In this document: piece after piece, positions 1-64,000 of the stretch
Numbering within the stretch: the stretch's first letter is position 1
Layout of the letters: the number at the start of each line of letters is the position of its first letter
Assembly (NCBI RefSeq): GCF_000744115.1
Contig: NZ_JQLG01000004.1
Coordinates: forward strand, 1,178,001 to 1,242,000
Direction of reading: 5' to 3'
DNA: 64,000 bases
DNA from: Carnobacterium alterfunditum DSM 5972
GTDB lineage: Bacteria; Bacillota; Bacilli; Lactobacillales; Carnobacteriaceae
Notes under the pieces: model-generated
Told to the model about the DNA's origin: nothing
Databases searched by the model: none
Seen by the model: the letters and a program-made list of their open reading frames with translations, nothing else
Program-made: the position numbers and the translations under genes

Positions 1-375
1 AACAAGCGTTAGTTCGAGTAACTCAAAATAGAGAACTATTCTATTTGACTCCATGACTCATTAAGTCGTTCTTATTATTCGATTCTGATCTTAATCACCC
101 CTTATCTTTCTCAGTTAGCCCAAAATCAGAATAGTCATTAGTTTTAAAGCACATCCTATTTACTGTAACTTCTTATCTTGGTAAATTAATTCTATTTGTA
201 TGGATCAGAATAGATTCCAATACCTGTAACTATTGGTTTAATAGAGTCTCATGTATACTATTAATGAATAGAAAAGGTAACCAGAGACGTGTATTCGAAT
301 AAGCGATTATTAGAAAGAGCGAAAGATTCTTTTCTCTTTTTCCGTAAGTGATTGCATCTAAAGGAGGGGAATAGT
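1..375. other. Left-edge intergenic region, no gene seen
   Basis: AT-rich sequence with stop codons in all frames and no convincing reading frame with a ribosome binding site. An AAGGAGGGG Shine-Dalgarno for the following MFS gene lies at its right end. No RNA motif or repeat was recognised. Confidence 0.5.
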
Positions 376-1035
376 GTGGAACAACCGACAAATCAAACAG
401 GTTCAAATTGGCAACGGACAACTGTTTTATTTCTAAGTAGTCAAACAATCTCATTGTTTGGGTCTTCACTAGTCCAGTACGCAATTACGTGGTACCTTAC
501 TTTGAGAGAGCAATCAGGTGTGATCATGATGCTATCTGTCGTTTTTGGATTTCTGCCGACCTTCTTCTTGTCACCTTTTGCTGGAGTGTGGGCGGATCGC
601 TACGATCGTAAAAAACTTATTATTCTTTCAGATGCGGTCATTGCTATTTCAACCTTACTTTTGATTTTGTTATTTTTAAGCGGGGAAGGTTCAATATGGG
701 CCTTATTGATTGCTTCAGCTATTCGAGCTTTAGGTGCGGGAATTCAGACCCCAGCGGTTAGTGCGGTATTACCTCAAATAGTACCAAAAGATAAATTGAC
801 TAAAGTTAATGGATTCAATGGAAGTATTCAAGCCCTTACGATGTTAGCTTCACCGATGGCAAGTGGAGCATTATTAAACTTTGCTTCACTTGAAATTATT
901 TTCTTTATTGATGTTATTACAGCAATAGCGGCTATTATTATCTTAGCCTTTTTCTTGAAAATCCCTTCTCACAATAAGGCTACACAAGTTCAAGAAAATT
1001 CTTATTTAACTGACCTTAAATTGGGTTTTATGTAT

Positions 1036-2098
1036 CGTGGATTGTAAGATTAAGCTATACAAATAAAAAAGCCATTCGTGATACACTCTAATTGTATTTC
1101 CAACCATAGAAAACAAGGAGTGATCACAAATGACCTATACCCATATTACCATGGATGAACTAGTGATGATAGAAGCTTATTACCATCAAGGTATTCCAGT
1201 TGCTAAAATAGCTGCTTACTTGAATCGTACTCGAACACCGATTAATAATGTTATCAGGTTCTTCAGAGCAGGACATACAGCTTTCGAGTATTACCTACGG
1301 TATAAGAAAAACAAGAAGCAGTGTGGACGCGAAAAAGTTGTTTTACCAGAAGAACAACATCTTTATATCAAGGAAAAAGTAGCTGAAGGCTGGACGCCTG
1401 ATGTCATTATTGGCCGTAAAGAAATGACAATAGACTGTTCCGTACGAACACTTTATAGACAATTTAAAGAAAAAACATTCGATGAAGCTACCCTTCCAAT
1501 GAAAGGGAAAAGAAAGCCTAACGGACATCAAGAACGTAGAGGTAGACAAGCTTATAAACGAAATATCTCTGAAAGAATAATAGATTATCCAACATTTAAA
1601 GAAGAATTTGGTCATATCGAAGGAGATACCATTGTAGGTGTCCGCCACAAAAGTGCGGTCATTACTCTAGTAGAGATTTTATCGAAAGCTATCATTACCT
1701 TAAAGCCCAAAGGGCGTAAAGCCTGCGACATTGAGAGTGCTATGAATCAATGGTTCCAATCCATACCAAAAAAATTATTCAAATCCATTACTTTTGATTG
1801 CGGTAAGGAGTTCTCCAACTGGAAATCTTTGTGCAACCAGCATGATGTCGCTATCTACTTCGCTGACCCTGGAACGCCTTCACAACGAGCTTTAAACGAG
1901 AATTCTAATGGGCTTCTTCGAAAAGATGGATTGCCAAAAGAAATGGATTTCAACGAAGTTGATCAGGCTTTCGTATCGTCTGTTGCACACAAACGGAATA
2001 TAATTCCAAGAAAGTCATTAAATTACCAAACACCGCTGGAAGTTTTTATGAGTTACATGGATGAAGATATTTTGTATAGCTTAATTTGACAAATCAGA
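1036..2098 (+). mobile_element. IS30-family insertion sequence, copy 1
   Basis: Complete element of 1063 bp with imperfect terminal inverted repeats of about 28 bp. The left end begins CGTGGATTGTAAG and the right end, read inward, TCTGATTTGTCAA; both then share ATTAAGCTATACAAA. It is flanked by a 3-bp direct repeat TAT, as expected for IS30-family target duplications of 2-3 bp. It carries one transposase gene whose stop codon lies inside the right repeat. It equals the copy at 12579-13641 except for one base (C at 1786, A at 13329), a silent change in a serine codon. The ends were set by comparing the two copies. Confidence 0.93.
1130..2089 (+). CDS. IS30-family transposase (copy 1)
   Basis: DDE transposase of 319 residues that moves the IS30 element. 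The N-terminus (about residues 1-50) is a helix-turn-helix of the IS30 type. The integrase-like core has the acidic triad in HIEGDTIVG (D about 167), FDCGKEF (D about 225) and LNENSNGLLRKDG (E about 258). ATG 1130 follows AAGGAG with normal spacing. Length is usual for the family. Product is identical to the one at 12673. It reads in the same direction as the MFS gene it interrupts, so it may be transcribed from that gene's promoter as well as its own. Confidence 0.95.
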   Translation: MTYTHITMDELVMIEAYYHQGIPVAKIAAYLNRTRTPINNVIRFFRAGHTAFEYYLRYKKNKKQCGREKVVLPEEQHLYIKEKVAEGWTPDVIIGRKEMTIDCSVRTLYRQFKEKTFDEATLPMKGKRKPNGHQERRGRQAYKRNISERIIDYPTFKEEFGHIEGDTIVGVRHKSAVITLVEILSKAIITLKPKGRKACDIESAMNQWFQSIPKKLFKSITFDCGKEFSNWKSLCNQHDVAIYFADPGTPSQRALNENSNGLLRKDGLPKEMDFNEVDQAFVSSVAHKRNIIPRKSLNYQTPLEVFMSYMDEDILYSLI

Positions 2099-2838
2099 TA
2101 TATTAAAAATCAAGAATTTTTAAAGAAGCTATATAGTTATTTCTCGCTAGCTTATTTACTGGCAGCTCCAGTTTCTTTCTTGACACCTCTACAAGTGACA
2201 CGTAACTATGGCGGCGATGTATGGAGGTTAACTATGATCGAAGTAGCTTTTTCAACAGGTATGATCATTGGAGGCTTGATAGTCGCTTTTTGGGGAGGGT
2301 TTAAGAATCGAATACATTCGATTGCGTTTGCTATTCTAATGATGGGAGTCTGTACAGTTCTTTTAGGAGTGATTCTTAATTTTTGGTACTACTCTCTTAT
2401 TATGGCTTTATTTGGTATGGTAATACCATTATTAAGTGCATCAACGATCGTGTTACTTCAGGAGAAAGTACCAGAAGACTATTTAGGAAGAGTGTTTGGA
2501 GTGGAAACAATGATTGCTACAGCAATGATGCCATTAGGAATGGTGCTTTTTGGTCCATTGGCGGATCTAGTCCGGATCGAGTGGCTTCTCTTAGTCTCTG
2601 GCCTACTCCTCTTTATCGTGACGTTATTTATGTTTAATGATAAACAACTTTTGAAATCAGGGGAACCAAAAGAGAATGATCAGTAGTTTTTTATCAATGA
2701 GGTCTAGGAAGATAGTGTGCCAAAAGGGGTACACTTAAATATGCAGCAATCTTTTAGCAAAGGGTGCAATACGATGAATAAAGCTTTATACTATATAATA
2801 GTTAACAATTTGAGAAAGTCTTTGGAGGGTAAAATAAG

Positions 2839-3369
2839 ATGAATAATAACGATCGATTAGTAAGACTAAGATACGCTTTAGATATTAAAGATAAAGAGAT
2901 GGTAGAGATCTTTAAATTAGGCGGATTAGAAATAACAAAAGAAGATATCAAAAAAATGTTGGATAAATCAAAAAAACAAAATTCTGATAATGCAAAAGAA
3001 AATGATTTCCAAGAAAATGAGTATGTAAAAAACTGCTCTAATCAAACATTAGAATCTTTTTTAAATGGTTTGATCATATTCAAAAGAGGCAAAAAAGAAT
3101 CAGCAGTCAATGAACCAGAAAAAAAAGCGCCAATGATGATAACGAATGAAAATGTGAATAATATGTTGCTTAAAAAAATTAAAATAGCTCTTTCCCTTAC
3201 GAGTGAAGATATGTTAGGTATTTTAGGAAATGCGGGAGTCGAAATATCAAAAAGTGAATTAAGTGCAGTCTTTAGAAAAGAAGGACATCGAAATTACAAA
3301 GAATGCGGTGATCGATACGCTAGAAACTTTTTGAAAGGCTTAGCTATAGCATGGCGTGAAGAGTCTTGA
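2839..3369 (+). CDS. DUF1456 (YehS-like) protein
   Basis: Protein of 176 residues with two related halves of about 70 residues each (about 1-75 and 100-170). Both open with an N-x-x-L-L/R-x-x-x-A-L pattern (NDRLVRLRYALDI and NNMLLKKIKIALSL) and end near F-L-x-G-L (ESFLNGLIIF and RNFLKGLAIAW). This duplicated layout is that of the YehS/DUF1456 family, small cytosolic proteins of unknown function. A lysine-rich linker joins the halves. ATG 2839 follows TTGGAGGG. A TATAAT at 2794-2799 may be the -10 box, but no good -35 is seen. It stands alone between the MFS pseudogene and the DUF1846 pseudogene. Confidence 0.85.
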   Translation: MNNNDRLVRLRYALDIKDKEMVEIFKLGGLEITKEDIKKMLDKSKKQNSDNAKENDFQENEYVKNCSNQTLESFLNGLIIFKRGKKESAVNEPEKKAPMMITNENVNNMLLKKIKIALSLTSEDMLGILGNAGVEISKSELSAVFRKEGHRNYKECGDRYARNFLKGLAIAWREES

Positions 3370-3657
3370 TGAATATTAATAGGCTGTAAGGCCGTATTGA
3401 TATCTTCTACAGCTTAATTTGATAAAGCAAAACTAAAAAAAGATTCTTCAAGAAAATAGATTGATAATAAAAAATAAACCACTATAATTGAAAAGAATAT
3501 AAAAAAATGCGTTAGATTTAGGCAACATGTAGGCAAACTTATTTATTCTTAATAGTAGAACCAAAATAAAAACCGTTAGTACGACAAAAATCGTCTAACT
3601 TTTTTTTGTTTAAAAGGATAGCTGCTAAAATCTAGCAACTATATAGGAGGAAAGCAT
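3370..3657. other. Intergenic region with terminator-like hairpin
   Basis: No gene. A short hairpin, GTTAGTACGA with TCGTCTAAC around a CAAAAA loop, followed by eight T residues (about 3567-3608), could terminate transcription from the DUF1456 gene or act as a leader terminator for the DUF1846 locus. An AGGAGG at 3646-3651 serves the latter. Confidence 0.5.
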
Positions 3658-5165
3658 ATTAAAAAAGTAGGGTTTGATCCACAAAAATATATTGAAGAAC
3701 AATCAAAATATATCCTTGAACGAGTAAATGATTACGATAAATTATATCTTGAATTTGGTGGAAAACTTATTGGGGACAAGCATGCTAAGCGTGTATTGCC
3801 AGGGTTTGATGAGAATGCCAAAATCAAATTATTGCAAAAATTGAAAGATCAGGCTGAAATCATTATTTGTGTGTATGCTGGAGATATCGAACGCAATAAA
3901 ATTCGCGGCGATTATGGCATTACTTATGATATGGATGTTTTAAGATTGATTGATGAACTAAGAGGATATGGTCTAGAAGTAAATAGTGTAGTGATCACTC
4001 GATATAATGGTCAGCCTTCCACAAAACTCTTTATCAATAAGCTAGAAAGAAGAGATATCAAAGCTTCACGCATGCTGCAATCGAAGGATACCCATCAGCT
4101 ATCGAAACAATTGTAAGTGAAGAAGGATTTGCTAAAAATGAGTACATTCCAACAACGAAACCAATTGTTGTTGTTACAGCGCCAGGTCCTGGAAGTGGGA
4201 AATTAGCAACGTGTTTAAATCAGCTTTACCATGAGCGCCATCAAGGGAAAACAGCTGGTTATTCAAAATTTGAAACTTTCCCAGTTTGGAATGTACCATT
4301 GAAACATCCGCTTAACATTGCTTATGAAGCGGCTACGGTAGATTTGAAAGATGTAAATATGATCGATAATTTTCACTTTGAAAAATACAATCAAGTAGCG
4401 ATCAACTACAACCGTGATCTTGAAACATTCCCAGTTATTAAAAAAATCATTGAAAAAATTACTGGAAAAGAATCAGTATACCAATCTCCGACAGATATGG
4501 GTGTTAATCGTGTAGGATTTGGTATTATTGATGATGAATTTATTAAAGACGCCTCTAAACAAGAAATCATTCGTAGAAGCTTTTCGACAGAGTGTGATTT
4601 TAAAAAAGGGCTAATAGATGAAGAAATTTTAAACCATATGAAATTGATCATGGAAGAAGTCGAACTGAAAAAAGAAGATAGAGTACCAGTGGCGCCAGCT
4701 CGTAGATATGCTGAACAGATAAGAGAACATTCTGAAGCGACTGACATGCCAGCGGTTATCGCATTCGAAATGCCAGATGGCCAAATTGTAACGGGCAGAA
4801 CGACTGCTTTAATGGATTCGTGTTCTGCAGCCATTTTAAATTCGATCAAGGTTTTGGCTCATATTTCAGATGAGATCCATTTATTATCGCCAAATATTTT
4901 AGAAACGATCCAAAAACTTAAAGTGAATGATCTTCACAGTAAAATGGCAGCGTTGAATGCAAATGAAGTTCTGATTGCTCTTGCGATAAGTGCAGTCACT
5001 AATCCAACAGCTCAATTAGCCTACAATAAATTATCGGAGTTGCAAGATGTTCAAGCACACTCAACTGTAATGCTGAATAAAGATGATGAACAAACCCTTC
5101 GTAAATTAGGCCTAGATATCACGTGTGATCCATTTTATCCATCAGAGAATTTGTATTACGTTTAA
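3658..5165 (+). pseudogene. DUF1846 protein, ATT start and -1 frameshift
   Basis: Remnant of a DUF1846-family gene, a conserved Firmicute protein of about 500 residues and unclear function. The expected N-terminus (M)[14 protein letters not shown] begins at 3658, seven bases after AGGAGG, but the codon there is ATT. The frame runs to about 4070, where TCACGCATGCTGCA lacks one C needed for the family sequence [11 protein letters not shown]. The original frame stops at 4114-4116. The remainder continues in the next frame from HAAIEGYP through the conserved [19 protein letters not shown] and [14 protein letters not shown] to the stop at 5163-5165. With one base restored the protein is 502 residues, full family length. 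Either a recent mutation or a base lost in sequencing could explain the shift; the missing ATG makes real decay more likely. Confidence 0.85.
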
Positions 5166-5170
5166 ATCAA

Positions 5171-5209
5171 AAAAGGGAATTGAGATCTTTATCTCAATTC
5201 CCTTTTTTT
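5171..5209 (+). terminator. Terminator after DUF1846 locus
   Basis: Perfect 12-bp stem (GGGAATTGAGAT with ATCTCAATTCCC) around a four-base loop, followed by seven T residues. Confidence 0.9.
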
Positions 5210-5255
5210 GGTTTAAAAAATAGTGAAGTAGAGGAGGGTGTGCAGCACTTGGAAT

Positions 5256-5302
5256 GTAAGCGTTACGTTTCTGTTGCGATAGATGATTAGATTCTATATA
5301 AT
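5256..5302 (+). promoter_or_regulatory. Promoter and palindrome before salvage operon
   Basis: TTGCGA (5274-5279), a 17-base spacer and TATAAT (5297-5302) make a good sigma-A promoter for the operon that follows. Eight bases upstream of the -35 is the palindrome GTAAGCGTTAC (5256-5266). It resembles both a Zur core (GTAA-N3-TTAC) and an incomplete cre site, so a repressor or activator may bind there. Which one is not decided. Confidence 0.5.
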
Positions 5303-5374
5303 TAATTTAAAGTGACAGAAAAATGAGTTTTTAATGTGAATTTTTCTGTTATAAAAAAAGAAATGAGGATGAAC

Positions 5375-6169
5375 ATGGATTGGGATAAGGAAATACACGT
5401 TTTAGCAACTAAATTTGCACCTTTTATTGAAAGTGGGATCTATATCCATGATGGAACGCAAAAATTAGCTAGTAGAAATGAAGAAGAGTTATTTCCTGCT
5501 ACAAGCATCATCAAGCTTCCAATCTATCTTTATTATTATGAACAAGCCATTCAAGGGAACCTTGATTTAATGCATAAAATAAAAGTTTCAAAGACCGGTC
5601 GTGCAAATGGATCTGGAGTATTACACATTTTGACGTCTATTGAGGAATGGAGTATTGAAGAACTTCTGCAATTGATGATTGCTGTTTCCGATAATGAAGC
5701 TACTAATCGGTTGATTTATTATGCGGGATTAGAAAGTATACAGACGTGGATAAAAACAAAGAAGTGGGGTAAAAGAATAGCTTTAAGGCGGTACTTAATG
5801 GATTATGAATCTGGTTTAGTCAATGAGATCTCACCGCGAGGAGCCTTGGAGATTTTAAAAGAAATCATCGAGCTAGGAAACAAGCATCCAACGGTGAAAG
5901 ATCAAATAGAAAAACCTTTTTTGTTGCAACAGTTTCGAACCGGGCTGCCAGGTTACTTGGATGAAAGAGCGATCCCTAATTTAGAAATGCTAAACAAAAC
6001 TGGTGAAGACAACGGGATCCGTCACGATGTTGGATTGTTCAGATATAAAGATCAAACTGTTTTTATTGCTGCATTAAACAAAGACGTGAAAGAAGAAGCA
6101 AAGGCAATAGAATGGATGGAAGAGTTAGGGAAATTAGTATTTGAATTTTTAACAGAGGAGACTGACTGA
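5375..6169 (+). CDS. Class A beta-lactamase-fold serine hydrolase
   Basis: Serine hydrolase of 264 residues with the class A beta-lactamase fold. The three active-site motifs are present: S44-I-I-K47 (in FPATSIIKLP), S105-D-N107 and K208-T-G210. No signal peptide is visible, so the protein probably works in the cytoplasm and is unlikely to be a secreted antibiotic-resistance enzyme. It is the first gene of a run with an NlpC/P60 peptidase and an OppA-like binding protein, all in one direction with 40-60 bp gaps. This suggests it cuts or transfers peptides derived from peptidoglycan. Start ATG 5375 was chosen for the GAGG six bases upstream; a GTG at 5336 is also open. The beta-lactamase fold is well supported; the substrate is inferred from context. 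Confidence 0.82.
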   Translation: MDWDKEIHVLATKFAPFIESGIYIHDGTQKLASRNEEELFPATSIIKLPIYLYYYEQAIQGNLDLMHKIKVSKTGRANGSGVLHILTSIEEWSIEELLQLMIAVSDNEATNRLIYYAGLESIQTWIKTKKWGKRIALRRYLMDYESGLVNEISPRGALEILKEIIELGNKHPTVKDQIEKPFLLQQFRTGLPGYLDERAIPNLEMLNKTGEDNGIRHDVGLFRYKDQTVFIAALNKDVKEEAKAIEWMEELGKLVFEFLTEETD

Positions 6170-6226
6170 ATAATAGCTTTCTTGCTAGTTAAAGTAAAAA
6201 GTCGGTGGTAAGGAGAGAGTGGATAA

Positions 6227-7114
6227 ATGAGAAATATGGTCAATACGACAACAACTTTTTTATGGTCAAAAAATGAATACCATCCTATTCAGGAGAAACT
6301 GCTAACACAAAATAGAAAAGAAAATTTTTATACCTTATCAGATGGGGACGCACTAAAACTATATGAGGATCGTTTAGTAGATTCGGAACTGCTTTATGGT
6401 GATATTGTTGAAGTAATTGAAATTATTGGAACATTTGCTAAAGTAACCGTCCCAAAACAAGCTTATAAAAATGATCCTAATGGATATCCAGGCTGGGTAA
6501 TAGCTAAAGACCTTACCGCTGTGCCAGATGGCTGGTCAGAAGCATTAAAACAGGTTGCTGTTAGTCGGTCAACGGCAAAAATTAGTTTTATAAGTGAAAC
6601 AAAAACGTCTCAAGTAGTTTCTATTGGTACAATTTTAACTGTATTAGAAGCTACAGCTAAACAATATAAAGTCCTTACACCAGATGGTATTGGTTTTATA
6701 GCAGAAAGTGATGCTCGCATAATCGGGGACTTACCAGTAAATGCTGTTGAACAAATGATTAATAGCGCAAAATCTTTTTTAGATTTGAGATATGTATGGG
6801 CGGGAACAAGTGCAGCCGGATTTGATTGTTCCGGATTTGTGTATACATTGTTTCGAACCTTTGGCATTTGGTTGAGCCGGGATGCTCAAGAGCAAGTATT
6901 TGAAGGGGAAGTTCACACTTATGAGGAAGCAATTCCAGGCGATTTATTGTTTTTCGCTTATCAAGAAGGTAATGGAGAAGTTCACCATGTAGGAATTTAT
7001 TTAGGGGATGATCAAATGATCCATTCACAAACTCCTGGATCAAAAGTAATGGTCACTAAGCTTGAAGGAACAAAGTACCAGAAGGAGTTATGTGCTGTGA
7101 GGCGTTTTTTTTAA
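6227..7114 (+). CDS. NlpC/P60 gamma-D-glutamyl endopeptidase, YkfC-like
   Basis: Peptidase of 295 residues. The N-terminal two thirds look like two SH3b domains (about residues 35-100 and 105-170). The C-terminal NlpC/P60 domain has the catalytic cysteine C201 in AGFDCSGF and the histidine H254 in VHHVGIYLG. The layout matches B. subtilis YkfC, a cytoplasmic enzyme that cuts the gamma-D-Glu-diamino acid bond in wall-derived peptides. As in YkfC no signal peptide is seen, against a role as a secreted autolysin. ATG 6227 follows AAGGAGAG. It lies 57 bp after the serine hydrolase gene and 41 bp before the oppA-like gene, suggesting one operon for muropeptide salvage. Confidence 0.85.
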   Translation: MRNMVNTTTTFLWSKNEYHPIQEKLLTQNRKENFYTLSDGDALKLYEDRLVDSELLYGDIVEVIEIIGTFAKVTVPKQAYKNDPNGYPGWVIAKDLTAVPDGWSEALKQVAVSRSTAKISFISETKTSQVVSIGTILTVLEATAKQYKVLTPDGIGFIAESDARIIGDLPVNAVEQMINSAKSFLDLRYVWAGTSAAGFDCSGFVYTLFRTFGIWLSRDAQEQVFEGEVHTYEEAIPGDLLFFAYQEGNGEVHHVGIYLGDDQMIHSQTPGSKVMVTKLEGTKYQKELCAVRRFF

Positions 7115-7155
7115 AGGGGTATAAAAATAAAAAAAATATGAGAGGGTGATAATAA

Positions 7156-8829
7156 ATGAAAAATCAAATAAAAGGCTTGGGTATACTTAGTTTAACAGTG
7201 TTATTAACAGCATGTGGGGGTGCGGATCCTGAAGGGTCTTCAACTGCGAACTCTTCTGCTGATGGCGAGAAAAAGCTAGCTGATACACAAGAATTACGTT
7301 TAACAGCTTCCTCAGAAATTCCTTCTATGGATACAGCTTTAGCAACTGATTTAACAAGTTTTACCGTTATGAATAATGTTTTTGAAGGGTTGTATGTTTT
7401 AGGACCAGATTCTGAGCCTGTTTTAGGTGTGGCAGCTGAAGAACCTATCATCAGTGAAGATGGAAAAACGTATACCTTTAAGATACGTGAAGACGCTGTT
7501 TGGTCTAATGGAGAAGCTGTTACAGCAGATGATTTTGTCTATGCTTGGCAAAAAGTCGTGGCACCGGAAACAGCAAGCGGATATGCCTATATGTTTGACG
7601 GCTTGATCCAAAATGCTACTGAAGTTATAAATGATGAATTAGATCCAACGGAGTTAGGTGTTAAAGCAATCAATGCTACTGATTTAGAGATTACATTGGT
7701 GCAGCCAACACCTTATTTTGATCAGTTATTGACGTTGCCTTTTTTCTTTCCCCAAAATAAAGTTTTTGCCCAAGAACAAGGCGATGAGTATGGGAGCACA
7801 CATGAAAATTTGATTTATAATGGTCCATTTGTATTAAAAGGATGGGATCAAGCAAGCAGTATGGGATGGACATTTGAAAAGAATGAAGACTATTGGGATG
7901 CTGAATCGGTTATTTTGGATACAATAACCGTTGATGTAATCAAAGAAGTTACCACGGAGTTAAATTTATATGAAAATGAGGATACCGACATTGCCTTTTT
8001 ATCAGGAAATTTTGTCTCTCAATATATTGAAGACCCTAATTTTCATTCATCATTGAATGCGACAACTTTTTACATTGAAATGAATAACTTAAATAACGAA
8101 GAATCAACGGAATTAAGCAATGGGAATATCCGATTAGCTATCGCCTCTGCTATTGATAAAGAAGGCTACACGAAGAGTGTCTTGCAAGATGGATCAGAGC
8201 CGATTGATGGATTTGTTCCAGCCGGTTTAGCAAGTAATCCAGGAACAGATACAGATTATCGTGAAGATGCTGGGGATCTATTAACTTATGATTTAGAAAA
8301 AGCTGAAAAAGCTTGGGAAACGGGGCTATCAGAATTAGGTACGGACAGTATCGAGTTAGAATTGATTACCTCAGATACAGAAGATTCAAAACGATTGGCA
8401 GAATATTTACAGGATCAATTACAAAAAAATTTACCAGGTTTGACTGTTAAGTTGAGAAGTATGCCATTCAGTATGAAATTGGAAACAGTTCGTGCAGGCG
8501 ACTATGATATGGCTGTTAATTCATGGATTGCTGACTTTGCAGATCCAATCAATTATGTAGAACGTTTTGATACAGACATCAATCGTATGAATTATTCGAA
8601 TACAGAGGTAGATGCTTTAGTAGACAAAGCAAAAGCAACTTATGATGATGACGAAGCGCGCTGGGAAACATTAGTTGAAATTGAACAAGTTGCTTTAGGT
8701 GAAGATGCAGCTCTTGCACCATTATATCAATCAGCGGATTCATATCTATTAAATCCAAATGTTGAAGATTTTTACAAACGTGTTTTCGGTCCAGATAGTT
8801 ATAAATGGACCTGGATAGAAGCTAAATAA
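7156..8829 (+). CDS. Peptide-binding lipoprotein, OppA/MppA family
   Basis: Extracytoplasmic solute-binding protein of 557 residues (family 5). It has a lipoprotein signal with lipobox LLTAC and lipidated C20, then an acidic serine-rich linker. Family features are the early EIPSMDTALATD stretch and the YTFKIREDAVWSNGEAVTADDFVYAW segment (about residues 107-132; the latter is the SBP_bac_5 signature region). No permease or ATPase gene follows, so it presumably feeds an Opp system encoded elsewhere. Directly behind the NlpC/P60 and serine hydrolase genes it is best read as a receptor for wall peptides, like MppA; that specificity is inferred. No terminator is obvious before the glpK cre site. 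Confidence 0.87.
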   Translation: MKNQIKGLGILSLTVLLTACGGADPEGSSTANSSADGEKKLADTQELRLTASSEIPSMDTALATDLTSFTVMNNVFEGLYVLGPDSEPVLGVAAEEPIISEDGKTYTFKIREDAVWSNGEAVTADDFVYAWQKVVAPETASGYAYMFDGLIQNATEVINDELDPTELGVKAINATDLEITLVQPTPYFDQLLTLPFFFPQNKVFAQEQGDEYGSTHENLIYNGPFVLKGWDQASSMGWTFEKNEDYWDAESVILDTITVDVIKEVTTELNLYENEDTDIAFLSGNFVSQYIEDPNFHSSLNATTFYIEMNNLNNEESTELSNGNIRLAIASAIDKEGYTKSVLQDGSEPIDGFVPAGLASNPGTDTDYREDAGDLLTYDLEKAEKAWETGLSELGTDSIELELITSDTEDSKRLAEYLQDQLQKNLPGLTVKLRSMPFSMKLETVRAGDYDMAVNSWIADFADPINYVERFDTDINRMNYSNTEVDALVDKAKATYDDDEARWETLVEIEQVALGEDAALAPLYQSADSYLLNPNVEDFYKRVFGPDSYKWTWIEAK

Positions 8830-8840
8830 ATGAATAATAA

Positions 8841-10484
<1,644 letters not shown>

Positions 10485-10512
10485 TTTGAAGGGTTTTTGA
10501 TTATGTAGAGAA

Positions 10513-10535
10513 AAAAGAGTCTATTCCATGTTGAT
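10513..10535 (+). terminator. 5' arm of glpK terminator, split by IS3 element
   Basis: AGAGTCTATTCCA preceded by A residues is the left arm of a hairpin. Its exact complement TGGAATAGACTCT followed by eight T residues is completed at 12019-12035, on the far side of the IS3 element. With the element removed, the two arms pair over 13 bp around the loop TGTTGA, a strong intrinsic terminator. Confidence 0.85.
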
Positions 10536-10591
10536 GGAGGTAGCGACCCCCAAAAGTTAGAGTGAAATCTAAACTTTTGGGGGTTGTTTTT

Positions 10592-11158
10592 ATGACAAAA
10601 TATAGTGAAGAATTTAAGTTACAAGTTGTTCAAGAGTATCTAAACGGCCCTTTGGGCTTTCAATTACTAGCGAAGAAATATGCTCTTTCCTCTACAACTC
10701 CCCTTAATAATTGGGTAAAGGCATACCGAAAACTTGGTTTGGACGGTTTAAAAAGGAAACAGACGAAAGCAGCTTACTCTGTTCAATTTAAGGTAGATGT
10801 ATTACACTTTATAAAACAGACAGGCACTTCTTATTCAGATACAGCCATTACCTTCGGCATGAATAATCCTTCCCTTATCGCAAATTGGAATCAAGCTTTC
10901 CAAGGCAAGGGAATTGAAGGCCTAAAACCACACCCAAAGGGGCGTCCTTCAATGACTAAAAAACCAAAAAAACAGCAACTGAAACCAGGCACATCAGCAG
11001 ATTGTTCTAGACAAGAATTAGAACGAGAAATTGAACTACTGAAATTGGAGAATGCCTATTTAAAAAAGTTGAAAGCTTTTCAGAAGAATCCCGACGTCTT
11101 TCTCGAAAAGCACAAGCAGCAGTGGCATACGAACTTAAAGAAGAAGGATTCAAACTAA
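10592..11158 (+). CDS. IS3-family OrfA (helix-turn-helix subunit)
   Basis: OrfA of 188 residues: two helix-turn-helix units (about residues 1-55 and 60-115), a basic linker, and a C-terminal leucine-zipper-like helix (ELEREIELLKLENAYLKKL). The slippery heptamer A-AAA-AAG at 11062-11068 lies in this gene's frame. A -1 slip there joins the zipper to OrfB, giving the OrfAB transposase. ATG 10592 is preceded by a GGGGG run rather than a canonical site. Confidence 0.88.
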   Translation: MTKYSEEFKLQVVQEYLNGPLGFQLLAKKYALSSTTPLNNWVKAYRKLGLDGLKRKQTKAAYSVQFKVDVLHFIKQTGTSYSDTAITFGMNNPSLIANWNQAFQGKGIEGLKPHPKGRPSMTKKPKKQQLKPGTSADCSRQELEREIELLKLENAYLKKLKAFQKNPDVFLEKHKQQWHTNLKKKDSN

Positions 11159-11988
11159 AAGATATCCTTCTGGTGGTGGGTATTCCAGAGTCAACCTATC
11201 ACTATTACGTAAAGCAATTAAAAAAAATAGATAGTAATCAGCGACTAAAAGAACAGATTGAACAACTTTTCTTTCAGTTCAAAGAGCGATTTGGATACAA
11301 ACGCATTACAAATGAACTGAAGAAACTAGGTTATAGTGTCAATCACAAGAAAGTTTATCGTCTCATGAAAGAAATGGGTTTGAAGTGTGTTAAATTTATT
11401 AGAAAATCTCGGAAATATAACTCTTATAAAGGAAAAGTAGGCACTATTGCCAAGAATAAGTTAAATAGACGCTTCTCTACATCCATCACTTTACAGAAGC
11501 TCGTCACCGACGTGACAGAGTTTAAATGTACAGGCGGAGAAAAGCTCTACCTTAGTCCTATTCTAGATCTATTTAATAGTGAAGTGATAGCTTATGGAAT
11601 AAATAAACGACCTATCCTGGACTTAGTGATGAAACCTTTGGAAGAAGCCATCGGCATGCTTAAAGAATACGCCACGGTTCGTACCACTCTTCATTCTGAT
11701 CAAGGTTGGCAGTATCAGCATAATCATTGGGTCAAAACACTAAAGAAAAATAACGTTTTTCAGAGTATGTCTCGCAAGGCGACTTGTGCAGATAATGCGG
11801 CAATAGAAAATTTCTTCGGCATCCTAAAACAAGAAATGTATCATGGGGAGAAATTAGTCAGTTATGAGGAATTGAAATCAAGAATTGAAGAATATATCGA
11901 ATGGTATAATCATGTTCGATCAAAAGCAAAATTGGCTGGCTTAAGTCCGGTAGAATACCGAATTCAAACCAGCCAATCAGCTGAATAA
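11122..11988 (+). CDS. IS3-family OrfB (DDE transposase domain)
   Basis: Integrase-core part of the transposase, 288 residues in the open segment shown. It has an HTH_21-like region at the N-terminus and the DDE residues in LVTDVTEFK, LHSDQGWQYQ and NAAIENFFGILKQE. It overlaps OrfA in the -1 frame and its first candidate start (GTG 11122) has no ribosome binding site. It is therefore probably made only as a frameshift fusion from the A-AAA-AAG heptamer at 11062-11068. The reading frame is undamaged, so the element may still be active. Confidence 0.9.
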   Translation: MAYELKEEGFKLKDILLVVGIPESTYHYYVKQLKKIDSNQRLKEQIEQLFFQFKERFGYKRITNELKKLGYSVNHKKVYRLMKEMGLKCVKFIRKSRKYNSYKGKVGTIAKNKLNRRFSTSITLQKLVTDVTEFKCTGGEKLYLSPILDLFNSEVIAYGINKRPILDLVMKPLEEAIGMLKEYATVRTTLHSDQGWQYQHNHWVKTLKKNNVFQSMSRKATCADNAAIENFFGILKQEMYHGEKLVSYEELKSRIEEYIEWYNHVRSKAKLAGLSPVEYRIQTSQSAE

Positions 11989-12018
11989 TAAAAACTCTAA
12001 CTTTTAGGGGTCAGCACC

Positions 12019-12035
12019 GGAATAGACTCTTTTTT
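12019..12035 (+). terminator. 3' arm of glpK terminator beyond the IS3 element
   Basis: GGAATAGACTCT plus eight T residues, the right arm of the hairpin whose left arm is at 10513-10525. Read on the minus strand the same bases follow the DUF2798 gene, which ends at 12051, so the hairpin may once have served both convergent genes. Confidence 0.75.
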
Positions 12036-12050
12036 TTGAAAGTAGAAGTT

Positions 12051-12578
12051 TCAATCGAAATCTATTGAAGAATTATCTTTTACAATCAATTTACTTTCCT
12101 GACGTAAATGTATTTTTTTCATAACTAATCTTGCAGGAGGCTGTGCAATTAAAAGTTCACAAAATAAAGCAATAGAAAAATTTCTAGGCCAATGTGATAA
12201 TGCCTTAAATGAAGCTAAGGTGAACCCCTTACCGATCATAGTGCCAATTACTGTCATAGTCAGAGACATACCAATTACAGTAAAAAGGATGTTAAATAAC
12301 GTTTTCGCATTAAATCCATCAGTATCATTAGAAAAAATATGGACTAATTTTTCTGCAATTCGCCCAAAAACGAGTACTTCTAATAACATGGCAATAATCA
12401 AAATGATTGGAAAAGACTTAAGGATAATCATAAGTACTTCTGTATCAAGCTTACCAAATTCTAGACTAATATTTACTGTACTCATAATTAAGACAGTTAT
12501 TGAACAAATAATGATACCATATAACATTCCTTCTTTGGCATTATGAGGCAATCTGTTTTCTTTAACTTCTTTAATAAT
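12051..12578 (-). pseudogene. DUF2798 membrane protein, 5' end displaced by IS30
   Basis: Small membrane protein of the DUF2798 family, function unknown. Two related halves each have two hydrophobic helices; the first opens PHNAKEGMLYG and the second FNAKTLFNILFTVIGM, ending in the conserved HWPRNFSIALFCELLIAQPPAR. The IS30 copy 2 lies against its 5' end. Rejoining the flanks (one AAT of the duplication removed) gives AAAGGAG, six bases, then ATT-ATT-AAA-GAA. There is no ATG, GTG or TTG at the position this ribosome binding site fits. The first usual start inside is TTG 12551, giving MPHNAKEG, which suits the family but lacks a good site. So the gene was either started from ATT and is now broken, or starts at 12551 and has lost its promoter. 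The open frame continuing into the IS end is accidental. Confidence 0.7.
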
Positions 12579-13641
12579 CGTGGATTGTAAGATTAAGCTA
12601 TACAAATAAAAAAGCCATTCGTGATACACTCTAATTGTATTTCCAACCATAGAAAACAAGGAGTGATCACAAATGACCTATACCCATATTACCATGGATG
12701 AACTAGTGATGATAGAAGCTTATTACCATCAAGGTATTCCAGTTGCTAAAATAGCTGCTTACTTGAATCGTACTCGAACACCGATTAATAATGTTATCAG
12801 GTTCTTCAGAGCAGGACATACAGCTTTCGAGTATTACCTACGGTATAAGAAAAACAAGAAGCAGTGTGGACGCGAAAAAGTTGTTTTACCAGAAGAACAA
12901 CATCTTTATATCAAGGAAAAAGTAGCTGAAGGCTGGACGCCTGATGTCATTATTGGCCGTAAAGAAATGACAATAGACTGTTCCGTACGAACACTTTATA
13001 GACAATTTAAAGAAAAAACATTCGATGAAGCTACCCTTCCAATGAAAGGGAAAAGAAAGCCTAACGGACATCAAGAACGTAGAGGTAGACAAGCTTATAA
13101 ACGAAATATCTCTGAAAGAATAATAGATTATCCAACATTTAAAGAAGAATTTGGTCATATCGAAGGAGATACCATTGTAGGTGTCCGCCACAAAAGTGCG
13201 GTCATTACTCTAGTAGAGATTTTATCGAAAGCTATCATTACCTTAAAGCCCAAAGGGCGTAAAGCCTGCGACATTGAGAGTGCTATGAATCAATGGTTCC
13301 AATCCATACCAAAAAAATTATTCAAATCAATTACTTTTGATTGCGGTAAGGAGTTCTCCAACTGGAAATCTTTGTGCAACCAGCATGATGTCGCTATCTA
13401 CTTCGCTGACCCTGGAACGCCTTCACAACGAGCTTTAAACGAGAATTCTAATGGGCTTCTTCGAAAAGATGGATTGCCAAAAGAAATGGATTTCAACGAA
13501 GTTGATCAGGCTTTCGTATCGTCTGTTGCACACAAACGGAATATAATTCCAAGAAAGTCATTAAATTACCAAACACCGCTGGAAGTTTTTATGAGTTACA
13601 TGGATGAAGATATTTTGTATAGCTTAATTTGACAAATCAGA
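12579..13641 (+). mobile_element. IS30-family insertion sequence, copy 2
   Basis: Second complete 1063-bp copy, flanked by its own 3-bp duplication AAT (12576-12578 and 13642-13644). It has the same ends as copy 1, one base difference (13329) and the same orientation. It points against the DUF2798 gene whose 5' end it abuts. Confidence 0.93.
12673..13632 (+). CDS. IS30-family transposase (copy 2)
   Basis: DDE transposase of 319 residues, identical in sequence to the product at 1130-2089: N-terminal helix-turn-helix, then the D-D-E core in HIEGDTIVG, FDCGKEF and NENSNGLLRKDG. Start ATG 12673 follows AAGGAG. The intact frame and near identity of the two copies imply recent transposition. Confidence 0.95.
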   Translation: MTYTHITMDELVMIEAYYHQGIPVAKIAAYLNRTRTPINNVIRFFRAGHTAFEYYLRYKKNKKQCGREKVVLPEEQHLYIKEKVAEGWTPDVIIGRKEMTIDCSVRTLYRQFKEKTFDEATLPMKGKRKPNGHQERRGRQAYKRNISERIIDYPTFKEEFGHIEGDTIVGVRHKSAVITLVEILSKAIITLKPKGRKACDIESAMNQWFQSIPKKLFKSITFDCGKEFSNWKSLCNQHDVAIYFADPGTPSQRALNENSNGLLRKDGLPKEMDFNEVDQAFVSSVAHKRNIIPRKSLNYQTPLEVFMSYMDEDILYSLI

Positions 13642-13704
13642 AATGAAAAACTCCTTTTTTGTGTATCTGTAAGGAGTGTATCAGAAAATAGATCTCTTTC
13701 GTAA

Positions 13705-13739
13705 GTGAAACTTTCATGAAAATTACATGAAAATTTCAC
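13705..13739. promoter_or_regulatory. 35-bp inverted repeat upstream of DUF2798
   Basis: Arms GTGAAACTTTCATG and CATGAAAATTTCAC pair at 13 of 14 positions around seven bases (AAAATTA). It lies about 60 bp upstream of the displaced ribosome binding site of the minus-strand DUF2798 gene. It has no T-run, so an operator for a dimeric repressor is more likely than a terminator. Confidence 0.45.
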
Positions 13740-13757
13740 TCCGTCTTTTTGCCAAAT

Positions 13758-13790
13758 CAAAAATCACTCTTAAGTATAGAGAGTGATTCC
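13758..13790 (-). terminator. Terminator after dhaM
   Basis: Hairpin AATCACTCT with AGAGTGATT, followed on the minus strand by a T-rich run; it lies just past the dhaM stop. Confidence 0.8.
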
Positions 13791-13803
13791 TGGATCATAA
13801 AAA

Positions 13804-14181
13804 TTATTTTATTTCTAAGGCACTTAATTGCTCTTCAATAGCTTCTATAGGTGCTTCTGCTTGCAACAAAGCTGCTGCTGTATAAGCACTTTCAACAAAA
13901 GCAGTATCGTATAAACGAACCGTTTTATCAGAAGTTTCAATAGCTAGTTCTAGATTCATTTTGGCACTACCTAAATCATAAAAAGCAAGAACTGTTTTTT
14001 CTTCAAAAGAAGATAATGCTTCTTCGATTTTATCAAAACTTGTGCCAATTCCACCTTCTGGCGTTCCGCCGGCGCTTTTTATTGTGACGTCTTTAGCTAC
14101 TTCACCAATTAATTTAGCTAAACCGTCAGCGATGTCGGCTACATGAGAAACAAGCAATACACCATATTCTTTATTCATCAT
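13804..14181 (-). CDS. dhaM: PTS-dependent dihydroxyacetone kinase phosphotransferase subunit
   Basis: DhaM of 125 residues, a single EIIA-mannose-like domain. It receives phosphate from HPr on the histidine in LLVSHVADIADG (H13) and passes it to the ADP bound by DhaL. E. coli DhaM is longer, with HPr-like and EI-like domains; the single-domain form is usual in Firmicutes. ATG 14181 (or 14178) lies inside the last codons of dhaL, giving an overlap of about 10 bp and translational coupling. It is the last gene of dhaKLM and is followed by a terminator. Confidence 0.93.
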   Translation of the reverse strand: MMNKEYGVLLVSHVADIADGLAKLIGEVAKDVTIKSAGGTPEGGIGTSFDKIEEALSSFEEKTVLAFYDLGSAKMNLELAIETSDKTVRLYDTAFVESAYTAAALLQAEAPIEAIEEQLSALEIK

Positions 14182-14758
14182 AAACACCTGCTTCTATCAT
14201 TGTCTTAAATAGATAGTTGCTAGACATAGCACCAGGGTCAATGTGACCGATAGAACGATCGCCTAAATAAGAAGCGCGTCCTTTAGTTGCTTTCATGTTT
14301 TTAGTTTTTTCAAGAATCTCATCAATCAAAGCAACGGTCAACTTGTTTGCTTTGACCGCATCAACAACTGGGATCCATTCGTCTACCATTGTTTTTTCAC
14401 CTGCGGCAGCCTTACCACGCTTTTGAATACCTTCTAATCCAGCTTCTAAGACTGTGGCTAAGTCATCACTGTCTTGGCTAGCCTTAGCCATACTAATAAA
14501 AGCAGAGCCCAGAAGCGGTCCAGAAGCGCCCCCGACCTTACTGACCAAAGTCATTCCAGTTGTTTTTAGAAGATCAGTTAACGTTTCAAATTCTTTTGTT
14601 TGTAATACCTCTGCTAAAGCGTTAGCTCCGCGAGCAAGGTTGTTACCATGATCTCCATCACCAATCGCGGTATCTAATTCACTGAGATACGCTTTATTTT
14701 CTAAGAGTTGTTCAATAAAGAGTTCAAGCCATTTTTTTGCTGTTTCTTGATTCAACAT
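14171..14758 (-). CDS. dhaL: Dihydroxyacetone kinase subunit DhaL
   Basis: ADP-binding subunit of 195 residues. ADP stays bound as a coenzyme and is re-phosphorylated by DhaM. The Mg-ADP site is visible in DTAIGDGDHGNN (near residue 30) and GGASGPLLG (near residue 78), and GDRSIGHIDPGA near the C-terminus is typical. ATG 14758 follows AAAGGATG. The gene is 20 bp downstream of dhaK and overlaps dhaM. Full length for the family. Confidence 0.95.
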   Translation of the reverse strand: MLNQETAKKWLELFIEQLLENKAYLSELDTAIGDGDHGNNLARGANALAEVLQTKEFETLTDLLKTTGMTLVSKVGGASGPLLGSAFISMAKASQDSDDLATVLEAGLEGIQKRGKAAAGEKTMVDEWIPVVDAVKANKLTVALIDEILEKTKNMKATKGRASYLGDRSIGHIDPGAMSSNYLFKTMIEAGVYDE

Positions 14759-14778
14759 AATATTCGGTCATCCTTTCT

Positions 14779-15768
14779 TTACCAAGCAATAGTTGTTACA
14801 GGTGCATTTAGGTACTCTAACCAGTTAGAATCTTCTAGTTTGACTAAAGTAAGAGATAAACCTTCCATATCAATTGAGGTCATATAGTCGCCAACTTTTC
14901 TAAAGGCTAAAGTTAACCCTTCATCCCCCAACAGTTGTTTCACATCGTTCATGAAAATAAATTGTTCCATCAGTGGAGTGGCACCCATGCCATTAATTAA
15001 GATCGCAAAAGAGTCCCCTGATTGCCATTGGAATTCTTTTTTCAATTTGTTCACGAGTTCTTGAGCTAATGCAGCTGAAGGTTGAAGCTTTTCTCTACGG
15101 TAGCCAGGTTCGCCGTGGATACCTACCCCAAATTCGATTTCGTCGGCTTCTAATTCAAAACCTGGTTTACCGACTTCGGGTACTGTAGCAGGATTTAAAG
15201 CAACACCTAAAGATTTTACAGCAGGAATAAGTTTATCTGCTAATAGTTTGATTTCTTCTAAAGATAAGCCTTTTTCAGCAGCAGCGCCTAATATCTTATG
15301 GACTAAAACAGTGCCTGCGATACCACGTTTTCCAGCAGTATATGTGCTGTCTTCAACAGCGATATCATCATTTACTATGACATAATCAACTTTAATATCT
15401 TCCATCTCTGCTAACTCTTTTGCCATATCAAAATTCATGACATCTCCAGAGTAATTTTTAATAATTAAAAACACACCTTTTCCTTCATCGCTAGCCTTAA
15501 TGCCTTCTAAAATTTGATCAGGAGTTGGAGATGTGAATACTTCACCACATACAGCAGCTGAAAGCATTCCTTTTCCAACAAAACCGGCATGAGATGGTTC
15601 GTGTCCGCTTCCGCCGCCACTCACTAAACCAACTTTTCCAGATTGCTCAACTTTACGATGAATAACAGACGTCTCAGGTAATCGCTCAACTAACTCTTCA
15701 TATGCAAAGACTAAACCGTTTAACATTTCATCTAAGATATTCGATGGATCATTGATGATTTTTTTCAT
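14779..15768 (-). CDS. dhaK: Dihydroxyacetone kinase, Dha-binding subunit DhaK
   Basis: DhaK of 329 residues binds dihydroxyacetone covalently through a histidine and receives phosphate from DhaL, giving dihydroxyacetone phosphate for glycolysis. Conserved segments are SGGGSGHEPSHAGFVG (about residues 50-65) and FGVGIHGEPGYRRE, which holds the substrate-linking histidine. Start ATG 15768 fits family length and has a G-rich site upstream; the open frame extends further 5' without support. With glpK on the other side of the IS cluster it suggests glycerol/dihydroxyacetone use; no glycerol dehydrogenase is in the window. Confidence 0.95.
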   Translation of the reverse strand: MKKIINDPSNILDEMLNGLVFAYEELVERLPETSVIHRKVEQSGKVGLVSGGGSGHEPSHAGFVGKGMLSAAVCGEVFTSPTPDQILEGIKASDEGKGVFLIIKNYSGDVMNFDMAKELAEMEDIKVDYVIVNDDIAVEDSTYTAGKRGIAGTVLVHKILGAAAEKGLSLEEIKLLADKLIPAVKSLGVALNPATVPEVGKPGFELEADEIEFGVGIHGEPGYRREKLQPSAALAQELVNKLKKEFQWQSGDSFAILINGMGATPLMEQFIFMNDVKQLLGDEGLTLAFRKVGDYMTSIDMEGLSLTLVKLEDSNWLEYLNAPVTTIAW

Positions 15769-15811
15769 TTTTTCCAGACCCCCTAAGTGATTTTTAATTG
15801 AATTCAATACT

Positions 15812-15840
15812 ATTGTAACCGTTTTTAATATAAAGAACAA
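15812..15840 (-). promoter_or_regulatory. dhaKLM promoter overlapped by cre site
   Basis: On the minus strand, TTGTTC (15840-15835), a 17-base spacer and TACAAT (15817-15812). The cre-like TGTAACCGTTTTTA (15814-15827, plus strand) matches TGWNANCGNTNWCA at 13 of 14 positions and covers the -10 region, as expected for CcpA repression. Confidence 0.65.
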
Positions 15841-16020
15841 ATACAAGGGATCAGCGGGTCAAATTAAGCAGGTCAGAGAATAAATTTGAAAATATAGAAG
15901 TCGGTTGCTTGTTGGTTTGGTATACTGTAAGTATGAAAGATAAAACACAAATAAAATTCATCCTAAAGATTATCAAAAAAGGAAATGATATAAAAGTTAA
16001 ACATGAGGGGAGAGCGTACG

Positions 16021-17058
16021 ATGAATAATCAAATGCAATTGTATTCACTTGTAAAAAAGCTTTACCAAGCTAATCTTTGGGAAGATTATTGGGATAATGA
16101 TATCATTGGTATACAATTGCCTGATCGTAAAGATCCAGTTTTTATTTCTATTTTAGGAAAAGCCGAACAAAACTTTGGGATTTTGATTTATCGTAATCTG
16201 GAAGAATTATCTTATTTTTTTGAAACAAGTAAGCGGGCTGAGAATCGCGAATTCAGCTCAGTAATGGAAATGCTCCAAACTCGGAAATGTATTTCTTTAG
16301 ACTTTGAAGATCGTCAAGAAATTCCAAAAGAAGAATATGAAAAAATAAAAGCCAGCGGCATAACTTTTAGGGGGAAAAAAGCTTGGCCAGTGTTTACGGA
16401 TTATAAACCAGGATATTATCCTTATATGATAGATGAAAGTGATGTGCTTTTTCTGATAGCTATTTTTGAAAAGTTGGTTGAAACAGCAAATGATTTTCGG
16501 AATTCCCTGCAATTATATGAAAAAGAACAATCAATTTATAAAATGTTAATGCGCACGTATAAAAAAGATGGTTTATATGAAGATAGTTTTTATACGGTGC
16601 CTGAAGTAGTTTTAGAAGGATTATTAGCTAATGAGATAGATCACGCTCCTATCAAACTGACAGAATTTGAGATGAGACGAGCAAATAATCAAAAAAGGAA
16701 AAATACGATTTGGGAATTAGACATAGACTTTATTGGAGTACCAGTTGTTCCAGCAGATGGAGGACGTCCGACATTTCCTTGTTTATTAATTGTTGCAGAT
16801 ACTAAAGATGGTGAAATTATTTGTAGTGAATTCATTAAATTAAGGGATATTGAAAAAATTCAGCGAATCGTGATCCAGCTGATTTTGGCACAAAACGGAA
16901 GACCTCCTAAGATCGTCATCGATGCTGACCGTCATCTTAAAATTGCTGTTTATTTAGAAAAACTATTAACAGCTTTGGACATCGAATTGGTTCCAATCCA
17001 GAAACTGCCGCTATTATCTGTTGCTAAGCAAGATATGTTAGAATACTTTGAAGATTAA
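16021..17058 (+). CDS. DUF7309/DUF6930-type protein
   Basis: Soluble protein of 345 residues, function unknown. The N-terminal part (about 1-110, LYSLVKKLYQANLWEDYWDN) looks like DUF7309. The C-terminal part (about 230-340, RPTFPCLLIVADTKDGEII ... NGRPPKIVIDADRHLKIAVYLE) looks like DUF6930. The names are from memory of such proteins and are tentative. No catalytic motif, signal peptide or membrane segment is seen. ATG 16021 follows GAGGGGAGAG. It is divergent from dhaK and 35 bp before the flavodoxin-fold gene, so the two may be co-transcribed. Confidence 0.65.
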   Translation: MNNQMQLYSLVKKLYQANLWEDYWDNDIIGIQLPDRKDPVFISILGKAEQNFGILIYRNLEELSYFFETSKRAENREFSSVMEMLQTRKCISLDFEDRQEIPKEEYEKIKASGITFRGKKAWPVFTDYKPGYYPYMIDESDVLFLIAIFEKLVETANDFRNSLQLYEKEQSIYKMLMRTYKKDGLYEDSFYTVPEVVLEGLLANEIDHAPIKLTEFEMRRANNQKRKNTIWELDIDFIGVPVVPADGGRPTFPCLLIVADTKDGEIICSEFIKLRDIEKIQRIVIQLILAQNGRPPKIVIDADRHLKIAVYLEKLLTALDIELVPIQKLPLLSVAKQDMLEYFED

Positions 17059-17093
17059 TTTTAGTAAAAGCAAGCTACAAATGGAGGTAAAAA

Positions 17094-17786
17094 ATGAAAA
17101 CACTAGTGATTATATCTCATCCTGAGATGATGGAGTCAGGAAGTCAACAATATTTGCTGAGCTCTATTCCTGAGGGTAAGGACATAACTATCCATCACTT
17201 GGAATCTGTTTATCCTGATTTCAAGTTAGATGTAGAAATGGAACAAGCATTGTTAAAGGAACACGAACGGATTATTTTTCAATTTCCTTTTTACTGGTAT
17301 AGTGCTCCCGCATTATTAAAAAAATGGCAAGATGAGGTACTGACGGATGGCTTTGCATATGGTAAAAGAGGGAAAGCTCTAACTGGTAAGGAATTTGGAT
17401 TAGTAATGAGCATCGGTGTAAAAGAAGAAGAATACCAACCTGGGGGACGTGAAGGATTCAGTATCGATGAGCTGACAAAACCCTTTCAAGCCATGGCTCT
17501 TAAGACAGGAATGGTATTTCTTAAAACGCTTCCTATCTTTCAATTTAGTTACTTGACAGAAGAGCAAAAAATGAATTTATTGATACGTTATCAACAGTAT
17601 TTAACTCGTGAAAAAGAGGATAGTTTAAAAGCTCGAGAAAAGTGGTTTATTCAAGAATTGAAATCGACAGATACGAGCAAATTAAATGATGGAGACCAGT
17701 TTGTTCTAAACCAAGCAATTGAATTTATTGAAGAAAATCGTGATACGATCGATGAATTGAAAATCGTTTTAGATCAAATGGAGTAG
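17094..17786 (+). CDS. NAD(P)H-dependent oxidoreductase, flavodoxin-like fold
   Basis: Protein of 230 residues with the flavodoxin_2 fold (NQO1/KefF/MdaB/YwrO relatives), expected to bind FMN or FAD and reduce quinones or similar compounds with NAD(P)H. Family features are the N-terminal strand MKTLVIISHPEMMESGSQQ, the IIFQFPFYWYSAPALLKKWQDEV block (about residues 58-80), where aromatic residues pack on the flavin, and FAYGKRGKALTGKEFGLVMSIG. The last 60 residues form a charged helical tail. ATG 17094 follows GGAGG. A small gene follows after 25 bp. Confidence 0.85.
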   Translation: MKTLVIISHPEMMESGSQQYLLSSIPEGKDITIHHLESVYPDFKLDVEMEQALLKEHERIIFQFPFYWYSAPALLKKWQDEVLTDGFAYGKRGKALTGKEFGLVMSIGVKEEEYQPGGREGFSIDELTKPFQAMALKTGMVFLKTLPIFQFSYLTEEQKMNLLIRYQQYLTREKEDSLKAREKWFIQELKSTDTSKLNDGDQFVLNQAIEFIEENRDTIDELKIVLDQME

Positions 17787-17811
17787 AACGATCCAGAAGG
17801 TAGGGAATGAA

Positions 17812-17994
17812 ATGGAACAAAAAGAGTGGTTGCTTCAAGAATTGGAACGGTTGAGACAAACTAGCCGTGATTACAAACAAAAAGCATTATTGATTGCAGT
17901 GAAAGATTTGATTGATGAACAAGCTGAACGGATCAGACAAATGGAAGGCGAATTGGATGGCACTTTATGGAGTCCACGCAATTGGAATGAGTAA
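17812..17994 (+). CDS. Small helical hypothetical protein, 60 residues
   Basis: Reading frame of 60 residues starting at ATG 17812. It lies 25 bp after the oxidoreductase gene, with a GTAGGGAATG stretch upstream. It is highly charged and predicted almost entirely helical up to a GTLWSPRNWNE end. I do not recognise a family. Tight spacing, shared direction and non-random composition support a real gene co-expressed with the oxidoreductase. No other gene competes on either strand. Confidence 0.65.
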   Translation: MEQKEWLLQELERLRQTSRDYKQKALLIAVKDLIDEQAERIRQMEGELDGTLWSPRNWNE

Positions 17995-18186
17995 AATAGA
18001 GTGAAACGATTATCAGTAAAAGGCAACCGTATCATGATAGGTTTAATTCAAAGTAGATTTGCTTTTTGAGTGTTCACTTTGGAGGAATCACTTCATAAAT
18101 ACGACTGCCTTTTTATTTCTTAGGAATTAAGGCATCGATTGTCGGATCAAAACAGGTATAATAGGAAAAAAAGAGGAGTAGTGGAT

Positions 18187-20535
18187 ATGAAAAGAGAAAG
18201 CGCAGCAGATTATGACATTAAAATGGAAAATGTCCGTTATTCTGCTCCTCAGCGGTATTATGGAACAAGAATTTTATTTGTAATCAGAGGATCGGCAACT
18301 ATTTCATTTGGAGGACGCAATTATGAAATGGAAGAAAGTGATATTTTAGTTGTTAATCGAACAAATAATTATTCTGTAATGGGAAGTGAAGATAATTGCA
18401 TTATTTCACTTAGTATTTCTAGTCAGTTTTTTGTGGCACATTATAAAGAATATTTTCATTATAATTTTGCCTGCTTTTCAAAAGAACTAGATACTGGCAG
18501 AGAAGGCGTGATTGCTCAATTAAGACATTTGGTAGCTGAGATCATGATCGCTGATTCAAGAAAAGAAGAAGGAAATTCATTAGAAATTCGCAGCAATTTA
18601 TACCAGATCATGTTGATGATGACGCGCTTTTTTAAAAAGGAAGCGCCGCATTGGAAAGGCGTAGATACTAGCGACGAGCGAATTGCGCGAATCATTCAGT
18701 TGATCGAACAACGTTATGCAGAACCGTTGACCTTATCTGAGTTAGCAGAGTATGAAAATTTATCTTCTTCTTATTTATCTCGTTATTTCAAACAAATGAC
18801 CGGTATGGGATTTTTGAATTATTTAAATCGGGTTCGGATAAAGCACAGTCTAGATGATTTATTGTATACATCAGATAATCTATTTCAAATAGCGATGAAA
18901 AATGGTTTCTCAACTGCTAAAAATTATACGGTTGTTTTTAAAACAGTTTATCAGCAAACTCCTGCTCAGTATCGAAAAGAACATCAACATGAACAATTAG
19001 AGCAGCATGAAGCACTGATCAATAAAGTTGAAGCCAAAACAGTACTTGATTCTCCAACTATTTTAGATCGTTTAGCTAGTTATCTAGATGTAGGGATCGA
19101 TCAGAGCTACACTATTGATGAGGATCATCTTGAAGAACGTAGGATCACCTTGAATAGTAATGAAGGGCAAGAATTAAAACGCGAAAAACATATCGTATTT
19201 ATTGGGGAATTAAAAGAATTATTGAATGAAAATGTAAAAAAACAGTTGGTTCTAGCTAAACAGCAATTGCGTGTGGATTTTGTAGGGATCCAAAAAATTT
19301 TTGAAGAAACAATACTGTCAACAGAATCTGAGTTAACAGAAGTATCAATTAGCTTGCCTATATATACCAATACTGATATTGTTTTGCAGTTTTTAAAGGA
19401 ACAGGGAATCTATTTATTCTTGAAGTTAGACTATAAGCAAATTAGTCAAAATGAAGATTTTTATATTAAGAAAATCGATCAATTTATTCAGCATGCACTT
19501 CAAGTTTTTGGACGTGATTTTGTAGAAAAATGGCAAATCTTATTTTATAGTAAAGAAGGTAATTCAGTTACATCAACTGAATTGGAGCGGATCTACTTAA
19601 AAGTCTGGCAAGTAATCAAACACAAGTCAAAAAAAATGAAAGTTGGAACTTTTTTTCCGTTTGATGAGAAACAAGAACAGCTGCCGGAAAATCAGCAATG
19701 GCAAATTAAGCATGCCGATAAGATCGAATTTATCGGTTATGAAACAGATCAAAACGAAGTAATCAATTTTGATGATATAAATGTAGAAGAATTTGCTAAG
19801 AGTCATCGCTATATTAGAGATAAAACAAAAAAAGCCAAACTATTTATGAGTCAGCATCAGATGGATAGACCGATGTTCCTTGTTAACTGGAATATTTTAA
19901 CCGGCAATACGCGTTATATAAACGGAACTTTCTTTAGAGGAGCCTTGATATTAAAAAAAATTCTGGAATTAGAAGGTGAAGTAGAAGGTATTGGATTTTG
20001 GATCAACAACGAAATTCATGAACGTATGCAAGATTGCTCAAATAACTTAGTGGATAGTTTGGATTTATTTCACTTTTTTAATGAAAAACACCCCACTTTT
20101 TATACCATGCGGTTTAAAGAACGGTTACGAGGAACTGTTGCAGCACGAGGAACTGACTATATTATGACTGAAAATGAAGATGGTTATCAGCTTATTATCT
20201 TTAATGAGCGGCAATTCAGCCCACGTTATTCAATCGATGAATTATTTGTAAAAAATAGAAGTAAAGAATTGCACATTTATTTAACAGGAATAAAACCAGG
20301 TAATTACCAAATTCGCACATTGAAATTTGATCGTGATAATGGAGGATTATATCCTAAATGGTGGAATCTAAACAGCAAATACGGTATTGACCACGAATTG
20401 ATGGATCATATCGTTCAATCTATTAGCCCATCGCTAGATATCAAAGATGAATATTTAAATGAAGAGTGGTCCTTTTACGCGTTATTAAATACGAATGCAA
20501 TTCATCTTATTGAATTTCGTAAAGCAATCGATTAA
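18187..20535 (+). CDS. AraC-family regulator with GH39-like C-terminal domain
   Basis: Protein of 782 residues. Residues about 1-100 form a cupin-like sensor (FVIRGSATISFGGRNYEMEESDILVVN). Residues 163-268 are an AraC double helix-turn-helix (LTLSELAEYENLSSSYLSRYFK, then FSTAKNYTVVFKTVYQQTPAQYRKEH). The long C-terminal part (about 310-782) resembles a GH39 beta-xylosidase barrel plus beta domain. Where GH39 enzymes have W-x-F-E-x-W-N-E-P, this protein reads WQILFYSKEGN (W449 on), so the acid/base glutamate seems to be lost. It is probably a sugar-sensing regulator, not an enzyme. ATG 18187 follows GAGGAG. It stands alone; targets are not evident. Confidence 0.8.
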   Translation: MKRESAADYDIKMENVRYSAPQRYYGTRILFVIRGSATISFGGRNYEMEESDILVVNRTNNYSVMGSEDNCIISLSISSQFFVAHYKEYFHYNFACFSKELDTGREGVIAQLRHLVAEIMIADSRKEEGNSLEIRSNLYQIMLMMTRFFKKEAPHWKGVDTSDERIARIIQLIEQRYAEPLTLSELAEYENLSSSYLSRYFKQMTGMGFLNYLNRVRIKHSLDDLLYTSDNLFQIAMKNGFSTAKNYTVVFKTVYQQTPAQYRKEHQHEQLEQHEALINKVEAKTVLDSPTILDRLASYLDVGIDQSYTIDEDHLEERRITLNSNEGQELKREKHIVFIGELKELLNENVKKQLVLAKQQLRVDFVGIQKIFEETILSTESELTEVSISLPIYTNTDIVLQFLKEQGIYLFLKLDYKQISQNEDFYIKKIDQFIQHALQVFGRDFVEKWQILFYSKEGNSVTSTELERIYLKVWQVIKHKSKKMKVGTFFPFDEKQEQLPENQQWQIKHADKIEFIGYETDQNEVINFDDINVEEFAKSHRYIRDKTKKAKLFMSQHQMDRPMFLVNWNILTGNTRYINGTFFRGALILKKILELEGEVEGIGFWINNEIHERMQDCSNNLVDSLDLFHFFNEKHPTFYTMRFKERLRGTVAARGTDYIMTENEDGYQLIIFNERQFSPRYSIDELFVKNRSKELHIYLTGIKPGNYQIRTLKFDRDNGGLYPKWWNLNSKYGIDHELMDHIVQSISPSLDIKDEYLNEEWSFYALLNTNAIHLIEFRKAID

Positions 20536-20600
20536 GCAAACGAGTTTGCTTTACAAAGTTCAAACCTATGGCTATACTGTAATTTGATAGGGGGTAAACC

Positions 20601-20858
20601 ATGAAAAAAGTATTGATTACTGGTATTAAAGGCTATCAAAAGGGCATTTCACCTTTATTCCAACCAAGTTGCCGCTATTATCCAACCTGCTCGCATTATG
20701 CCATTGAAGCTATTGAGAAACACGGTGCAATTAAAGGCACTGTGATGGGAACAGCCCGTATTTTAAGGTGTCATCCTTTTATTAAGGGAGGATATGACCC
20801 TGTTCCAAACAAGTTCACTTTAAGAAGGAATCGAGAAATTAAAACAGTAAAAAAATGA
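20601..20858 (+). CDS. yidD: Membrane protein insertion efficiency factor YidD
   Basis: YidD of 85 residues, a small membrane-associated protein that aids insertion of membrane proteins with YidC. The family pattern is complete: [28 protein letters not shown] with the three conserved cysteines (third in ARILRCHPF), then [11 protein letters not shown] 20601 follows ATAGGGGG. It is monocistronic, with a terminator at 20863-20900, and is far from rnpA/yidC. Confidence 0.96.
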
Positions 20859-20862
20859 CAAC

Positions 20863-20900
20863 ATAAGCTGACAAATTTTTTGAGAAGTCAGCTTATTTTT
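20863..20900 (+). terminator. Terminator after yidD
   Basis: 10-bp stem ATAAGCTGAC / GTCAGCTTAT, 14-base loop, then a T-run. Confidence 0.85.
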
Positions 20901-20980
20901 CTGTGTCTGATCGTTTCAAGTTGATAAAAGAGAGGAAACGGTTTCTTTTTTTAAAATTCATAAAAAAAGGGCAAACAACT

Positions 20981-21055
20981 TTGACAAACCTTTTAATATA
21001 GTGTAAATTGTCTTAGGGACGAAATATGAATAAATGATAAAGTGATATTGTTCGT
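20981..21055 (+). promoter_or_regulatory. guaC promoter with PurBox-like pair
   Basis: TTGACA (20981-20986), 17 bases, TAAATT (21004-21009). Just downstream are two inverted CGAA motifs: GGACGAAATAT (21017-21027) and ATATTGTTCGT (21045-21055), 17 bases apart. This resembles the PurR PurBox pair of B. subtilis in sequence and spacing. A purR gene lies at 47663. Confidence 0.6.
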
Positions 21056-21129
21056 GTTATTGATATTTGCGGAAAAAGTAACTAACAGCCTAAAAATTAG
21101 AGCTATGACAGAAAGAGGTTAAGAAAAAG

Positions 21130-22104
21130 ATGAAAGTTTTTGACTATGAAGATGTCCAACTTATTCCCAATAAAAGTATCGTAAAAAGTAGAACTGAATG
21201 TGATACAACGATTGAATTTGGCGGAAGAAGATTCAATTTACCAGTCGTACCGGCTAATATGCAAACGGTTATTGATGAAACATTAGCTATTTGGTTGGCT
21301 GAAAATAATTTCTTCTATGTTATGCACCGTTTTGATGAAGAAGACAGAATTCCATTTATCCAACGAATGAATGAAAAAGGGTTATATTCTTCAATTAGTG
21401 TAGGTGTAAAAGATACAGAATATCTATTTATTGAAACATTAGCGAAAGAAAAGTTAGTACCAGAATACATCACGATCGATATTGCTCACGGACACTCAGA
21501 TTTAGTGATCAATATGATCCACCATATCAAGAAAATGTTGCCGGAGACATTTTTGATTGCAGGTAATGTAGGGACTCCTGAAGCTGTCCGTGAATTAGAG
21601 AATGCTGGAGCAGATGCAACCAAAGTGGGTATTGGACCAGGAAAAGTATGTATTACAAAATTAAAAACAGGCTTTGGTACTGGAGGTTGGCAATTAGCTG
21701 CTCTACGTATATGTTCTAAAGCTGCAAGAAAACCATTGATTGCAGATGGTGGAGTACGCGATCATGGCGATATAGCTAAATCGATTCGTTTTGGAGCATC
21801 TATGGTTATGATGGGTTCTTTATTCTCAGGGCATGATCAATCTCCAGGAAAAATGATCGAAAAAGACGGAAAAAAATATAAAGAGTATTTTGGTAGTGCT
21901 TCAGAATACCAAAAAGGTGAACATAAGAATGTTGAAGGCAAAAAAATTCTTGTAGAACACAAAGGCGATATTGCTGAGACATTATTGGAAATGAAACAAG
22001 ATCTGCAATCTTCTATTTCATATGCTGGTGGAAAAGATGTAGAATCTCTTCGTAAAGTAGATTATGTGATCGTTAAAAATTCAATTTTTAATGGAGATCG
22101 TTAA
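21130..22104 (+). CDS. guaC: GMP reductase
   Basis: NADPH-dependent deamination of GMP to IMP for purine salvage. 324 residues, IMPDH/GMPR barrel without CBS domains; length and N-terminus ([26 protein letters not shown]) fit the Firmicute GuaC type rather than GuaB. The catalytic loop [18 protein letters not shown] carries the active cysteine, and [15 protein letters not shown] is the phosphate-binding part. The 120-base leader contains the PurBox-like pair. A strong terminator follows at 22202-22240. Confidence 0.95.
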
Positions 22105-22201
22105 AAAATAATCAATAAGTTGTACGAAAGTGACAAATACTCGGTACGAGCAATTGATGAAGTACCAAAGAGTCTTTAAAAACAAACGTAAAACTAAAAA
22201 A

Positions 22202-22240
22202 ACTTCGAGTTCTCTTTTTTAGAGAACTCGAAGTTTTTTT
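22202..22240 (+). terminator. Terminator after guaC
   Basis: Perfect 14-bp stem ACTTCGAGTTCTCT / AGAGAACTCGAAGT, five-T loop, seven T residues. Confidence 0.93.
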
Positions 22241-22295
22241 GCATTTCTTTTCTATTAGTATAAAAACTGCCTGATGTAGCAAGCAGTCAATGAAA

Positions 22296-23772
22296 TGGAC
22301 CCTGTGTCAAGGACATTTTAAAAAAGAGACCTCATGAAACACTCAATAAAAGCTGCTCCCTGTAATGAACAGGGGGCAGTTTTTTCAGATTCCATTGTCC
22401 ACGTTCATTGTTGTAATAGTCCATATAATCAGTCACAATTGCTCGAAGTTCTTCCAAATTCCCACAATCTTTATACTCTATTTCATCTTTCAAATGTCCA
22501 AAGAACGACTCTTGTGGAGCGTTATCCCAACAGTTCCCTCTTCTGGACATGGATTGCCCTAACTGATTATCAGCCAATTTCTTATGGAATTTAGGGCTGG
22601 TGTAATGGACTCCCTGATCTGAATGGATAAAGGCATCTTTATGTAGCGTTGTGCTATGGGCACTCATTAATAAATCAACCGTTGTTAATGAAAGATCAAG
22701 TTTTAAACTGTCAGACACATAGTGAGCTAGAATTTCTTTCGTTGTTCCATCTTTTACAGTTGATAAATAACCTATAAACCCGCCGGTTCCAGGTAAATAA
22801 GTGATATCTGTTAATAAAACTTTATGGGCTATTCCTTGATCAAACTGACGTTTCAACTTGTTCTCAACAGTGCTGTGTTCTTTGGTGGCTTTTGCCATTC
22901 TTTTATAGGGGTTTGCTTTACGAATAGGACAGAAGATATTAAATTTCCTCATCAGGCGCTGTACTTTTTTACGATTGACGGTAATGCCCAGAACGTTTAG
23001 GAAGTACATTACGATACTTCGAGAACCTTTCTCGTAACCACGGTAGTTATAAGCTTCTTCAATTTGAGTTCTCCAGACTTGATCTTCCTCATCACGTGCA
23101 TTTCTACTGTCTAAACTTTTAACATAATTGTAGTAACCTGAACGAGAAACACCCAACGCTTTACAGGCATCTATGAGGGTTCCTGTATAGGAACCCTTGG
23201 TTTTCATTTCATGGATCCTTGAAAAGATTCTGCTAATCTTTTCGCTGTTTTCTGGCCTCCTTTCGCTCCATTCTGATTTTTTTAACAAGTCATTTTCTTG
23301 TCCTAATAATAGGATTTTGGCCTGTAACTTTTCAATTTGTTGTTCAAGTGTTAATGGTGTTTTTCGAGGTCTGCCTGAACAATCTTGTCGTGTATCTTTC
23401 AATGCCAAAACACCATTATCACGGTATCTTTTTCGCCATTTACCAGCGAATGATCTTATCCTACTTTTACCAATCATTTCCGGATCAAATCCAGCTTCAA
23501 TAAATAGTTGCTTAGCCGTTTTTGAACCCAATGATTCTGAAACAAAGTAGCGTTTAAACTCATCGGAATAAGTAATACTTTTCTCCGATACATTTTTAAC
23601 GTATGGGTTTGCTTTTAAAATTTGAATTTGTTCTGGTGTAAATGTTAATTTTGACATTTATCCGCTCCTTTCTGCACGAAGTGCAAGTATTAACCTATTC
23701 TTCTTTATATCAGTATACAAAAATAGACCCTATAGAGAGCACCTTTTTTTGGTGTCCATTCTATAGGGTCCA
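22296..23772 (-). mobile_element. IS3-family element between guaC and tyrS
   Basis: Element of about 1477 bp. Ends read TGGACCCTGTGTCAAGGACA on the left and, inward from the right, TGGACCCTATAGAATGGACA, giving 20-bp imperfect inverted repeats. The match extends outward by AAA/TTT, so the true ends may lie three bases further out. I could not find a convincing target duplication. It carries one uninterrupted transposase gene. The right end is 27 bp from the tyrS stop, and no separate tyrS terminator is visible. Confidence 0.85.
22332..23657 (-). CDS. IS3-family transposase, single open frame
   Basis: Transposase of 441 residues. The N-terminal third is helix-turn-helix (SITYSDEFKRYFVSESLGSKTAKQLFIEAG) followed by a coiled segment with QQIEKLQAKILLLGQENDLLKK. 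The integrase core has D-D-E in VLLTDITYLP, FIHSDQGVHYTS and NAPQESFFGHLKDEI. OrfA-like and OrfB-like parts are fused in one frame, without the -1 shift seen in the other IS3 element here. The frame is intact. Its only relation to guaC and tyrS is insertion between them. Confidence 0.93.
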   Translation of the reverse strand: MSKLTFTPEQIQILKANPYVKNVSEKSITYSDEFKRYFVSESLGSKTAKQLFIEAGFDPEMIGKSRIRSFAGKWRKRYRDNGVLALKDTRQDCSGRPRKTPLTLEQQIEKLQAKILLLGQENDLLKKSEWSERRPENSEKISRIFSRIHEMKTKGSYTGTLIDACKALGVSRSGYYNYVKSLDSRNARDEEDQVWRTQIEEAYNYRGYEKGSRSIVMYFLNVLGITVNRKKVQRLMRKFNIFCPIRKANPYKRMAKATKEHSTVENKLKRQFDQGIAHKVLLTDITYLPGTGGFIGYLSTVKDGTTKEILAHYVSDSLKLDLSLTTVDLLMSAHSTTLHKDAFIHSDQGVHYTSPKFHKKLADNQLGQSMSRRGNCWDNAPQESFFGHLKDEIEYKDCGNLEELRAIVTDYMDYYNNERGQWNLKKLPPVHYREQLLLSVS

Positions 23773-23798
23773 TTTTACAATAGACGAGATACTTTTTT

Positions 23799-25064
23799 TT
23801 AAACTAATTTGATTAAGAAATATTTTTTCTTTCCTTTGCGAATGAGGATAAAGCGTTCATCAAAAGAGTTTTCAGGTTTAACGATGGCTTCAACATCGGT
23901 AACCTTTTCACCGTTCATTGATAAAGCCCCGTTTTTGATATCTTCACGAGCTTGACGTCTAGAAGGTTCGATACCAACTACATCAACTAACCATTCAACA
24001 ATATTCCATTCTTCTTTTGGAGCTTCAAAAGTAGGCATATTCTTGAAACCTTCTTCAATTTGATCAGCTGTTAACTCTTTTACATTACCAGAAAAAAGAG
24101 CCGCAGTGATCTTTTCAGCGTCCATCAAAGCTTGTTCTCCATGAACAAACAACGTCATTTCACGAGCCAATGTTTTTTGAGCTTCGCGTTTATGTGGCTC
24201 AGCTGCTATTTTTTCACCTAAAGCTTCAATTTCTTCTTTTGTTAAGAAAGTAAAGTATTTCAAGTATTTCACCACATCACGGTCATCCTGATTTAACCAA
24301 AATTGGTAAAATTCATAAGGAGTGGTTTTTTCTGGATCTAACCAAATAGCACCACCAGCAGTTTTTCCAAACTTAGTTCCGTCAGCTTTTAACATTAATG
24401 GAATGGTCAACCCATAGGCTTCAGCCTCAGGACCTTCTTGTTTACGGATGTATTCTAAACCAGCCGTAATATTTCCCCATTGGTCTGCACCGCCAATTTG
24501 TAATTGAACATCTTCATGTTGGTATAAGTGTAAGAAATCAATTGATTGCAAAATTTGATAAGTAAATTCAGTAAATGAAATACCGGTTTCCAAACGACTA
24601 GCGACGATGTCTTTAGACAACATCGTGTTGACATTAAAACTTTTCCCGATATTGCGTAAGAAATCGAGTAAAGAGATTTCTTTTGTCCAATCCAAATTGT
24701 TTACCATACGAATAGATTCTTCATTTTTACCTGCATCAAATAGTTTTTCCATTTGGTAAGTTAATTTATTGACATTATATTGAACTTGTTCGCTGGTCTG
24801 TAGAACACGTTCTTCTGATTTTCCACTTGGATCGCCGATTGAACCAGTAGCACCACCAATAACGATGACCGGACGGTGACCAGCTAATTGAAATCTTTTC
24901 AAGATCATGAAAGGAATCAAATGACCAATATGCATGCTATCACCAGTCGGATCAACCCCACAGTATAAGCCTACTTTTTTTTGGTTGATCAATTTTTTCA
25001 ATCCTTCTTCATCTGTTTGTTGATTAATGGCATCGCGCCATTCTAGTTCATCAATAATGTTCAT
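23799..25064 (-). CDS. tyrS: Tyrosyl-tRNA synthetase
   Basis: Charges tRNA-Tyr. 421 residues, class Ic synthetase of the bacterial TyrS1 type. The HIGH motif is HIGHLIPF (near residue 42) and the KMSKS loop appears as KFGKTAGG (near residue 230), the usual TyrRS variant. The C-terminal S4 domain (SRRQAREDIKNGALSMNGEKV) binds tRNA. It is preceded by a T-box leader with a TAC specifier, so expression rises when tRNA-Tyr is uncharged. An IS3-family element sits 27 bp after the stop. Confidence 0.97.
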   Translation of the reverse strand: MNIIDELEWRDAINQQTDEEGLKKLINQKKVGLYCGVDPTGDSMHIGHLIPFMILKRFQLAGHRPVIVIGGATGSIGDPSGKSEERVLQTSEQVQYNVNKLTYQMEKLFDAGKNEESIRMVNNLDWTKEISLLDFLRNIGKSFNVNTMLSKDIVASRLETGISFTEFTYQILQSIDFLHLYQHEDVQLQIGGADQWGNITAGLEYIRKQEGPEAEAYGLTIPLMLKADGTKFGKTAGGAIWLDPEKTTPYEFYQFWLNQDDRDVVKYLKYFTFLTKEEIEALGEKIAAEPHKREAQKTLAREMTLFVHGEQALMDAEKITAALFSGNVKELTADQIEEGFKNMPTFEAPKEEWNIVEWLVDVVGIEPSRRQAREDIKNGALSMNGEKVTDVEAIVKPENSFDERFILIRKGKKKYFLIKLV

Positions 25065-25097
25065 TTTTCCAGCTCCTTATATACCTATTTTGTGCAT

Positions 25098-25358
25098 AAA
25101 AAAGCCCGATAAAAAAGATTTATCTCTTTTTTATCGGGACGAAATTTTCCGTGTTACCACCCAAATTGCAGTCTGTTTTCAAAGCAAAACATAGCCGCCA
25201 CTCATTTACTGTTAACGGGGTAATCCGCTTGAGGTTAATCAAGTTACTCCAGAGTGTATTTCACAAGTTGGTTTGTGCCCATTTCCATCATTCATAGGCT
25301 TTCTATTAAACAGGGACCAAATGCTACTATGCTCTTTCATTGTAAGTTGTTTTGATAT
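25098..25358 (-). ncRNA. Tyr T-box riboswitch leader of tyrS
   Basis: On the minus strand the T-box core GGTGGTAACACGG (about 25161-25149) is followed by TTTCGTCCC and a terminator: 14-bp stem CCCGATAAAAAAGA / TCTTTTTTATCGGG (25138-25105) with a T-run. Upstream, GAAATACACTC contains a candidate TAC specifier codon (25258-25256). Uncharged tRNA-Tyr would stabilise the antiterminator and allow tyrS transcription. Confidence 0.92.
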
Positions 25359-25365
25359 TGATTTT

Positions 25366-25395
25366 AGTATAGATGAAGCCAAGACAACTTGTCAA
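25366..25395 (-). promoter_or_regulatory. Promoter of tyrS T-box leader
   Basis: On the minus strand TTGACA (25395-25390), 18-base spacer, TATACT (25371-25366); transcription would begin just before the T-box structure. Confidence 0.8.
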
Positions 25396-25466
25396 TCTTG
25401 TTTTTGAATTTCCCTGTTTTCTAGACTTTTTCTTTATAAAGAAGTATCGGGCTGTTGATATTTTTT

Positions 25467-25495
25467 TTGAAAAATGATAGTATAACTAGTATAAA
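25467..25495 (+). promoter_or_regulatory. Promoter of NiCo riboswitch transcript
   Basis: TTGAAA (25467-25472), 17-base spacer, TATAAA (25490-25495), about 45 bases before the aptamer. Confidence 0.6.
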
Positions 25496-25544
25496 GCTAA
25501 TTTAATTTTCTTTTCGGACTTCTTATTTAGAACCGAAAAGGCAT

Positions 25545-25675
25545 TTAAATCTGAACAGGCGGTAAACCTTTGAGGTTTATGCAGCCGGACCACCAGATGC
25601 GTGGTAGCAGAGTAGTGCAAAAAGGCACACCTGTGGGACAGTAACATTGTCCTACAAGTGTGCCTTTTTTTTGTA
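25545..25675 (+). ncRNA. NiCo (czcD-type) riboswitch with terminator
   Basis: Conserved elements of the cobalt/nickel riboswitch appear in order: CTGAACAGGC (25551-25560), GCAGCCGGACCACCAGATG (25581-25599), and TGTGGGACAGT (25632-25642). The regions between them form short hairpins (GTAAACCTTTGAGGTTTAT; ACCACCAGATGCGTGGT). The 3' half of the aptamer overlaps a terminator: AGGCACAC...GTGGGAC pairs with GTCCTACAAGTGTGCCT before eight T residues (25622-25673). So metal binding should prevent termination. The gene behind it is a P1B-4 ATPase, the expected target. Recognition is from memory of the published motif. Confidence 0.88.
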
Positions 25676-25693
25676 CTTTTATATAAAGGAGGC

Positions 25694-25867
25694 ATGGTTT
25701 CAACAGGTTATTTAATAAATGGTATTGGTGGACTAAACTATTATTTTTTAAAGGAGCAATGTTATCTGAAGGTTAAAAGGTTGAAAAATAAAGGTCTCAA
25801 ACGGTACTATAAATTTACAAGCACATCCGTCACTGTAGAAGAACTTTCATATCATTTATTTAACTAA
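25694..25867 (+). CDS. Possible small ORF between riboswitch and CoaT
   Basis: Reading frame of 57 residues from ATG 25694, basic in its middle part; no family recognised. The AAAGGAGG before it ends only one base from the ATG, too close for normal initiation, so translation from this start is doubtful. It lies in the leader between the riboswitch terminator and the ATPase gene and could be a remnant or a leader peptide. Confidence 0.3.
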   Translation: MVSTGYLINGIGGLNYYFLKEQCYLKVKRLKNKGLKRYYKFTSTSVTVEELSYHLFN

Positions 25868-25936
25868 TTTACCCACACTTAAAATAATAGATACTTTCAA
25901 TAGCAGGTTAGAAAAATTGTTTTTTAGAAAGGAAAG

Positions 25937-27838
25937 ATGAAAATGGTAAACTTTTTAGTCAAGACACGGGTAGGACAATTTTTGATCATAGGTATTTTCT
26001 TTACGATCATCGGATTTATATTGGATCCTTTTGGAGGCCTGTATAGCCAATTTTCATTTTACTTTGCCATTTTATTTTTAGGTTTCTTTGCCGCAAAAAA
26101 AGCCATAGTGGAAACGATCTACTCTCACTCGCCCAATGTTGATCTACTGATGATTTTAGCGGCATTGGGAGCTTGTGTGATCAATTATGAGTCAGAAGGA
26201 GCGGTCTTATTATTGATTTTTGCCGGATCAGAAGCCCTAGAAGCTTATGCTACCAATAAATCAAATAGTGCTATTTCCGAATTAATGGCCCATGTCCCGT
26301 CCGTAGCCCAAGTATTAAAAGAGAATGGGGAAGTTGTTGAAGTAGCTACAGAGGTCTTACAAGTTGGGGATATTGTGGTCGTTTCAAAAGGAGCTCAAAT
26401 ACCCATTGATGGATATGCTGACCGAAAAACACAAATCAATGAAGCGGCCCTAACCGGTGAATCTTTGCCTGCTGAAAAGGAAGAAGGGGATGAAGTTTTT
26501 TCAGGAACCTTCAATGAAGGCAACTCGTTCCATCTTAAAGTGAATAAAACAAGTGATCAAACGGTCTTTTCGAATATTATTCGGATGGTAGAAGAAGCAC
26601 AAAATAGGCCGTCAAAAATTTCGAAATTCATTGACCGGATCGAGTCAAGATACGTAATAGCCGTTCTAATTGCTGTACCGCTCTTCATAATGACGCTATA
26701 CTATTTCAACGACCTTACTTTCCAAGAAGCCTTTTACCGGGGGATGGTTTTATTAACTGTTGCTAGTCCTTGTGCTTTGGTCGCCTCTGCTACACCAGCA
26801 ACACTCAGTGCTATCAGTAATGGAGCAAAAAATGGCGTACTGGTAAAAGGTGGTGCAGCCATGGAAGCTTTGAATACGATGGATATTTTGTACAGCGATA
26901 AAACAGGTACGCTAACTTTTGGTGACTTTCAAGTTCTAGATCATGAAGTGCCGGAGGATATTATTAGTGAAGTGGTTTATATGGAACAACAATCTAATCA
27001 CCCAATAGCAAATGCAATTGTTAAATCGTTTGAAAACGTAGATTTTGGAGGGGTCGACTTTTCAGAACCCGTTGAGGAAGTAGCGGGTTCTGGTGTTAGA
27101 AAAGGCGATATCAAAGTAGGAAAGCCGGGTGCTTTCGAAGGGTACCGCGATGAGAAGCATTACTTTAATAAAATAGCCGAAGGAAATACGACTATTTTTG
27201 TTGCGAAGGGCAATGAAATTGTGGGCTATTTATCGCTTTCTGACCAAATACGTCATGAAGCTGTAGAAGCCATATCAGGTTTCCAAAAAGAGGGTATTCA
27301 AGTTGTTTTATTGACTGGAGACAATGAAAAGGTAGCTTTGAAAGTTGCTAAAGAAGTGAAAGTCAACGATTATGTAGCAAACTGTTCACCAGAAGATAAG
27401 ATCAATTACATTTTAGAGAGTCAGAAAAATGACAAAGTAGTAGGGATGATCGGTGATGGAATAAATGATGCACCTGCATTGGCAAATGCTGATATTGGTA
27501 TTGCCATGGGGAGTGGTTCGTCAGTGGCGATGGAGTCGGCTGATGTAGTGATCGTCAAAAATGATTTAGCTAAATTATTATACAGTTATCAATTAAGCAG
27601 CAGATTAAACCGGATCATCAAGCAAAATGTTATCTTCTCAATAAGTATTATTGTGATGCTGATCTTTTTAAATCTTTTTGGCTACTTGGATCTGCCAATA
27701 GGTGTCGTCTTCCATGAAGGGTCAACAATTTTAGTTATTTTAAATGGGTTACGGTTATTGCATCGAGATAAAAAAAGAGTATTACAAGATGAGTCAATAA
27801 AAACTAAATACAAAGATGAAAAAAATGAATCATTTTAA
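25937..27838 (+). CDS. P1B-4-type Co/Ni-exporting ATPase (CoaT/CtpD-like)
   Basis: Metal-exporting P-type ATPase of 633 residues in the cytoplasmic membrane. It has the phosphorylation site D321-K-T-G-T-L, the dephosphorylation loop ALTGES, the P1B HP motif in QQSNHPIANAI and the hinge GDGINDAPALANADIGIAMG. The membrane metal motif is S277-P-C279, not CPC, and the last helix pair carries H593-E-G-S-T. SPC plus HEG(S/G)T marks subclass P1B-4, whose members move Co2+ and in some cases Ni2+, Zn2+ or Fe2+. There is no N-terminal CXXC metal domain, also typical of P1B-4. The NiCo riboswitch upstream supports cobalt/nickel efflux. Start ATG 25937 (or 25943) follows AAAGGAAAG. A bidirectional terminator follows. 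Confidence 0.92.
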   Translation: MKMVNFLVKTRVGQFLIIGIFFTIIGFILDPFGGLYSQFSFYFAILFLGFFAAKKAIVETIYSHSPNVDLLMILAALGACVINYESEGAVLLLIFAGSEALEAYATNKSNSAISELMAHVPSVAQVLKENGEVVEVATEVLQVGDIVVVSKGAQIPIDGYADRKTQINEAALTGESLPAEKEEGDEVFSGTFNEGNSFHLKVNKTSDQTVFSNIIRMVEEAQNRPSKISKFIDRIESRYVIAVLIAVPLFIMTLYYFNDLTFQEAFYRGMVLLTVASPCALVASATPATLSAISNGAKNGVLVKGGAAMEALNTMDILYSDKTGTLTFGDFQVLDHEVPEDIISEVVYMEQQSNHPIANAIVKSFENVDFGGVDFSEPVEEVAGSGVRKGDIKVGKPGAFEGYRDEKHYFNKIAEGNTTIFVAKGNEIVGYLSLSDQIRHEAVEAISGFQKEGIQVVLLTGDNEKVALKVAKEVKVNDYVANCSPEDKINYILESQKNDKVVGMIGDGINDAPALANADIGIAMGSGSSVAMESADVVIVKNDLAKLLYSYQLSSRLNRIIKQNVIFSISIIVMLIFLNLFGYLDLPIGVVFHEGSTILVILNGLRLLHRDKKRVLQDESIKTKYKDEKNESF

Positions 27839-27901
27839 GGTGATGAACGTCGGAAAAATTTGATTAGATTAATTTTCTTGTGGGATAATTGTCAAAAAAA
27901 T

Positions 27902-27953
27902 AAAAAACCCCAAAAAGTTGGAACGATATATGTTCAACTTTTTGGGTTTTTTA
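27902..27953. terminator. Bidirectional terminator between coaT-like and cupin genes
   Basis: Long hairpin AAAACCCCAAAAAGTTGG / CAACTTTTTGGGTTTT with A-runs and T-runs on both sides, between convergent genes. Confidence 0.9.
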
Positions 27954-27968
27954 TTTTATTTATGATTC

Positions 27969-28391
27969 TTATTGTTCGTTTGGATCATTTTCTGCATCTT
28001 CATGAGTTGGATGAACGGTTCCCTCAACATGATCAGGTCCAGCATAAATGGTATATAATTTTAAAGGTTTAGTTCCTGTATTTTTGATGTTATGCCACAT
28101 ATCTGCTGGAACAAATACGGCTTCATCATCAGAAACAGACTGCTTGAAATTCAAGTTATCTTCAGTCGGACCCATTTGACATAGTCCTTGTCCTTCTTCA
28201 ATACGAATAAATTGATCAATTCCATGATGAACTTCTAAGCCAATATCATCGTTTGGTTTAATGGACATTAACGTTGTTTGTAATTGTCCCCCCGTCCAGA
28301 TTGTTGTACGATAATTATCGTTTTGAACAGTTGCATCTTCAATATTTACTATATAAGGTTTTTTACCATGATCTTTAAAATCGATTGTCAT
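27969..28391 (-). CDS. Cupin-domain protein
   Basis: Single-domain cupin of 140 residues. Metal-binding motif 1 is visible in IGLEVHHGIDQFIRIEEGQG (H-H ... E) and motif 2 in FVPADMWHNIKNTG. Similar small cupins are annotated as mannose-6-phosphate isomerase-like or stress-associated proteins, and the substrate is unknown. ATG 28391 was preferred because AAGGAG lies eight bases upstream; a GTG at 28400 is also in frame. It is monocistronic and convergent with the ATPase gene. Confidence 0.85.
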   Translation of the reverse strand: MTIDFKDHGKKPYIVNIEDATVQNDNYRTTIWTGGQLQTTLMSIKPNDDIGLEVHHGIDQFIRIEEGQGLCQMGPTEDNLNFKQSVSDDEAVFVPADMWHNIKNTGTKPLKLYTIYAGPDHVEGTVHPTHEDAENDPNEQ

Positions 28392-28541
28392 AAGCTCCAC
28401 TCCTTCTATTGATAATGAATGTTTATTTATATCAATTACAAACTAATACTATCAAATTATTATCTGTAAAGCAAGGATTCTTACTCTTGTCTGATAATTG
28501 ACTAAACCTTCCAGTTCTTTAAAATAAATAGAGTAATTAAA

Positions 28542-29303
28542 TCAGTAAGCTGACCATCCACCGTCTGCAGTGAGAACCGCACCATTGACGAAGTTGGATT
28601 CAGCTGATGCTAAGAAAAGAGCAACTGTAGCAATATCTTCTGGTTGACCAAAACTTGGGCTTAAAGCCAGCCCTGGCTGAGTCTTTGCCATCCCAAATTG
28701 ATTGATGTCTCCCATCGATGTAGCTATATTAGTAGCTACTCCACCAGGAGCAATGGCATTGCAACGGATATTTTCTTTAGCATACATGAAAGCTGTGTTT
28801 TTTGTCAGACCTACAAGGGCATGTTTTGAAGTGGTGTAGGCAACACCCGCACGAGCGCCATAAAGTCCTCCCAAAGAAGCGATATTGATTATAATCCCTG
28901 ATTTCTGTGCTTTAAAAATAGGAATAGCTCTGCGGATAGAGCGCATAACCCCAAGTACATTTACATCCATAATTTTTTGCCATTTTGCATCGGAGATATC
29001 TCCGATCGGTTCAAAACCATCCATGATCCCTGCATTATTCACAAGAATATCTAAAGAGCCAAACTTTTCAAGCGTAACTTCAATCATGCGATCAGTATCT
29101 TCTTTTTTTGAGACGTCTACTTTTAAGGCAATAGCTGAATTCCGGCGTAACTTATTCAATTCATCAGCAACTTTTTTTACGCCTTCTTCATTGCAATCGG
29201 CTAAAATAATATTGGCCCCTTCTTTGGCAAATAAGCGAGCAATCGCCTCACCAATTCCTCCAGCAGACCCTGTAACGATAACTGATTTGTTCTCCAATTT
29301 CAT
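28542..29303 (-). CDS. Short-chain dehydrogenase/reductase
   Basis: Classical SDR oxidoreductase of 253 residues. The Rossmann glycine motif is TGSAGGIG (near residue 11), NNAG is at about residue 89, and the catalytic tetrad is represented by S in INIASLGG and YTTSK (Y/K). D36 in ILADCNEE, after beta-2, suggests NAD(H) rather than NADP(H). The C-terminal GAVLTADGGWSAY is typical of FabG-like and acetoin/diacetyl reductase-like members. The substrate cannot be assigned. ATG 29303 follows GGGAGGG; it is not linked to fatty acid genes, so a FabG role is unlikely. Confidence 0.87.
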   Translation of the reverse strand: MKLENKSVIVTGSAGGIGEAIARLFAKEGANIILADCNEEGVKKVADELNKLRRNSAIALKVDVSKKEDTDRMIEVTLEKFGSLDILVNNAGIMDGFEPIGDISDAKWQKIMDVNVLGVMRSIRRAIPIFKAQKSGIIINIASLGGLYGARAGVAYTTSKHALVGLTKNTAFMYAKENIRCNAIAPGGVATNIATSMGDINQFGMAKTQPGLALSPSFGQPEDIATVALFLASAESNFVNGAVLTADGGWSAY

Positions 29304-29431
29304 ATGAAGCCCTCCCATCTATACTCGTATTTTAGTCTCCTCTTAAAATAAAGTAAAATATCTTGTACTGGTAGACTCCTTTAGTTCATGAAGTGAGAAT
29401 TATGGTCCAGATAGTATAAAAAATGCTTTTA

Positions 29432-30517
29432 TTAGTGATTTTCGGCAGTGGTTTGCGTATTTTTAATATAAACAACTATTGTTTTGATCACAGCAAAAGC
29501 GGGAACACCGAAAATGATCCCAACAATTCCAAGCATTTTTCCTGCTACTAACAAAATGAAAATAATCGTTAATGGATGAATAGCTAATGATCTCCCAACA
29601 AATTTTGGTGTCAGTAAATTGACATCAAGTTGTTGAACAACTAGTACGATCAAGGTGACTAGTAAAGCTGCTGTTGGAGAAATAGTTAAGGCAACAATAA
29701 ATGCTGGTACAGCACCAATAAAGGGGCCAATAAAAGGAATAAGATTAGTAAATCCATTAACAATTGCCAATAATAAGGTGTAAGGCAGCCCTATCAGTAG
29801 AAAACCAAAATAGATCAAGATAGCAACGACGATACTCGCTAAACCTTTCCCACTGATGTAGGCAGTAATGATAAGATTTGTCTGATGTAGTAATTCAAAG
29901 ACATGTTTTTGATATTTATCGGGAAATAAACGGGTAGCAGCTAATTGTAATTTTTCACCGTCATGGAACATATAGAATAAGACAATTGGCACCGTGATCA
30001 AGACGATCGTTAAGTTGGCCACTCCTGCAATGATGGAACTAATGCTGGTTGTGAAACTAGATAAAATTGTTTTGGAAAAAGCGTCAAGTGAAAGGTTTAA
30101 CCGATTTAAAGTTCCCTCCAGATCAACATTATCAAATATAGCGAATGATGCAATATGTTTTGTTTGAACCTCAATATCTGAAAGAATAGCGGGACTATTT
30201 TCAATTAAATCAGATAGCTGACCCATCAGGATAGGGAAAGTTTTAATAATAAACAGGATTGCTCCGCTAAGAAATAGAAACATAACTAAAATAATAGCGT
30301 AACTGCGTTTAATTTTTAATTTTTGCATCACTTTAATCAAGGGATTCAGCAAGTAAAATAAAAATCCGGCACTTATAACTGGAATAAAAAGTGTCGAAAA
30401 TAAAACAAGTACGGGTTGGAAAACAAAGCTGATCTTAGTTGCAATATAAATAATGAGAACCATTGCTAAGACCCACAGTGTCCATAGTAATAATTTTGAC
30501 TGTTTAAGATAATTCAT
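29432..30517 (-). CDS. AI-2E family transporter
   Basis: Membrane protein of 361 residues with about eight hydrophobic segments. The family core LIPFIGPFIGAVPAFIVAL (about residues 265-283) and the C-terminal TPKFVGRSLAIHPLTIIFILLVAGKMLGIVGIIFGVPAFAV are clear. Members are exporters of varied kinds (autoinducer-2 in TqsA, ions in others), so the substrate is open. ATG 30517 follows AAGGAG. It stands alone. Confidence 0.9.
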   Translation of the reverse strand: MNYLKQSKLLLWTLWVLAMVLIIYIATKISFVFQPVLVLFSTLFIPVISAGFLFYLLNPLIKVMQKLKIKRSYAIILVMFLFLSGAILFIIKTFPILMGQLSDLIENSPAILSDIEVQTKHIASFAIFDNVDLEGTLNRLNLSLDAFSKTILSSFTTSISSIIAGVANLTIVLITVPIVLFYMFHDGEKLQLAATRLFPDKYQKHVFELLHQTNLIITAYISGKGLASIVVAILIYFGFLLIGLPYTLLLAIVNGFTNLIPFIGPFIGAVPAFIVALTISPTAALLVTLIVLVVQQLDVNLLTPKFVGRSLAIHPLTIIFILLVAGKMLGIVGIIFGVPAFAVIKTIVVYIKNTQTTAENH

Positions 30518-30924
30518 GAAAATAGTCTCCTTCTTAAGTTGGTTTATTTAATTTATTTATGCTGTTAGATTAAAGTAGAGTGAATCTAATAAAGAGTTGG
30601 AGGTAATCAAAAAAAGAAACGTAATTGTTTATTAATAGTGTAAGTACACTTTACTTTTGAATGCAACAACTGCTAGCCTTATAATAACATAGCTGCTAAC
30701 GTAAACTGATAAAAGCTAGATCGATCATTAACTATTAAAAAAAACAAACTAGACAAATCGGTTCGACTAAATGCGACTTTAATTAATAGTAGATAATCAA
30801 AAAAGAGTTTTAGACAGCTAGTGTCTAAAACTCTTTTGTTTATCCCCACTAGAAGAAGAGGGATATACAGACCACCCTATTTGAGACTATTTTTTCTGAT
30901 AAATGTGGGAAAATCAATTGGTAT
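30518..30924. other. Intergenic region with one terminator
   Basis: AT-rich gap without a gene; its only clear feature is the hairpin at 30801-30837. Confidence 0.6.
30801..30837 (-). terminator. Terminator after DUF368 gene
   Basis: Perfect 15-bp stem AAAAGAGTTTTAGAC / GTCTAAAACTCTTTT; read on the minus strand it is followed by T residues, about 90 bp past the DUF368 stop. Confidence 0.8.
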
Positions 30925-31824
30925 CTAATTGGTTTCGTTTTTACCTAATTGATAAATACCGTAATAACAAATAACCAAAAGTACTATTCCTACAACAGCA
31001 AAAGGGAGTGCTTGAGTAGTTTGTAAATCATTCAGTGCCTTTGTATTCACCAAAATGGCGAATGGTGAAGCAATCACTAAACCTAATATTCCGCTATAAG
31101 TTACTGAACTATAATGTTCAAATAAAAATTCGATTGCTTTACTGATTAAAAAGATACCGATCAAAACACCCAAACTAAAGACCGACAGAAGAATAAAGTT
31201 AGGCAACAATGAATCCATATCACCTGTCCGTAAAGCAGTTATGAAGAGTGTTATAGTATTGATGATCAAATAGTAATAGCCTAAAACCATTAAAATCAAA
31301 GACCCGCTTACCCCTGGAATTATCATCGTTGCGGATGCAATAATTCCTATGATGAATAACTTGATCAAACTTAAAGGATCTAATTGAATGGCTGTTAGAG
31401 CGGTTCCTGATTCCTGTAGTATAGGGAGTATGATAACAACTAACACAAACATAAGAGTAAAAGCAATAATGTGGCTAATCGAAATTGTCTGCTTTTGTGT
31501 CTCTAGACCATTTTGAAAAGATTCCCATAAACCTGGAATACCACCCAAAATCAGGCCTATAAAAGCTAAGGCTGTTGGCAAAGTATATGAGCTTAATAAG
31601 AACTCGATGGTATAGGTAAATACAATAATACCAACGCCTGCCCCTACTAAGATAGGAGCTAATGTTTTTAAACTAGCTTTCCAATTTTTAAATAGATGAC
31701 TAATTGAAGAGATCAAACGATCGTAAATATCCAAGGAGACTGCCATCGTTCCTCCGCTTACACCGGGAATGATATTAGCTATCCCTATAATAATACCTTT
31801 TAAAAAATCGATTAAATATGTCAT
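30925..31824 (-). CDS. DUF368 membrane protein
   Basis: Polytopic membrane protein of 299 residues. The DUF368 signature GIANIIPGVSGGTMAVSLDIYDRLI is at the N-terminus and is echoed by ATMIIPGVSGSLILMVLGYY near residue 190, so the fold is an inverted or tandem repeat around two PGVSG motifs. Related DUF368/PopT proteins have been linked to undecaprenyl-phosphate recycling across the membrane, which fits a wall-synthesis role, but it is not shown here. ATG 31824 is seven bases after AAGGAG; ATG 31830 is too close to it. Confidence 0.87.
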   Translation of the reverse strand: MTYLIDFLKGIIIGIANIIPGVSGGTMAVSLDIYDRLISSISHLFKNWKASLKTLAPILVGAGVGIIVFTYTIEFLLSSYTLPTALAFIGLILGGIPGLWESFQNGLETQKQTISISHIIAFTLMFVLVVIILPILQESGTALTAIQLDPLSLIKLFIIGIIASATMIIPGVSGSLILMVLGYYYLIINTITLFITALRTGDMDSLLPNFILLSVFSLGVLIGIFLISKAIEFLFEHYSSVTYSGILGLVIASPFAILVNTKALNDLQTTQALPFAVVGIVLLVICYYGIYQLGKNETN

Positions 31825-32243
31825 GTTCATACTCCTTTTTCTTGATCTGCATAAATCTAGCTCTACTAACTTTACCAAATATATTCCCTTTCGTACATGT
31901 TTATTCTAGTATTTGCTATTTAGTTTAACTTTTTACGAGTTAAACTCGTTTAATAGCAATTCTTTTATTTGAAATAAGCCTTTAGAATGAAAATTAATTT
32001 TGGTTTTTTAATAGCATCTCTTATCCTGCTGAGCAATATATTTTGGAATAGTTGAAACCTCCTATACTATTGAAGGAGTTGCCAGTATGAGCTAAGAACC
32101 CTCTTTAACTTGTGAGTATAGAAATCTTCTAAGTGTTTCTTTATAATGATGAACATAAGAACAAAGATACTTTCTCTTTGGTGAATAAATAATTCGATAG
32201 ATACTAGTTAAAGGTTTTAGAATGAAGAAGGAGTGTGGAAATA
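31825..32243. other. Intergenic region with 15-bp palindrome
   Basis: Divergent gap between the DUF368 and monooxygenase genes. It contains ACGAGTT-A-AACTCGT (31935-31949), a perfect palindrome with no T-run that may be an operator. No gene is visible. Confidence 0.45.
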
Positions 32244-33242
32244 GTGAGATTAAGTGTATTAGATCAAGCACCGATAACAAGCGGGAATACAGCTGTAGAT
32301 GCCTTAGCAAAAGCTGAAGAATTGGCTGTTTTAGCAGACGAATTAGGGTATACACGTATGTGGATGGCAGAACATCATGGGACAAATGGTTTTGCAAGTT
32401 CAGCTCCTGAAATCACTGCTGCGCATTTAGCGGCAAAAACAAAAAATATTAGGATCGGTACGGGTGGCGTCATGATGATGCACTATTCACCTTTGAAATT
32501 AGCAGAGGTCTTTAAGACGTTAAGTGCTTTTTCGCCAGGACGAATCGATTTTGGAGTAGGACGTGCTCCAGGTGGTGATAATAACTCTATTTATGCTTTA
32601 TCAGAAGGTCGTCAACCTATGTTGGATAATATGTATGAAAAATTTGATACAGCTTTAAAATTAATTAATGATGAAGTGCCTAAAGAACGAATTTACACCC
32701 AAACGATTGCTACCCCTTCACACATTCATTTGCCCGAAGCGTGGCTTCTTGGTTCGAGTGGTAGCAGTGCACGAAAAGCTGCTCAAATGGGAGTAGGCTA
32801 TTCATTTGCTCAATTCTTTATGGGGGGGATGACTAAAGACATCTTGGATGAATATAAAGGTAATTTTCAGCCCTCTCCATTTATGGAAAAACCATATATT
32901 AATGTAGCTTATCTTGTTACAACAGCTGAAACGAGAGAAGAAGCTGAGTATGAGGCAAAGCCTCAAGATATCGCACGTCTATTGATGGGAAGAGGTCAGA
33001 TGGGTCAATTATTGACACCTGAAGAAGCACAACACTACCCCTTGACCGAAATTGATAAATTAACAATAAAACAAGGGCGTGAACTGCATTTGGTAGGTAC
33101 GCCAAAAGAAATTGCTACGAAATTGATAGAAGATCAAGAAAAATATGGCTTTGATGAAGCTATGATTTGTAGCATTACTCATTCACAAGAAAAGCGATTA
33201 AACGTCTATCGTTTATTAGCAAAAGAACTGTTAAATAAATAA
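32244..33242 (+). CDS. Luciferase-like monooxygenase (LLM) family protein
   Basis: Flavin-dependent LLM-class protein of 332 residues of the MsnO8/YwcH/YhbW type. Family features: RLSVLDQAPITSGN at the start, YTRMWMAEHHGTNGFASSAPEI (about residues 37-58), IGTGGVMMMHYSPLKLAEVFKTL and GRIDFGVGRAPGG. Members use FMNH2 and oxygen, but substrates of this subgroup are mostly unknown. GTG 32244 was chosen, ten bases after AAGGAG; GTG 32235 is directly next to that site. It is monocistronic. Confidence 0.88.
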   Translation: MRLSVLDQAPITSGNTAVDALAKAEELAVLADELGYTRMWMAEHHGTNGFASSAPEITAAHLAAKTKNIRIGTGGVMMMHYSPLKLAEVFKTLSAFSPGRIDFGVGRAPGGDNNSIYALSEGRQPMLDNMYEKFDTALKLINDEVPKERIYTQTIATPSHIHLPEAWLLGSSGSSARKAAQMGVGYSFAQFFMGGMTKDILDEYKGNFQPSPFMEKPYINVAYLVTTAETREEAEYEAKPQDIARLLMGRGQMGQLLTPEEAQHYPLTEIDKLTIKQGRELHLVGTPKEIATKLIEDQEKYGFDEAMICSITHSQEKRLNVYRLLAKELLNK

Positions 33243-33563
33243 AAAAGAATCTAATGAATATTAAGTTAAAGGACGCTTCCACCATTGAATAGTCATTGGT
33301 TGGAGGTGTTCTTTTTTTCGTTTATTAATAAAAAATGATAAAAAAGAGAAAAGTTTAATGGTATATAAATGAAGCGAATAAAGGGTTTTCGGTATTTTTA
33401 TATAAAAATGGTGTAAGAAAACCTCACATTAAAAAGGTAGATATTAATTGATTTCTCATAAATGCGAATCTATAATATTGTTTTAAGCAGGAAAAAGGAC
33501 CATGCCTACTAAGTAACCTTACGTATTACTCATGAACGTTTTTGTAAAGGAGATGAGACAGAG
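33243..33563. other. Intergenic region with imperfect terminator
   Basis: A hairpin with CCACCATTGA / TCATTGGTTGG arms and a T-run (about 33271-33318) probably ends the monooxygenase transcript. The remaining 240 bases, the leader of the amino acid ABC operon, show no recognised element. Confidence 0.5.
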
Positions 33564-34286
33564 TTGATCAAGCTACAGAATGTAAATAAGTATTTTGGTG
33601 ACCACCACGTGCTAAAAGACGTTAATTTAGAGGTGGCAGAAGGAGAAAAAGTCGTGATTATAGGGCCTTCTGGTTCTGGAAAAAGTACCACGGTCAGATG
33701 TATGAATTTTCTTGAGGAGCCTACAACTGGAGAAGTTTATATAGATGGCAATCAAATAACGGAAAAAAACAAATTAGAAATGGTACGAAATTCTTCTGCT
33801 ATGGTCTTTCAACAGTTTAATCTATACCCACATATGACAGTGTTAGGAAACCTGACAATCGGACCTATAAAGTTACAGAATAAATCAAAAAAAGAAGCAG
33901 AAGAACTGGCTTATCACTATCTAGATATTGTAGGGTTGCGAGAAAAAGCCACAGCTTATCCCTCGACACTCTCTGGAGGCCAACAGCAAAGAGTTGCTAT
34001 TGCCAGATCACTTTGTTCTGAAAAGAAAATCATCTTGTTTGATGAACCTACATCCGCTTTAGACCCAGAGACGGTTCAAGAAGTTTTGGACGTTATGATC
34101 AAACTATCTAGCATGAATATTACAATGGTCGTTGTCACCCACGAAATGGGTTTTGCTAAACAAGTAGCGGACCGTGTCATCTTTATGGACGATGGAATGA
34201 TCCTAGAAGTTGGACCACCAGAGCATTTCTTTGAAAATCCTACTCATGAAAGAACAAAAGAATTTTTAAGTAAAATTTTAAGATAA
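33564..34286 (+). CDS. Polar amino acid ABC transporter ATPase
   Basis: ATPase of 240 residues of the GlnQ/PAAT class. Walker [10 protein letters not shown] (near residue 33), Q-loop [15 protein letters not shown], signature [15 protein letters not shown] and Walker [13 protein letters not shown] are complete. TTG 33564 follows AAAGGAG. First of four genes encoding one importer, with a binding lipoprotein 33 bp downstream and two overlapping permease genes. Likely substrates are glutamine, glutamate or aspartate. Confidence 0.94.
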
Positions 34287-34319
34287 AAAATTAGAGGTGT
34301 ACTTAGGAGGAAAAAACAA

Positions 34320-35144
34320 ATGAAAAAAAGAAATTTATTAGCAACAGTTATTTTGTCTAGCGTATTATTTATAGGTGCTTGTTCGTCAGATGACGGTTCA
34401 ACAACAGAAGCAGACACGACAAAAGGGTCAGATCAAGTAACAATTGCATCAATCAAAGAAGCAGGAGTTTTAAAAGTAGGGGTAAAAGAAGACGTTCCAA
34501 ATTTTGGATTAAAGAATACGGATACCGGAGAGATAGAAGGTTTTGAAATTGATATTGCTAGAAAGTTAGCGGAAGATATTTTAGGTGATCCGGATGCGAT
34601 TGAATTGACGCCTGTCACGGCCAAAACACGCGGTCCATTACTGGATAATGGTGAAGTTGATATGATCATTGCTACTTTTACAGTTACAGAAGAACGCAAA
34701 GAAACATATAATTTTACAGATGCGTACTATGAAGATGCCGTTGGTTTATTAGTTAAAAAAGATAAAAATTACGAAGGCTTAGAGGATATGGATGAAGCAA
34801 ACGTTGGTGTAGCACAAAGTTCTACAACGTCAGAAGCCATTACATCAGAAGCTGAACAATACGGTATCACAGTAGAATTTTCAGAATACGCTACTTATCC
34901 AGAAATTAAAGCGGCATTAGATTCAGGTCGTGTAGATGCATTTAGTGTGGACAGATCTATTTTGGCTGGTTATTTAGATGATTCAACTGAAATTTTGCCA
35001 GACCGTTTTGCAACGCAAGATTATGGAATTGCAACGAAGAAAACAAATGTTGAGTTAGCAAAGTATGCAAATGAGTTGATCACTACGTGGGGAGAAGATG
35101 ATACTCTTAATGGATTGATTTCAAAGTGGGGATTGAGTGAATAA
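34320..35144 (+). CDS. Polar amino acid-binding lipoprotein
   Basis: Solute-binding protein family 3, 274 residues. Lipobox FIGAC with lipidated C21. The ligand domain begins GVLKVGVKEDVPNFGLKNTDTGEIEGFEIDIARKLA, and MIIATFTVTEERKETYNFTDAYYED is the typical hinge and ligand segment; these residues suggest an acidic or amide amino acid. The stop overlaps the next start by one base (TAATG), so it is coupled to the permease genes. Confidence 0.93.
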   Translation: MKKRNLLATVILSSVLFIGACSSDDGSTTEADTTKGSDQVTIASIKEAGVLKVGVKEDVPNFGLKNTDTGEIEGFEIDIARKLAEDILGDPDAIELTPVTAKTRGPLLDNGEVDMIIATFTVTEERKETYNFTDAYYEDAVGLLVKKDKNYEGLEDMDEANVGVAQSSTTSEAITSEAEQYGITVEFSEYATYPEIKAALDSGRVDAFSVDRSILAGYLDDSTEILPDRFATQDYGIATKKTNVELAKYANELITTWGEDDTLNGLISKWGLSE

Positions 35145-35854
35145 TGAAAAGTACAAATCCATTTGCTATGTGGAGGTGGGAGGACCTCTTTCAAAATTTT
35201 GATAGTTTTAGTTCTGGATTTTTAAGAACACTCCAAGTGGCTATCTTAGCATTAGTATTAGCATTAGTCATTGGGATAGTTATTGGAATCTTATCAACTG
35301 CCCACAACTTGATCCTGCGTTCGATCGCACGAGTATATGTCGAAATTTTTCAAAATATCCCTCTAGTCATTCAAATATTTTTTATGTACAACGGATTAGC
35401 AATGGCTGGTTTGGTTTTAAGTGAGTTCACGATTGGGGTAGTGGGAGTAGGCCTGTATCATGGAGCCTACATTGGTGAAGTTGTGCGTGCGGGTATTTTA
35501 GCTGTTCCTAAAGGTCAGCAAGAAGCTGCGTATGCACAAGGGTTTAGTTACACACAAACCATGCGCTACATCATATTGCCGCAAATGGTCAAAGGTATCT
35601 TGCCTCCGCTAACCAATCAAGCGGTCAGTTTAATAAAAAATACTTCTGTATTGGCTATCATCGCCGGAGCAGACTTAATGTATGCTGCAGACTCATATGC
35701 TTCATTTAGTTTAAACTATGGACCATCCTATGTGGTCGCAGGATTACTTTACTTCATTCTCTGCTTCCCACTGGCTACATTCTCAAGAAAATACGAAGAA
35801 AAATTAAAAAATAATGATTCCTTAGTTGTGGATATTCCGGAGGTGATGGAATGA
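35144..35854 (+). CDS. Amino acid ABC permease, first subunit
   Basis: Permease of 236 residues with about five membrane helices. The EAA loop EAAYAQGFSYTQTMRYIILPQM (about residues 127-148) contacts the ATPase, and the HisM-type segment YVEIFQNIPLVIQIFFMY is clear. It overlaps the binding-protein gene by one base and the next permease by four (ATGA), indicating coupled translation. Confidence 0.94.
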   Translation: MKSTNPFAMWRWEDLFQNFDSFSSGFLRTLQVAILALVLALVIGIVIGILSTAHNLILRSIARVYVEIFQNIPLVIQIFFMYNGLAMAGLVLSEFTIGVVGVGLYHGAYIGEVVRAGILAVPKGQQEAAYAQGFSYTQTMRYIILPQMVKGILPPLTNQAVSLIKNTSVLAIIAGADLMYAADSYASFSLNYGPSYVVAGLLYFILCFPLATFSRKYEEKLKNNDSLVVDIPEVME

Positions 35855-36510
35855 TGAACTCCATACAAACCGTTTTTACACGGCCTAACGTATTATTCTT
35901 GTTAGATGGAATAAAGACCACTTTACTGATTTCTTTGTATGTAGTCATCCTTTCAATTGTCTTTGGAACACTCTTAGGATTGGTTAGAAATTATGAAAAG
36001 CAGTTTTTTGGGAAATTAGCTGGCTTTTACATCGAATTGTTCCGCAATACGCCATTGCTGTTATGGATGCTAGGTTGTGCTTTTCTGATTCCAGGTAGTA
36101 CAATATTAGTGAAGGCTTCTGTAGCACTGTTTCTTTATACAGCAGCGGTAGTAGCAGAAATTGTGCGTGGTGGATTAAACTCGATACCTAAAGGACAATT
36201 TGAAGCCGCTCATTCTCAAGGGTTCTCATTTTTTCAAACATTAGCGTATATTATTCTGCCGCAAACGTTCAAAAAAATTATTCCTTCCTTATTGTCACAA
36301 GTGATTACAACTATTAAAGATACATCATTTCTTGCTGGACTAGGAATTATGGAATTTACAAGAAGTGGTCAAGTGATTTTAGGAAAAGTAACGAAAACTT
36401 CTGAAGTGTTTTTGATTTATGGTTTCTTGGCGTTAATTTATTTTATTATTTGTTTTACACTATCTGTGTTAGTAAGAAGTTGGCATAAAAACAACTCTGA
36501 AAATGTCTAG
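35851..36510 (+). CDS. Amino acid ABC permease, second subunit
   Basis: Permease of 219 residues, partner of the preceding one. It has FYIELFRNTPLLLWMLGCAF and the EAA loop EAAHSQGFSFFQTLAYIILPQTFKK. As the last gene it is followed by a terminator at 36536-36567. Confidence 0.94.
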   Translation: MMNSIQTVFTRPNVLFLLDGIKTTLLISLYVVILSIVFGTLLGLVRNYEKQFFGKLAGFYIELFRNTPLLLWMLGCAFLIPGSTILVKASVALFLYTAAVVAEIVRGGLNSIPKGQFEAAHSQGFSFFQTLAYIILPQTFKKIIPSLLSQVITTIKDTSFLAGLGIMEFTRSGQVILGKVTKTSEVFLIYGFLALIYFIICFTLSVLVRSWHKNNSENV

Positions 36511-36535
36511 TTTGTTCATGCGTTTTAGAAGATAG

Positions 36536-36567
36536 AAAAAGCGGACTCGTTAATAGTCCGCTTTTTT
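36536..36567 (+). terminator. Terminator of amino acid ABC operon
   Basis: AAAAAGCGGACT / AGTCCGCTTTTTT hairpin; the A- and T-runs also allow use by the convergent DUF72 gene. Confidence 0.88.
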
Positions 36568-36584
36568 ATTTTGCACTAGGAAAA

Positions 36585-37439
36585 TTAAAAATCTTCCTCA
36601 AATAAATTTAATTCGGTTTGTTGTGGAGCAAGGTGGTCAAAAGTGAGCTCTAATTTTTTTTGTAATTGTTTTGCATTTTTAGCAGCATGTCCACCAGAGT
36701 TATTGTTGAAAATAACGGCGACTTCTTTTGAATCTTTTTCTAATTGATGAATAATTGATACAAACTCATCTAATTCAGCAGAACTATAATCGTAAAGCGT
36801 TCTTTTTTTTCGCCAATTTGGTCCGCTTGCATCCAACCAGCCTTCATAGTTTCGCCCATGTAAGCGAAATAATGTTAATTCTGCATGCGTTCCTTTGGGG
36901 ACTAAAGGAACACTATTCCCAGGAGTTTGAGGTTGATCAACAACTGTATGAATAAAGTTGTTTTTCGTTAAAAAGGCCAGGGTATTTTCTTTATTAGTAT
37001 CACTGAACCAACTGGAATGACGGAACTCAATAGCCACAGGCAGCTCACCCATAAACTGTCGTACTTTTCTTAAATACTGAACGTGTTCTGTCGTACAATC
37101 AAAATAAGGCGGAAACTGAAATAAAAAAGTTTTGATCCGACCGGCTGTGATCATAGGTTCGAAGGTAGCAATAAAATGATCGAACATCTGCTGCTCAGTC
37201 GGGAAAAATTTCACCCAGTTTTTGTGTAAAGTCATGGCTTGAAAAGCCTTTGGGATAAATTGAAAAGCAGCGGGTGTTTTTTCAATCCAGGATAAAATAT
37301 TTTTAGCAGGTGGAATGGCATAAAAGCTAGTGTCCAATTCTACAAATGGAAAATGAGAACTATAATCTTCCAATCGTTTAGATGTTCGAATAGTCAGTAA
37401 ATCATGATCAGACCAACCCGTTAGGCCAATAGAAATCAT
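36585..37439 (-). CDS. DUF72 (YecE-like) protein
   Basis: Protein of 284 residues with the DUF72 TIM-barrel-like fold. Markers: ISIGLTGWSDHD, FVELDTSFYAIPPAKNILSWIEKTP, FLFQFPPYFDC, VAIEFRHSSWF and the C-terminal VAVIFNNNSGGHAAKNAKQL. Function is unknown; the fold suggests nucleic acid or sugar-phosphate chemistry. It begins with ATG 37439 behind AGAAGG and is divergent from the HAD gene. Confidence 0.9.
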   Translation of the reverse strand: MISIGLTGWSDHDLLTIRTSKRLEDYSSHFPFVELDTSFYAIPPAKNILSWIEKTPAAFQFIPKAFQAMTLHKNWVKFFPTEQQMFDHFIATFEPMITAGRIKTFLFQFPPYFDCTTEHVQYLRKVRQFMGELPVAIEFRHSSWFSDTNKENTLAFLTKNNFIHTVVDQPQTPGNSVPLVPKGTHAELTLFRLHGRNYEGWLDASGPNWRKKRTLYDYSSAELDEFVSIIHQLEKDSKEVAVIFNNNSGGHAAKNAKQLQKKLELTFDHLAPQQTELNLFEEDF

Positions 37440-37549
37440 CAGAAAACCTTCTTTCTAGAGTCGTAAATAATTAGCCTTATTGTACCGCAACCGTTATTAT
37501 GAAAGAAAGCAAAAGGTTATTGTAATTTTACTGATTAAAACAGATAAAA

Positions 37550-37597
37550 TTAATAACAATTGAAATGTTTCACGCGAAACATTTCAATTGTTATTAA
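37550..37597. promoter_or_regulatory. parS-like site inside a 48-bp palindrome
   Basis: The core TGTTTCACGCGAAACA (37566-37581) differs by one base from TGTTTCACGTGAAACA, a form of the ParB/Spo0J parS site. The symmetry runs on through TTAATAACAATTGAAA and its complement, so 23 of 24 base pairs match over 48 bp. It lies between divergent genes and has no T-run, so it is not a terminator. Position near metG/veg/purR is in the origin region, where parS sites cluster. Confidence 0.6.
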
Positions 37598-37655
37598 TAC
37601 TATTGTTAAAAAAGTGGAAATAGTTAAATGAAAACAAATCAGAGGAGCCCTGGAG

Positions 37656-38495
37656 ATGTATAAACTTGTATTTTTTGATATTGATGGAACACTATTGACA
37701 GATAGAAAAAAGATGCCGGCTTCTGCTAAAAAAGCCATTCAACATTTAAAATTAAAAGGCATTATACCGGTTATTGCAACTGGAAGAGCGCCTTTTAGAA
37801 TTGATGAAATTTTAGCATCACTAGATATTCAAACACATATTACTTTAAATGGGCAATACGTGGTGTATGAAGGAGAAGTTATTCATCAAAATCCGTTATC
37901 GGTAGAATCTGTTAAACGATTAGCACTAGCTGCGGAAGCCAATAAGCAACAAATCGCCTTTTGTGGGAGTGATGAGATACTTGGGAATTCAATAGTCACG
38001 TTTGGGCAAAAAGGATTGTTGAAAAAAATGATCCAACAAGTTCCCATAGCACCTCCTAAAAAGGTGATGCAACTGGCTGCGCATTATGTTGGTTCATCCA
38101 AAAGAGTGAGGCCGATTTTGCCACATTATTATGAAAACCGCATCATTTATCAGTGCATTATCCACACAACAGAGAAATATGATGACTATTATAAAGAAGC
38201 TTTTCCAGATTGTCATTTTACAAGATGGAATCCTTATTCAGTAGACGTGATCTCAAAAGGGGTGTCTAAAGCGGTTGGGATACAAAAGCTGATTGAGCAT
38301 CTAGGGATCGATATGAGTGAAACAGTAGCGTTTGGAGATGGATTGAATGATATTGAAATGCTGCAAGCTGTTGGTATGGGGATAGCTATGGAAAATGGGC
38401 GTGTAGAATTAAAAAAAATTGCAAATGCTATTACAGCCTCTCCAGAAAATGATGGCATTTTAAAAGGTCTGCAAAGTTTGGATTTATTGCCTTAA
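37656..38495 (+). CDS. Cof-type HAD-IIB phosphatase
   Basis: HAD hydrolase of 279 residues. Motif I FFDIDGTLL (D8 and D10 in the usual DxD), motif II VIATGRAP, motif III lysine in DVISKGVSKAVGI and motif IV VAFGDGLNDIEML are all present; the C2-type cap (about residues 85-190) marks the Cof/YkrA subgroup. It probably dephosphorylates sugar phosphates or flavin/PLP compounds. ATG 37656 follows GAGGAG. Confidence 0.9.
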   Translation: MYKLVFFDIDGTLLTDRKKMPASAKKAIQHLKLKGIIPVIATGRAPFRIDEILASLDIQTHITLNGQYVVYEGEVIHQNPLSVESVKRLALAAEANKQQIAFCGSDEILGNSIVTFGQKGLLKKMIQQVPIAPPKKVMQLAAHYVGSSKRVRPILPHYYENRIIYQCIIHTTEKYDDYYKEAFPDCHFTRWNPYSVDVISKGVSKAVGIQKLIEHLGIDMSETVAFGDGLNDIEMLQAVGMGIAMENGRVELKKIANAITASPENDGILKGLQSLDLLP

Positions 38496-38678
38496 GAAGT
38501 CTTGAGGCTAACGAAAAAAACTTTGTTTAAGAAGTAAGAATTCATTCGGAATTTACTATTTTCAGTCATTTTCTATGGTATACTATTTCAGAAAGCTTTT
38601 GAGGAAAATCAATTTAAATAAAAAAGCAACCTACTCATTTGTTATCTAAACGTACCTTCTTTTCTAAAAGATGGTTAG

Positions 38679-40739
<2,061 letters not shown>

Positions 40740-40756
40740 AATCATATAAAACGAAT

Positions 40757-40784
40757 ACCCTGCTGGAAACTAATTTAGCAGGGT
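40757..40784 (+). terminator. Weak terminator after metG
   Basis: ACCCTGCT / AGCAGGGT stem with 12-base loop but only a short T stretch; it may attenuate rather than stop transcription into tatD. Confidence 0.55.
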
Positions 40785-40819
40785 GTTTCTGTTAATGAAG
40801 AAAAAGAAAGGGTGGTACT

Positions 40820-41587
40820 ATGTTATTTGATACGCATACGCATATTAATGCAGCAGAATTTGATAATGAGATTCCAGAAACCGTGCAACGTGCAATCGAA
40901 AATGACGTTACTAGAATGGCCGTTGTTGGATTTGACACTGAAACGATAAAAAAAACCTTAGCCTTAAGCAAAGAATATCAAGAAGTTTACAGTATTATTG
41001 GTTGGCATCCTACTGAAAGCTATTTGTACACTGAAGAAATTGAAGAAAAGTTGTATCAGCAATTGCAATTACCAAAAGTTGTGGCAATGGGCGAAATGGG
41101 TTTAGACTACCATTGGGATACTTCTCCAAAAGATGTCCAAAAGGATGTTTTTCATAGACAGATCCAAATCGCAAAAGAGTTAAAGATGCCTATCAGTATT
41201 CATATGAGAGATTCTATTGAAGATACCTATGAGCTGATGAAGAAAGAGCACGTTGAAGATATTGGCGGAATCATGCATAGCTTTAGTGGCGATGCATTAT
41301 GGATGGAACGTTTTTTAGATTTGGGAATGCATATTTCTGTAAGTGGCGTCATCACTTTTAAGAATGCTCCTGAAGTGAGAGAAGTAGCTAAAACGGCTCC
41401 TTTTGATAAATTATTGATTGAAACGGATGCTCCTTACTTGGCACCAATGCCATTCAGAGGCAAACGGAATGAACCGGCATATGTCAAATATGTAGCCGAA
41501 GAAGTAGCTAAACAAAGAGGCGTTAGTTATGAAGAAGTAGCTAAACAAACAATGCAAAATGCCAATCGTTTATTTAGGTTAGTTTAA
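40820..41587 (+). CDS. tatD: TatD-family metal-dependent DNase
   Basis: Hydrolase of 255 residues (YabD/TatD family), amidohydrolase barrel with DTHTHI (metal histidines at the N-terminus), GEMGLDYHWD, PISIHMRDS, MHSFSGD and ETDAPYLAP. Family members have 3'-5' DNase activity; D-aminoacyl-tRNA deacylase activity has also been reported for some. Stop and next start share a base (TAATG), coupling it to rnmV. Confidence 0.95.
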   Translation: MLFDTHTHINAAEFDNEIPETVQRAIENDVTRMAVVGFDTETIKKTLALSKEYQEVYSIIGWHPTESYLYTEEIEEKLYQQLQLPKVVAMGEMGLDYHWDTSPKDVQKDVFHRQIQIAKELKMPISIHMRDSIEDTYELMKKEHVEDIGGIMHSFSGDALWMERFLDLGMHISVSGVITFKNAPEVREVAKTAPFDKLLIETDAPYLAPMPFRGKRNEPAYVKYVAEEVAKQRGVSYEEVAKQTMQNANRLFRLV

Positions 41588-42153
41588 TGGAAAAAATAAA
41601 AGAAATTATTGTTGTTGAAGGACGCGATGATACAAGACGTATTTTGGAATCAGTTGAAGCAGATACGATTGAAACAAAAGGTTCAGCTATTGATGAAGAA
41701 ACATTAAAGCTGATAGAAAAAGCGTATGAAACAAGAGGCGTTATAGTCTTTACAGATCCAGATTTTCCTGGTGAAAAAATTCGGAAAATCATTTCCCAAG
41801 CCGTTCCAGGAGTGAAACATGCTTTTTTAACAAAAGCTGAGACTAGAGCAAAGGGTAAAGGCAGTTTGGGTATTGAACATGCTTCGCCTGAAGCGATACG
41901 TGCAGCGTTATCGAAATGCTACACCGAAACCATAGCTAAAGAGTCGCTCATCTCTCAAGAATTGTTAATGGATGCTGGTTTGATCATGGGACCAAATGCT
42001 CGAATGAGACGAACAAAATTGGGTGAGAAACTCAACATAGGTTACACTAATGGAAAGCAACTTCAAAAGAGATTGCAAATGTTTCAAATCTCGCCTGAAG
42101 AAGTTGTAACAGTGATGCAACAAATTTTGGAGGAAGAAAATGACAACGCATAA
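41587..42153 (+). CDS. rnmV: Ribonuclease M5
   Basis: Primase-like TOPRIM nuclease of 188 residues that makes the final 5S rRNA cuts. TOPRIM residues lie in VVEGRDDTRRI (E13) and VFTDPDFPGEKIR (DxD, near residue 57). It overlaps tatD by one base and rsmA by 14, so the three are probably translated together. Confidence 0.96.
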   Translation: MEKIKEIIVVEGRDDTRRILESVEADTIETKGSAIDEETLKLIEKAYETRGVIVFTDPDFPGEKIRKIISQAVPGVKHAFLTKAETRAKGKGSLGIEHASPEAIRAALSKCYTETIAKESLISQELLMDAGLIMGPNARMRRTKLGEKLNIGYTNGKQLQKRLQMFQISPEEVVTVMQQILEEENDNA

Positions 42154-43033
42154 AGATATAGCAACCCCATCAAGAACCAAAGAAATAATGGAGAAATACG
42201 GTTTCTCAGTAAAGAAGAGCTTAGGGCAGAATTTTATTGTGGATCCTAATATTTTAAGTAATATTGTAGCAGCATCAGATATAGATAAGAATACAAATGT
42301 TATTGAAGTTGGACCCGGTATCGGAGCACTGACCGAACATCTTGCAAGAGCAAGTAAGGAGGTTATTGCTTTTGAAATAGATAACCGTTTATTGCCAGTT
42401 TTAGCAGATACCCTTAGCCCTTATGATAATGTTTCTATTGTCCATAGCGACGTACTTAAGGTCAATTTACAACAAGCGTTACCTGAAATGATTGATTTAG
42501 ATGAACCTTTAGTCGTGGTGGCTAATTTACCTTACTATATTACAACACCTATTATTATGCATTTCTTGGAGACACCTGTTCGAATCGATGGATTAACGAT
42601 CATGATGCAAAAAGAAGTAGCTGAACGGATAACAGCTGCTCCAGGAAGCAAAGCCTATGGATCTTTATCTATAGCTATTCAATACCACATGAAAGCAGAA
42701 ATTGCTTTCATTGTCCCTAAAACAGTCTTTATACCACAGCCAAATGTTGATTCTGCTATCATTAAGCTAACCAGAAGAGCTACACCAAGTGTAACAGTCA
42801 AGAATGAAAAATCTTTTTTTTCGCTTGTTCGTTCGGCTTTTGTACAAAGACGTAAAACACTTTGGAATAATTTATTGATCAGATATGGCAAAGAGGATAG
42901 CACCAGAGAAAAACTTATCAAAGCCCTAGAAGTGGCAGGTATTGATCCGAAACGTCGTGGCGAAACACTGAGCTTGGAAGAATTTGCTCGTTTATCTGAT
43001 GCAATTGATGAAATTGTATTAGAAAAAGATTAA
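42140..43033 (+). CDS. rsmA: 16S rRNA dimethyladenosine transferase
   Basis: KsgA/RsmA of 297 residues, dimethylating two adjacent adenines near the 3' end of 16S rRNA. SAM site VIEVGPGIGALTEHL (near residue 55), catalytic NLPYYITTPII (near residue 132), and the QKEVAERITA segment are typical. ATG 42140 lies inside the end of rnmV with GGAGG just upstream. Confidence 0.97.
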   Translation: MTTHKDIATPSRTKEIMEKYGFSVKKSLGQNFIVDPNILSNIVAASDIDKNTNVIEVGPGIGALTEHLARASKEVIAFEIDNRLLPVLADTLSPYDNVSIVHSDVLKVNLQQALPEMIDLDEPLVVVANLPYYITTPIIMHFLETPVRIDGLTIMMQKEVAERITAAPGSKAYGSLSIAIQYHMKAEIAFIVPKTVFIPQPNVDSAIIKLTRRATPSVTVKNEKSFFSLVRSAFVQRRKTLWNNLLIRYGKEDSTREKLIKALEVAGIDPKRRGETLSLEEFARLSDAIDEIVLEKD

Positions 43034-43107
43034 TTGTTTTCGGAAATAAGCCTATGTATCAATGGTATCAAGAGATTAAAAAAAAGTTTATATGAGAGAA
43101 TTATTAT

Positions 43108-43136
43108 TTGTGCAAGCTGTTTTCTTATGGTATACT
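43108..43136 (+). promoter_or_regulatory. veg promoter
   Basis: TTGTGC (43108-43113), 17 bases, TATACT (43131-43136). A second TATGGTATACT occurs about 30 bases downstream and could be another -10 element. Confidence 0.6.
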
Positions 43137-43190
43137 TGTAAAATTTCACATAGTATGGTATACTCACACCAGATGAGTGAGGTGAATCTG

Positions 43191-43448
43191 ATGCCAAGTA
43201 CATTAGCAGACATTAAAGAGAGCTTAGATGATCATTTAGGTAAAAAGATTATGTTGACCGCGCAAGCTGGTCGAAAGAAAAAAACCGAACGTAAAGGTAT
43301 TTTAGCCGACACTTACCATTCAGTATTTGTGGTTGAGCTAGACCAAGAAGAAAATGCATTTGAACGTGTTTCATATAGTTACACAGATGTTTTAACTCAA
43401 TCCGTAGAAATTGAATATATTGGTGAAGAAAATCGTCAATTAGCTTAA
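43191..43448 (+). CDS. veg: Veg-family protein
   Basis: Small protein of 85 residues. [52 protein letters not shown] closely follows B. subtilis Veg, which is highly transcribed and reported to influence biofilm formation. ATG 43191 gives the family start and follows GTGAGGTG; an upstream in-frame ATG at 43092 overlaps the promoter. A terminator follows at 43482. Confidence 0.94.
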
Positions 43449-43481
43449 ATCATAAAATTAAAATCAAATAGAACCAATTTT

Positions 43482-43509
43482 AACGAGCTATTGTAAGCTC
43501 GTTTTTTTT
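43482..43509 (+). terminator. Terminator after veg
   Basis: AACGAGCT / AGCTCGTT stem followed by eight T residues. Confidence 0.88.
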
Positions 43510-43599
43510 GTATAGACGCAAATAAACAGTGAAATATTTTTTTGGAAAATTTTATTAGAATGAAAATTGTATTAACGGCTCCTCGTACATAAAGAGAAG

Positions 43600-43631
43600 A
43601 GGTCTGAGGCATTTTTGTCTTGGACCTTTTT
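43600..43631 (+). terminator. Orphan terminator-like hairpin
   Basis: AGGTCTGAG pairs with CTTGGACCT (two G-T pairs) around a ten-base loop and is followed by five T residues. No open frame lies between it and the veg terminator, so it may end a short untranslated RNA or regulate ispE. Confidence 0.4.
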
Positions 43632-43836
43632 CTATTAGAAAAAGAAAATGCATTTTGAATAGATTAAAAGCCTAAAATAGCCCCATTATGGTGAATACTA
43701 CGAATTAGAGGCTATTAATTTAAACTTTTTATACTATTTAAGTTAAATTATGCCTTTCTTGCTTTTCAAATCTTTTCTTTTAGGCTAGTATGTTTTACAG
43801 ACAATAGAAAATATGCAGGAAAGGAGTGAAGTGTAA

Positions 43837-44688
43837 GTGGAGATAATAGAAAAGGCCCCGGCAAAAATTAATTTAAGCTTGGATGTGTTGTATAAAAGAG
43901 CAGATGGTTACCATGAAATGGAGATGGTAATGACTTCAATTGATTTGGCAGATCGTATAGTGTTAAAAACAATTGAAGAGGATCGAATCGTTATTCAATC
44001 AACGAATGGCTTTTTACCACTAGATCAAAGAAATCATGCGTACAAAGCAGCGAAACTTTTAAAAGAAACCTATCAGATCAAAAAAGGTGTCAATATAAGT
44101 ATTGAAAAAAAAATTCCAATTGCTGCTGGTCTAGCCGGTGGTAGTAGTGATGCGGCTGCTACATTAAGAGGACTTAATCGATTATGGCATTTGAACTTGA
44201 GCAATGATGAACTAGCTCTTCTAGGAGAACAAATTGGCTCGGATGTTCCCTACTGTATTTACGGTGGAACGGTCTATGCAACCGGGCGAGGAGAAAAAAT
44301 CAAACAAATTGATACCTTGCCACAATGTTGGGTAGTGCTGGTTAAACCTAAAAAAGGGATTTCAACCTGGACCATTTTTGAGAATCTGTCGTTTGAACAA
44401 CTAGTTCATCCCGAAACAAAAAAAATGTTAGCAGCTATTCAAGAAAAAAATTATATTCAAATGGCTAGCAGTACGGGTAATGCGTTAGAAACCGTATCTG
44501 CTATAAAACAACCAGATATTAAGCGCATCAAAAAAAAGATGCTCCAGTTTGGAGCGGATGCTGCTTTGATGAGTGGAAGCGGCCCTACAGTTTATGCTTT
44601 ATGTGAAAAATACTCAAAAGCTCAAAGAGTGTATAATGGTCTAAAAGGATTTTGTAATGAAGTTTACTTAGTGCGCACACTAAAGTAG
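43837..44688 (+). CDS. ispE: 4-diphosphocytidyl-2-C-methyl-D-erythritol kinase
   Basis: MEP-pathway kinase of 283 residues, GHMP superfamily. EKAPAKINLSLDVLYKRADGYHEMEMVM is the substrate end, PIAAGLAGGSSDAAATLRGLN the ATP loop (near residue 95), and ALMSGSGPTVYAL the third GHMP motif. GTG 43837 lies ten bases after AAAGGAG. Its position after veg is the B. subtilis order. Confidence 0.96.
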   Translation: MEIIEKAPAKINLSLDVLYKRADGYHEMEMVMTSIDLADRIVLKTIEEDRIVIQSTNGFLPLDQRNHAYKAAKLLKETYQIKKGVNISIEKKIPIAAGLAGGSSDAAATLRGLNRLWHLNLSNDELALLGEQIGSDVPYCIYGGTVYATGRGEKIKQIDTLPQCWVVLVKPKKGISTWTIFENLSFEQLVHPETKKMLAAIQEKNYIQMASSTGNALETVSAIKQPDIKRIKKKMLQFGADAALMSGSGPTVYALCEKYSKAQRVYNGLKGFCNEVYLVRTLK

Positions 44689-44705
44689 ACCAAAGAAGGT
44701 CATGC

Positions 44706-44741
44706 AAGGTGGGGACGAGGCAAAATTTTCGTCCCCACCTT
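44706..44741 (+). terminator. Hairpin after ispE
   Basis: Perfect 13-bp GC-rich stem AAGGTGGGGACGA / TCGTCCCCACCTT. The following stretch is AT-rich but not a clean T-run. Confidence 0.6.
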
Positions 44742-44865
44742 ATATATTTAGGTAATTATTCTAGAATAGACTTTAAAAATCCGTTTCGAATTTAAATTTT
44801 TTCTTTACATAGTCTTTTTTTCTTGACGGACATAGCAGATAATGATAAGCTACATAATGGATTTT

Positions 44866-44886
44866 AAATAGTAACGGTTACGATTT
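44866..44886. promoter_or_regulatory. Zur-type operator upstream of adcA
   Basis: 21-bp palindrome: AAATAGTAAC, one base, GTTACGATTT. It matches the Firmicute Zur box (AAATCGTAAT-N-ATTACGATTT) closely and has one mismatched pair. It lies 50 bp before the zinc transporter operon, so zinc-responsive repression is expected. No zur gene is in the window. Confidence 0.75.
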
Positions 44887-44935
44887 AGACGAAAGCAGTA
44901 GTTAAATAAAAAAATTAAAGGAGGATAAAAGTCCA

Positions 44936-45874
44936 ATGAATAGAAAAAAAAGAATTGGAGTGATATCTCTATTTTCCATCTTACTGATTGCAGCAGTAGG
45001 ATGTGGGAATCAAGAAGATACTCAGCCAAAATCAAATACATTAAAAGTTGTTACAACATTTTATCCAATGTATGATTTTACAAAAAATGTGGCTGGAGAC
45101 AAAGCAGAAATAACAATGTTGTTAGAAGCAGGTACAGATACACATGGTTATGAACCAAGTGCGAAAGAAGTTACGGCAATTTCAGATGCCGATGTTTTTA
45201 TATACAACAGTGAAGAAATGGAAGTTTGGGTCCCAAGCGTTTTAGACAGTATTGATACAGAAAATACGGTTGTGGTAAACGCTAGCGAAGGGATCTCTTT
45301 ATTGGAATCAACTGAAGATCCTGACGAGCATGAAGCAGAAGAACAGGATCATGAAGTAGATCCTCATATTTGGTTGGATCCTGTACTTGCTCAAGAAGAA
45401 GTTAGCAACATCAAAGCAGGTCTGATTGCTGCAGATCCAGAAAATAAAGACGTGTATGAAACAAATGCAATCGATTATAATGAAAAATTACAGGCCTTAG
45501 ATCAAGAATTTGAAATGGCATTTAGTGGAGCGACAAAACGTACGTTTGTGACTCAACATGCGGCTTTTGCCTATTTAGCTGATAGATATAACTTAGAACA
45601 AGTTTCGATTGCTGGGATTTCAACCGAACAAGAGCCAAGTCCAGCTAAGCTGGCTGAGCTACAAGATTATGTAAAAGAGAACGATATAAACTATATCTAT
45701 TATGCAGAAGCATCTTCTAGTCAAATTGCTGAAACATTGGCAAATGAAACGGGTACACAATTAGAAATATTAAATCCGGTTGAAGGTATTACGACAGAGG
45801 ATCAAGAAAAAGGGATCGATTATATTCAAGTAATGAAAAATAATCTTGCGGCTCTTCAAAAAAGTATCAATTAA
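44936..45874 (+). CDS. adcA: Zinc-binding lipoprotein of ABC importer
   Basis: Cluster A-I solute-binding protein of 312 residues. Lipobox AAVGC with C23. VVTTFYPMYDFTKNVAGDKAEITMLLEAGTDTHGYEPS is the family N-lobe with the first metal histidine, and an acidic/His loop (EDPDEHEAEEQDHEVDPHIWLDP, near residue 140) is the mark of zinc- rather than manganese-specific members. It is followed by ATPase and permease genes; the Zur-type box upstream agrees with zinc. Confidence 0.93.
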   Translation: MNRKKRIGVISLFSILLIAAVGCGNQEDTQPKSNTLKVVTTFYPMYDFTKNVAGDKAEITMLLEAGTDTHGYEPSAKEVTAISDADVFIYNSEEMEVWVPSVLDSIDTENTVVVNASEGISLLESTEDPDEHEAEEQDHEVDPHIWLDPVLAQEEVSNIKAGLIAADPENKDVYETNAIDYNEKLQALDQEFEMAFSGATKRTFVTQHAAFAYLADRYNLEQVSIAGISTEQEPSPAKLAELQDYVKENDINYIYYAEASSSQIAETLANETGTQLEILNPVEGITTEDQEKGIDYIQVMKNNLAALQKSIN

Positions 45875-45933
45875 AGCAACCTGAATTGGAGTAAAAGCTC
45901 TTTTCACTAGGTAAAAAGAAAGAAGGGATATCC

Positions 45934-46641
45934 ATGCATTACGTTGAAGTAAATGATTTATCTTTTTATTATGATGAAGAACCAGTATTAGAAAATATTT
46001 CGTTTACGGTCGATCCTGGTGAGTTTGTTATGCTAACAGGAGAAAATGGAGCCGCAAAATCAACCCTATTGCGCAATATTTTAGGGCTGCTTAAACCAAC
46101 TAAAGGAACAGCTAAAATTTCTGCTGTCAATAATAGAAATGAACCGTTGTCAATTGGCTACATTCCACAACAAGTAGCTTCTTTTAATGCGGGTTTTCCT
46201 AGTACAGTCTTGGAATTGGTTCGATCAGGCCGTTATCAAAGAGGGAAATGGTTTAAACGCTTAGATGCTGAAGATCATGAGCATGTTGAACGTGCATTGA
46301 AATCAGTAGGTATGTGGGATTTACGCCAAAAAAAAATTGGAGAACTTTCTGGAGGACAAAAGCAACGGATTTCATTAGCTCGTATTTTTGCAACAGATCC
46401 AGATTTGTTTGTTCTAGATGAACCTACTACCGGTATGGATCTAGAATCTAGAACCGATTTTTATGAATTGTTAAAGCACAACAGTGAGTTTCATGGCAAA
46501 GGCATTTTAATGGTAACGCATGATCATGAAGATATTAAAAACTATGCGGATAGGCACATTCGGCTTGTACGAAAGGAGGATTCCCCATGGAGATGTTTTT
46601 CTATGGATTCATGCAGCGAGCATTCCAAGCCGCATTCTTAA
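45934..46641 (+). CDS. adcC: Zinc ABC transporter ATPase
   Basis: ATPase of 235 residues. Walker A reads [11 protein letters not shown], with alanine for the usual second-last glycine, a variant also known in streptococcal AdcC. Signature [15 protein letters not shown] and Walker [13 protein letters not shown] are normal. The gene overlaps adcB by 55 bp in a different frame, so its last 18 residues are encoded within the adcB start region. Confidence 0.93.
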
Positions 46642-47417
46642 TTGCGGTTATTGCTCCTATTCTAGGTCTCTTCTTAGTTCTTAGAAGGCAATCGTTAATG
46701 GCAGATACTTTAGCCCATATTTCTTTAGCAGGAATTGCATTGGGGCTATTTTTAAATGTGAATCCAACTTTTACGACGTTGGTCGTAGTAATTATTGCGG
46801 CTGTGATCATAGAGTATTTAGGAAGTTTATATAAATCTTATTCTGAAATTTCAATTGCTATCTTGATGTCTACTGGAATGTCGTTAGCGCTTGTCTTAAT
46901 GAGTTTAAGCAGCGGTGGATCTACTACTACTATCCAACAGTATTTATTCGGGTCAATCGTGACGATCAGTCAACCACAACTTTACTTATTAGCGGCATTA
47001 TTTATAATTGTAGTAGTATTATTTTTTGTCTTTCGCAGACCGATGTATGTGTTGACTTTTGATGAAGATACGGCTTTCACAGCCGGCTTGCCAGCACGAT
47101 TGATGTCGATCCTCTTTAATGTGATTACAGGGGTCACGATTGCAGTTATCATGCCAATTGCAGGGGCCTTGCTTGTATCAGCTATTATGATTCTGCCAGC
47201 AGCTATTGCCATGCGGATAAGCAATAGTTTCAAATGGGTTATTTTTGTAGGAATCATTGTTGGTATTACAGGTATGTTTACAGGATTGACAGTTTCATAT
47301 GAATGGGGTACTCCACCAGGTGCAACGATAACCTTAATATTTATTGCCATTTTTGTGATTACAACAGTAACGATGAAAATAGTCCAACAAATGAGATATA
47401 AAAAAAGTCGATCATAA
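46587..47417 (+). CDS. adcB: Zinc ABC transporter permease
   Basis: ABC-3 family permease of 276 residues with about eight membrane helices; features include [28 protein letters not shown]-type start ([21 protein letters not shown]) and [23 protein letters not shown] 46587 follows AAAGGAGG inside adcC. A terminator follows at 47431. Confidence 0.94.
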
Positions 47418-47430
47418 TAAATAATCGAAT

Positions 47431-47470
47431 ATGAAAAAAGGATTGAGTTTTTGCTCGATCCTTTTTTCAT
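47431..47470 (+). terminator. Terminator after adcB
   Basis: ATGAAAAAAGGAT / ATCCTTTTTTCAT arms with a paired inner TGAG/CTCG and T-run. Confidence 0.85.
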
Positions 47471-47493
47471 TCAGTTAAAGTATAAATAAAATG

Positions 47494-47598
47494 AATACGA
47501 AGGTTCGTATTTTTTTTGATGAGAAACTGCTGATAAAAACGAACGTTTTTATCATATTATTTAAAAAGCTACCTTTTTACGTACGAAACGCGTATAAT
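47494..47598 (+). promoter_or_regulatory. purR promoter region with two PurBox-like palindromes
   Basis: AATACGAAGGTTCGTATT (47494-47511) and the perfect 22-bp palindrome GATAAAAACGA / ACGTTTTTATC around its centre (47532-47553) both contain CGAA(C/G) cores like PurBoxes. A TATAAT at 47593-47598 is the likely -10. Autoregulation of purR is inferred, as in B. subtilis. Confidence 0.5.
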
Positions 47599-47662
47599 GA
47601 TGTTTGATAGAAATAATGACCTGGCAAAATTTAAAAAATAAAACTCTAGAAAAGGTGAAATA

Positions 47663-48484
47663 ATGAAAATAAAAAGAAGTGAACGCTTGATCGACATCAC
47701 GCGCTATATGTTAGAACGACCTCATATGTTAGTACCACTTACCTATTTTGCTAACCGTTATGATTCTGCTAAATCTTCTATTAGTGAAGATTTAAGTATC
47801 GTTAAAAAAACGTTTAGAGAAAGAGGTACTGGGACGCTAGAAACCGTTCCTGGAGCAGCAGGAGGAGTGCGTTATATACCTCAAATCGCAAAAGATGAAG
47901 CTGAAGAATTTGTGAAAGAAATGTGCGAACGTTTATCAGAATCAGATCGTTTATTACCAGGTGGATATGTTTATCTATCTGACTTGTTAGGACAACCAAG
48001 TGTGCTGCGCCAAGTAGGGAAAATTATTGCAACTAAATATCTAGAACAACCGATTGACGCTGTTATGACAGTAGCGACAAAAGGTGTACCAATTGCTCAA
48101 GCAGTATCAACGTATTTGAATGTGCCCTTTGTTATTGTCCGCCGGGATTCTAAAATAACAGAAGGATCAACGGTTAGTGTCAATTATGTTTCTGGATCCT
48201 CAGATCGTGTTGAAAAAATGGAGTTATCTAAAAGAAGTTTACGTCGTGGATCTCGAGTATTGATCGTAGATGATTTCATGAAAGGCGGAGGTACCGTTAA
48301 TGGTATGAAGAGCTTGATCGAAGAATTTGAAGCAGAATTAGTTGGGATCACTGTTTTTGCAGAGTCTACGTTTAATGGTAATAGAATGGTTGATGAATAC
48401 ACTTCTCTTTTATGTGTTGATGAAGTGAATGTCCGCGAGAAAACAATACATGTACAACCCGGAAATTATTTCAATAAAAGTTGA
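47663..48484 (+). CDS. purR: Pur operon repressor PurR
   Basis: PurR of 273 residues. A winged helix at the N-terminus (RSERLIDITRYMLERPHMLVPLTYFANRYDSAKSSISEDLSIVK) precedes a phosphoribosyltransferase-like domain with the PRPP loop VLIVDDFMKGGGTVNGM (near residue 200). It represses purine genes and is released by PRPP. ATG 47663 follows AAAAGGTG. In B. subtilis purR follows ispE directly; here adcACB lies between them. Confidence 0.96.
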   Translation: MKIKRSERLIDITRYMLERPHMLVPLTYFANRYDSAKSSISEDLSIVKKTFRERGTGTLETVPGAAGGVRYIPQIAKDEAEEFVKEMCERLSESDRLLPGGYVYLSDLLGQPSVLRQVGKIIATKYLEQPIDAVMTVATKGVPIAQAVSTYLNVPFVIVRRDSKITEGSTVSVNYVSGSSDRVEKMELSKRSLRRGSRVLIVDDFMKGGGTVNGMKSLIEEFEAELVGITVFAESTFNGNRMVDEYTSLLCVDEVNVREKTIHVQPGNYFNKS

Positions 48485-48849
48485 TTTGTCAAATTAGGCT
48501 AAATCAAATAGCTTCATCCATGTGACTTGAAAAGCTTCTCGATAATAGTATCAGGTGTCCATCTTTATTGTTATAGATACTTATCAATTTTAGTGATTAA
48601 GGTATTCTGGCGTTAATAAACCTCTAACATCACTAGTTCATCCGTATTAATATGAGTGTACAACGAAAGATTTTTCTCTTTTTTCAGCATAAGTTTATGC
48701 TTAAGGTATAAAAAAATAGAAAATCGTACTAGTATATTAAACTGGGATAAGCTGCAAATAGTTAGTTGGAATATAATCATGAAGGATATAGAATTAAAAA
48801 TGATATAATAAGGGTGTAATCATTAACTTATTATGAATGGAGTGATTCT
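48485..48849. other. Intergenic region, nothing recognised
   Basis: 365 bp after purR without a gene or clear terminator. A stretch near its start (CAAATTAGGCTAAATCAAATAG) is only weakly symmetric. The B. subtilis neighbours ridA and spoVG are absent. Confidence 0.5.
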
Positions 48850-49359
48850 ATGAGTAAATATGAAACACCAGATTATGATGTATTGATGAAAGAAGAGGAA
48901 TTTGAGATAAGAAAATATGTTGATTTTTTTATCGTCGAATATGAAAATACAAATGATCCGGAAATTAGAAATGGATTTGGCTCGTTATTCAAGTATATAT
49001 CTAGTGACAATAAAGAAAACGAAAAAATTTCAATGACGATACCGGTTATTCAAGAAGAAACTGAAGAAAAAAAGAAAATGGCATTTGTTGTTCCAGAAAA
49101 GTATAGTAACCAAATACCAGAGCCGAACAACCCAAATCTAAAAGTGAAAAAGTTCGATGAAGGTTTATTCGGATCAATACAGTATTCAGGTTTTTCTAAT
49201 GAATCAAAAGAATTGAAAATGAAGAAAAAATTAGAAGCATGGATACTGGAAAAGGGTTATGAAAGGCAATCAAATTATATGTTAGCTTCTTACAACGCAC
49301 CTCTTGTGCCGCCTATGTTTAGAAGAAATGAAATATGGGCTAGAATTAGTAAAGTTTAA
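48850..49359 (+). CDS. SOUL heme-binding family protein
   Basis: Protein of 169 residues of the SOUL/HBP family. Markers: YETPDYDVLMKEEEFEIRKYVDFFIVEY, FGSLFKYISSDNKENEKISMTIPVI, and the C-terminal YNAPLVPPMFRRNEIWARI. No signal peptide. Members bind heme or tetrapyrroles weakly; the role in Firmicutes is unknown. ATG 48850 follows GGAGTG. Stands alone. Confidence 0.88.
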   Translation: MSKYETPDYDVLMKEEEFEIRKYVDFFIVEYENTNDPEIRNGFGSLFKYISSDNKENEKISMTIPVIQEETEEKKKMAFVVPEKYSNQIPEPNNPNLKVKKFDEGLFGSIQYSGFSNESKELKMKKKLEAWILEKGYERQSNYMLASYNAPLVPPMFRRNEIWARISKV

Positions 49360-49563
49360 GCTGGAAAATGAGTTTATAATAATCGACTTATTAAAAAAGC
49401 TATGCTTGTTGAACTGCGTCTGTTCAAATGAAGAAGTTAATAAATAAAAATTATTATTTAGCAATAAATGTGATCAATGGTTAATCTAATAGGTTGATAC
49501 AGGTCCGATAATGAAGTGCACGATATAAAACATGAACAGAATAAGATGAATATGAGGGATAAA

Positions 49564-50304
49564 ATGAGAAATATTAAAATGACGATTGAATATGATGGCG
49601 GCAGATATTTAGGCTGGCAAAGACTTAGTGATTCAGATAAAACGATTCAAGGAAAAATAGAAAATGTTTTATCAGCAATGACAGGAGATAAAATTGAAAT
49701 AATCGGATCCGGACGTACGGATGCAGGAGCTCATGCTAATGGACAGGTAGCCAATTTTAAAACAATAGCTACCATGGAATTTCCAGCGATGTTAGACCAT
49801 CTAAACCGTTATCTTCCACGTGATATTATCGTGAAGAAACTTGAGGAAGTACCAGAAAGATTCCATGCTAGGTATAATGCTAATGGAAAAAAATACAGCT
49901 ACTATGTCTGGAATAATCCTGTACCCTCTGTATTTGAGCGCAATTTCAGTTATGATTACCCTGGAGAACTTGATATTGCTAAAATGAACGAGGCTTGCAA
50001 CAAGCTTGTTGGAAAACATGACTTTATCGGTTTCTCTTCTCTAAAGAAATCAAAAAAATCGACAGTTAGGACTATCGATGAAATCAAGATCCAAAAAGAA
50101 GGCGATCTGTTACACTTTACGTTTACCGGAGAAGGATTCTTATACAAAATGATTAGAATTATTATGGGAACGATTATAGAAATTGGATTGGGTATGACGG
50201 AACCGGAGGCTATTGACGCCATCTTTAAGAGCGGGATCAGAAGTGATGCCGGTATGACTGTGCCTTCTCAAGGACTATTTTTAGATGAAGTTTATTACGA
50301 TTGA
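49564..50304 (+). CDS. truA: tRNA pseudouridine synthase A
   Basis: TruA of 246 residues forms pseudouridine at positions 38-40 of tRNA anticodon stems. Catalytic aspartate in GSGRTDAGAHANGQV; IEYDGGRYLGWQ and FTFTGEGFLYKMIRIIMG are conserved. ATG 49564 gives family length, with GAGGGA just upstream; the open frame reaches back to GTG 49516. It is separate from the usual ecfT-truA-rplM cluster. Confidence 0.94.
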   Translation: MRNIKMTIEYDGGRYLGWQRLSDSDKTIQGKIENVLSAMTGDKIEIIGSGRTDAGAHANGQVANFKTIATMEFPAMLDHLNRYLPRDIIVKKLEEVPERFHARYNANGKKYSYYVWNNPVPSVFERNFSYDYPGELDIAKMNEACNKLVGKHDFIGFSSLKKSKKSTVRTIDEIKIQKEGDLLHFTFTGEGFLYKMIRIIMGTIIEIGLGMTEPEAIDAIFKSGIRSDAGMTVPSQGLFLDEVYYD

Positions 50305-50625
50305 CAAGATTGAATGATACCTTTAGATGTTTTCAGCCTAAAGTACGTTTGAATGGATCACGAATGACTTTTTAGTTATCTAATTTATTTTTATGATCTG
50401 CTAAAAAAATAGTAAGGGCATTAGTAATTTAGTTACTTTTGTCCTTATTTTATTTTCCCATTGATACCAGAGGGAAAAACAGAGGATCTATATTGTATCT
50501 TGAAAATTCACGGTGTATAAGCTATTATACAATAGGAGACTTAGTAGTAAAAAGCCTTTAATTAAATTAAAAAAATCAAGTAATTAAACATTTAAAAGTA
50601 ACTAAATTAGATAGGGGTTTATGTA
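50305..50625. other. Intergenic region truA-glmU
   Basis: A long imperfect hairpin, AATAGTAAGGG ... GTCCTTATTTTATTTT (about 50409-50456), probably terminates truA. The remainder is the glmU leader, without a recognised riboswitch. Confidence 0.55.
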
Positions 50626-51993
50626 ATGTTACAACGTTATGCAGTTATATTAGCAGCAGGACAAGGTTCAAGAATGAAATCTAAGTTATATAAAGTATTG
50701 CATCCAGTTGCAGGAAAACCTATGGTTGGTCATGTAGTTAGTCAAGTCGAAGCTGTGGGTGCAGATAAGATCGTAACGATTGTTGGAGTTGGCGCTGAAA
50801 AAGTAAAGGATTACCTTGGAACGCGTTCTGAATACGCGGTTCAGTTTGAACAGTTAGGGACAGGACATGCTGTTATCCAAGCTGAAGAACTTTTAAAAGA
50901 TAAAGAAGGAACGACATTGGTTATTTGTGGGGATACGCCACTTTTAACAGCCGAAACATTAAGCCATTTATTTGATAATCATCAAGAACAAGGGGCAAAA
51001 GCAACTATTCTAACAGCACATGCTGAAAATCCTACTGGTTATGGTCGAGTGATTCGGAATGAATTAGGAAATGTTGAAAAAATAGTTGAACAAAAAGATG
51101 CTAGCTCAGAAGAATTACAAGTTCAAGAAATCAATACAGGAACGTATTGCTTTGACAATCAATTATTGTTTGAAGCACTTAAACAAGTTGGAAATGATAA
51201 TGTTCAAGGTGAATATTATTTGCCAGATGTGATTGAAATATTAAAAAAACAAGAATACGTCGTTTCAGCTTATAAAATGGACTATGAGGAAGAAGCGTTG
51301 GGTGTTAATGACCGCATTGCTCTAGCCGAAGCAGCTAAATTAATGAGACGTCGAATCAATAAAAAACATATGCAAAATGGTGTTACCTTTGTTGATCCAG
51401 CTACAACTTATATTGACAGTGAGGTTGAAATTGGTTCAGATACAATTATTGAAGCTGGAGTGATCCTTAAAGGCAAGACCGTTATTGGAGAGGATTGCCT
51501 TATTGGGTCAAATTCCGAAATTTCAAATAGTGAAATTGGGAATCAAGTTCAAGTGAAAAGTTCTACTATTGTAGATTCTAAGATGTCAGATAATAGCAAT
51601 ATTGGACCATATAGTCATCTGCGACCAAATAGTACGATTGGAAATTCTGTCCACATCGGAAATTTTGTTGAGATCAAAAATGCAATCATTGCTAAAGATA
51701 CTAAAGTAGGGCATTTAACTTATATTGGAGATGCTGATTTAGGGGAAAATATTAATGTCGGATGTGGCACTGTTTTTGTTAATTATGATGGAAAACATAA
51801 ACACCGCACAACTATTGGCGATAATGTATTTATAGGGTGCAATGCTAACTTAGTTGCGCCAGTTAAAATTGAAACAAATGTTTACATTGCTGCAGGTTCC
51901 ACTATTACTAAAGATGTATCTGCTGAGTCGCTTGCTATCGCAAGAGCTCGTCAAGAGAATAAACCGAATTACTTTGACAAGTTGCCACATTAA
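50626..51993 (+). CDS. glmU: Bifunctional UDP-GlcNAc pyrophosphorylase/acetyltransferase
   Basis: GlmU of 455 residues makes UDP-N-acetylglucosamine for wall precursors. N-terminal uridyltransferase with [26 protein letters not shown]-terminal left-handed beta helix with hexapeptide repeats from about residue 255 ([24 protein letters not shown]) and the acetyl-CoA site near [11 protein letters not shown]-like end ([11 protein letters not shown]). ATG 50626 follows ATAGGGG. It is 103 bp before prs, as in Bacillus. Confidence 0.97.
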
Positions 51994-52096
51994 AAATTAA
52001 CTATAAATTACTAAATTGCTTGATTTTCAGTGAAAAATTAACTATTATTGATGGGTATGAAGCAAACAAGTTGCAAATAAAAAAGTGGAGGTAACT

Positions 52097-53086
52097 ATGT
52101 CAGAACAGTATTTTGATTCTAAGTTAAAGATTTTTGCGTTAAACTCAAATAGGCCATTAGCAGAAAAAATTGCTGAATCAGTAGGAGTAGAATTAGGGAA
52201 ACTATCTGTGGATCAATTCAGCGATGGAGAAATTAGAATCAATATTGAAGAAAGCATTCGTGGATCACATGTCTATATTATTCAGTCAACATCAAGTCCC
52301 GTAAATGATAACATAATGGAATTGTTGATTATGATAGATGCTTTAAAACGTGCAAGTGCATTAACAATTAATATTGTTATGCCTTATTATGGCTATGCAA
52401 GACAAGACCGTAAAGCTCGTTCTAGAGAACCTATTACTGCAAAACTCGTTGCTAATATGATTACTGCTGCTGGAGCAGACCGTATGCTGACTTTAGACTT
52501 ACATGCTGCTCAGATTCAAGGGTTTTTCGATATGCCTGTCGACCATTTGGTAGGTGCTCCTCTTTTAGCAAATTATTTCTTAACGCAAGGAATTGTTACT
52601 GAAGGAGATGACGTAGTTGTTGTTTCGCCAGATCACGGAGGAGTGACCCGTGCCCGTAAATTATCTGAATTCTTAAAATCATCAATTGCTATTATTGACA
52701 AACGTCGTCCTAAAGCAAATGTAGCCGAAGTTATGAATATTATTGGAAACGTAAAAGGAAAAAAATGTATTTTGATTGACGATATGATTGATACTGCAGG
52801 AACGATTACATTAGCCGCTCAAGCTCTTTCTGAAGCAGGAGCTACTGAGGTTTATGCATGCTGTACACATCCTGTCTTATCAGGTCCAGCTATCGATAGA
52901 ATTCAAAATTCAGTAATCAAACAATTGATTGTTACAGATTCAATTTATCTTCCTGAAGATAAAAAAATCGACAAAATTGTTGAAGTAAGTATTAGTAATT
53001 TAATGGGTAATGCGATTACGCGTATCCATGAAAACAGATCAGTTAGTCCATTATTTGAAAAAAAATATACGGATGTAATAAAATAA
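52097..53086 (+). CDS. prs: Ribose-phosphate pyrophosphokinase
   Basis: PRPP synthase of 329 residues. [42 protein letters not shown], the catalytic loop region [18 protein letters not shown] and the PRPP-binding [14 protein letters not shown] are all present. Class I enzyme, allosteric by family. ATG 52097 follows GTGGAGG. The partner of glmU in a conserved pair; a terminator follows. Confidence 0.97.
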
Positions 53087-53108
53087 TTAAATTTATTTCA
53101 TAATTAAA

Positions 53109-53151
53109 TAAATGTAATAAGAAAAAGATGGATTTTCTTATTGCATTTTTT
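53109..53151 (+). terminator. Terminator after prs
   Basis: AATAAGAAAA / TTTTCTTATT stem extended by ATG/CAT, then seven T residues. Confidence 0.85.
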
Positions 53152-53264
53152 TGTTGTGCCAAATCAGCGACACGAATGATCATCTTGCTGTCTAAAACAA
53201 AGATTGTTATACTTAAAGCATTAGCTTACTAGTAGGGAAATGGGAGAAATGGAGTCAATTGATA

Positions 53265-53696
53265 ATGAAAAAATTTAAAAATCAATTAGAATTGGTACGC
53301 CCTTTTGACGGTGTTATTGTTATTTTATTATTGTTGGGGTCGTTTATACCGCTTATTATTTTTAGTCAAACGACTAAAGATATAGGTGAAAATAGTACGA
53401 TTTATGCTGTGGTAATGATCGATGGTGAAACCGTTAAAGAGATAGAGCTATCAGAAAATACACCTAATGAAACCTTTACTTTTTATCCAGCAGATGAGCA
53501 ATACAATATTATTGAAGTTGATGGAACAAAAATCCGTAACAAAGAAGACAATAGCCCAGATCAAATAGCTGTAAAAACAGGTTGGATCAGTAAGCCTGGT
53601 GAAACGGCTATTTGTTTACCGCATAAATTAATTATTGAAGTTAAAGTAACAGATTCTTCAAATGCACCGGATGATAACGTGATTCTTCCGCTTTAA
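53265..53696 (+). CDS. NusG domain II-containing protein
   Basis: Membrane-anchored protein of 143 residues: one N-terminal helix (about 16-34, GVIVILLLLGSFIPLIIFS) and an extracellular NusG domain II-like fold with YAVVMIDGETVKEIELSE, YNIIEVDGTKIRNKEDNSPDQIAVKTGWISKPGETAICLPHKLIIEV. Function unknown; often found next to FMN-binding/Rnf-related genes, not seen here. ATG 53265 has GGAG ten bases upstream. A strong terminator follows. Confidence 0.85.
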   Translation: MKKFKNQLELVRPFDGVIVILLLLGSFIPLIIFSQTTKDIGENSTIYAVVMIDGETVKEIELSENTPNETFTFYPADEQYNIIEVDGTKIRNKEDNSPDQIAVKTGWISKPGETAICLPHKLIIEVKVTDSSNAPDDNVILPL

Positions 53697-53701
53697 AAGT
53701 G

Positions 53702-53746
53702 AAAACAGTTCAACTGAATGGCTAAAATTCAGTTGAACTGTTTTTT
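53702..53746 (+). terminator. Terminator after NusG-II gene
   Basis: Perfect 18-bp stem AAAACAGTTCAACTGAAT / ATTCAGTTGAACTGTTTT, loop of seven, T-run. Confidence 0.93.
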
Positions 53747-54125
53747 ATAATACCCTCAATGTGGTAGGATAAACGCCCTAAGAACAAAATTGTTTTTATT
53801 GTTGCATTGATTATTTTCCCGAGCTAGCTGTGGGATGGAAGAGCTGATCTTATGTACAAGAGCATCCAATGAAAAAGTGGAGCATGGAATGAGCGCCATT
53901 TATCCGTATAGCGGTTACCTATTAAAGAACAAGAGCGAAAAAGTGCCGCTTTTACTTTAAGAATACTGGGTCTATAATTTTTTGTGTTAGTAGATTCGTT
54001 TGATCCCTTTTTTAGGTTTCAGGCTTCCATGGCCCTCCACAAGCAAATCTGTTATGTCAGAAGAGATTTTTTAAAAACAGCACCATTTGTTAAACAATCA
54101 GGATATTTCAATATAGGAGTGTAAC

Positions 54126-54162
54126 ACAAAAAAATCTCACTCTTCCGTAGAAAAGTGAGATT
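54126..54162 (-). terminator. Terminator after ldh
   Basis: AATCTCAC / GTGAGATT stem with T-run on the minus strand. Confidence 0.85.
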
Positions 54163-54193
54163 GAAGTTAGCTGTTATCTCTGATTTTTTGTTA

Positions 54194-55168
54194 TCAGATT
54201 TCTTTTTCTAGAGCTGCAAAAGCATCAGCTGTAACTTTTTTTAATGTAGCGGCAGATAAATTCATTTTATCCATTTCAGAATCGTTTAAAGGAATCTCGA
54301 TGACATTTTGAATACCTTGTCGATTGATGATCGCTGGAGCACCAATGAACACATCATGTTGTCCGTATTGACCATCCAAGTAAACTGAAAGAGGCAATAC
54401 AGCATTTTCGTCATTGAAAATAGCTTTTGTAATACGAGCAAGTGATACCGCGATACCGTAGAAAGTAGCTCCCTTTTTTTGAATAATGTTGTAGGCAGAA
54501 TCTCTTACGCTAAAGAATACATCTACAAGGGCTTGTTCATCAGTATCTGGGTTATCTTTGATCCATTCATTAATAGTTAGTCCGGCAATGTTTGCATGAG
54601 ACCATACTGGGAATTCTGTGTCGCCATGTTCACCTAGAATATAACTATGAACGTTACGAGTATCAACGCCAGTTAGCTCAGCAATAGCTTGACGGAAGCG
54701 GGCAGTATCTAAAGTAGTACCAGATCCGATAACACGGTTCTTAGGAAGTCCAGAAAATTTCCAAGTTGCATAAGTTAGAATATCTACAGGGTTGGATGCT
54801 ACTAAGAAAATACCATCGAATCCACTTTCCATAACTTGACCAATAAGACTTTTAAAAATTCTTAAATTCTTTTGTACTAAGTCTAAACGAGTTTCACCAG
54901 GTTTTTGAGCAGCTCCAGCAGTGATTACGACGATATCTGCATCATGGCAATCGGCATATGTTGCTGAATAGATTTTTTTAGGAGAGGTAAAGGCTAAAGC
55001 GTCAGATAGATCAATAGCATCACCTTCAGTTTTATCTGTATTGATGTCGATGATTCCTAGTTCTTGAGCGATACCTTGTGTCACTAGAGTAAAAGCATAA
55101 CTAGATCCAACAGCTCCATCTCCGATTAAAATTACTTTTTGGTGATCTTTTACTTCATGTTTAGTCAT
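54194..55168 (-). CDS. ldh: L-lactate dehydrogenase
   Basis: Reduces pyruvate to L-lactate with NADH, restoring NAD+ in fermentation. 324 residues. NAD loop [12 protein letters not shown] (near residue 14), arginine loop [14 protein letters not shown], and the active-site [14 protein letters not shown] with the catalytic histidine identify LDH rather than malate dehydrogenase. ATG 55168 follows AAAGGGAG; the open frame extends further upstream over the promoter. Confidence 0.97.
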
Positions 55169-55778
55169 ATTACAACAAACTCCCTTTATAAATAAGATTA
55201 TTAACAAAGATAGTGTAGCACTTAACAAACTTTTTGTAAATTGAAATTTTTGAAAATGCAAAAGGTTTTAAAACTGTTGAAACGGCACTTTCAAACATAA
55301 ACAACCTATGTGAATTGAAATTCTAAATATCTGAAAAAGATTTCAAGCATTTTTGAAATGTAATAAGAGAGGATATCCGGCCGAATCCAATAAAATAGTT
55401 GAAATGTAATACTTATCCTGTTGCTTATATCATACGACTAAACTAAATTATTTCAAAACAAAAAGATTAGGTTTCTGGATGGATCAAGTACGCTGAAAAT
55501 CAGCATCTACATAGGGTGCTCTAAATTTGAAGTTCATGAGTTCAGTTAAGAAAAATTGTTTAGGGATTGAGCTCCTTTAACAGTTCGTGCAAAAGCCTTT
55601 TGAATAAGAAGTAATGATACTGGAATAGGCCTAAGTTTAAAGAAAAAACAACTAAATTGTGTTATACTATAAATAATTGTTACTGGACGAAAAAAATCGT
55701 GCGGCATTTTTTTGCGTGCAATATGGTTAAGTTAGTTGGAAAATAGATGCGAAACAATTAATTGGAGTGTACCGAATA
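55169..55778. other. Intergenic region ldh-pth (divergent)
   Basis: About 600 bp with the ldh promoter at its left end and a TATACT (55663-55668) before pth. A partial inverted repeat TCGTGCGGCA / TTGCGTGCAA (about 55698-55722) precedes pth. No gene is visible. Confidence 0.5.
55212..55240 (-). promoter_or_regulatory. ldh promoter
   Basis: On the minus strand TTTACA (55240-55235), 17 bases, TACACT (55217-55212), 44 bp before the ldh start. Confidence 0.65.
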
Positions 55779-56354
55779 ATGAAAATGATCGTTGGCTTAG
55801 GAAATCCTGGCTCAAAATATAAAAATACGAAACATAATATTGGTTTTATTACAGTAGATGAATTTGCTGCTCAACATAAAATGGAATTCAATAAGGTGAA
55901 ATTTGAAGCTATATATGCAGAAGCATTTATCGGAAGTGAAAAAGTTCTTTTAGTAAAACCACAAACGTTTATGAATGATTCAGGGAGAGCTGTAAGGCCG
56001 TTAATGGATTATTTTAATGTGGAAATAGAAGATTTAATAGTGGTTTATGATGACTTAGATTTACCTGTCGGGAAACTTCGCTTTCGTCAAAAAGGCAGTG
56101 CAGGTGGCCATAATGGTATTAGGAGTATGATCGACCATTTAGCTACAGCAGATTTTAATCGTATTCGAATTGGGATCGATCGCCCTTTAGGAAAACAAAC
56201 AGTCGTGCAGCATGTCTTGAGCGGTTTTCCTAAAGATCAGCATGAGGAATTGTTGATAGCAATAAAAGATGGCGTAGCAGCTTTAGATTATTGGATAGAA
56301 GGACATTCGTTTTCAGACGTCATGAATCAATTCAATAAAAAAAAGAATGTGTAA
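55779..56354 (+). CDS. pth: Peptidyl-tRNA hydrolase
   Basis: Pth of 191 residues releases tRNA from stalled peptidyl-tRNA. MKMIVGLGNPGSKYKNTKHNIGF with the catalytic histidine H20, KPQTFMNDSG, and VVYDDLDLPVGKLRFRQKGSAGGHNGIRSM are family motifs. ATG 55779 was chosen by family start; GTG 55767 is also open. It precedes mfd as in B. subtilis. Confidence 0.97.
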   Translation: MKMIVGLGNPGSKYKNTKHNIGFITVDEFAAQHKMEFNKVKFEAIYAEAFIGSEKVLLVKPQTFMNDSGRAVRPLMDYFNVEIEDLIVVYDDLDLPVGKLRFRQKGSAGGHNGIRSMIDHLATADFNRIRIGIDRPLGKQTVVQHVLSGFPKDQHEELLIAIKDGVAALDYWIEGHSFSDVMNQFNKKKNV

Positions 56355-56479
56355 GATGTTTGATAAAGTAGAAATTAAAAATTTGAGAAGCAGTGGAGCC
56401 CAGAAAATTCTGAGCTTCTTTTGTTCATTACAACAATCTATTTGCCAACAAAAAATGGATTGAAGAAGGAGTTCTTACG

Positions 56480-59400
56480 GTGGGAGATATAAAAAAAATA
56501 TTGGCGAATGCACCTGACGTTGGGACTTTATTAAGTCAATTGGAGCAACATCAGTCGCAATTAATAACAGGCTTATCCGGCTCTGCAAGAACATTAGTCT
56601 TAAGTACGCTAGTAGCAGAAAAGAAAAAACCATTCATTATTGTGACGCATAATTTATTTCATGCAAATCAATTAATGGAAGATTTTGCTGATTGGATGCC
56701 TGAAGATCGACTGCATCTTTTCCCAGTCGACGAGATGATCTATGCAGAGATGTCTGTAGCATCACCTGAAGCACGAGCAGAGCGAGTAGCAACATTGGAT
56801 TTTTTATTGTCTGAAAAATATGGAGTCGTTATCATACCTCTTGCTGGAGTACGGAAATTGTTGCCGCCAAAAGAACTATGGAAATCAGCGCAGTTTACCA
56901 TTAAACAGGGAGGCGAACTGGATTTAACCAATTTGGCTCAAAGATTAGTAGACATGGGTTATACAAGACAACAGCTAGTCAACAGCCCAGGTGAATTTAG
57001 TATTCGCGGTGGAATCATCGATATATACTCTTTAACAGAAGAGTTTCCGATTCGGATCGATTTATTTGATACCGAAGTTGATTCATTGCGTTATTTTGAT
57101 GCAACTACGCAGCGGTCGATCCAAACGATCAACAAAGTAACTATTTTGCCTGCTACTGATACGTTTTATACAAAAGAACAGTTAATGGCAGCAGCCCCTA
57201 GATTTAGTAAGGCGGTCGAAAGAAATCTCGGGTTGATCCAAGATGCTTCAGATAGACAAACATTTACGAAACAAGTGACGCCCATTTCAGATGCCTTCCA
57301 ACGAGGTGAACCAATCGATGAATTAACCATGTTTACAGACTTCATTTATCCTGAAAAGAATAGTGTGCTGGATTACGTGAGCAAAAAAGGGATCGTTGTG
57401 ATGGACGAGTATCCTAGGGTGATGGATACTGATCGTCGTTTAAATGAAGAAGAAGCTGAATTTATCACAAGTAAACTGAGTGAGCGACGTATATTGCAAG
57501 AACAAGTTTTTTCTAATAATTTTCGTGATCAATTGAAGACGTTAAGCAATAGTATCTTATATTTTGCTGTTTTTCAAAAGGGCATGGGAAATACTCGTTT
57601 TAATAACATCCAGGCTTTCCAATATCGAAATATGCAACAGTTTTTTGGGCAAATGCCTTTATTTAAAACAGAAATAGATCGTTGGATCAAACAAAAAAAT
57701 ACGGTTATCATCATGGTCCCAAATGCGGATCGAGCTAAAAAAGTACAGCAGATCTTCAAAGATTTTGAAATAACCAGTAAAGTAGTTAAACCTGCTAGGA
57801 TCGAACTTGAAAAAGTTCAAGTAACAGTAGGATACGTCCAGGCAGGTTTTGAAATGCCGACGGAAAAACTAGTAGTCATTACTGAACGAGAATTATTTAA
57901 TAAAGTCACTAAGAAAACCGCTAGACGTCAGACGCTGTCTAATGCGGAAAGATTAAAAAGTTACAGCGAACTGAATCCTGGAGATTATGTTGTTCATGTT
58001 AATCATGGGATAGGGAAATATACTGGAATGGAAACTCTTGAGATCAATGGCATTTATCAAGATTATATGTCGATCATTTATAAAGATGAGGCAAAATTAT
58101 TTATTCCTGTAACACAGCTTAATTTATTACAAAAGTATGTTTCTTCTGAAGCTAAAACGCCTAAAGTAAATAAGTTGGGTGGAACAGAATGGGCTAAGAC
58201 AAAGAAAAAAGTAGCTACTAAGATTGAAGATATCGCGGATGAATTAATTGAGCTATATGCTTCTAGAGAACAAGAAGTAGGTTATGCTTTTTCTCCAGAT
58301 GATGCCTATCAAGAAGAGTTTGAAAATGCGTTTCCATATACTGAAACAGATGATCAATTACGGAGTACTGCTGAAATAAAACACGATATGGAACAGAAGA
58401 AACCAATGGATCGTCTGCTTGTTGGCGATGTTGGTTATGGTAAAACAGAAGTAGCTATGCGGGCAGTATTTAAGGCTATTCAAGAAGGCAAGCAAGCTGC
58501 ATTCTTAGTTCCGACCACTATTTTAGCGCAACAGCATTATGAAACGATGCTGCAACGATTTGCTGATTTTCCAATCGAAATTGGCTTACTTAGTCGTTTC
58601 CGAACAAAGAAACAGCAAAGTGAGACCATTGCAAGTATAAAAAAAGGCCAGGTCGATATCGTTATCGGGACGCACCGTATTTTATCAAAGGACATTGAAT
58701 TTCAAGATTTAGGTTTACTTGTAGTTGATGAAGAACAACGTTTTGGCGTAAAGCATAAAGAAAAATTAAAACAGTTGAAAGCTCAAGTGGATGTATTGAC
58801 GTTGACAGCAACGCCTATTCCTAGAACGCTGCATATGTCAATGTTGGGTGTGCGCGATTTATCGGTTATCGAAACACCGCCAGCAAATCGATATCCCGTT
58901 CAAACATACGTTATGGAACAAAACCTAGGCGCGATTCGTGAAGCTGTAGAACGAGAAATGGCACGTGGTGGTCAAGTCTTCTACTTGTATAATCGAGTAG
59001 CGACGATTGAGAAAAAAGTAGATGAGTTGCAACAGTTGATCCCAGATGCGAGAATCGCCTATGCGCATGGTCAAATGACAGAAGGACAGCTTGAAAATAC
59101 CTTGTTACAATTTATTGAAGGGGAATACGATATGCTCGTAACGACTACGATCATTGAGACCGGTGTCGATATACCTAATGTTAATACGTTGTTTGTAGAG
59201 AATGCAGACCATATGGGGTTGTCGCAATTGTATCAATTGCGCGGACGTGTCGGCAGGAGTAATCGTGTGGCGTATGCTTATTTCTTGTATCAGCCGAATA
59301 AAGTGTTAAATGAAGTCAGTGAAAAAAGACTGCAAGCGATTAAAGATTTCACTGAATTAGGCTCAGGATTCAAAATTGCGATGCGCGATTTATCGATTCG

Positions 59401-60022
59401 CGGTGCAGGAAATCTCTTGGGCGCACAACAGCATGGGTTTATCGATTCTGTTGGATTTGATTTGTATTCTGAAATGTTAAGTGAAGCAGTAGCTCGTAAA
59501 CGAGGACTGGATACAAAAGAAGAAAAGACACAAGTTGAAATTGATTTAGGAATCAATGCGTACTTACCAAGTACGTATATAGAAGATGAACGGCAAAAAA
59601 TCGAAATCTACAAACGGATTCGAGAATTGAAATCACATGAACAATACGTTGAATTGCAGGATGACTTGATCGATCGTTTTGGAGAATATGCTGATGAAGT
59701 AGCTGACTTATTGACGATTGGATTGATCAAAATGTATGGAGAGCATGCATTAATCGAAACGGTCAAACGACCCGGAGATGAAATTGTCGTGACCTTTTCT
59801 GTTTCGGGCACTCAATCGCTGCCAGCAGAAGAAGTGTTCAGAGCGTTAAGTGAAATACCTCTAAGAGCAAATGTTGCAATAAAAAGCGACCGGTTAATGG
59901 TTACATTGCAGTTGAAAAAAGAGCCAACTTATCAATGGTTAGGTCATATCCAAAAATTCGCCCAAAAAATCGTCGACTATCGTTCCAAAGACGCTGACCG
60001 ATCCACGATAGCAAAAAAATAA
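56480..60022 (+). CDS. mfd: Transcription-repair coupling factor
   Basis: Mfd of 1180 residues removes stalled RNA polymerase and recruits UvrA. UvrB-like N-terminus, the RNA polymerase-interacting CarD-like domain (about 495-570, LNPGDYVVHVNHGIGKYTGMETLE), helicase motor with Walker A GDVGYGKT (about 649-656), D750-E-E-Q and GRVGRSNRVAYAYF, then the TRCF C-terminal domain. GTG 56480 follows AAGGAG. Full length. Confidence 0.98.
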   Translation: MGDIKKILANAPDVGTLLSQLEQHQSQLITGLSGSARTLVLSTLVAEKKKPFIIVTHNLFHANQLMEDFADWMPEDRLHLFPVDEMIYAEMSVASPEARAERVATLDFLLSEKYGVVIIPLAGVRKLLPPKELWKSAQFTIKQGGELDLTNLAQRLVDMGYTRQQLVNSPGEFSIRGGIIDIYSLTEEFPIRIDLFDTEVDSLRYFDATTQRSIQTINKVTILPATDTFYTKEQLMAAAPRFSKAVERNLGLIQDASDRQTFTKQVTPISDAFQRGEPIDELTMFTDFIYPEKNSVLDYVSKKGIVVMDEYPRVMDTDRRLNEEEAEFITSKLSERRILQEQVFSNNFRDQLKTLSNSILYFAVFQKGMGNTRFNNIQAFQYRNMQQFFGQMPLFKTEIDRWIKQKNTVIIMVPNADRAKKVQQIFKDFEITSKVVKPARIELEKVQVTVGYVQAGFEMPTEKLVVITERELFNKVTKKTARRQTLSNAERLKSYSELNPGDYVVHVNHGIGKYTGMETLEINGIYQDYMSIIYKDEAKLFIPVTQLNLLQKYVSSEAKTPKVNKLGGTEWAKTKKKVATKIEDIADELIELYASREQEVGYAFSPDDAYQEEFENAFPYTETDDQLRSTAEIKHDMEQKKPMDRLLVGDVGYGKTEVAMRAVFKAIQEGKQAAFLVPTTILAQQHYETMLQRFADFPIEIGLLSRFRTKKQQSETIASIKKGQVDIVIGTHRILSKDIEFQDLGLLVVDEEQRFGVKHKEKLKQLKAQVDVLTLTATPIPRTLHMSMLGVRDLSVIETPPANRYPVQTYVMEQNLGAIREAVEREMARGGQVFYLYNRVATIEKKVDELQQLIPDARIAYAHGQMTEGQLENTLLQFIEGEYDMLVTTTIIETGVDIPNVNTLFVENADHMGLSQLYQLRGRVGRSNRVAYAYFLYQPNKVLNEVSEKRLQAIKDFTELGSGFKIAMRDLSIRGAGNLLGAQQHGFIDSVGFDLYSEMLSEAVARKRGLDTKEEKTQVEIDLGINAYLPSTYIEDERQKIEIYKRIRELKSHEQYVELQDDLIDRFGEYADEVADLLTIGLIKMYGEHALIETVKRPGDEIVVTFSVSGTQSLPAEEVFRALSEIPLRANVAIKSDRLMVTLQLKKEPTYQWLGHIQKFAQKIVDYRSKDADRSTIAKK

Positions 60023-60065
60023 AACGTGAATTGCTGATTCAAGTAAGATAAGTGAGGGCAGAAAA

Positions 60066-61652
60066 TTGGAAAATCAACAAATGAGAAAAATGATGAATGG
60101 AGCAATCATTCTCTCGGTAGCAGCCTTTATTGCTAAGATTTTAGGTGCTGCTTATCGAGTACCTTTTCAGAATATGGTTGGAAATTCAGGGTTTTATGTT
60201 TATCAACAAATTTATCCGATCTACGGTATCGCAATGACGGTAGCACTGAGTGGTTTTCCTATTTTCTTATCTAAGTTGGTTGCTGAAACTTCAACGATTG
60301 CTGAGCAGAAAAGTCTTTTAAAAAAATCATTTATCTTATTGAGTATTTTTTCAGGGATTTTCTTTTTGGGGCTTTATTTTTCGGCCGCACTGATTGCAAA
60401 ATGGATGGGTGATGGCAACTTAGAGCCTGTTATTCAATCTGTTTCGGGGCTGTTCTTGCTTATTCCGTTTTTAGCCGTTAGTCGCGGTTACTTTCAAGGA
60501 ACTTTTCGCATGCTGCCTACAGCTGTTTCTCAAGTAGGAGAACAATTTGTGCGGGTAACAGTCATTTTGGCGGCCGCTTTTTTATACACGCGCAACCAGT
60601 GGGATGAATACCAAATGGGAACCATTGCTATGAGCAGTTCATGGATAGCCGGTTTAGTCGCCTGCGTTATTTTAAGCATCGCACTATACAAACAACGGCT
60701 GTTAAAAGTAGAAAAACAGCCAGCAGTAAGTTTGATAGCTGTACCACTTAACTATAAGAGTATCGCAAGACGGTTTGCCACAGAAGGCCTCACGATGTGT
60801 TTATTGAGCGCATTACTCATTCTCATGCAATTGATCGATTCTTTTACGTTATATAATGGATTGGTAGAAAATGGAGTGAATTCTGTTGAAGCAAAAAACT
60901 TAAAGGGGATCTATGACCGAGGCCAACCGCTAGTCCAACTAGGGATGGTTGTGGCTACAGCTTTCTCGGCTAGTTTGATTCCTTCATTGAGTAAATCATT
61001 TGCCCAAAATAATAAAAAAGCTTTTGCTAAAACCGCAAAATCTTTAATGCGGATAACGGCAACGTTTGCTATGGCAGCTACTACTGGTATGATCGTGTTG
61101 ATGCCGTATTTGAATTTAACCTTATTTGGCGATATAGATGGAGATCTTGTATTGAGCATATATACTATGGCTATATTTTTTGCATCACTGATCGGGGTCT
61201 ACAACACCATTTTTCAAAGTCAAAATAAGCATCGAGTTGCGCTGGCAGCTTTGCTGATTGGATTAGGCGTAAAAATAGTGCTGAACGAATGGTTCGTTGA
61301 ACACTATGGGACACTTGGTTCAAGTGGAGCAACTGTAGTGAGTCTGTTTGCTATTTTAATGGTTATGCGGTTTGATTCATCTAAAGAAACAAAAGAGCGT
61401 TTAATAGAAAAAAGCTTTGGATGGAAATTACTATTGAGTTGTGGTGTAATGGCTGTAATAGTATGGCTTGAAATGCAATTACTCGGAAAAAATGCTTTAA
61501 TTGAAGGAAATCGGTGGGCTGCTTTTAGCTACACAGTGATAGGTGGAGGCACAGGTGTTGGAGTCTTTCTATGGCTGATAATAAAATTTGAATTATTAAC
61601 GATTCGTGAATGGTTATCTCTTCCCTTTGGGAAAAAATTATTAAGAAAATAG
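60066..61652 (+). CDS. MOP-superfamily flippase, YabM/SpoVB-like
   Basis: Polysaccharide-type exporter of 528 residues with about 14 membrane helices. Starts GAIILSVAAFIAKILGAAYRVPFQNMVGNSGFYVYQQIYPIYG, the hallmark of the YabM/SpoVB/YtgP branch, members of which flip lipid-linked wall or exopolysaccharide precursors (YtgP is a MurJ). Position between mfd and yabN is that of B. subtilis yabM. TTG 60066 follows GTGAGGG; ATG 60081 is an alternative. Confidence 0.9.
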   Translation: MENQQMRKMMNGAIILSVAAFIAKILGAAYRVPFQNMVGNSGFYVYQQIYPIYGIAMTVALSGFPIFLSKLVAETSTIAEQKSLLKKSFILLSIFSGIFFLGLYFSAALIAKWMGDGNLEPVIQSVSGLFLLIPFLAVSRGYFQGTFRMLPTAVSQVGEQFVRVTVILAAAFLYTRNQWDEYQMGTIAMSSSWIAGLVACVILSIALYKQRLLKVEKQPAVSLIAVPLNYKSIARRFATEGLTMCLLSALLILMQLIDSFTLYNGLVENGVNSVEAKNLKGIYDRGQPLVQLGMVVATAFSASLIPSLSKSFAQNNKKAFAKTAKSLMRITATFAMAATTGMIVLMPYLNLTLFGDIDGDLVLSIYTMAIFFASLIGVYNTIFQSQNKHRVALAALLIGLGVKIVLNEWFVEHYGTLGSSGATVVSLFAILMVMRFDSSKETKERLIEKSFGWKLLLSCGVMAVIVWLEMQLLGKNALIEGNRWAAFSYTVIGGGTGVGVFLWLIIKFELLTIREWLSLPFGKKLLRK

Positions 61653-61662
61653 GTGGAACTGA

Positions 61663-62718
61663 ATGGGGAAAATTAAAGTTGTCGGACTTGGTCCGGGGGA
61701 TATTGAACAGCTTCCTTTTGGCGTGTACCAATTACTGAAAAAAGAAAAGCCATTGTATCTACGAACCAAACTGCATCCAGCAGTGGAGGATTTAGAGCAA
61801 GAGGGGCTTGTTTTTCAATCATTTGATACTATTTATGAGGAGAACAACCAGTTTGAGGGCGTTTATGAGACGATTGTACAAGAATTGTTAGAGGCTGCTA
61901 AAAAAGAAGATATAATTTACGCTGTTCCAGGACATCCAATGGTGGCTGAAAAATCAGTTCAATTGTTATTAGAAAACAAAGCTGGGATCTCAATTGAGAT
62001 CAAAGGCGGGAAAAGTTTCTTAGATGATCTTTTTCAAGCGGTAAAAATTGACCCGGTAGAAGGTTTTCAGTTAGTGGATGCTTTGGATCTAAATCAAGAT
62101 GATTTAGTAGCTAGTCAACATATCATCGTTATGCAAGTGTTTAATGAGTATATTGCTAGTGAAGTAAAACTAACTTTAATGGAAAAATATCCAGATGAGC
62201 ATATTTTAGCCTTGGTACATGAAGCTGGGAGCAAAAATGAAAAGGTAGACTGGTTGCCATTATTTGAATTGGATCGGATGGAGGGCGTTCATAATTTAAC
62301 GTCTTTATACGTTCCACCTTTAGCAGTGGACGAACGGACAAAATCTTTTCAAACGGTACAGTATTATATTGATACTATTATGGGTGAAGATGGAGATGCC
62401 TGGATAAAAAAGCAAGACCATCGAACGTTACTTACGTATCTTGAAGAAGAAGTAAGTGAATTTAAAGCAGCCGTTGAAGATGACGATATTGATAATATGG
62501 TAGAAGAATTAGGCGACTTATTGATGCAAGTCCTCTATCATACAAATGTAGGAGAACAATCGGGTTATTTTTCGTTTGAAGAAGTAGTTGAAACATTAAA
62601 CAAAAAACTTCGTCGCCGTCATCCGCATGTATTCGATGGGATCAAAGCAGAAACAGCTGAAGAAGTCGACGCAATTTGGCAAAAAATAAAAGCTGAAGAA
62701 AAGAGGAATAACTTATGA
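61663..62718 (+). CDS. Tetrapyrrole methylase-like/MazG fusion, YabN-like
   Basis: Protein of 351 residues. Residues 1 to about 215 are a methylase-like domain ([36 protein letters not shown]). The rest is a MazG NTP pyrophosphatase with [12 protein letters not shown] and [17 protein letters not shown] carrying the metal-binding EExxE and ExxD residues. B. subtilis YabN is longer (about 490 residues). It probably cleans abnormal nucleotides. Its stop overlaps the rqcP start (ATGA). Confidence 0.92.
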
Positions 62719-62984
62719 GATTAGACAAATTTTTAAAAGTTTCCCGAATTATTAAACGCCGTACGATCGCAAAAGAAGTAGCAGATAAAGGCCGGATACA
62801 AATTAATGGTCTAGCAGCTAAATCTTCTTCAGATGTCAAAGTAGGAGATGAATTAACGATATCCTTTGGGAATAAAACGCTTGTTGTCAGGATCGATAAA
62901 ATCGTTGAGACAACTAAAAAAGAAGAGTCAAAAGAAATGTTTAGCATTATAAGCGAAACGCATAAAGAAGAACCAAATAGCTAA
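62715..62984 (+). CDS. rqcP: S4-domain ribosome quality control factor
   Basis: RqcP (formerly YabO/YlmH-related S4 protein) of 89 residues. [47 protein letters not shown] is the S4 fold. In Bacillus it helps RqcH add poly-alanine tails on stalled 50S subunits. Overlaps the yabN-like gene by four bases, so coupled. Confidence 0.94.
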
Positions 62985-63083
62985 ATAAAAAATGAGAAGG
63001 AAATAATCAAATAGAAATGCCTTTTCTGAATACAAATTATTTTGAAAAAAAACAATGATTTTTTTTGTATTTGAACTGATAGA

Positions 63084-63113
63084 TAGACAAAGTAACTGCT
63101 TTCTTGCTATAAT
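63084..63113 (+). promoter_or_regulatory. divIC promoter
   Basis: TAGACA (63084-63089), 18 bases, TATAAT (63108-63113), 36 bp before the divIC start. Confidence 0.6.
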
Positions 63114-63148
63114 CATTTCATAAGTGAGAATAGAAGGTGAATCGTTTC

Positions 63149-63565
63149 ATGAAGGAAGAAAATCCAACCAATGTCTCCAAATTAAACAATGAGTATACAC
63201 ATAATAAAACGTTTGAATCTCTTCGGAAACGAAAACAAAAACGTCATATGCGCAGAAGAATTGTAGGGATCCTTTTTGTTGGTGGATTCTTTGTTTCAGG
63301 ATTTGCCATCAATATATGGACAAATACCCAAACAATCTCTCAAATGGAAGAAGAAAAAACAGAAGCCCGAACGGAATTAAAGCTTGTTGAAAAAGAACAA
63401 GCAGAGTTAAATGGTCAAATCAAAAAATTAGAAAATGAAGATTATGTTGCTAAAGTAGCGCGTAGTCAGTATTATTTATCCGAAGAAAACGAAATTGTTT
63501 TTAGCTTGCCAGAAGATAATGAAGCAAATGAAATTGAAAAAACAGATGATTCTGAAAACAAGTAA
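63149..63565 (+). CDS. divIC: Septum formation protein DivIC
   Basis: Bitopic division protein of 138 residues. Basic cytoplasmic N-terminus, one membrane helix (about 46-65, IVGILFVGGFFVSGFAIN), then a coiled coil (about 70-108, MEEEKTEARTELKLVEKEQAELNGQIKKLE) that pairs with FtsL, and the conserved DYVAKVARSQYYLSEENEIVFSLPE end. ATG 63149 follows GAAGGTGA; GTG 63137 is also open. Confidence 0.93.
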   Translation: MKEENPTNVSKLNNEYTHNKTFESLRKRKQKRHMRRRIVGILFVGGFFVSGFAINIWTNTQTISQMEEEKTEARTELKLVEKEQAELNGQIKKLENEDYVAKVARSQYYLSEENEIVFSLPEDNEANEIEKTDDSENK

Positions 63566-63687
63566 ATGAAAATAGTCAAATTAAAGAGTAGAATTAAATT
63601 TAATTTTAATAAAAAAAATAATCGTTTTATGTCAAAAGATATCATGGTATAATAACCGTAAAAGTTTTAAGGAGGAAGCAATTTTAT

Positions 63688-64000
63688 ATGTCAATTGAAG
63701 TTGGAGAAAAGGTTACAGGTACGGTTTCAGGAATTACGAATTTTGGTGCGTTCATCGATTTAGGTGATAGAAAAACAGGGTTAGTTCATATTAGTGAAGT
63801 TTCAGATAGCTTCATTAAGGATATCAAAGACGTATTAAAAGTAGGGGAACAAGTTACTGTTAAAGTAATGTCCATTGGAGATGACGGTAAAATAGGTCTT
63901 TCTATTAGACGTGCGGTAGATAAACCAGTTGAAACAACTCCTTCTCCTCGTGAAAAAACTGGAAGCTATCAAGGGCGTCGCGACAGCAGCAGCACAGGCC
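63688..64000 (+). CDS. yabR: S1-domain RNA-binding protein YabR-like (partial)
   Basis: Start of a gene cut by the window end; 104 codons are visible. Residues 1-72 form one S1 domain (VGEKVTGTVSGITNFGAFIDLGDRKTGLVHISEVSDSFIKDI ... VKVMSIGDDGKIGLSIRRA), followed by a basic, serine-rich tail. YabR/GSP13-type general stress protein, ribosome-associated in relatives. ATG 63688 follows AAGGAGG; a TATAAT at 63648-63653 is the likely -10. Follows divIC as in B. subtilis. Confidence 0.93.
   Translation, partial: MSIEVGEKVTGTVSGITNFGAFIDLGDRKTGLVHISEVSDSFIKDIKDVLKVGEQVTVKVMSIGDDGKIGLSIRRAVDKPVETTPSPREKTGSYQGRRDSSSTG

Follow-up and report, generated by a model that had tools for sequence, protein, structure and literature searches.

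Organization of the Split glpK Terminator

In the window (the whole 64,000-nt stretch of DNA that was analyzed), the glycerol kinase gene glpK is followed by a terminator whose two halves are separated by a 1480-bp element. The coordinates of the features are given in Table 1. The terminator arms, at 10511–10527 and 12019–12035, are 17 nt long, 100% complementary and 1491 nt apart; AGAGTCTATTCCA, on the 5′ arm side, occupies 10516–10528. The palindrome score at the site was 19, against a mean of 5.0, and none of 60 dinucleotide shuffles reached 19. When the empty site was reconstructed with a single GGA and folded, one long hairpin was obtained, running from the A-tract to eight Ts directly behind glpK.

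Table 1. Features of the split glpK terminator and of the inserted element (positions in the window)
Feature	Position	Strand	Basis or remark
glpK, glycerol kinase, whose terminator is split	8967..10484	+	NCBIfam TIGR01311, 740.8 bits (cut-off 590); start and stop checked
A-tract, 5′ arm, loop and first 3′-arm base of the split terminator	10511..10535	+	
Target duplication GGA, left copy	10536..10538	+	
IS3-family element, 1480 bp, ends GGT...ACC	10539..12018	+	Boundaries common to 7 copies in the genome
Left-end inward terminator-like hairpin with its T-run; the left inverted repeat includes the 5′ arm	10543..10591	+	−28 kcal/mol; 0/200 shuffles as low
orfA, 188 aa from the likely ATG, two helix-turn-helix domains	10592..11158	+	Pfam HTH_28, HTH_Tnp_1; translation checked
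orfB open frame, 317 codons (listed ORF 11122–11988), DDE transposase	11035..11988	+	NF033516, 286 bits; Pfam rve, rve_2, HTH_21; frame checked
A6G run, in phase for a putative −1 frameshift from orfA to orfB	11062..11068	+	Read from sequence
Right-end inward (antisense) terminator-like hairpin in the end of orfB, T-rich tail	11916..11978	−	−30.1 kcal/mol; 0/200 shuffles as low
Target duplication GGA, right copy	12019..12021	+	
Remaining 3′ arm and T-tract of the split terminator	12022..12037	+	

The initial annotation had described a 1480-bp IS3-family element, with GGA on both sides, splitting a perfect hairpin with its T-tract, and had taken the glpK terminator to be the insertion site. This description was borne out by the boundaries, by the match of OrfB to the NCBIfam model NF033516 (286 bits, cut-off 160), by the complementary arms on either side, by the folding of the rejoined site and by a copy in the orthologous glpK terminator of a sister species (see below). 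Several details had to be corrected. A hairpin does form on rejoining, but folding adds a further A-T pair, so that the loop is GTTG and not TGTTGA. The duplication, which had been placed on the loop side, falls in the upper portion of the 3′ arm, at a distance of 5.5 nt from the centre of the hairpin, and T10535, the first base of that arm, stays on the glpK side of the element. The run of eight Ts, read earlier as ending at 12035, spans 12030–12037.

The terminal inverted repeats of the element are 19 nt long and 95% complementary, and the orfA and orfB frames overlap, with an in-phase A6G run that may serve a frameshift. Members of the IS3 family have terminal inverted repeats and duplicate 3–5 bp of target; their ends are typically, though not by definition, 5′-TG...CA-3′. 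Such ends are absent here, the termini being GGT...ACC as fixed by the duplications, and some relatives at ∼60% identity end in TGA...TCA. Among the OrfB matches listed from collections of plasmids and phages, the closest with an IS name were the IS3-family transposases of ISEnfa3 (50.0% identical) and of IS150 (annotated InsK, 45.4%); the listed profile matches of OrfB included no IS1182 model.

Downstream of the split terminator lies an IS30-type element of 1063 bp (12579–13641), which is present many times in the genome and has AT-rich targets. A minus-strand ORF (12051–12659) starts inside it and appears to be cut at its 5′ end.

Copies in the Genome and in the Sister Species

The genome holds seven full copies, each with 0–2 mismatches to the copy in the window and each flanked by a 3-bp duplication. 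Random targets for the other copies had been named as an observation that would count against a hairpin preference; instead, all seven copies split a hairpin with A/T tracts. That the flanking arms are part of the element was ruled out, as the arms differ between sites except at four copies (L002, L003, L006, and L007), which interrupt one palindromic repeat family at the identical base and in the identical orientation. At least 58 of 73 bases of this repeat, with a query typed by eye, are matched at 16 further places in the genome. A single specific palindrome family is not the target: four of the seven copies are in one repeat, and the glpK target and the others differ. Inspection of loci L040–L062 (near position 1500–1600 of each) showed the interspersed repeat that hosts the four copies to consist of a terminator-like hairpin followed by a longer tail that is only loosely conserved. 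Beside a copy of the repeat in L062 (near 1500) stands a hairpin closely matching the one interrupted by copy L005, so the target of L005 may be a repeated hairpin too.

In the sister species (G003, same genus), a copy was found at the same GGA behind glpK in the opposite orientation. An empty glpK site was sought in six genomes of the genus and found in none of them; the element stands behind glpK in two, and the remaining four differ in sequence at this place. The shared base and the shared GGA would fit one ancestral insertion that was later flipped in place. This is decidedly improbable, because the two elements are 97.0% identical and their aligned flanks only 92.4% over 1500 nt upstream and 92.5% over 559 nt downstream, so that the element looks younger than the species split, and because flipping by recombination through 19-bp end repeats would be unusual. 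GlpK itself is 96.5% identical between the two species. Two independent insertions behind glpK are the simplest reading of these sequences. In Lactococcus hircilactis (L094, 933–2416), a relative with 48% identity was seen in a terminator-like hairpin that lies upstream of a glpK gene.

Hairpin Targets Among Relatives

Relatives of the element were sampled from the genus, the family, the class, the order and a second family, with one scan of named genomes, so that parts of the larger groups were covered. The sample consists of fetched loci, which are fewer than all copies listed in the searches. From 156 loci, 152 with a usable OrfB match were obtained and 95 distinct sites, from 54 genomes as grouped here, were kept; the other loci lacked a found end (22), had both ends but no 3-bp duplication (20), repeated a place already included (14, among them L007) or had a short flank (1). 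A few of the genomes may be one organism entered twice. The genome of the window belongs to the same order as G647, whose flanks at one site (L193) equal those of L085 from Marinilactibacillus piezotolerans, and is probably related to the lactic acid bacteria.

A site was scored as a hairpin when a hairpin enclosing the duplication folded at −14 kcal/mol or better. An ungapped palindrome score was dropped as the measure because it missed bulged and wide-loop hairpins such as those of L124 and L238. The threshold was reached at 76 of the 95 sites (median −20.2 kcal/mol), compared with 108 of 619 intergenic control positions from the same loci (median −8.0 kcal/mol) and 60 of 380 positions taken anywhere. 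The Mann–Whitney value for sites against intergenic positions, 9e-33, is overstated, as the sites are related; by genome, the median site passed in 45 of 54. The share of passing sites was 0.86 of 35 at 69–100% OrfB identity, 0.81 of 21 at 62–69% and 0.82 of 34 at 57–62%; below 57% it was 0.20 of 5 (one site). As a control, 28 of 30 fetched loci of the IS30-type element from the same genome were tried. Five had no found ends; none of the remaining 23 sites reached −14 kcal/mol, and 22 of these had a 3-bp duplication. A preference for hairpins, which the initial annotation had left undecided, is supported by the seven copies of the genome and by the 95 sites with their controls.

Weak hairpins (above −8 kcal/mol) were found at six of the 95 sites (L168, L205, L113, L118, L243, and L226), and an ORF of at least 80 aa reached the junction at 12. 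Among the 20 copies lacking a 3-bp duplication, just seven passed the threshold; several that did not pass had an apparent half-terminator on one side, which could stem from recombination between copies. Three sites in G546 have GGCGGGC in common and look like a different target. Recurrent targets were also noted: hairpins of the GAGAGAAG type in G496 (L180, L227–L231), and, in several species of one genus (L168, L170, L174, L182, and L233), a site resembling CTTATT...AGCGCCCG that was entered in both orientations.

Terminator Character and Geometry of the Targets

An A-run of at least 4 nt, located 5–13 nt to the left of the duplication, was present at 44 of the 95 sites, and the corresponding T-run to the right at 45; 68 sites had either tract and 21 had both. 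The background in 5700 positions was ∼8% for each tract and 0.7% for both, and the mirror arrangement was seen at 2/95 and 0/95 sites. Strong hairpins with a tract near the base made up 51 of 76 at the sites and 88 of 384 in the background. At 65 of the 95 sites, the 3′ end of a gene faced the insertion from no more than 200 nt away. In the 56 clearest palindromes, which had a median half-length of 17.5 nt, the duplication was at most 8.5 nt from the centre; in the 50 strongest, it fell in the left arm (24), in the right arm (18) or centrally (8).

Inward Hairpins at the Element Ends

Over its first 50 bases, the element folds into a hairpin of −28 kcal/mol followed by TTGTTTTT, and the T-run ends at 10591; the sole G-rich stretch before the start of orfA falls within this hairpin. 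Inward hairpins with T-runs were found at the left end of 84 of the 95 elements and at the right end of 92. Among 55 elements distinct at their ends, double changes occurred in 7 of 14 consensus pairs on the left and in 10 of 13 on the right, the structures being derived from the same alignments; the right-end alignment has many gaps, and its consensus energy reaches only −5.2. A plain consensus scan reported the right hairpin alone, in a shortened form, and not the left one. The last 33 codons of orfB were compared separately with synonymous shuffles, which the hairpin there exceeded (p of 0.025 or less) in 37 of 51 elements.

The split arms had been expected to let glpK transcription read through into the transposase gene. 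Given the inward terminator-like hairpins at both ends (−28 and −30 kcal/mol), such read-through is unlikely. From their sequence and predicted folding, the insertion probably swaps the host terminator for one of the element's own in either orientation; the glpK transcript would then end near 10591, the inward hairpins would take over for the broken terminator, and they may also shield the transposase from outside transcription.

Target Recognition and Alternative Explanations

With high confidence, we regard the element as belonging to a group of the IS3 family, spread in Bacillota, with a transposase that enters intrinsic-terminator hairpins in their upper part, duplicates 3 bp and uses both orientations. 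The target would be read mainly by its shape, as a palindrome flanked by an A-tract and a T-tract and perhaps extruded as a cruciform, and the inward hairpins would replace the terminator that is broken. Local sequence, which may set the exact base of insertion, appears to matter as well, because four copies of the genome use one repeat at one base. The broader statement is made tentatively and is given slightly less than an even chance: that a widespread IS3-family group of Bacillota recognizes terminators by hairpin shape, with sequence mattering little, and puts its own pair of inward terminators in place of that of the host, landing almost harmlessly behind genes in either orientation.

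The transposase might instead read linear sequence, either the A- and T-tracts or half-sites in the arms bound by the two helix-turn-helix domains, with hairpin formation being unnecessary. The 68 sites with either tract at 5–13 nt, the identical base used in four copies of one repeat, and L085, where an A-tract is present with little hairpin beyond it, all speak for such a reading. We nevertheless consider it rather unlikely, as the targets outside the repeats have no obvious common sequence beyond the tracts and 25 of the 76 strong-hairpin sites have no tract near the base. A fixed distance was not found for either feature in 36 sites (SD 2.9 for the tract and 2.7 for the apex), so that a fixed distance to the A/T tract is unsupported as a rule.

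Targeting coupled to transcription termination, through a paused polymerase or a nascent RNA hairpin and not through the DNA, would agree with the terminator tracts of the sites and with their location behind genes. It would also predict a bias in orientation, which was not observed: where a sole gene faces the site, the element is oriented with it in 20 cases and against it in 22, and 23 more sites are between converging genes. This alternative is judged improbable. Near-random insertion, with survival only of copies in harmless places such as just behind genes, where disruption is mild (the 65 sites facing a gene 3′ end), is very improbable, given that the hairpin threshold is reached at only 108 of 619 intergenic positions from the same loci, that the IS30-type element, under the same selection in the same genome, passes at 0 of 23 sites, and that the duplications lie near the apex and are not spread across the hairpin.

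Comparison with Known Systems

Other elements are already known to target hairpins, among them members of the IS3 family directed at REP sequences. Group IIC introns, like the present element, insert at intrinsic terminators, but they are RNA-based retroelements and not DDE transposons. According to the accessible part of the source, REP palindromes or palindromic units are the insertion sites of the IS3-family elements IS1397, ISKpn1, and ISPsy8; the choice of target is attributed there to the transposase, and ISPsy8 produces a 3-bp repeat and lies on the axis of symmetry of a predicted hairpin (PMC1525189). As far as these elements are described in that part, the present group resembles them in family, in its palindromic targets (7/7 copies in the genome, 76/95 sites) and, for ISPsy8, in the 3-bp duplication. 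They are each directed to one host REP family, whereas here terminator-like hairpins of mostly unrelated sequence are entered in many Bacillota.

IS1272 and TnSha1, of the IS1182 family, are described in the accessible text as inserting into hairpins without a common sequence, several of which were mapped as terminators, and as having entered one repA terminator in both orientations; the hairpin is deleted partly or wholly and no duplication is made (PMC5678879, PMC4923244). Judged from that text, insertion into hairpins and the use of one terminator in both orientations are alike in the present group, but here both arms are kept, 3 bp are duplicated, and OrfB is of the IS3 type and not an IS1182 transposase. 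The accessible parts of the papers on ISSau2 (PMC5771124) and IS1447 (PMC6211511) report no hairpin targets, and that of PMC9208149 contains nothing bearing on them. In the literature searched, mainly open-access papers, no IS3-family element was reported to target terminators in general.

The element would be a simple two-ORF transposon with an apparent structural target that is present behind many genes, and it offers a testable account of near-neutrality, in which one terminator is broken and another is supplied. Beyond IS1272-type elements and group IIC introns, terminator targeting would then include a common DDE family that inserts cleanly, and the question arises of how an integrase-like transposase reads a hairpin.

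Solitary Palindromes Resembling the Element Ends

Short matches to the element ends, examined at 22 loci, were decayed copies or small palindromes. Solitary palindromes of ∼50 bp, resembling two left ends face to face, were seen at L027 (1501–1553) and also at L036, L034, and L012 (near 1500); such palindromes could represent minimal mobile elements, or else relics of the IS that serve as terminators. A 45-nt piece of the left end matches the Tetragenococcus halophilus plasmid NZ_CP027769.1 at 97.8%.
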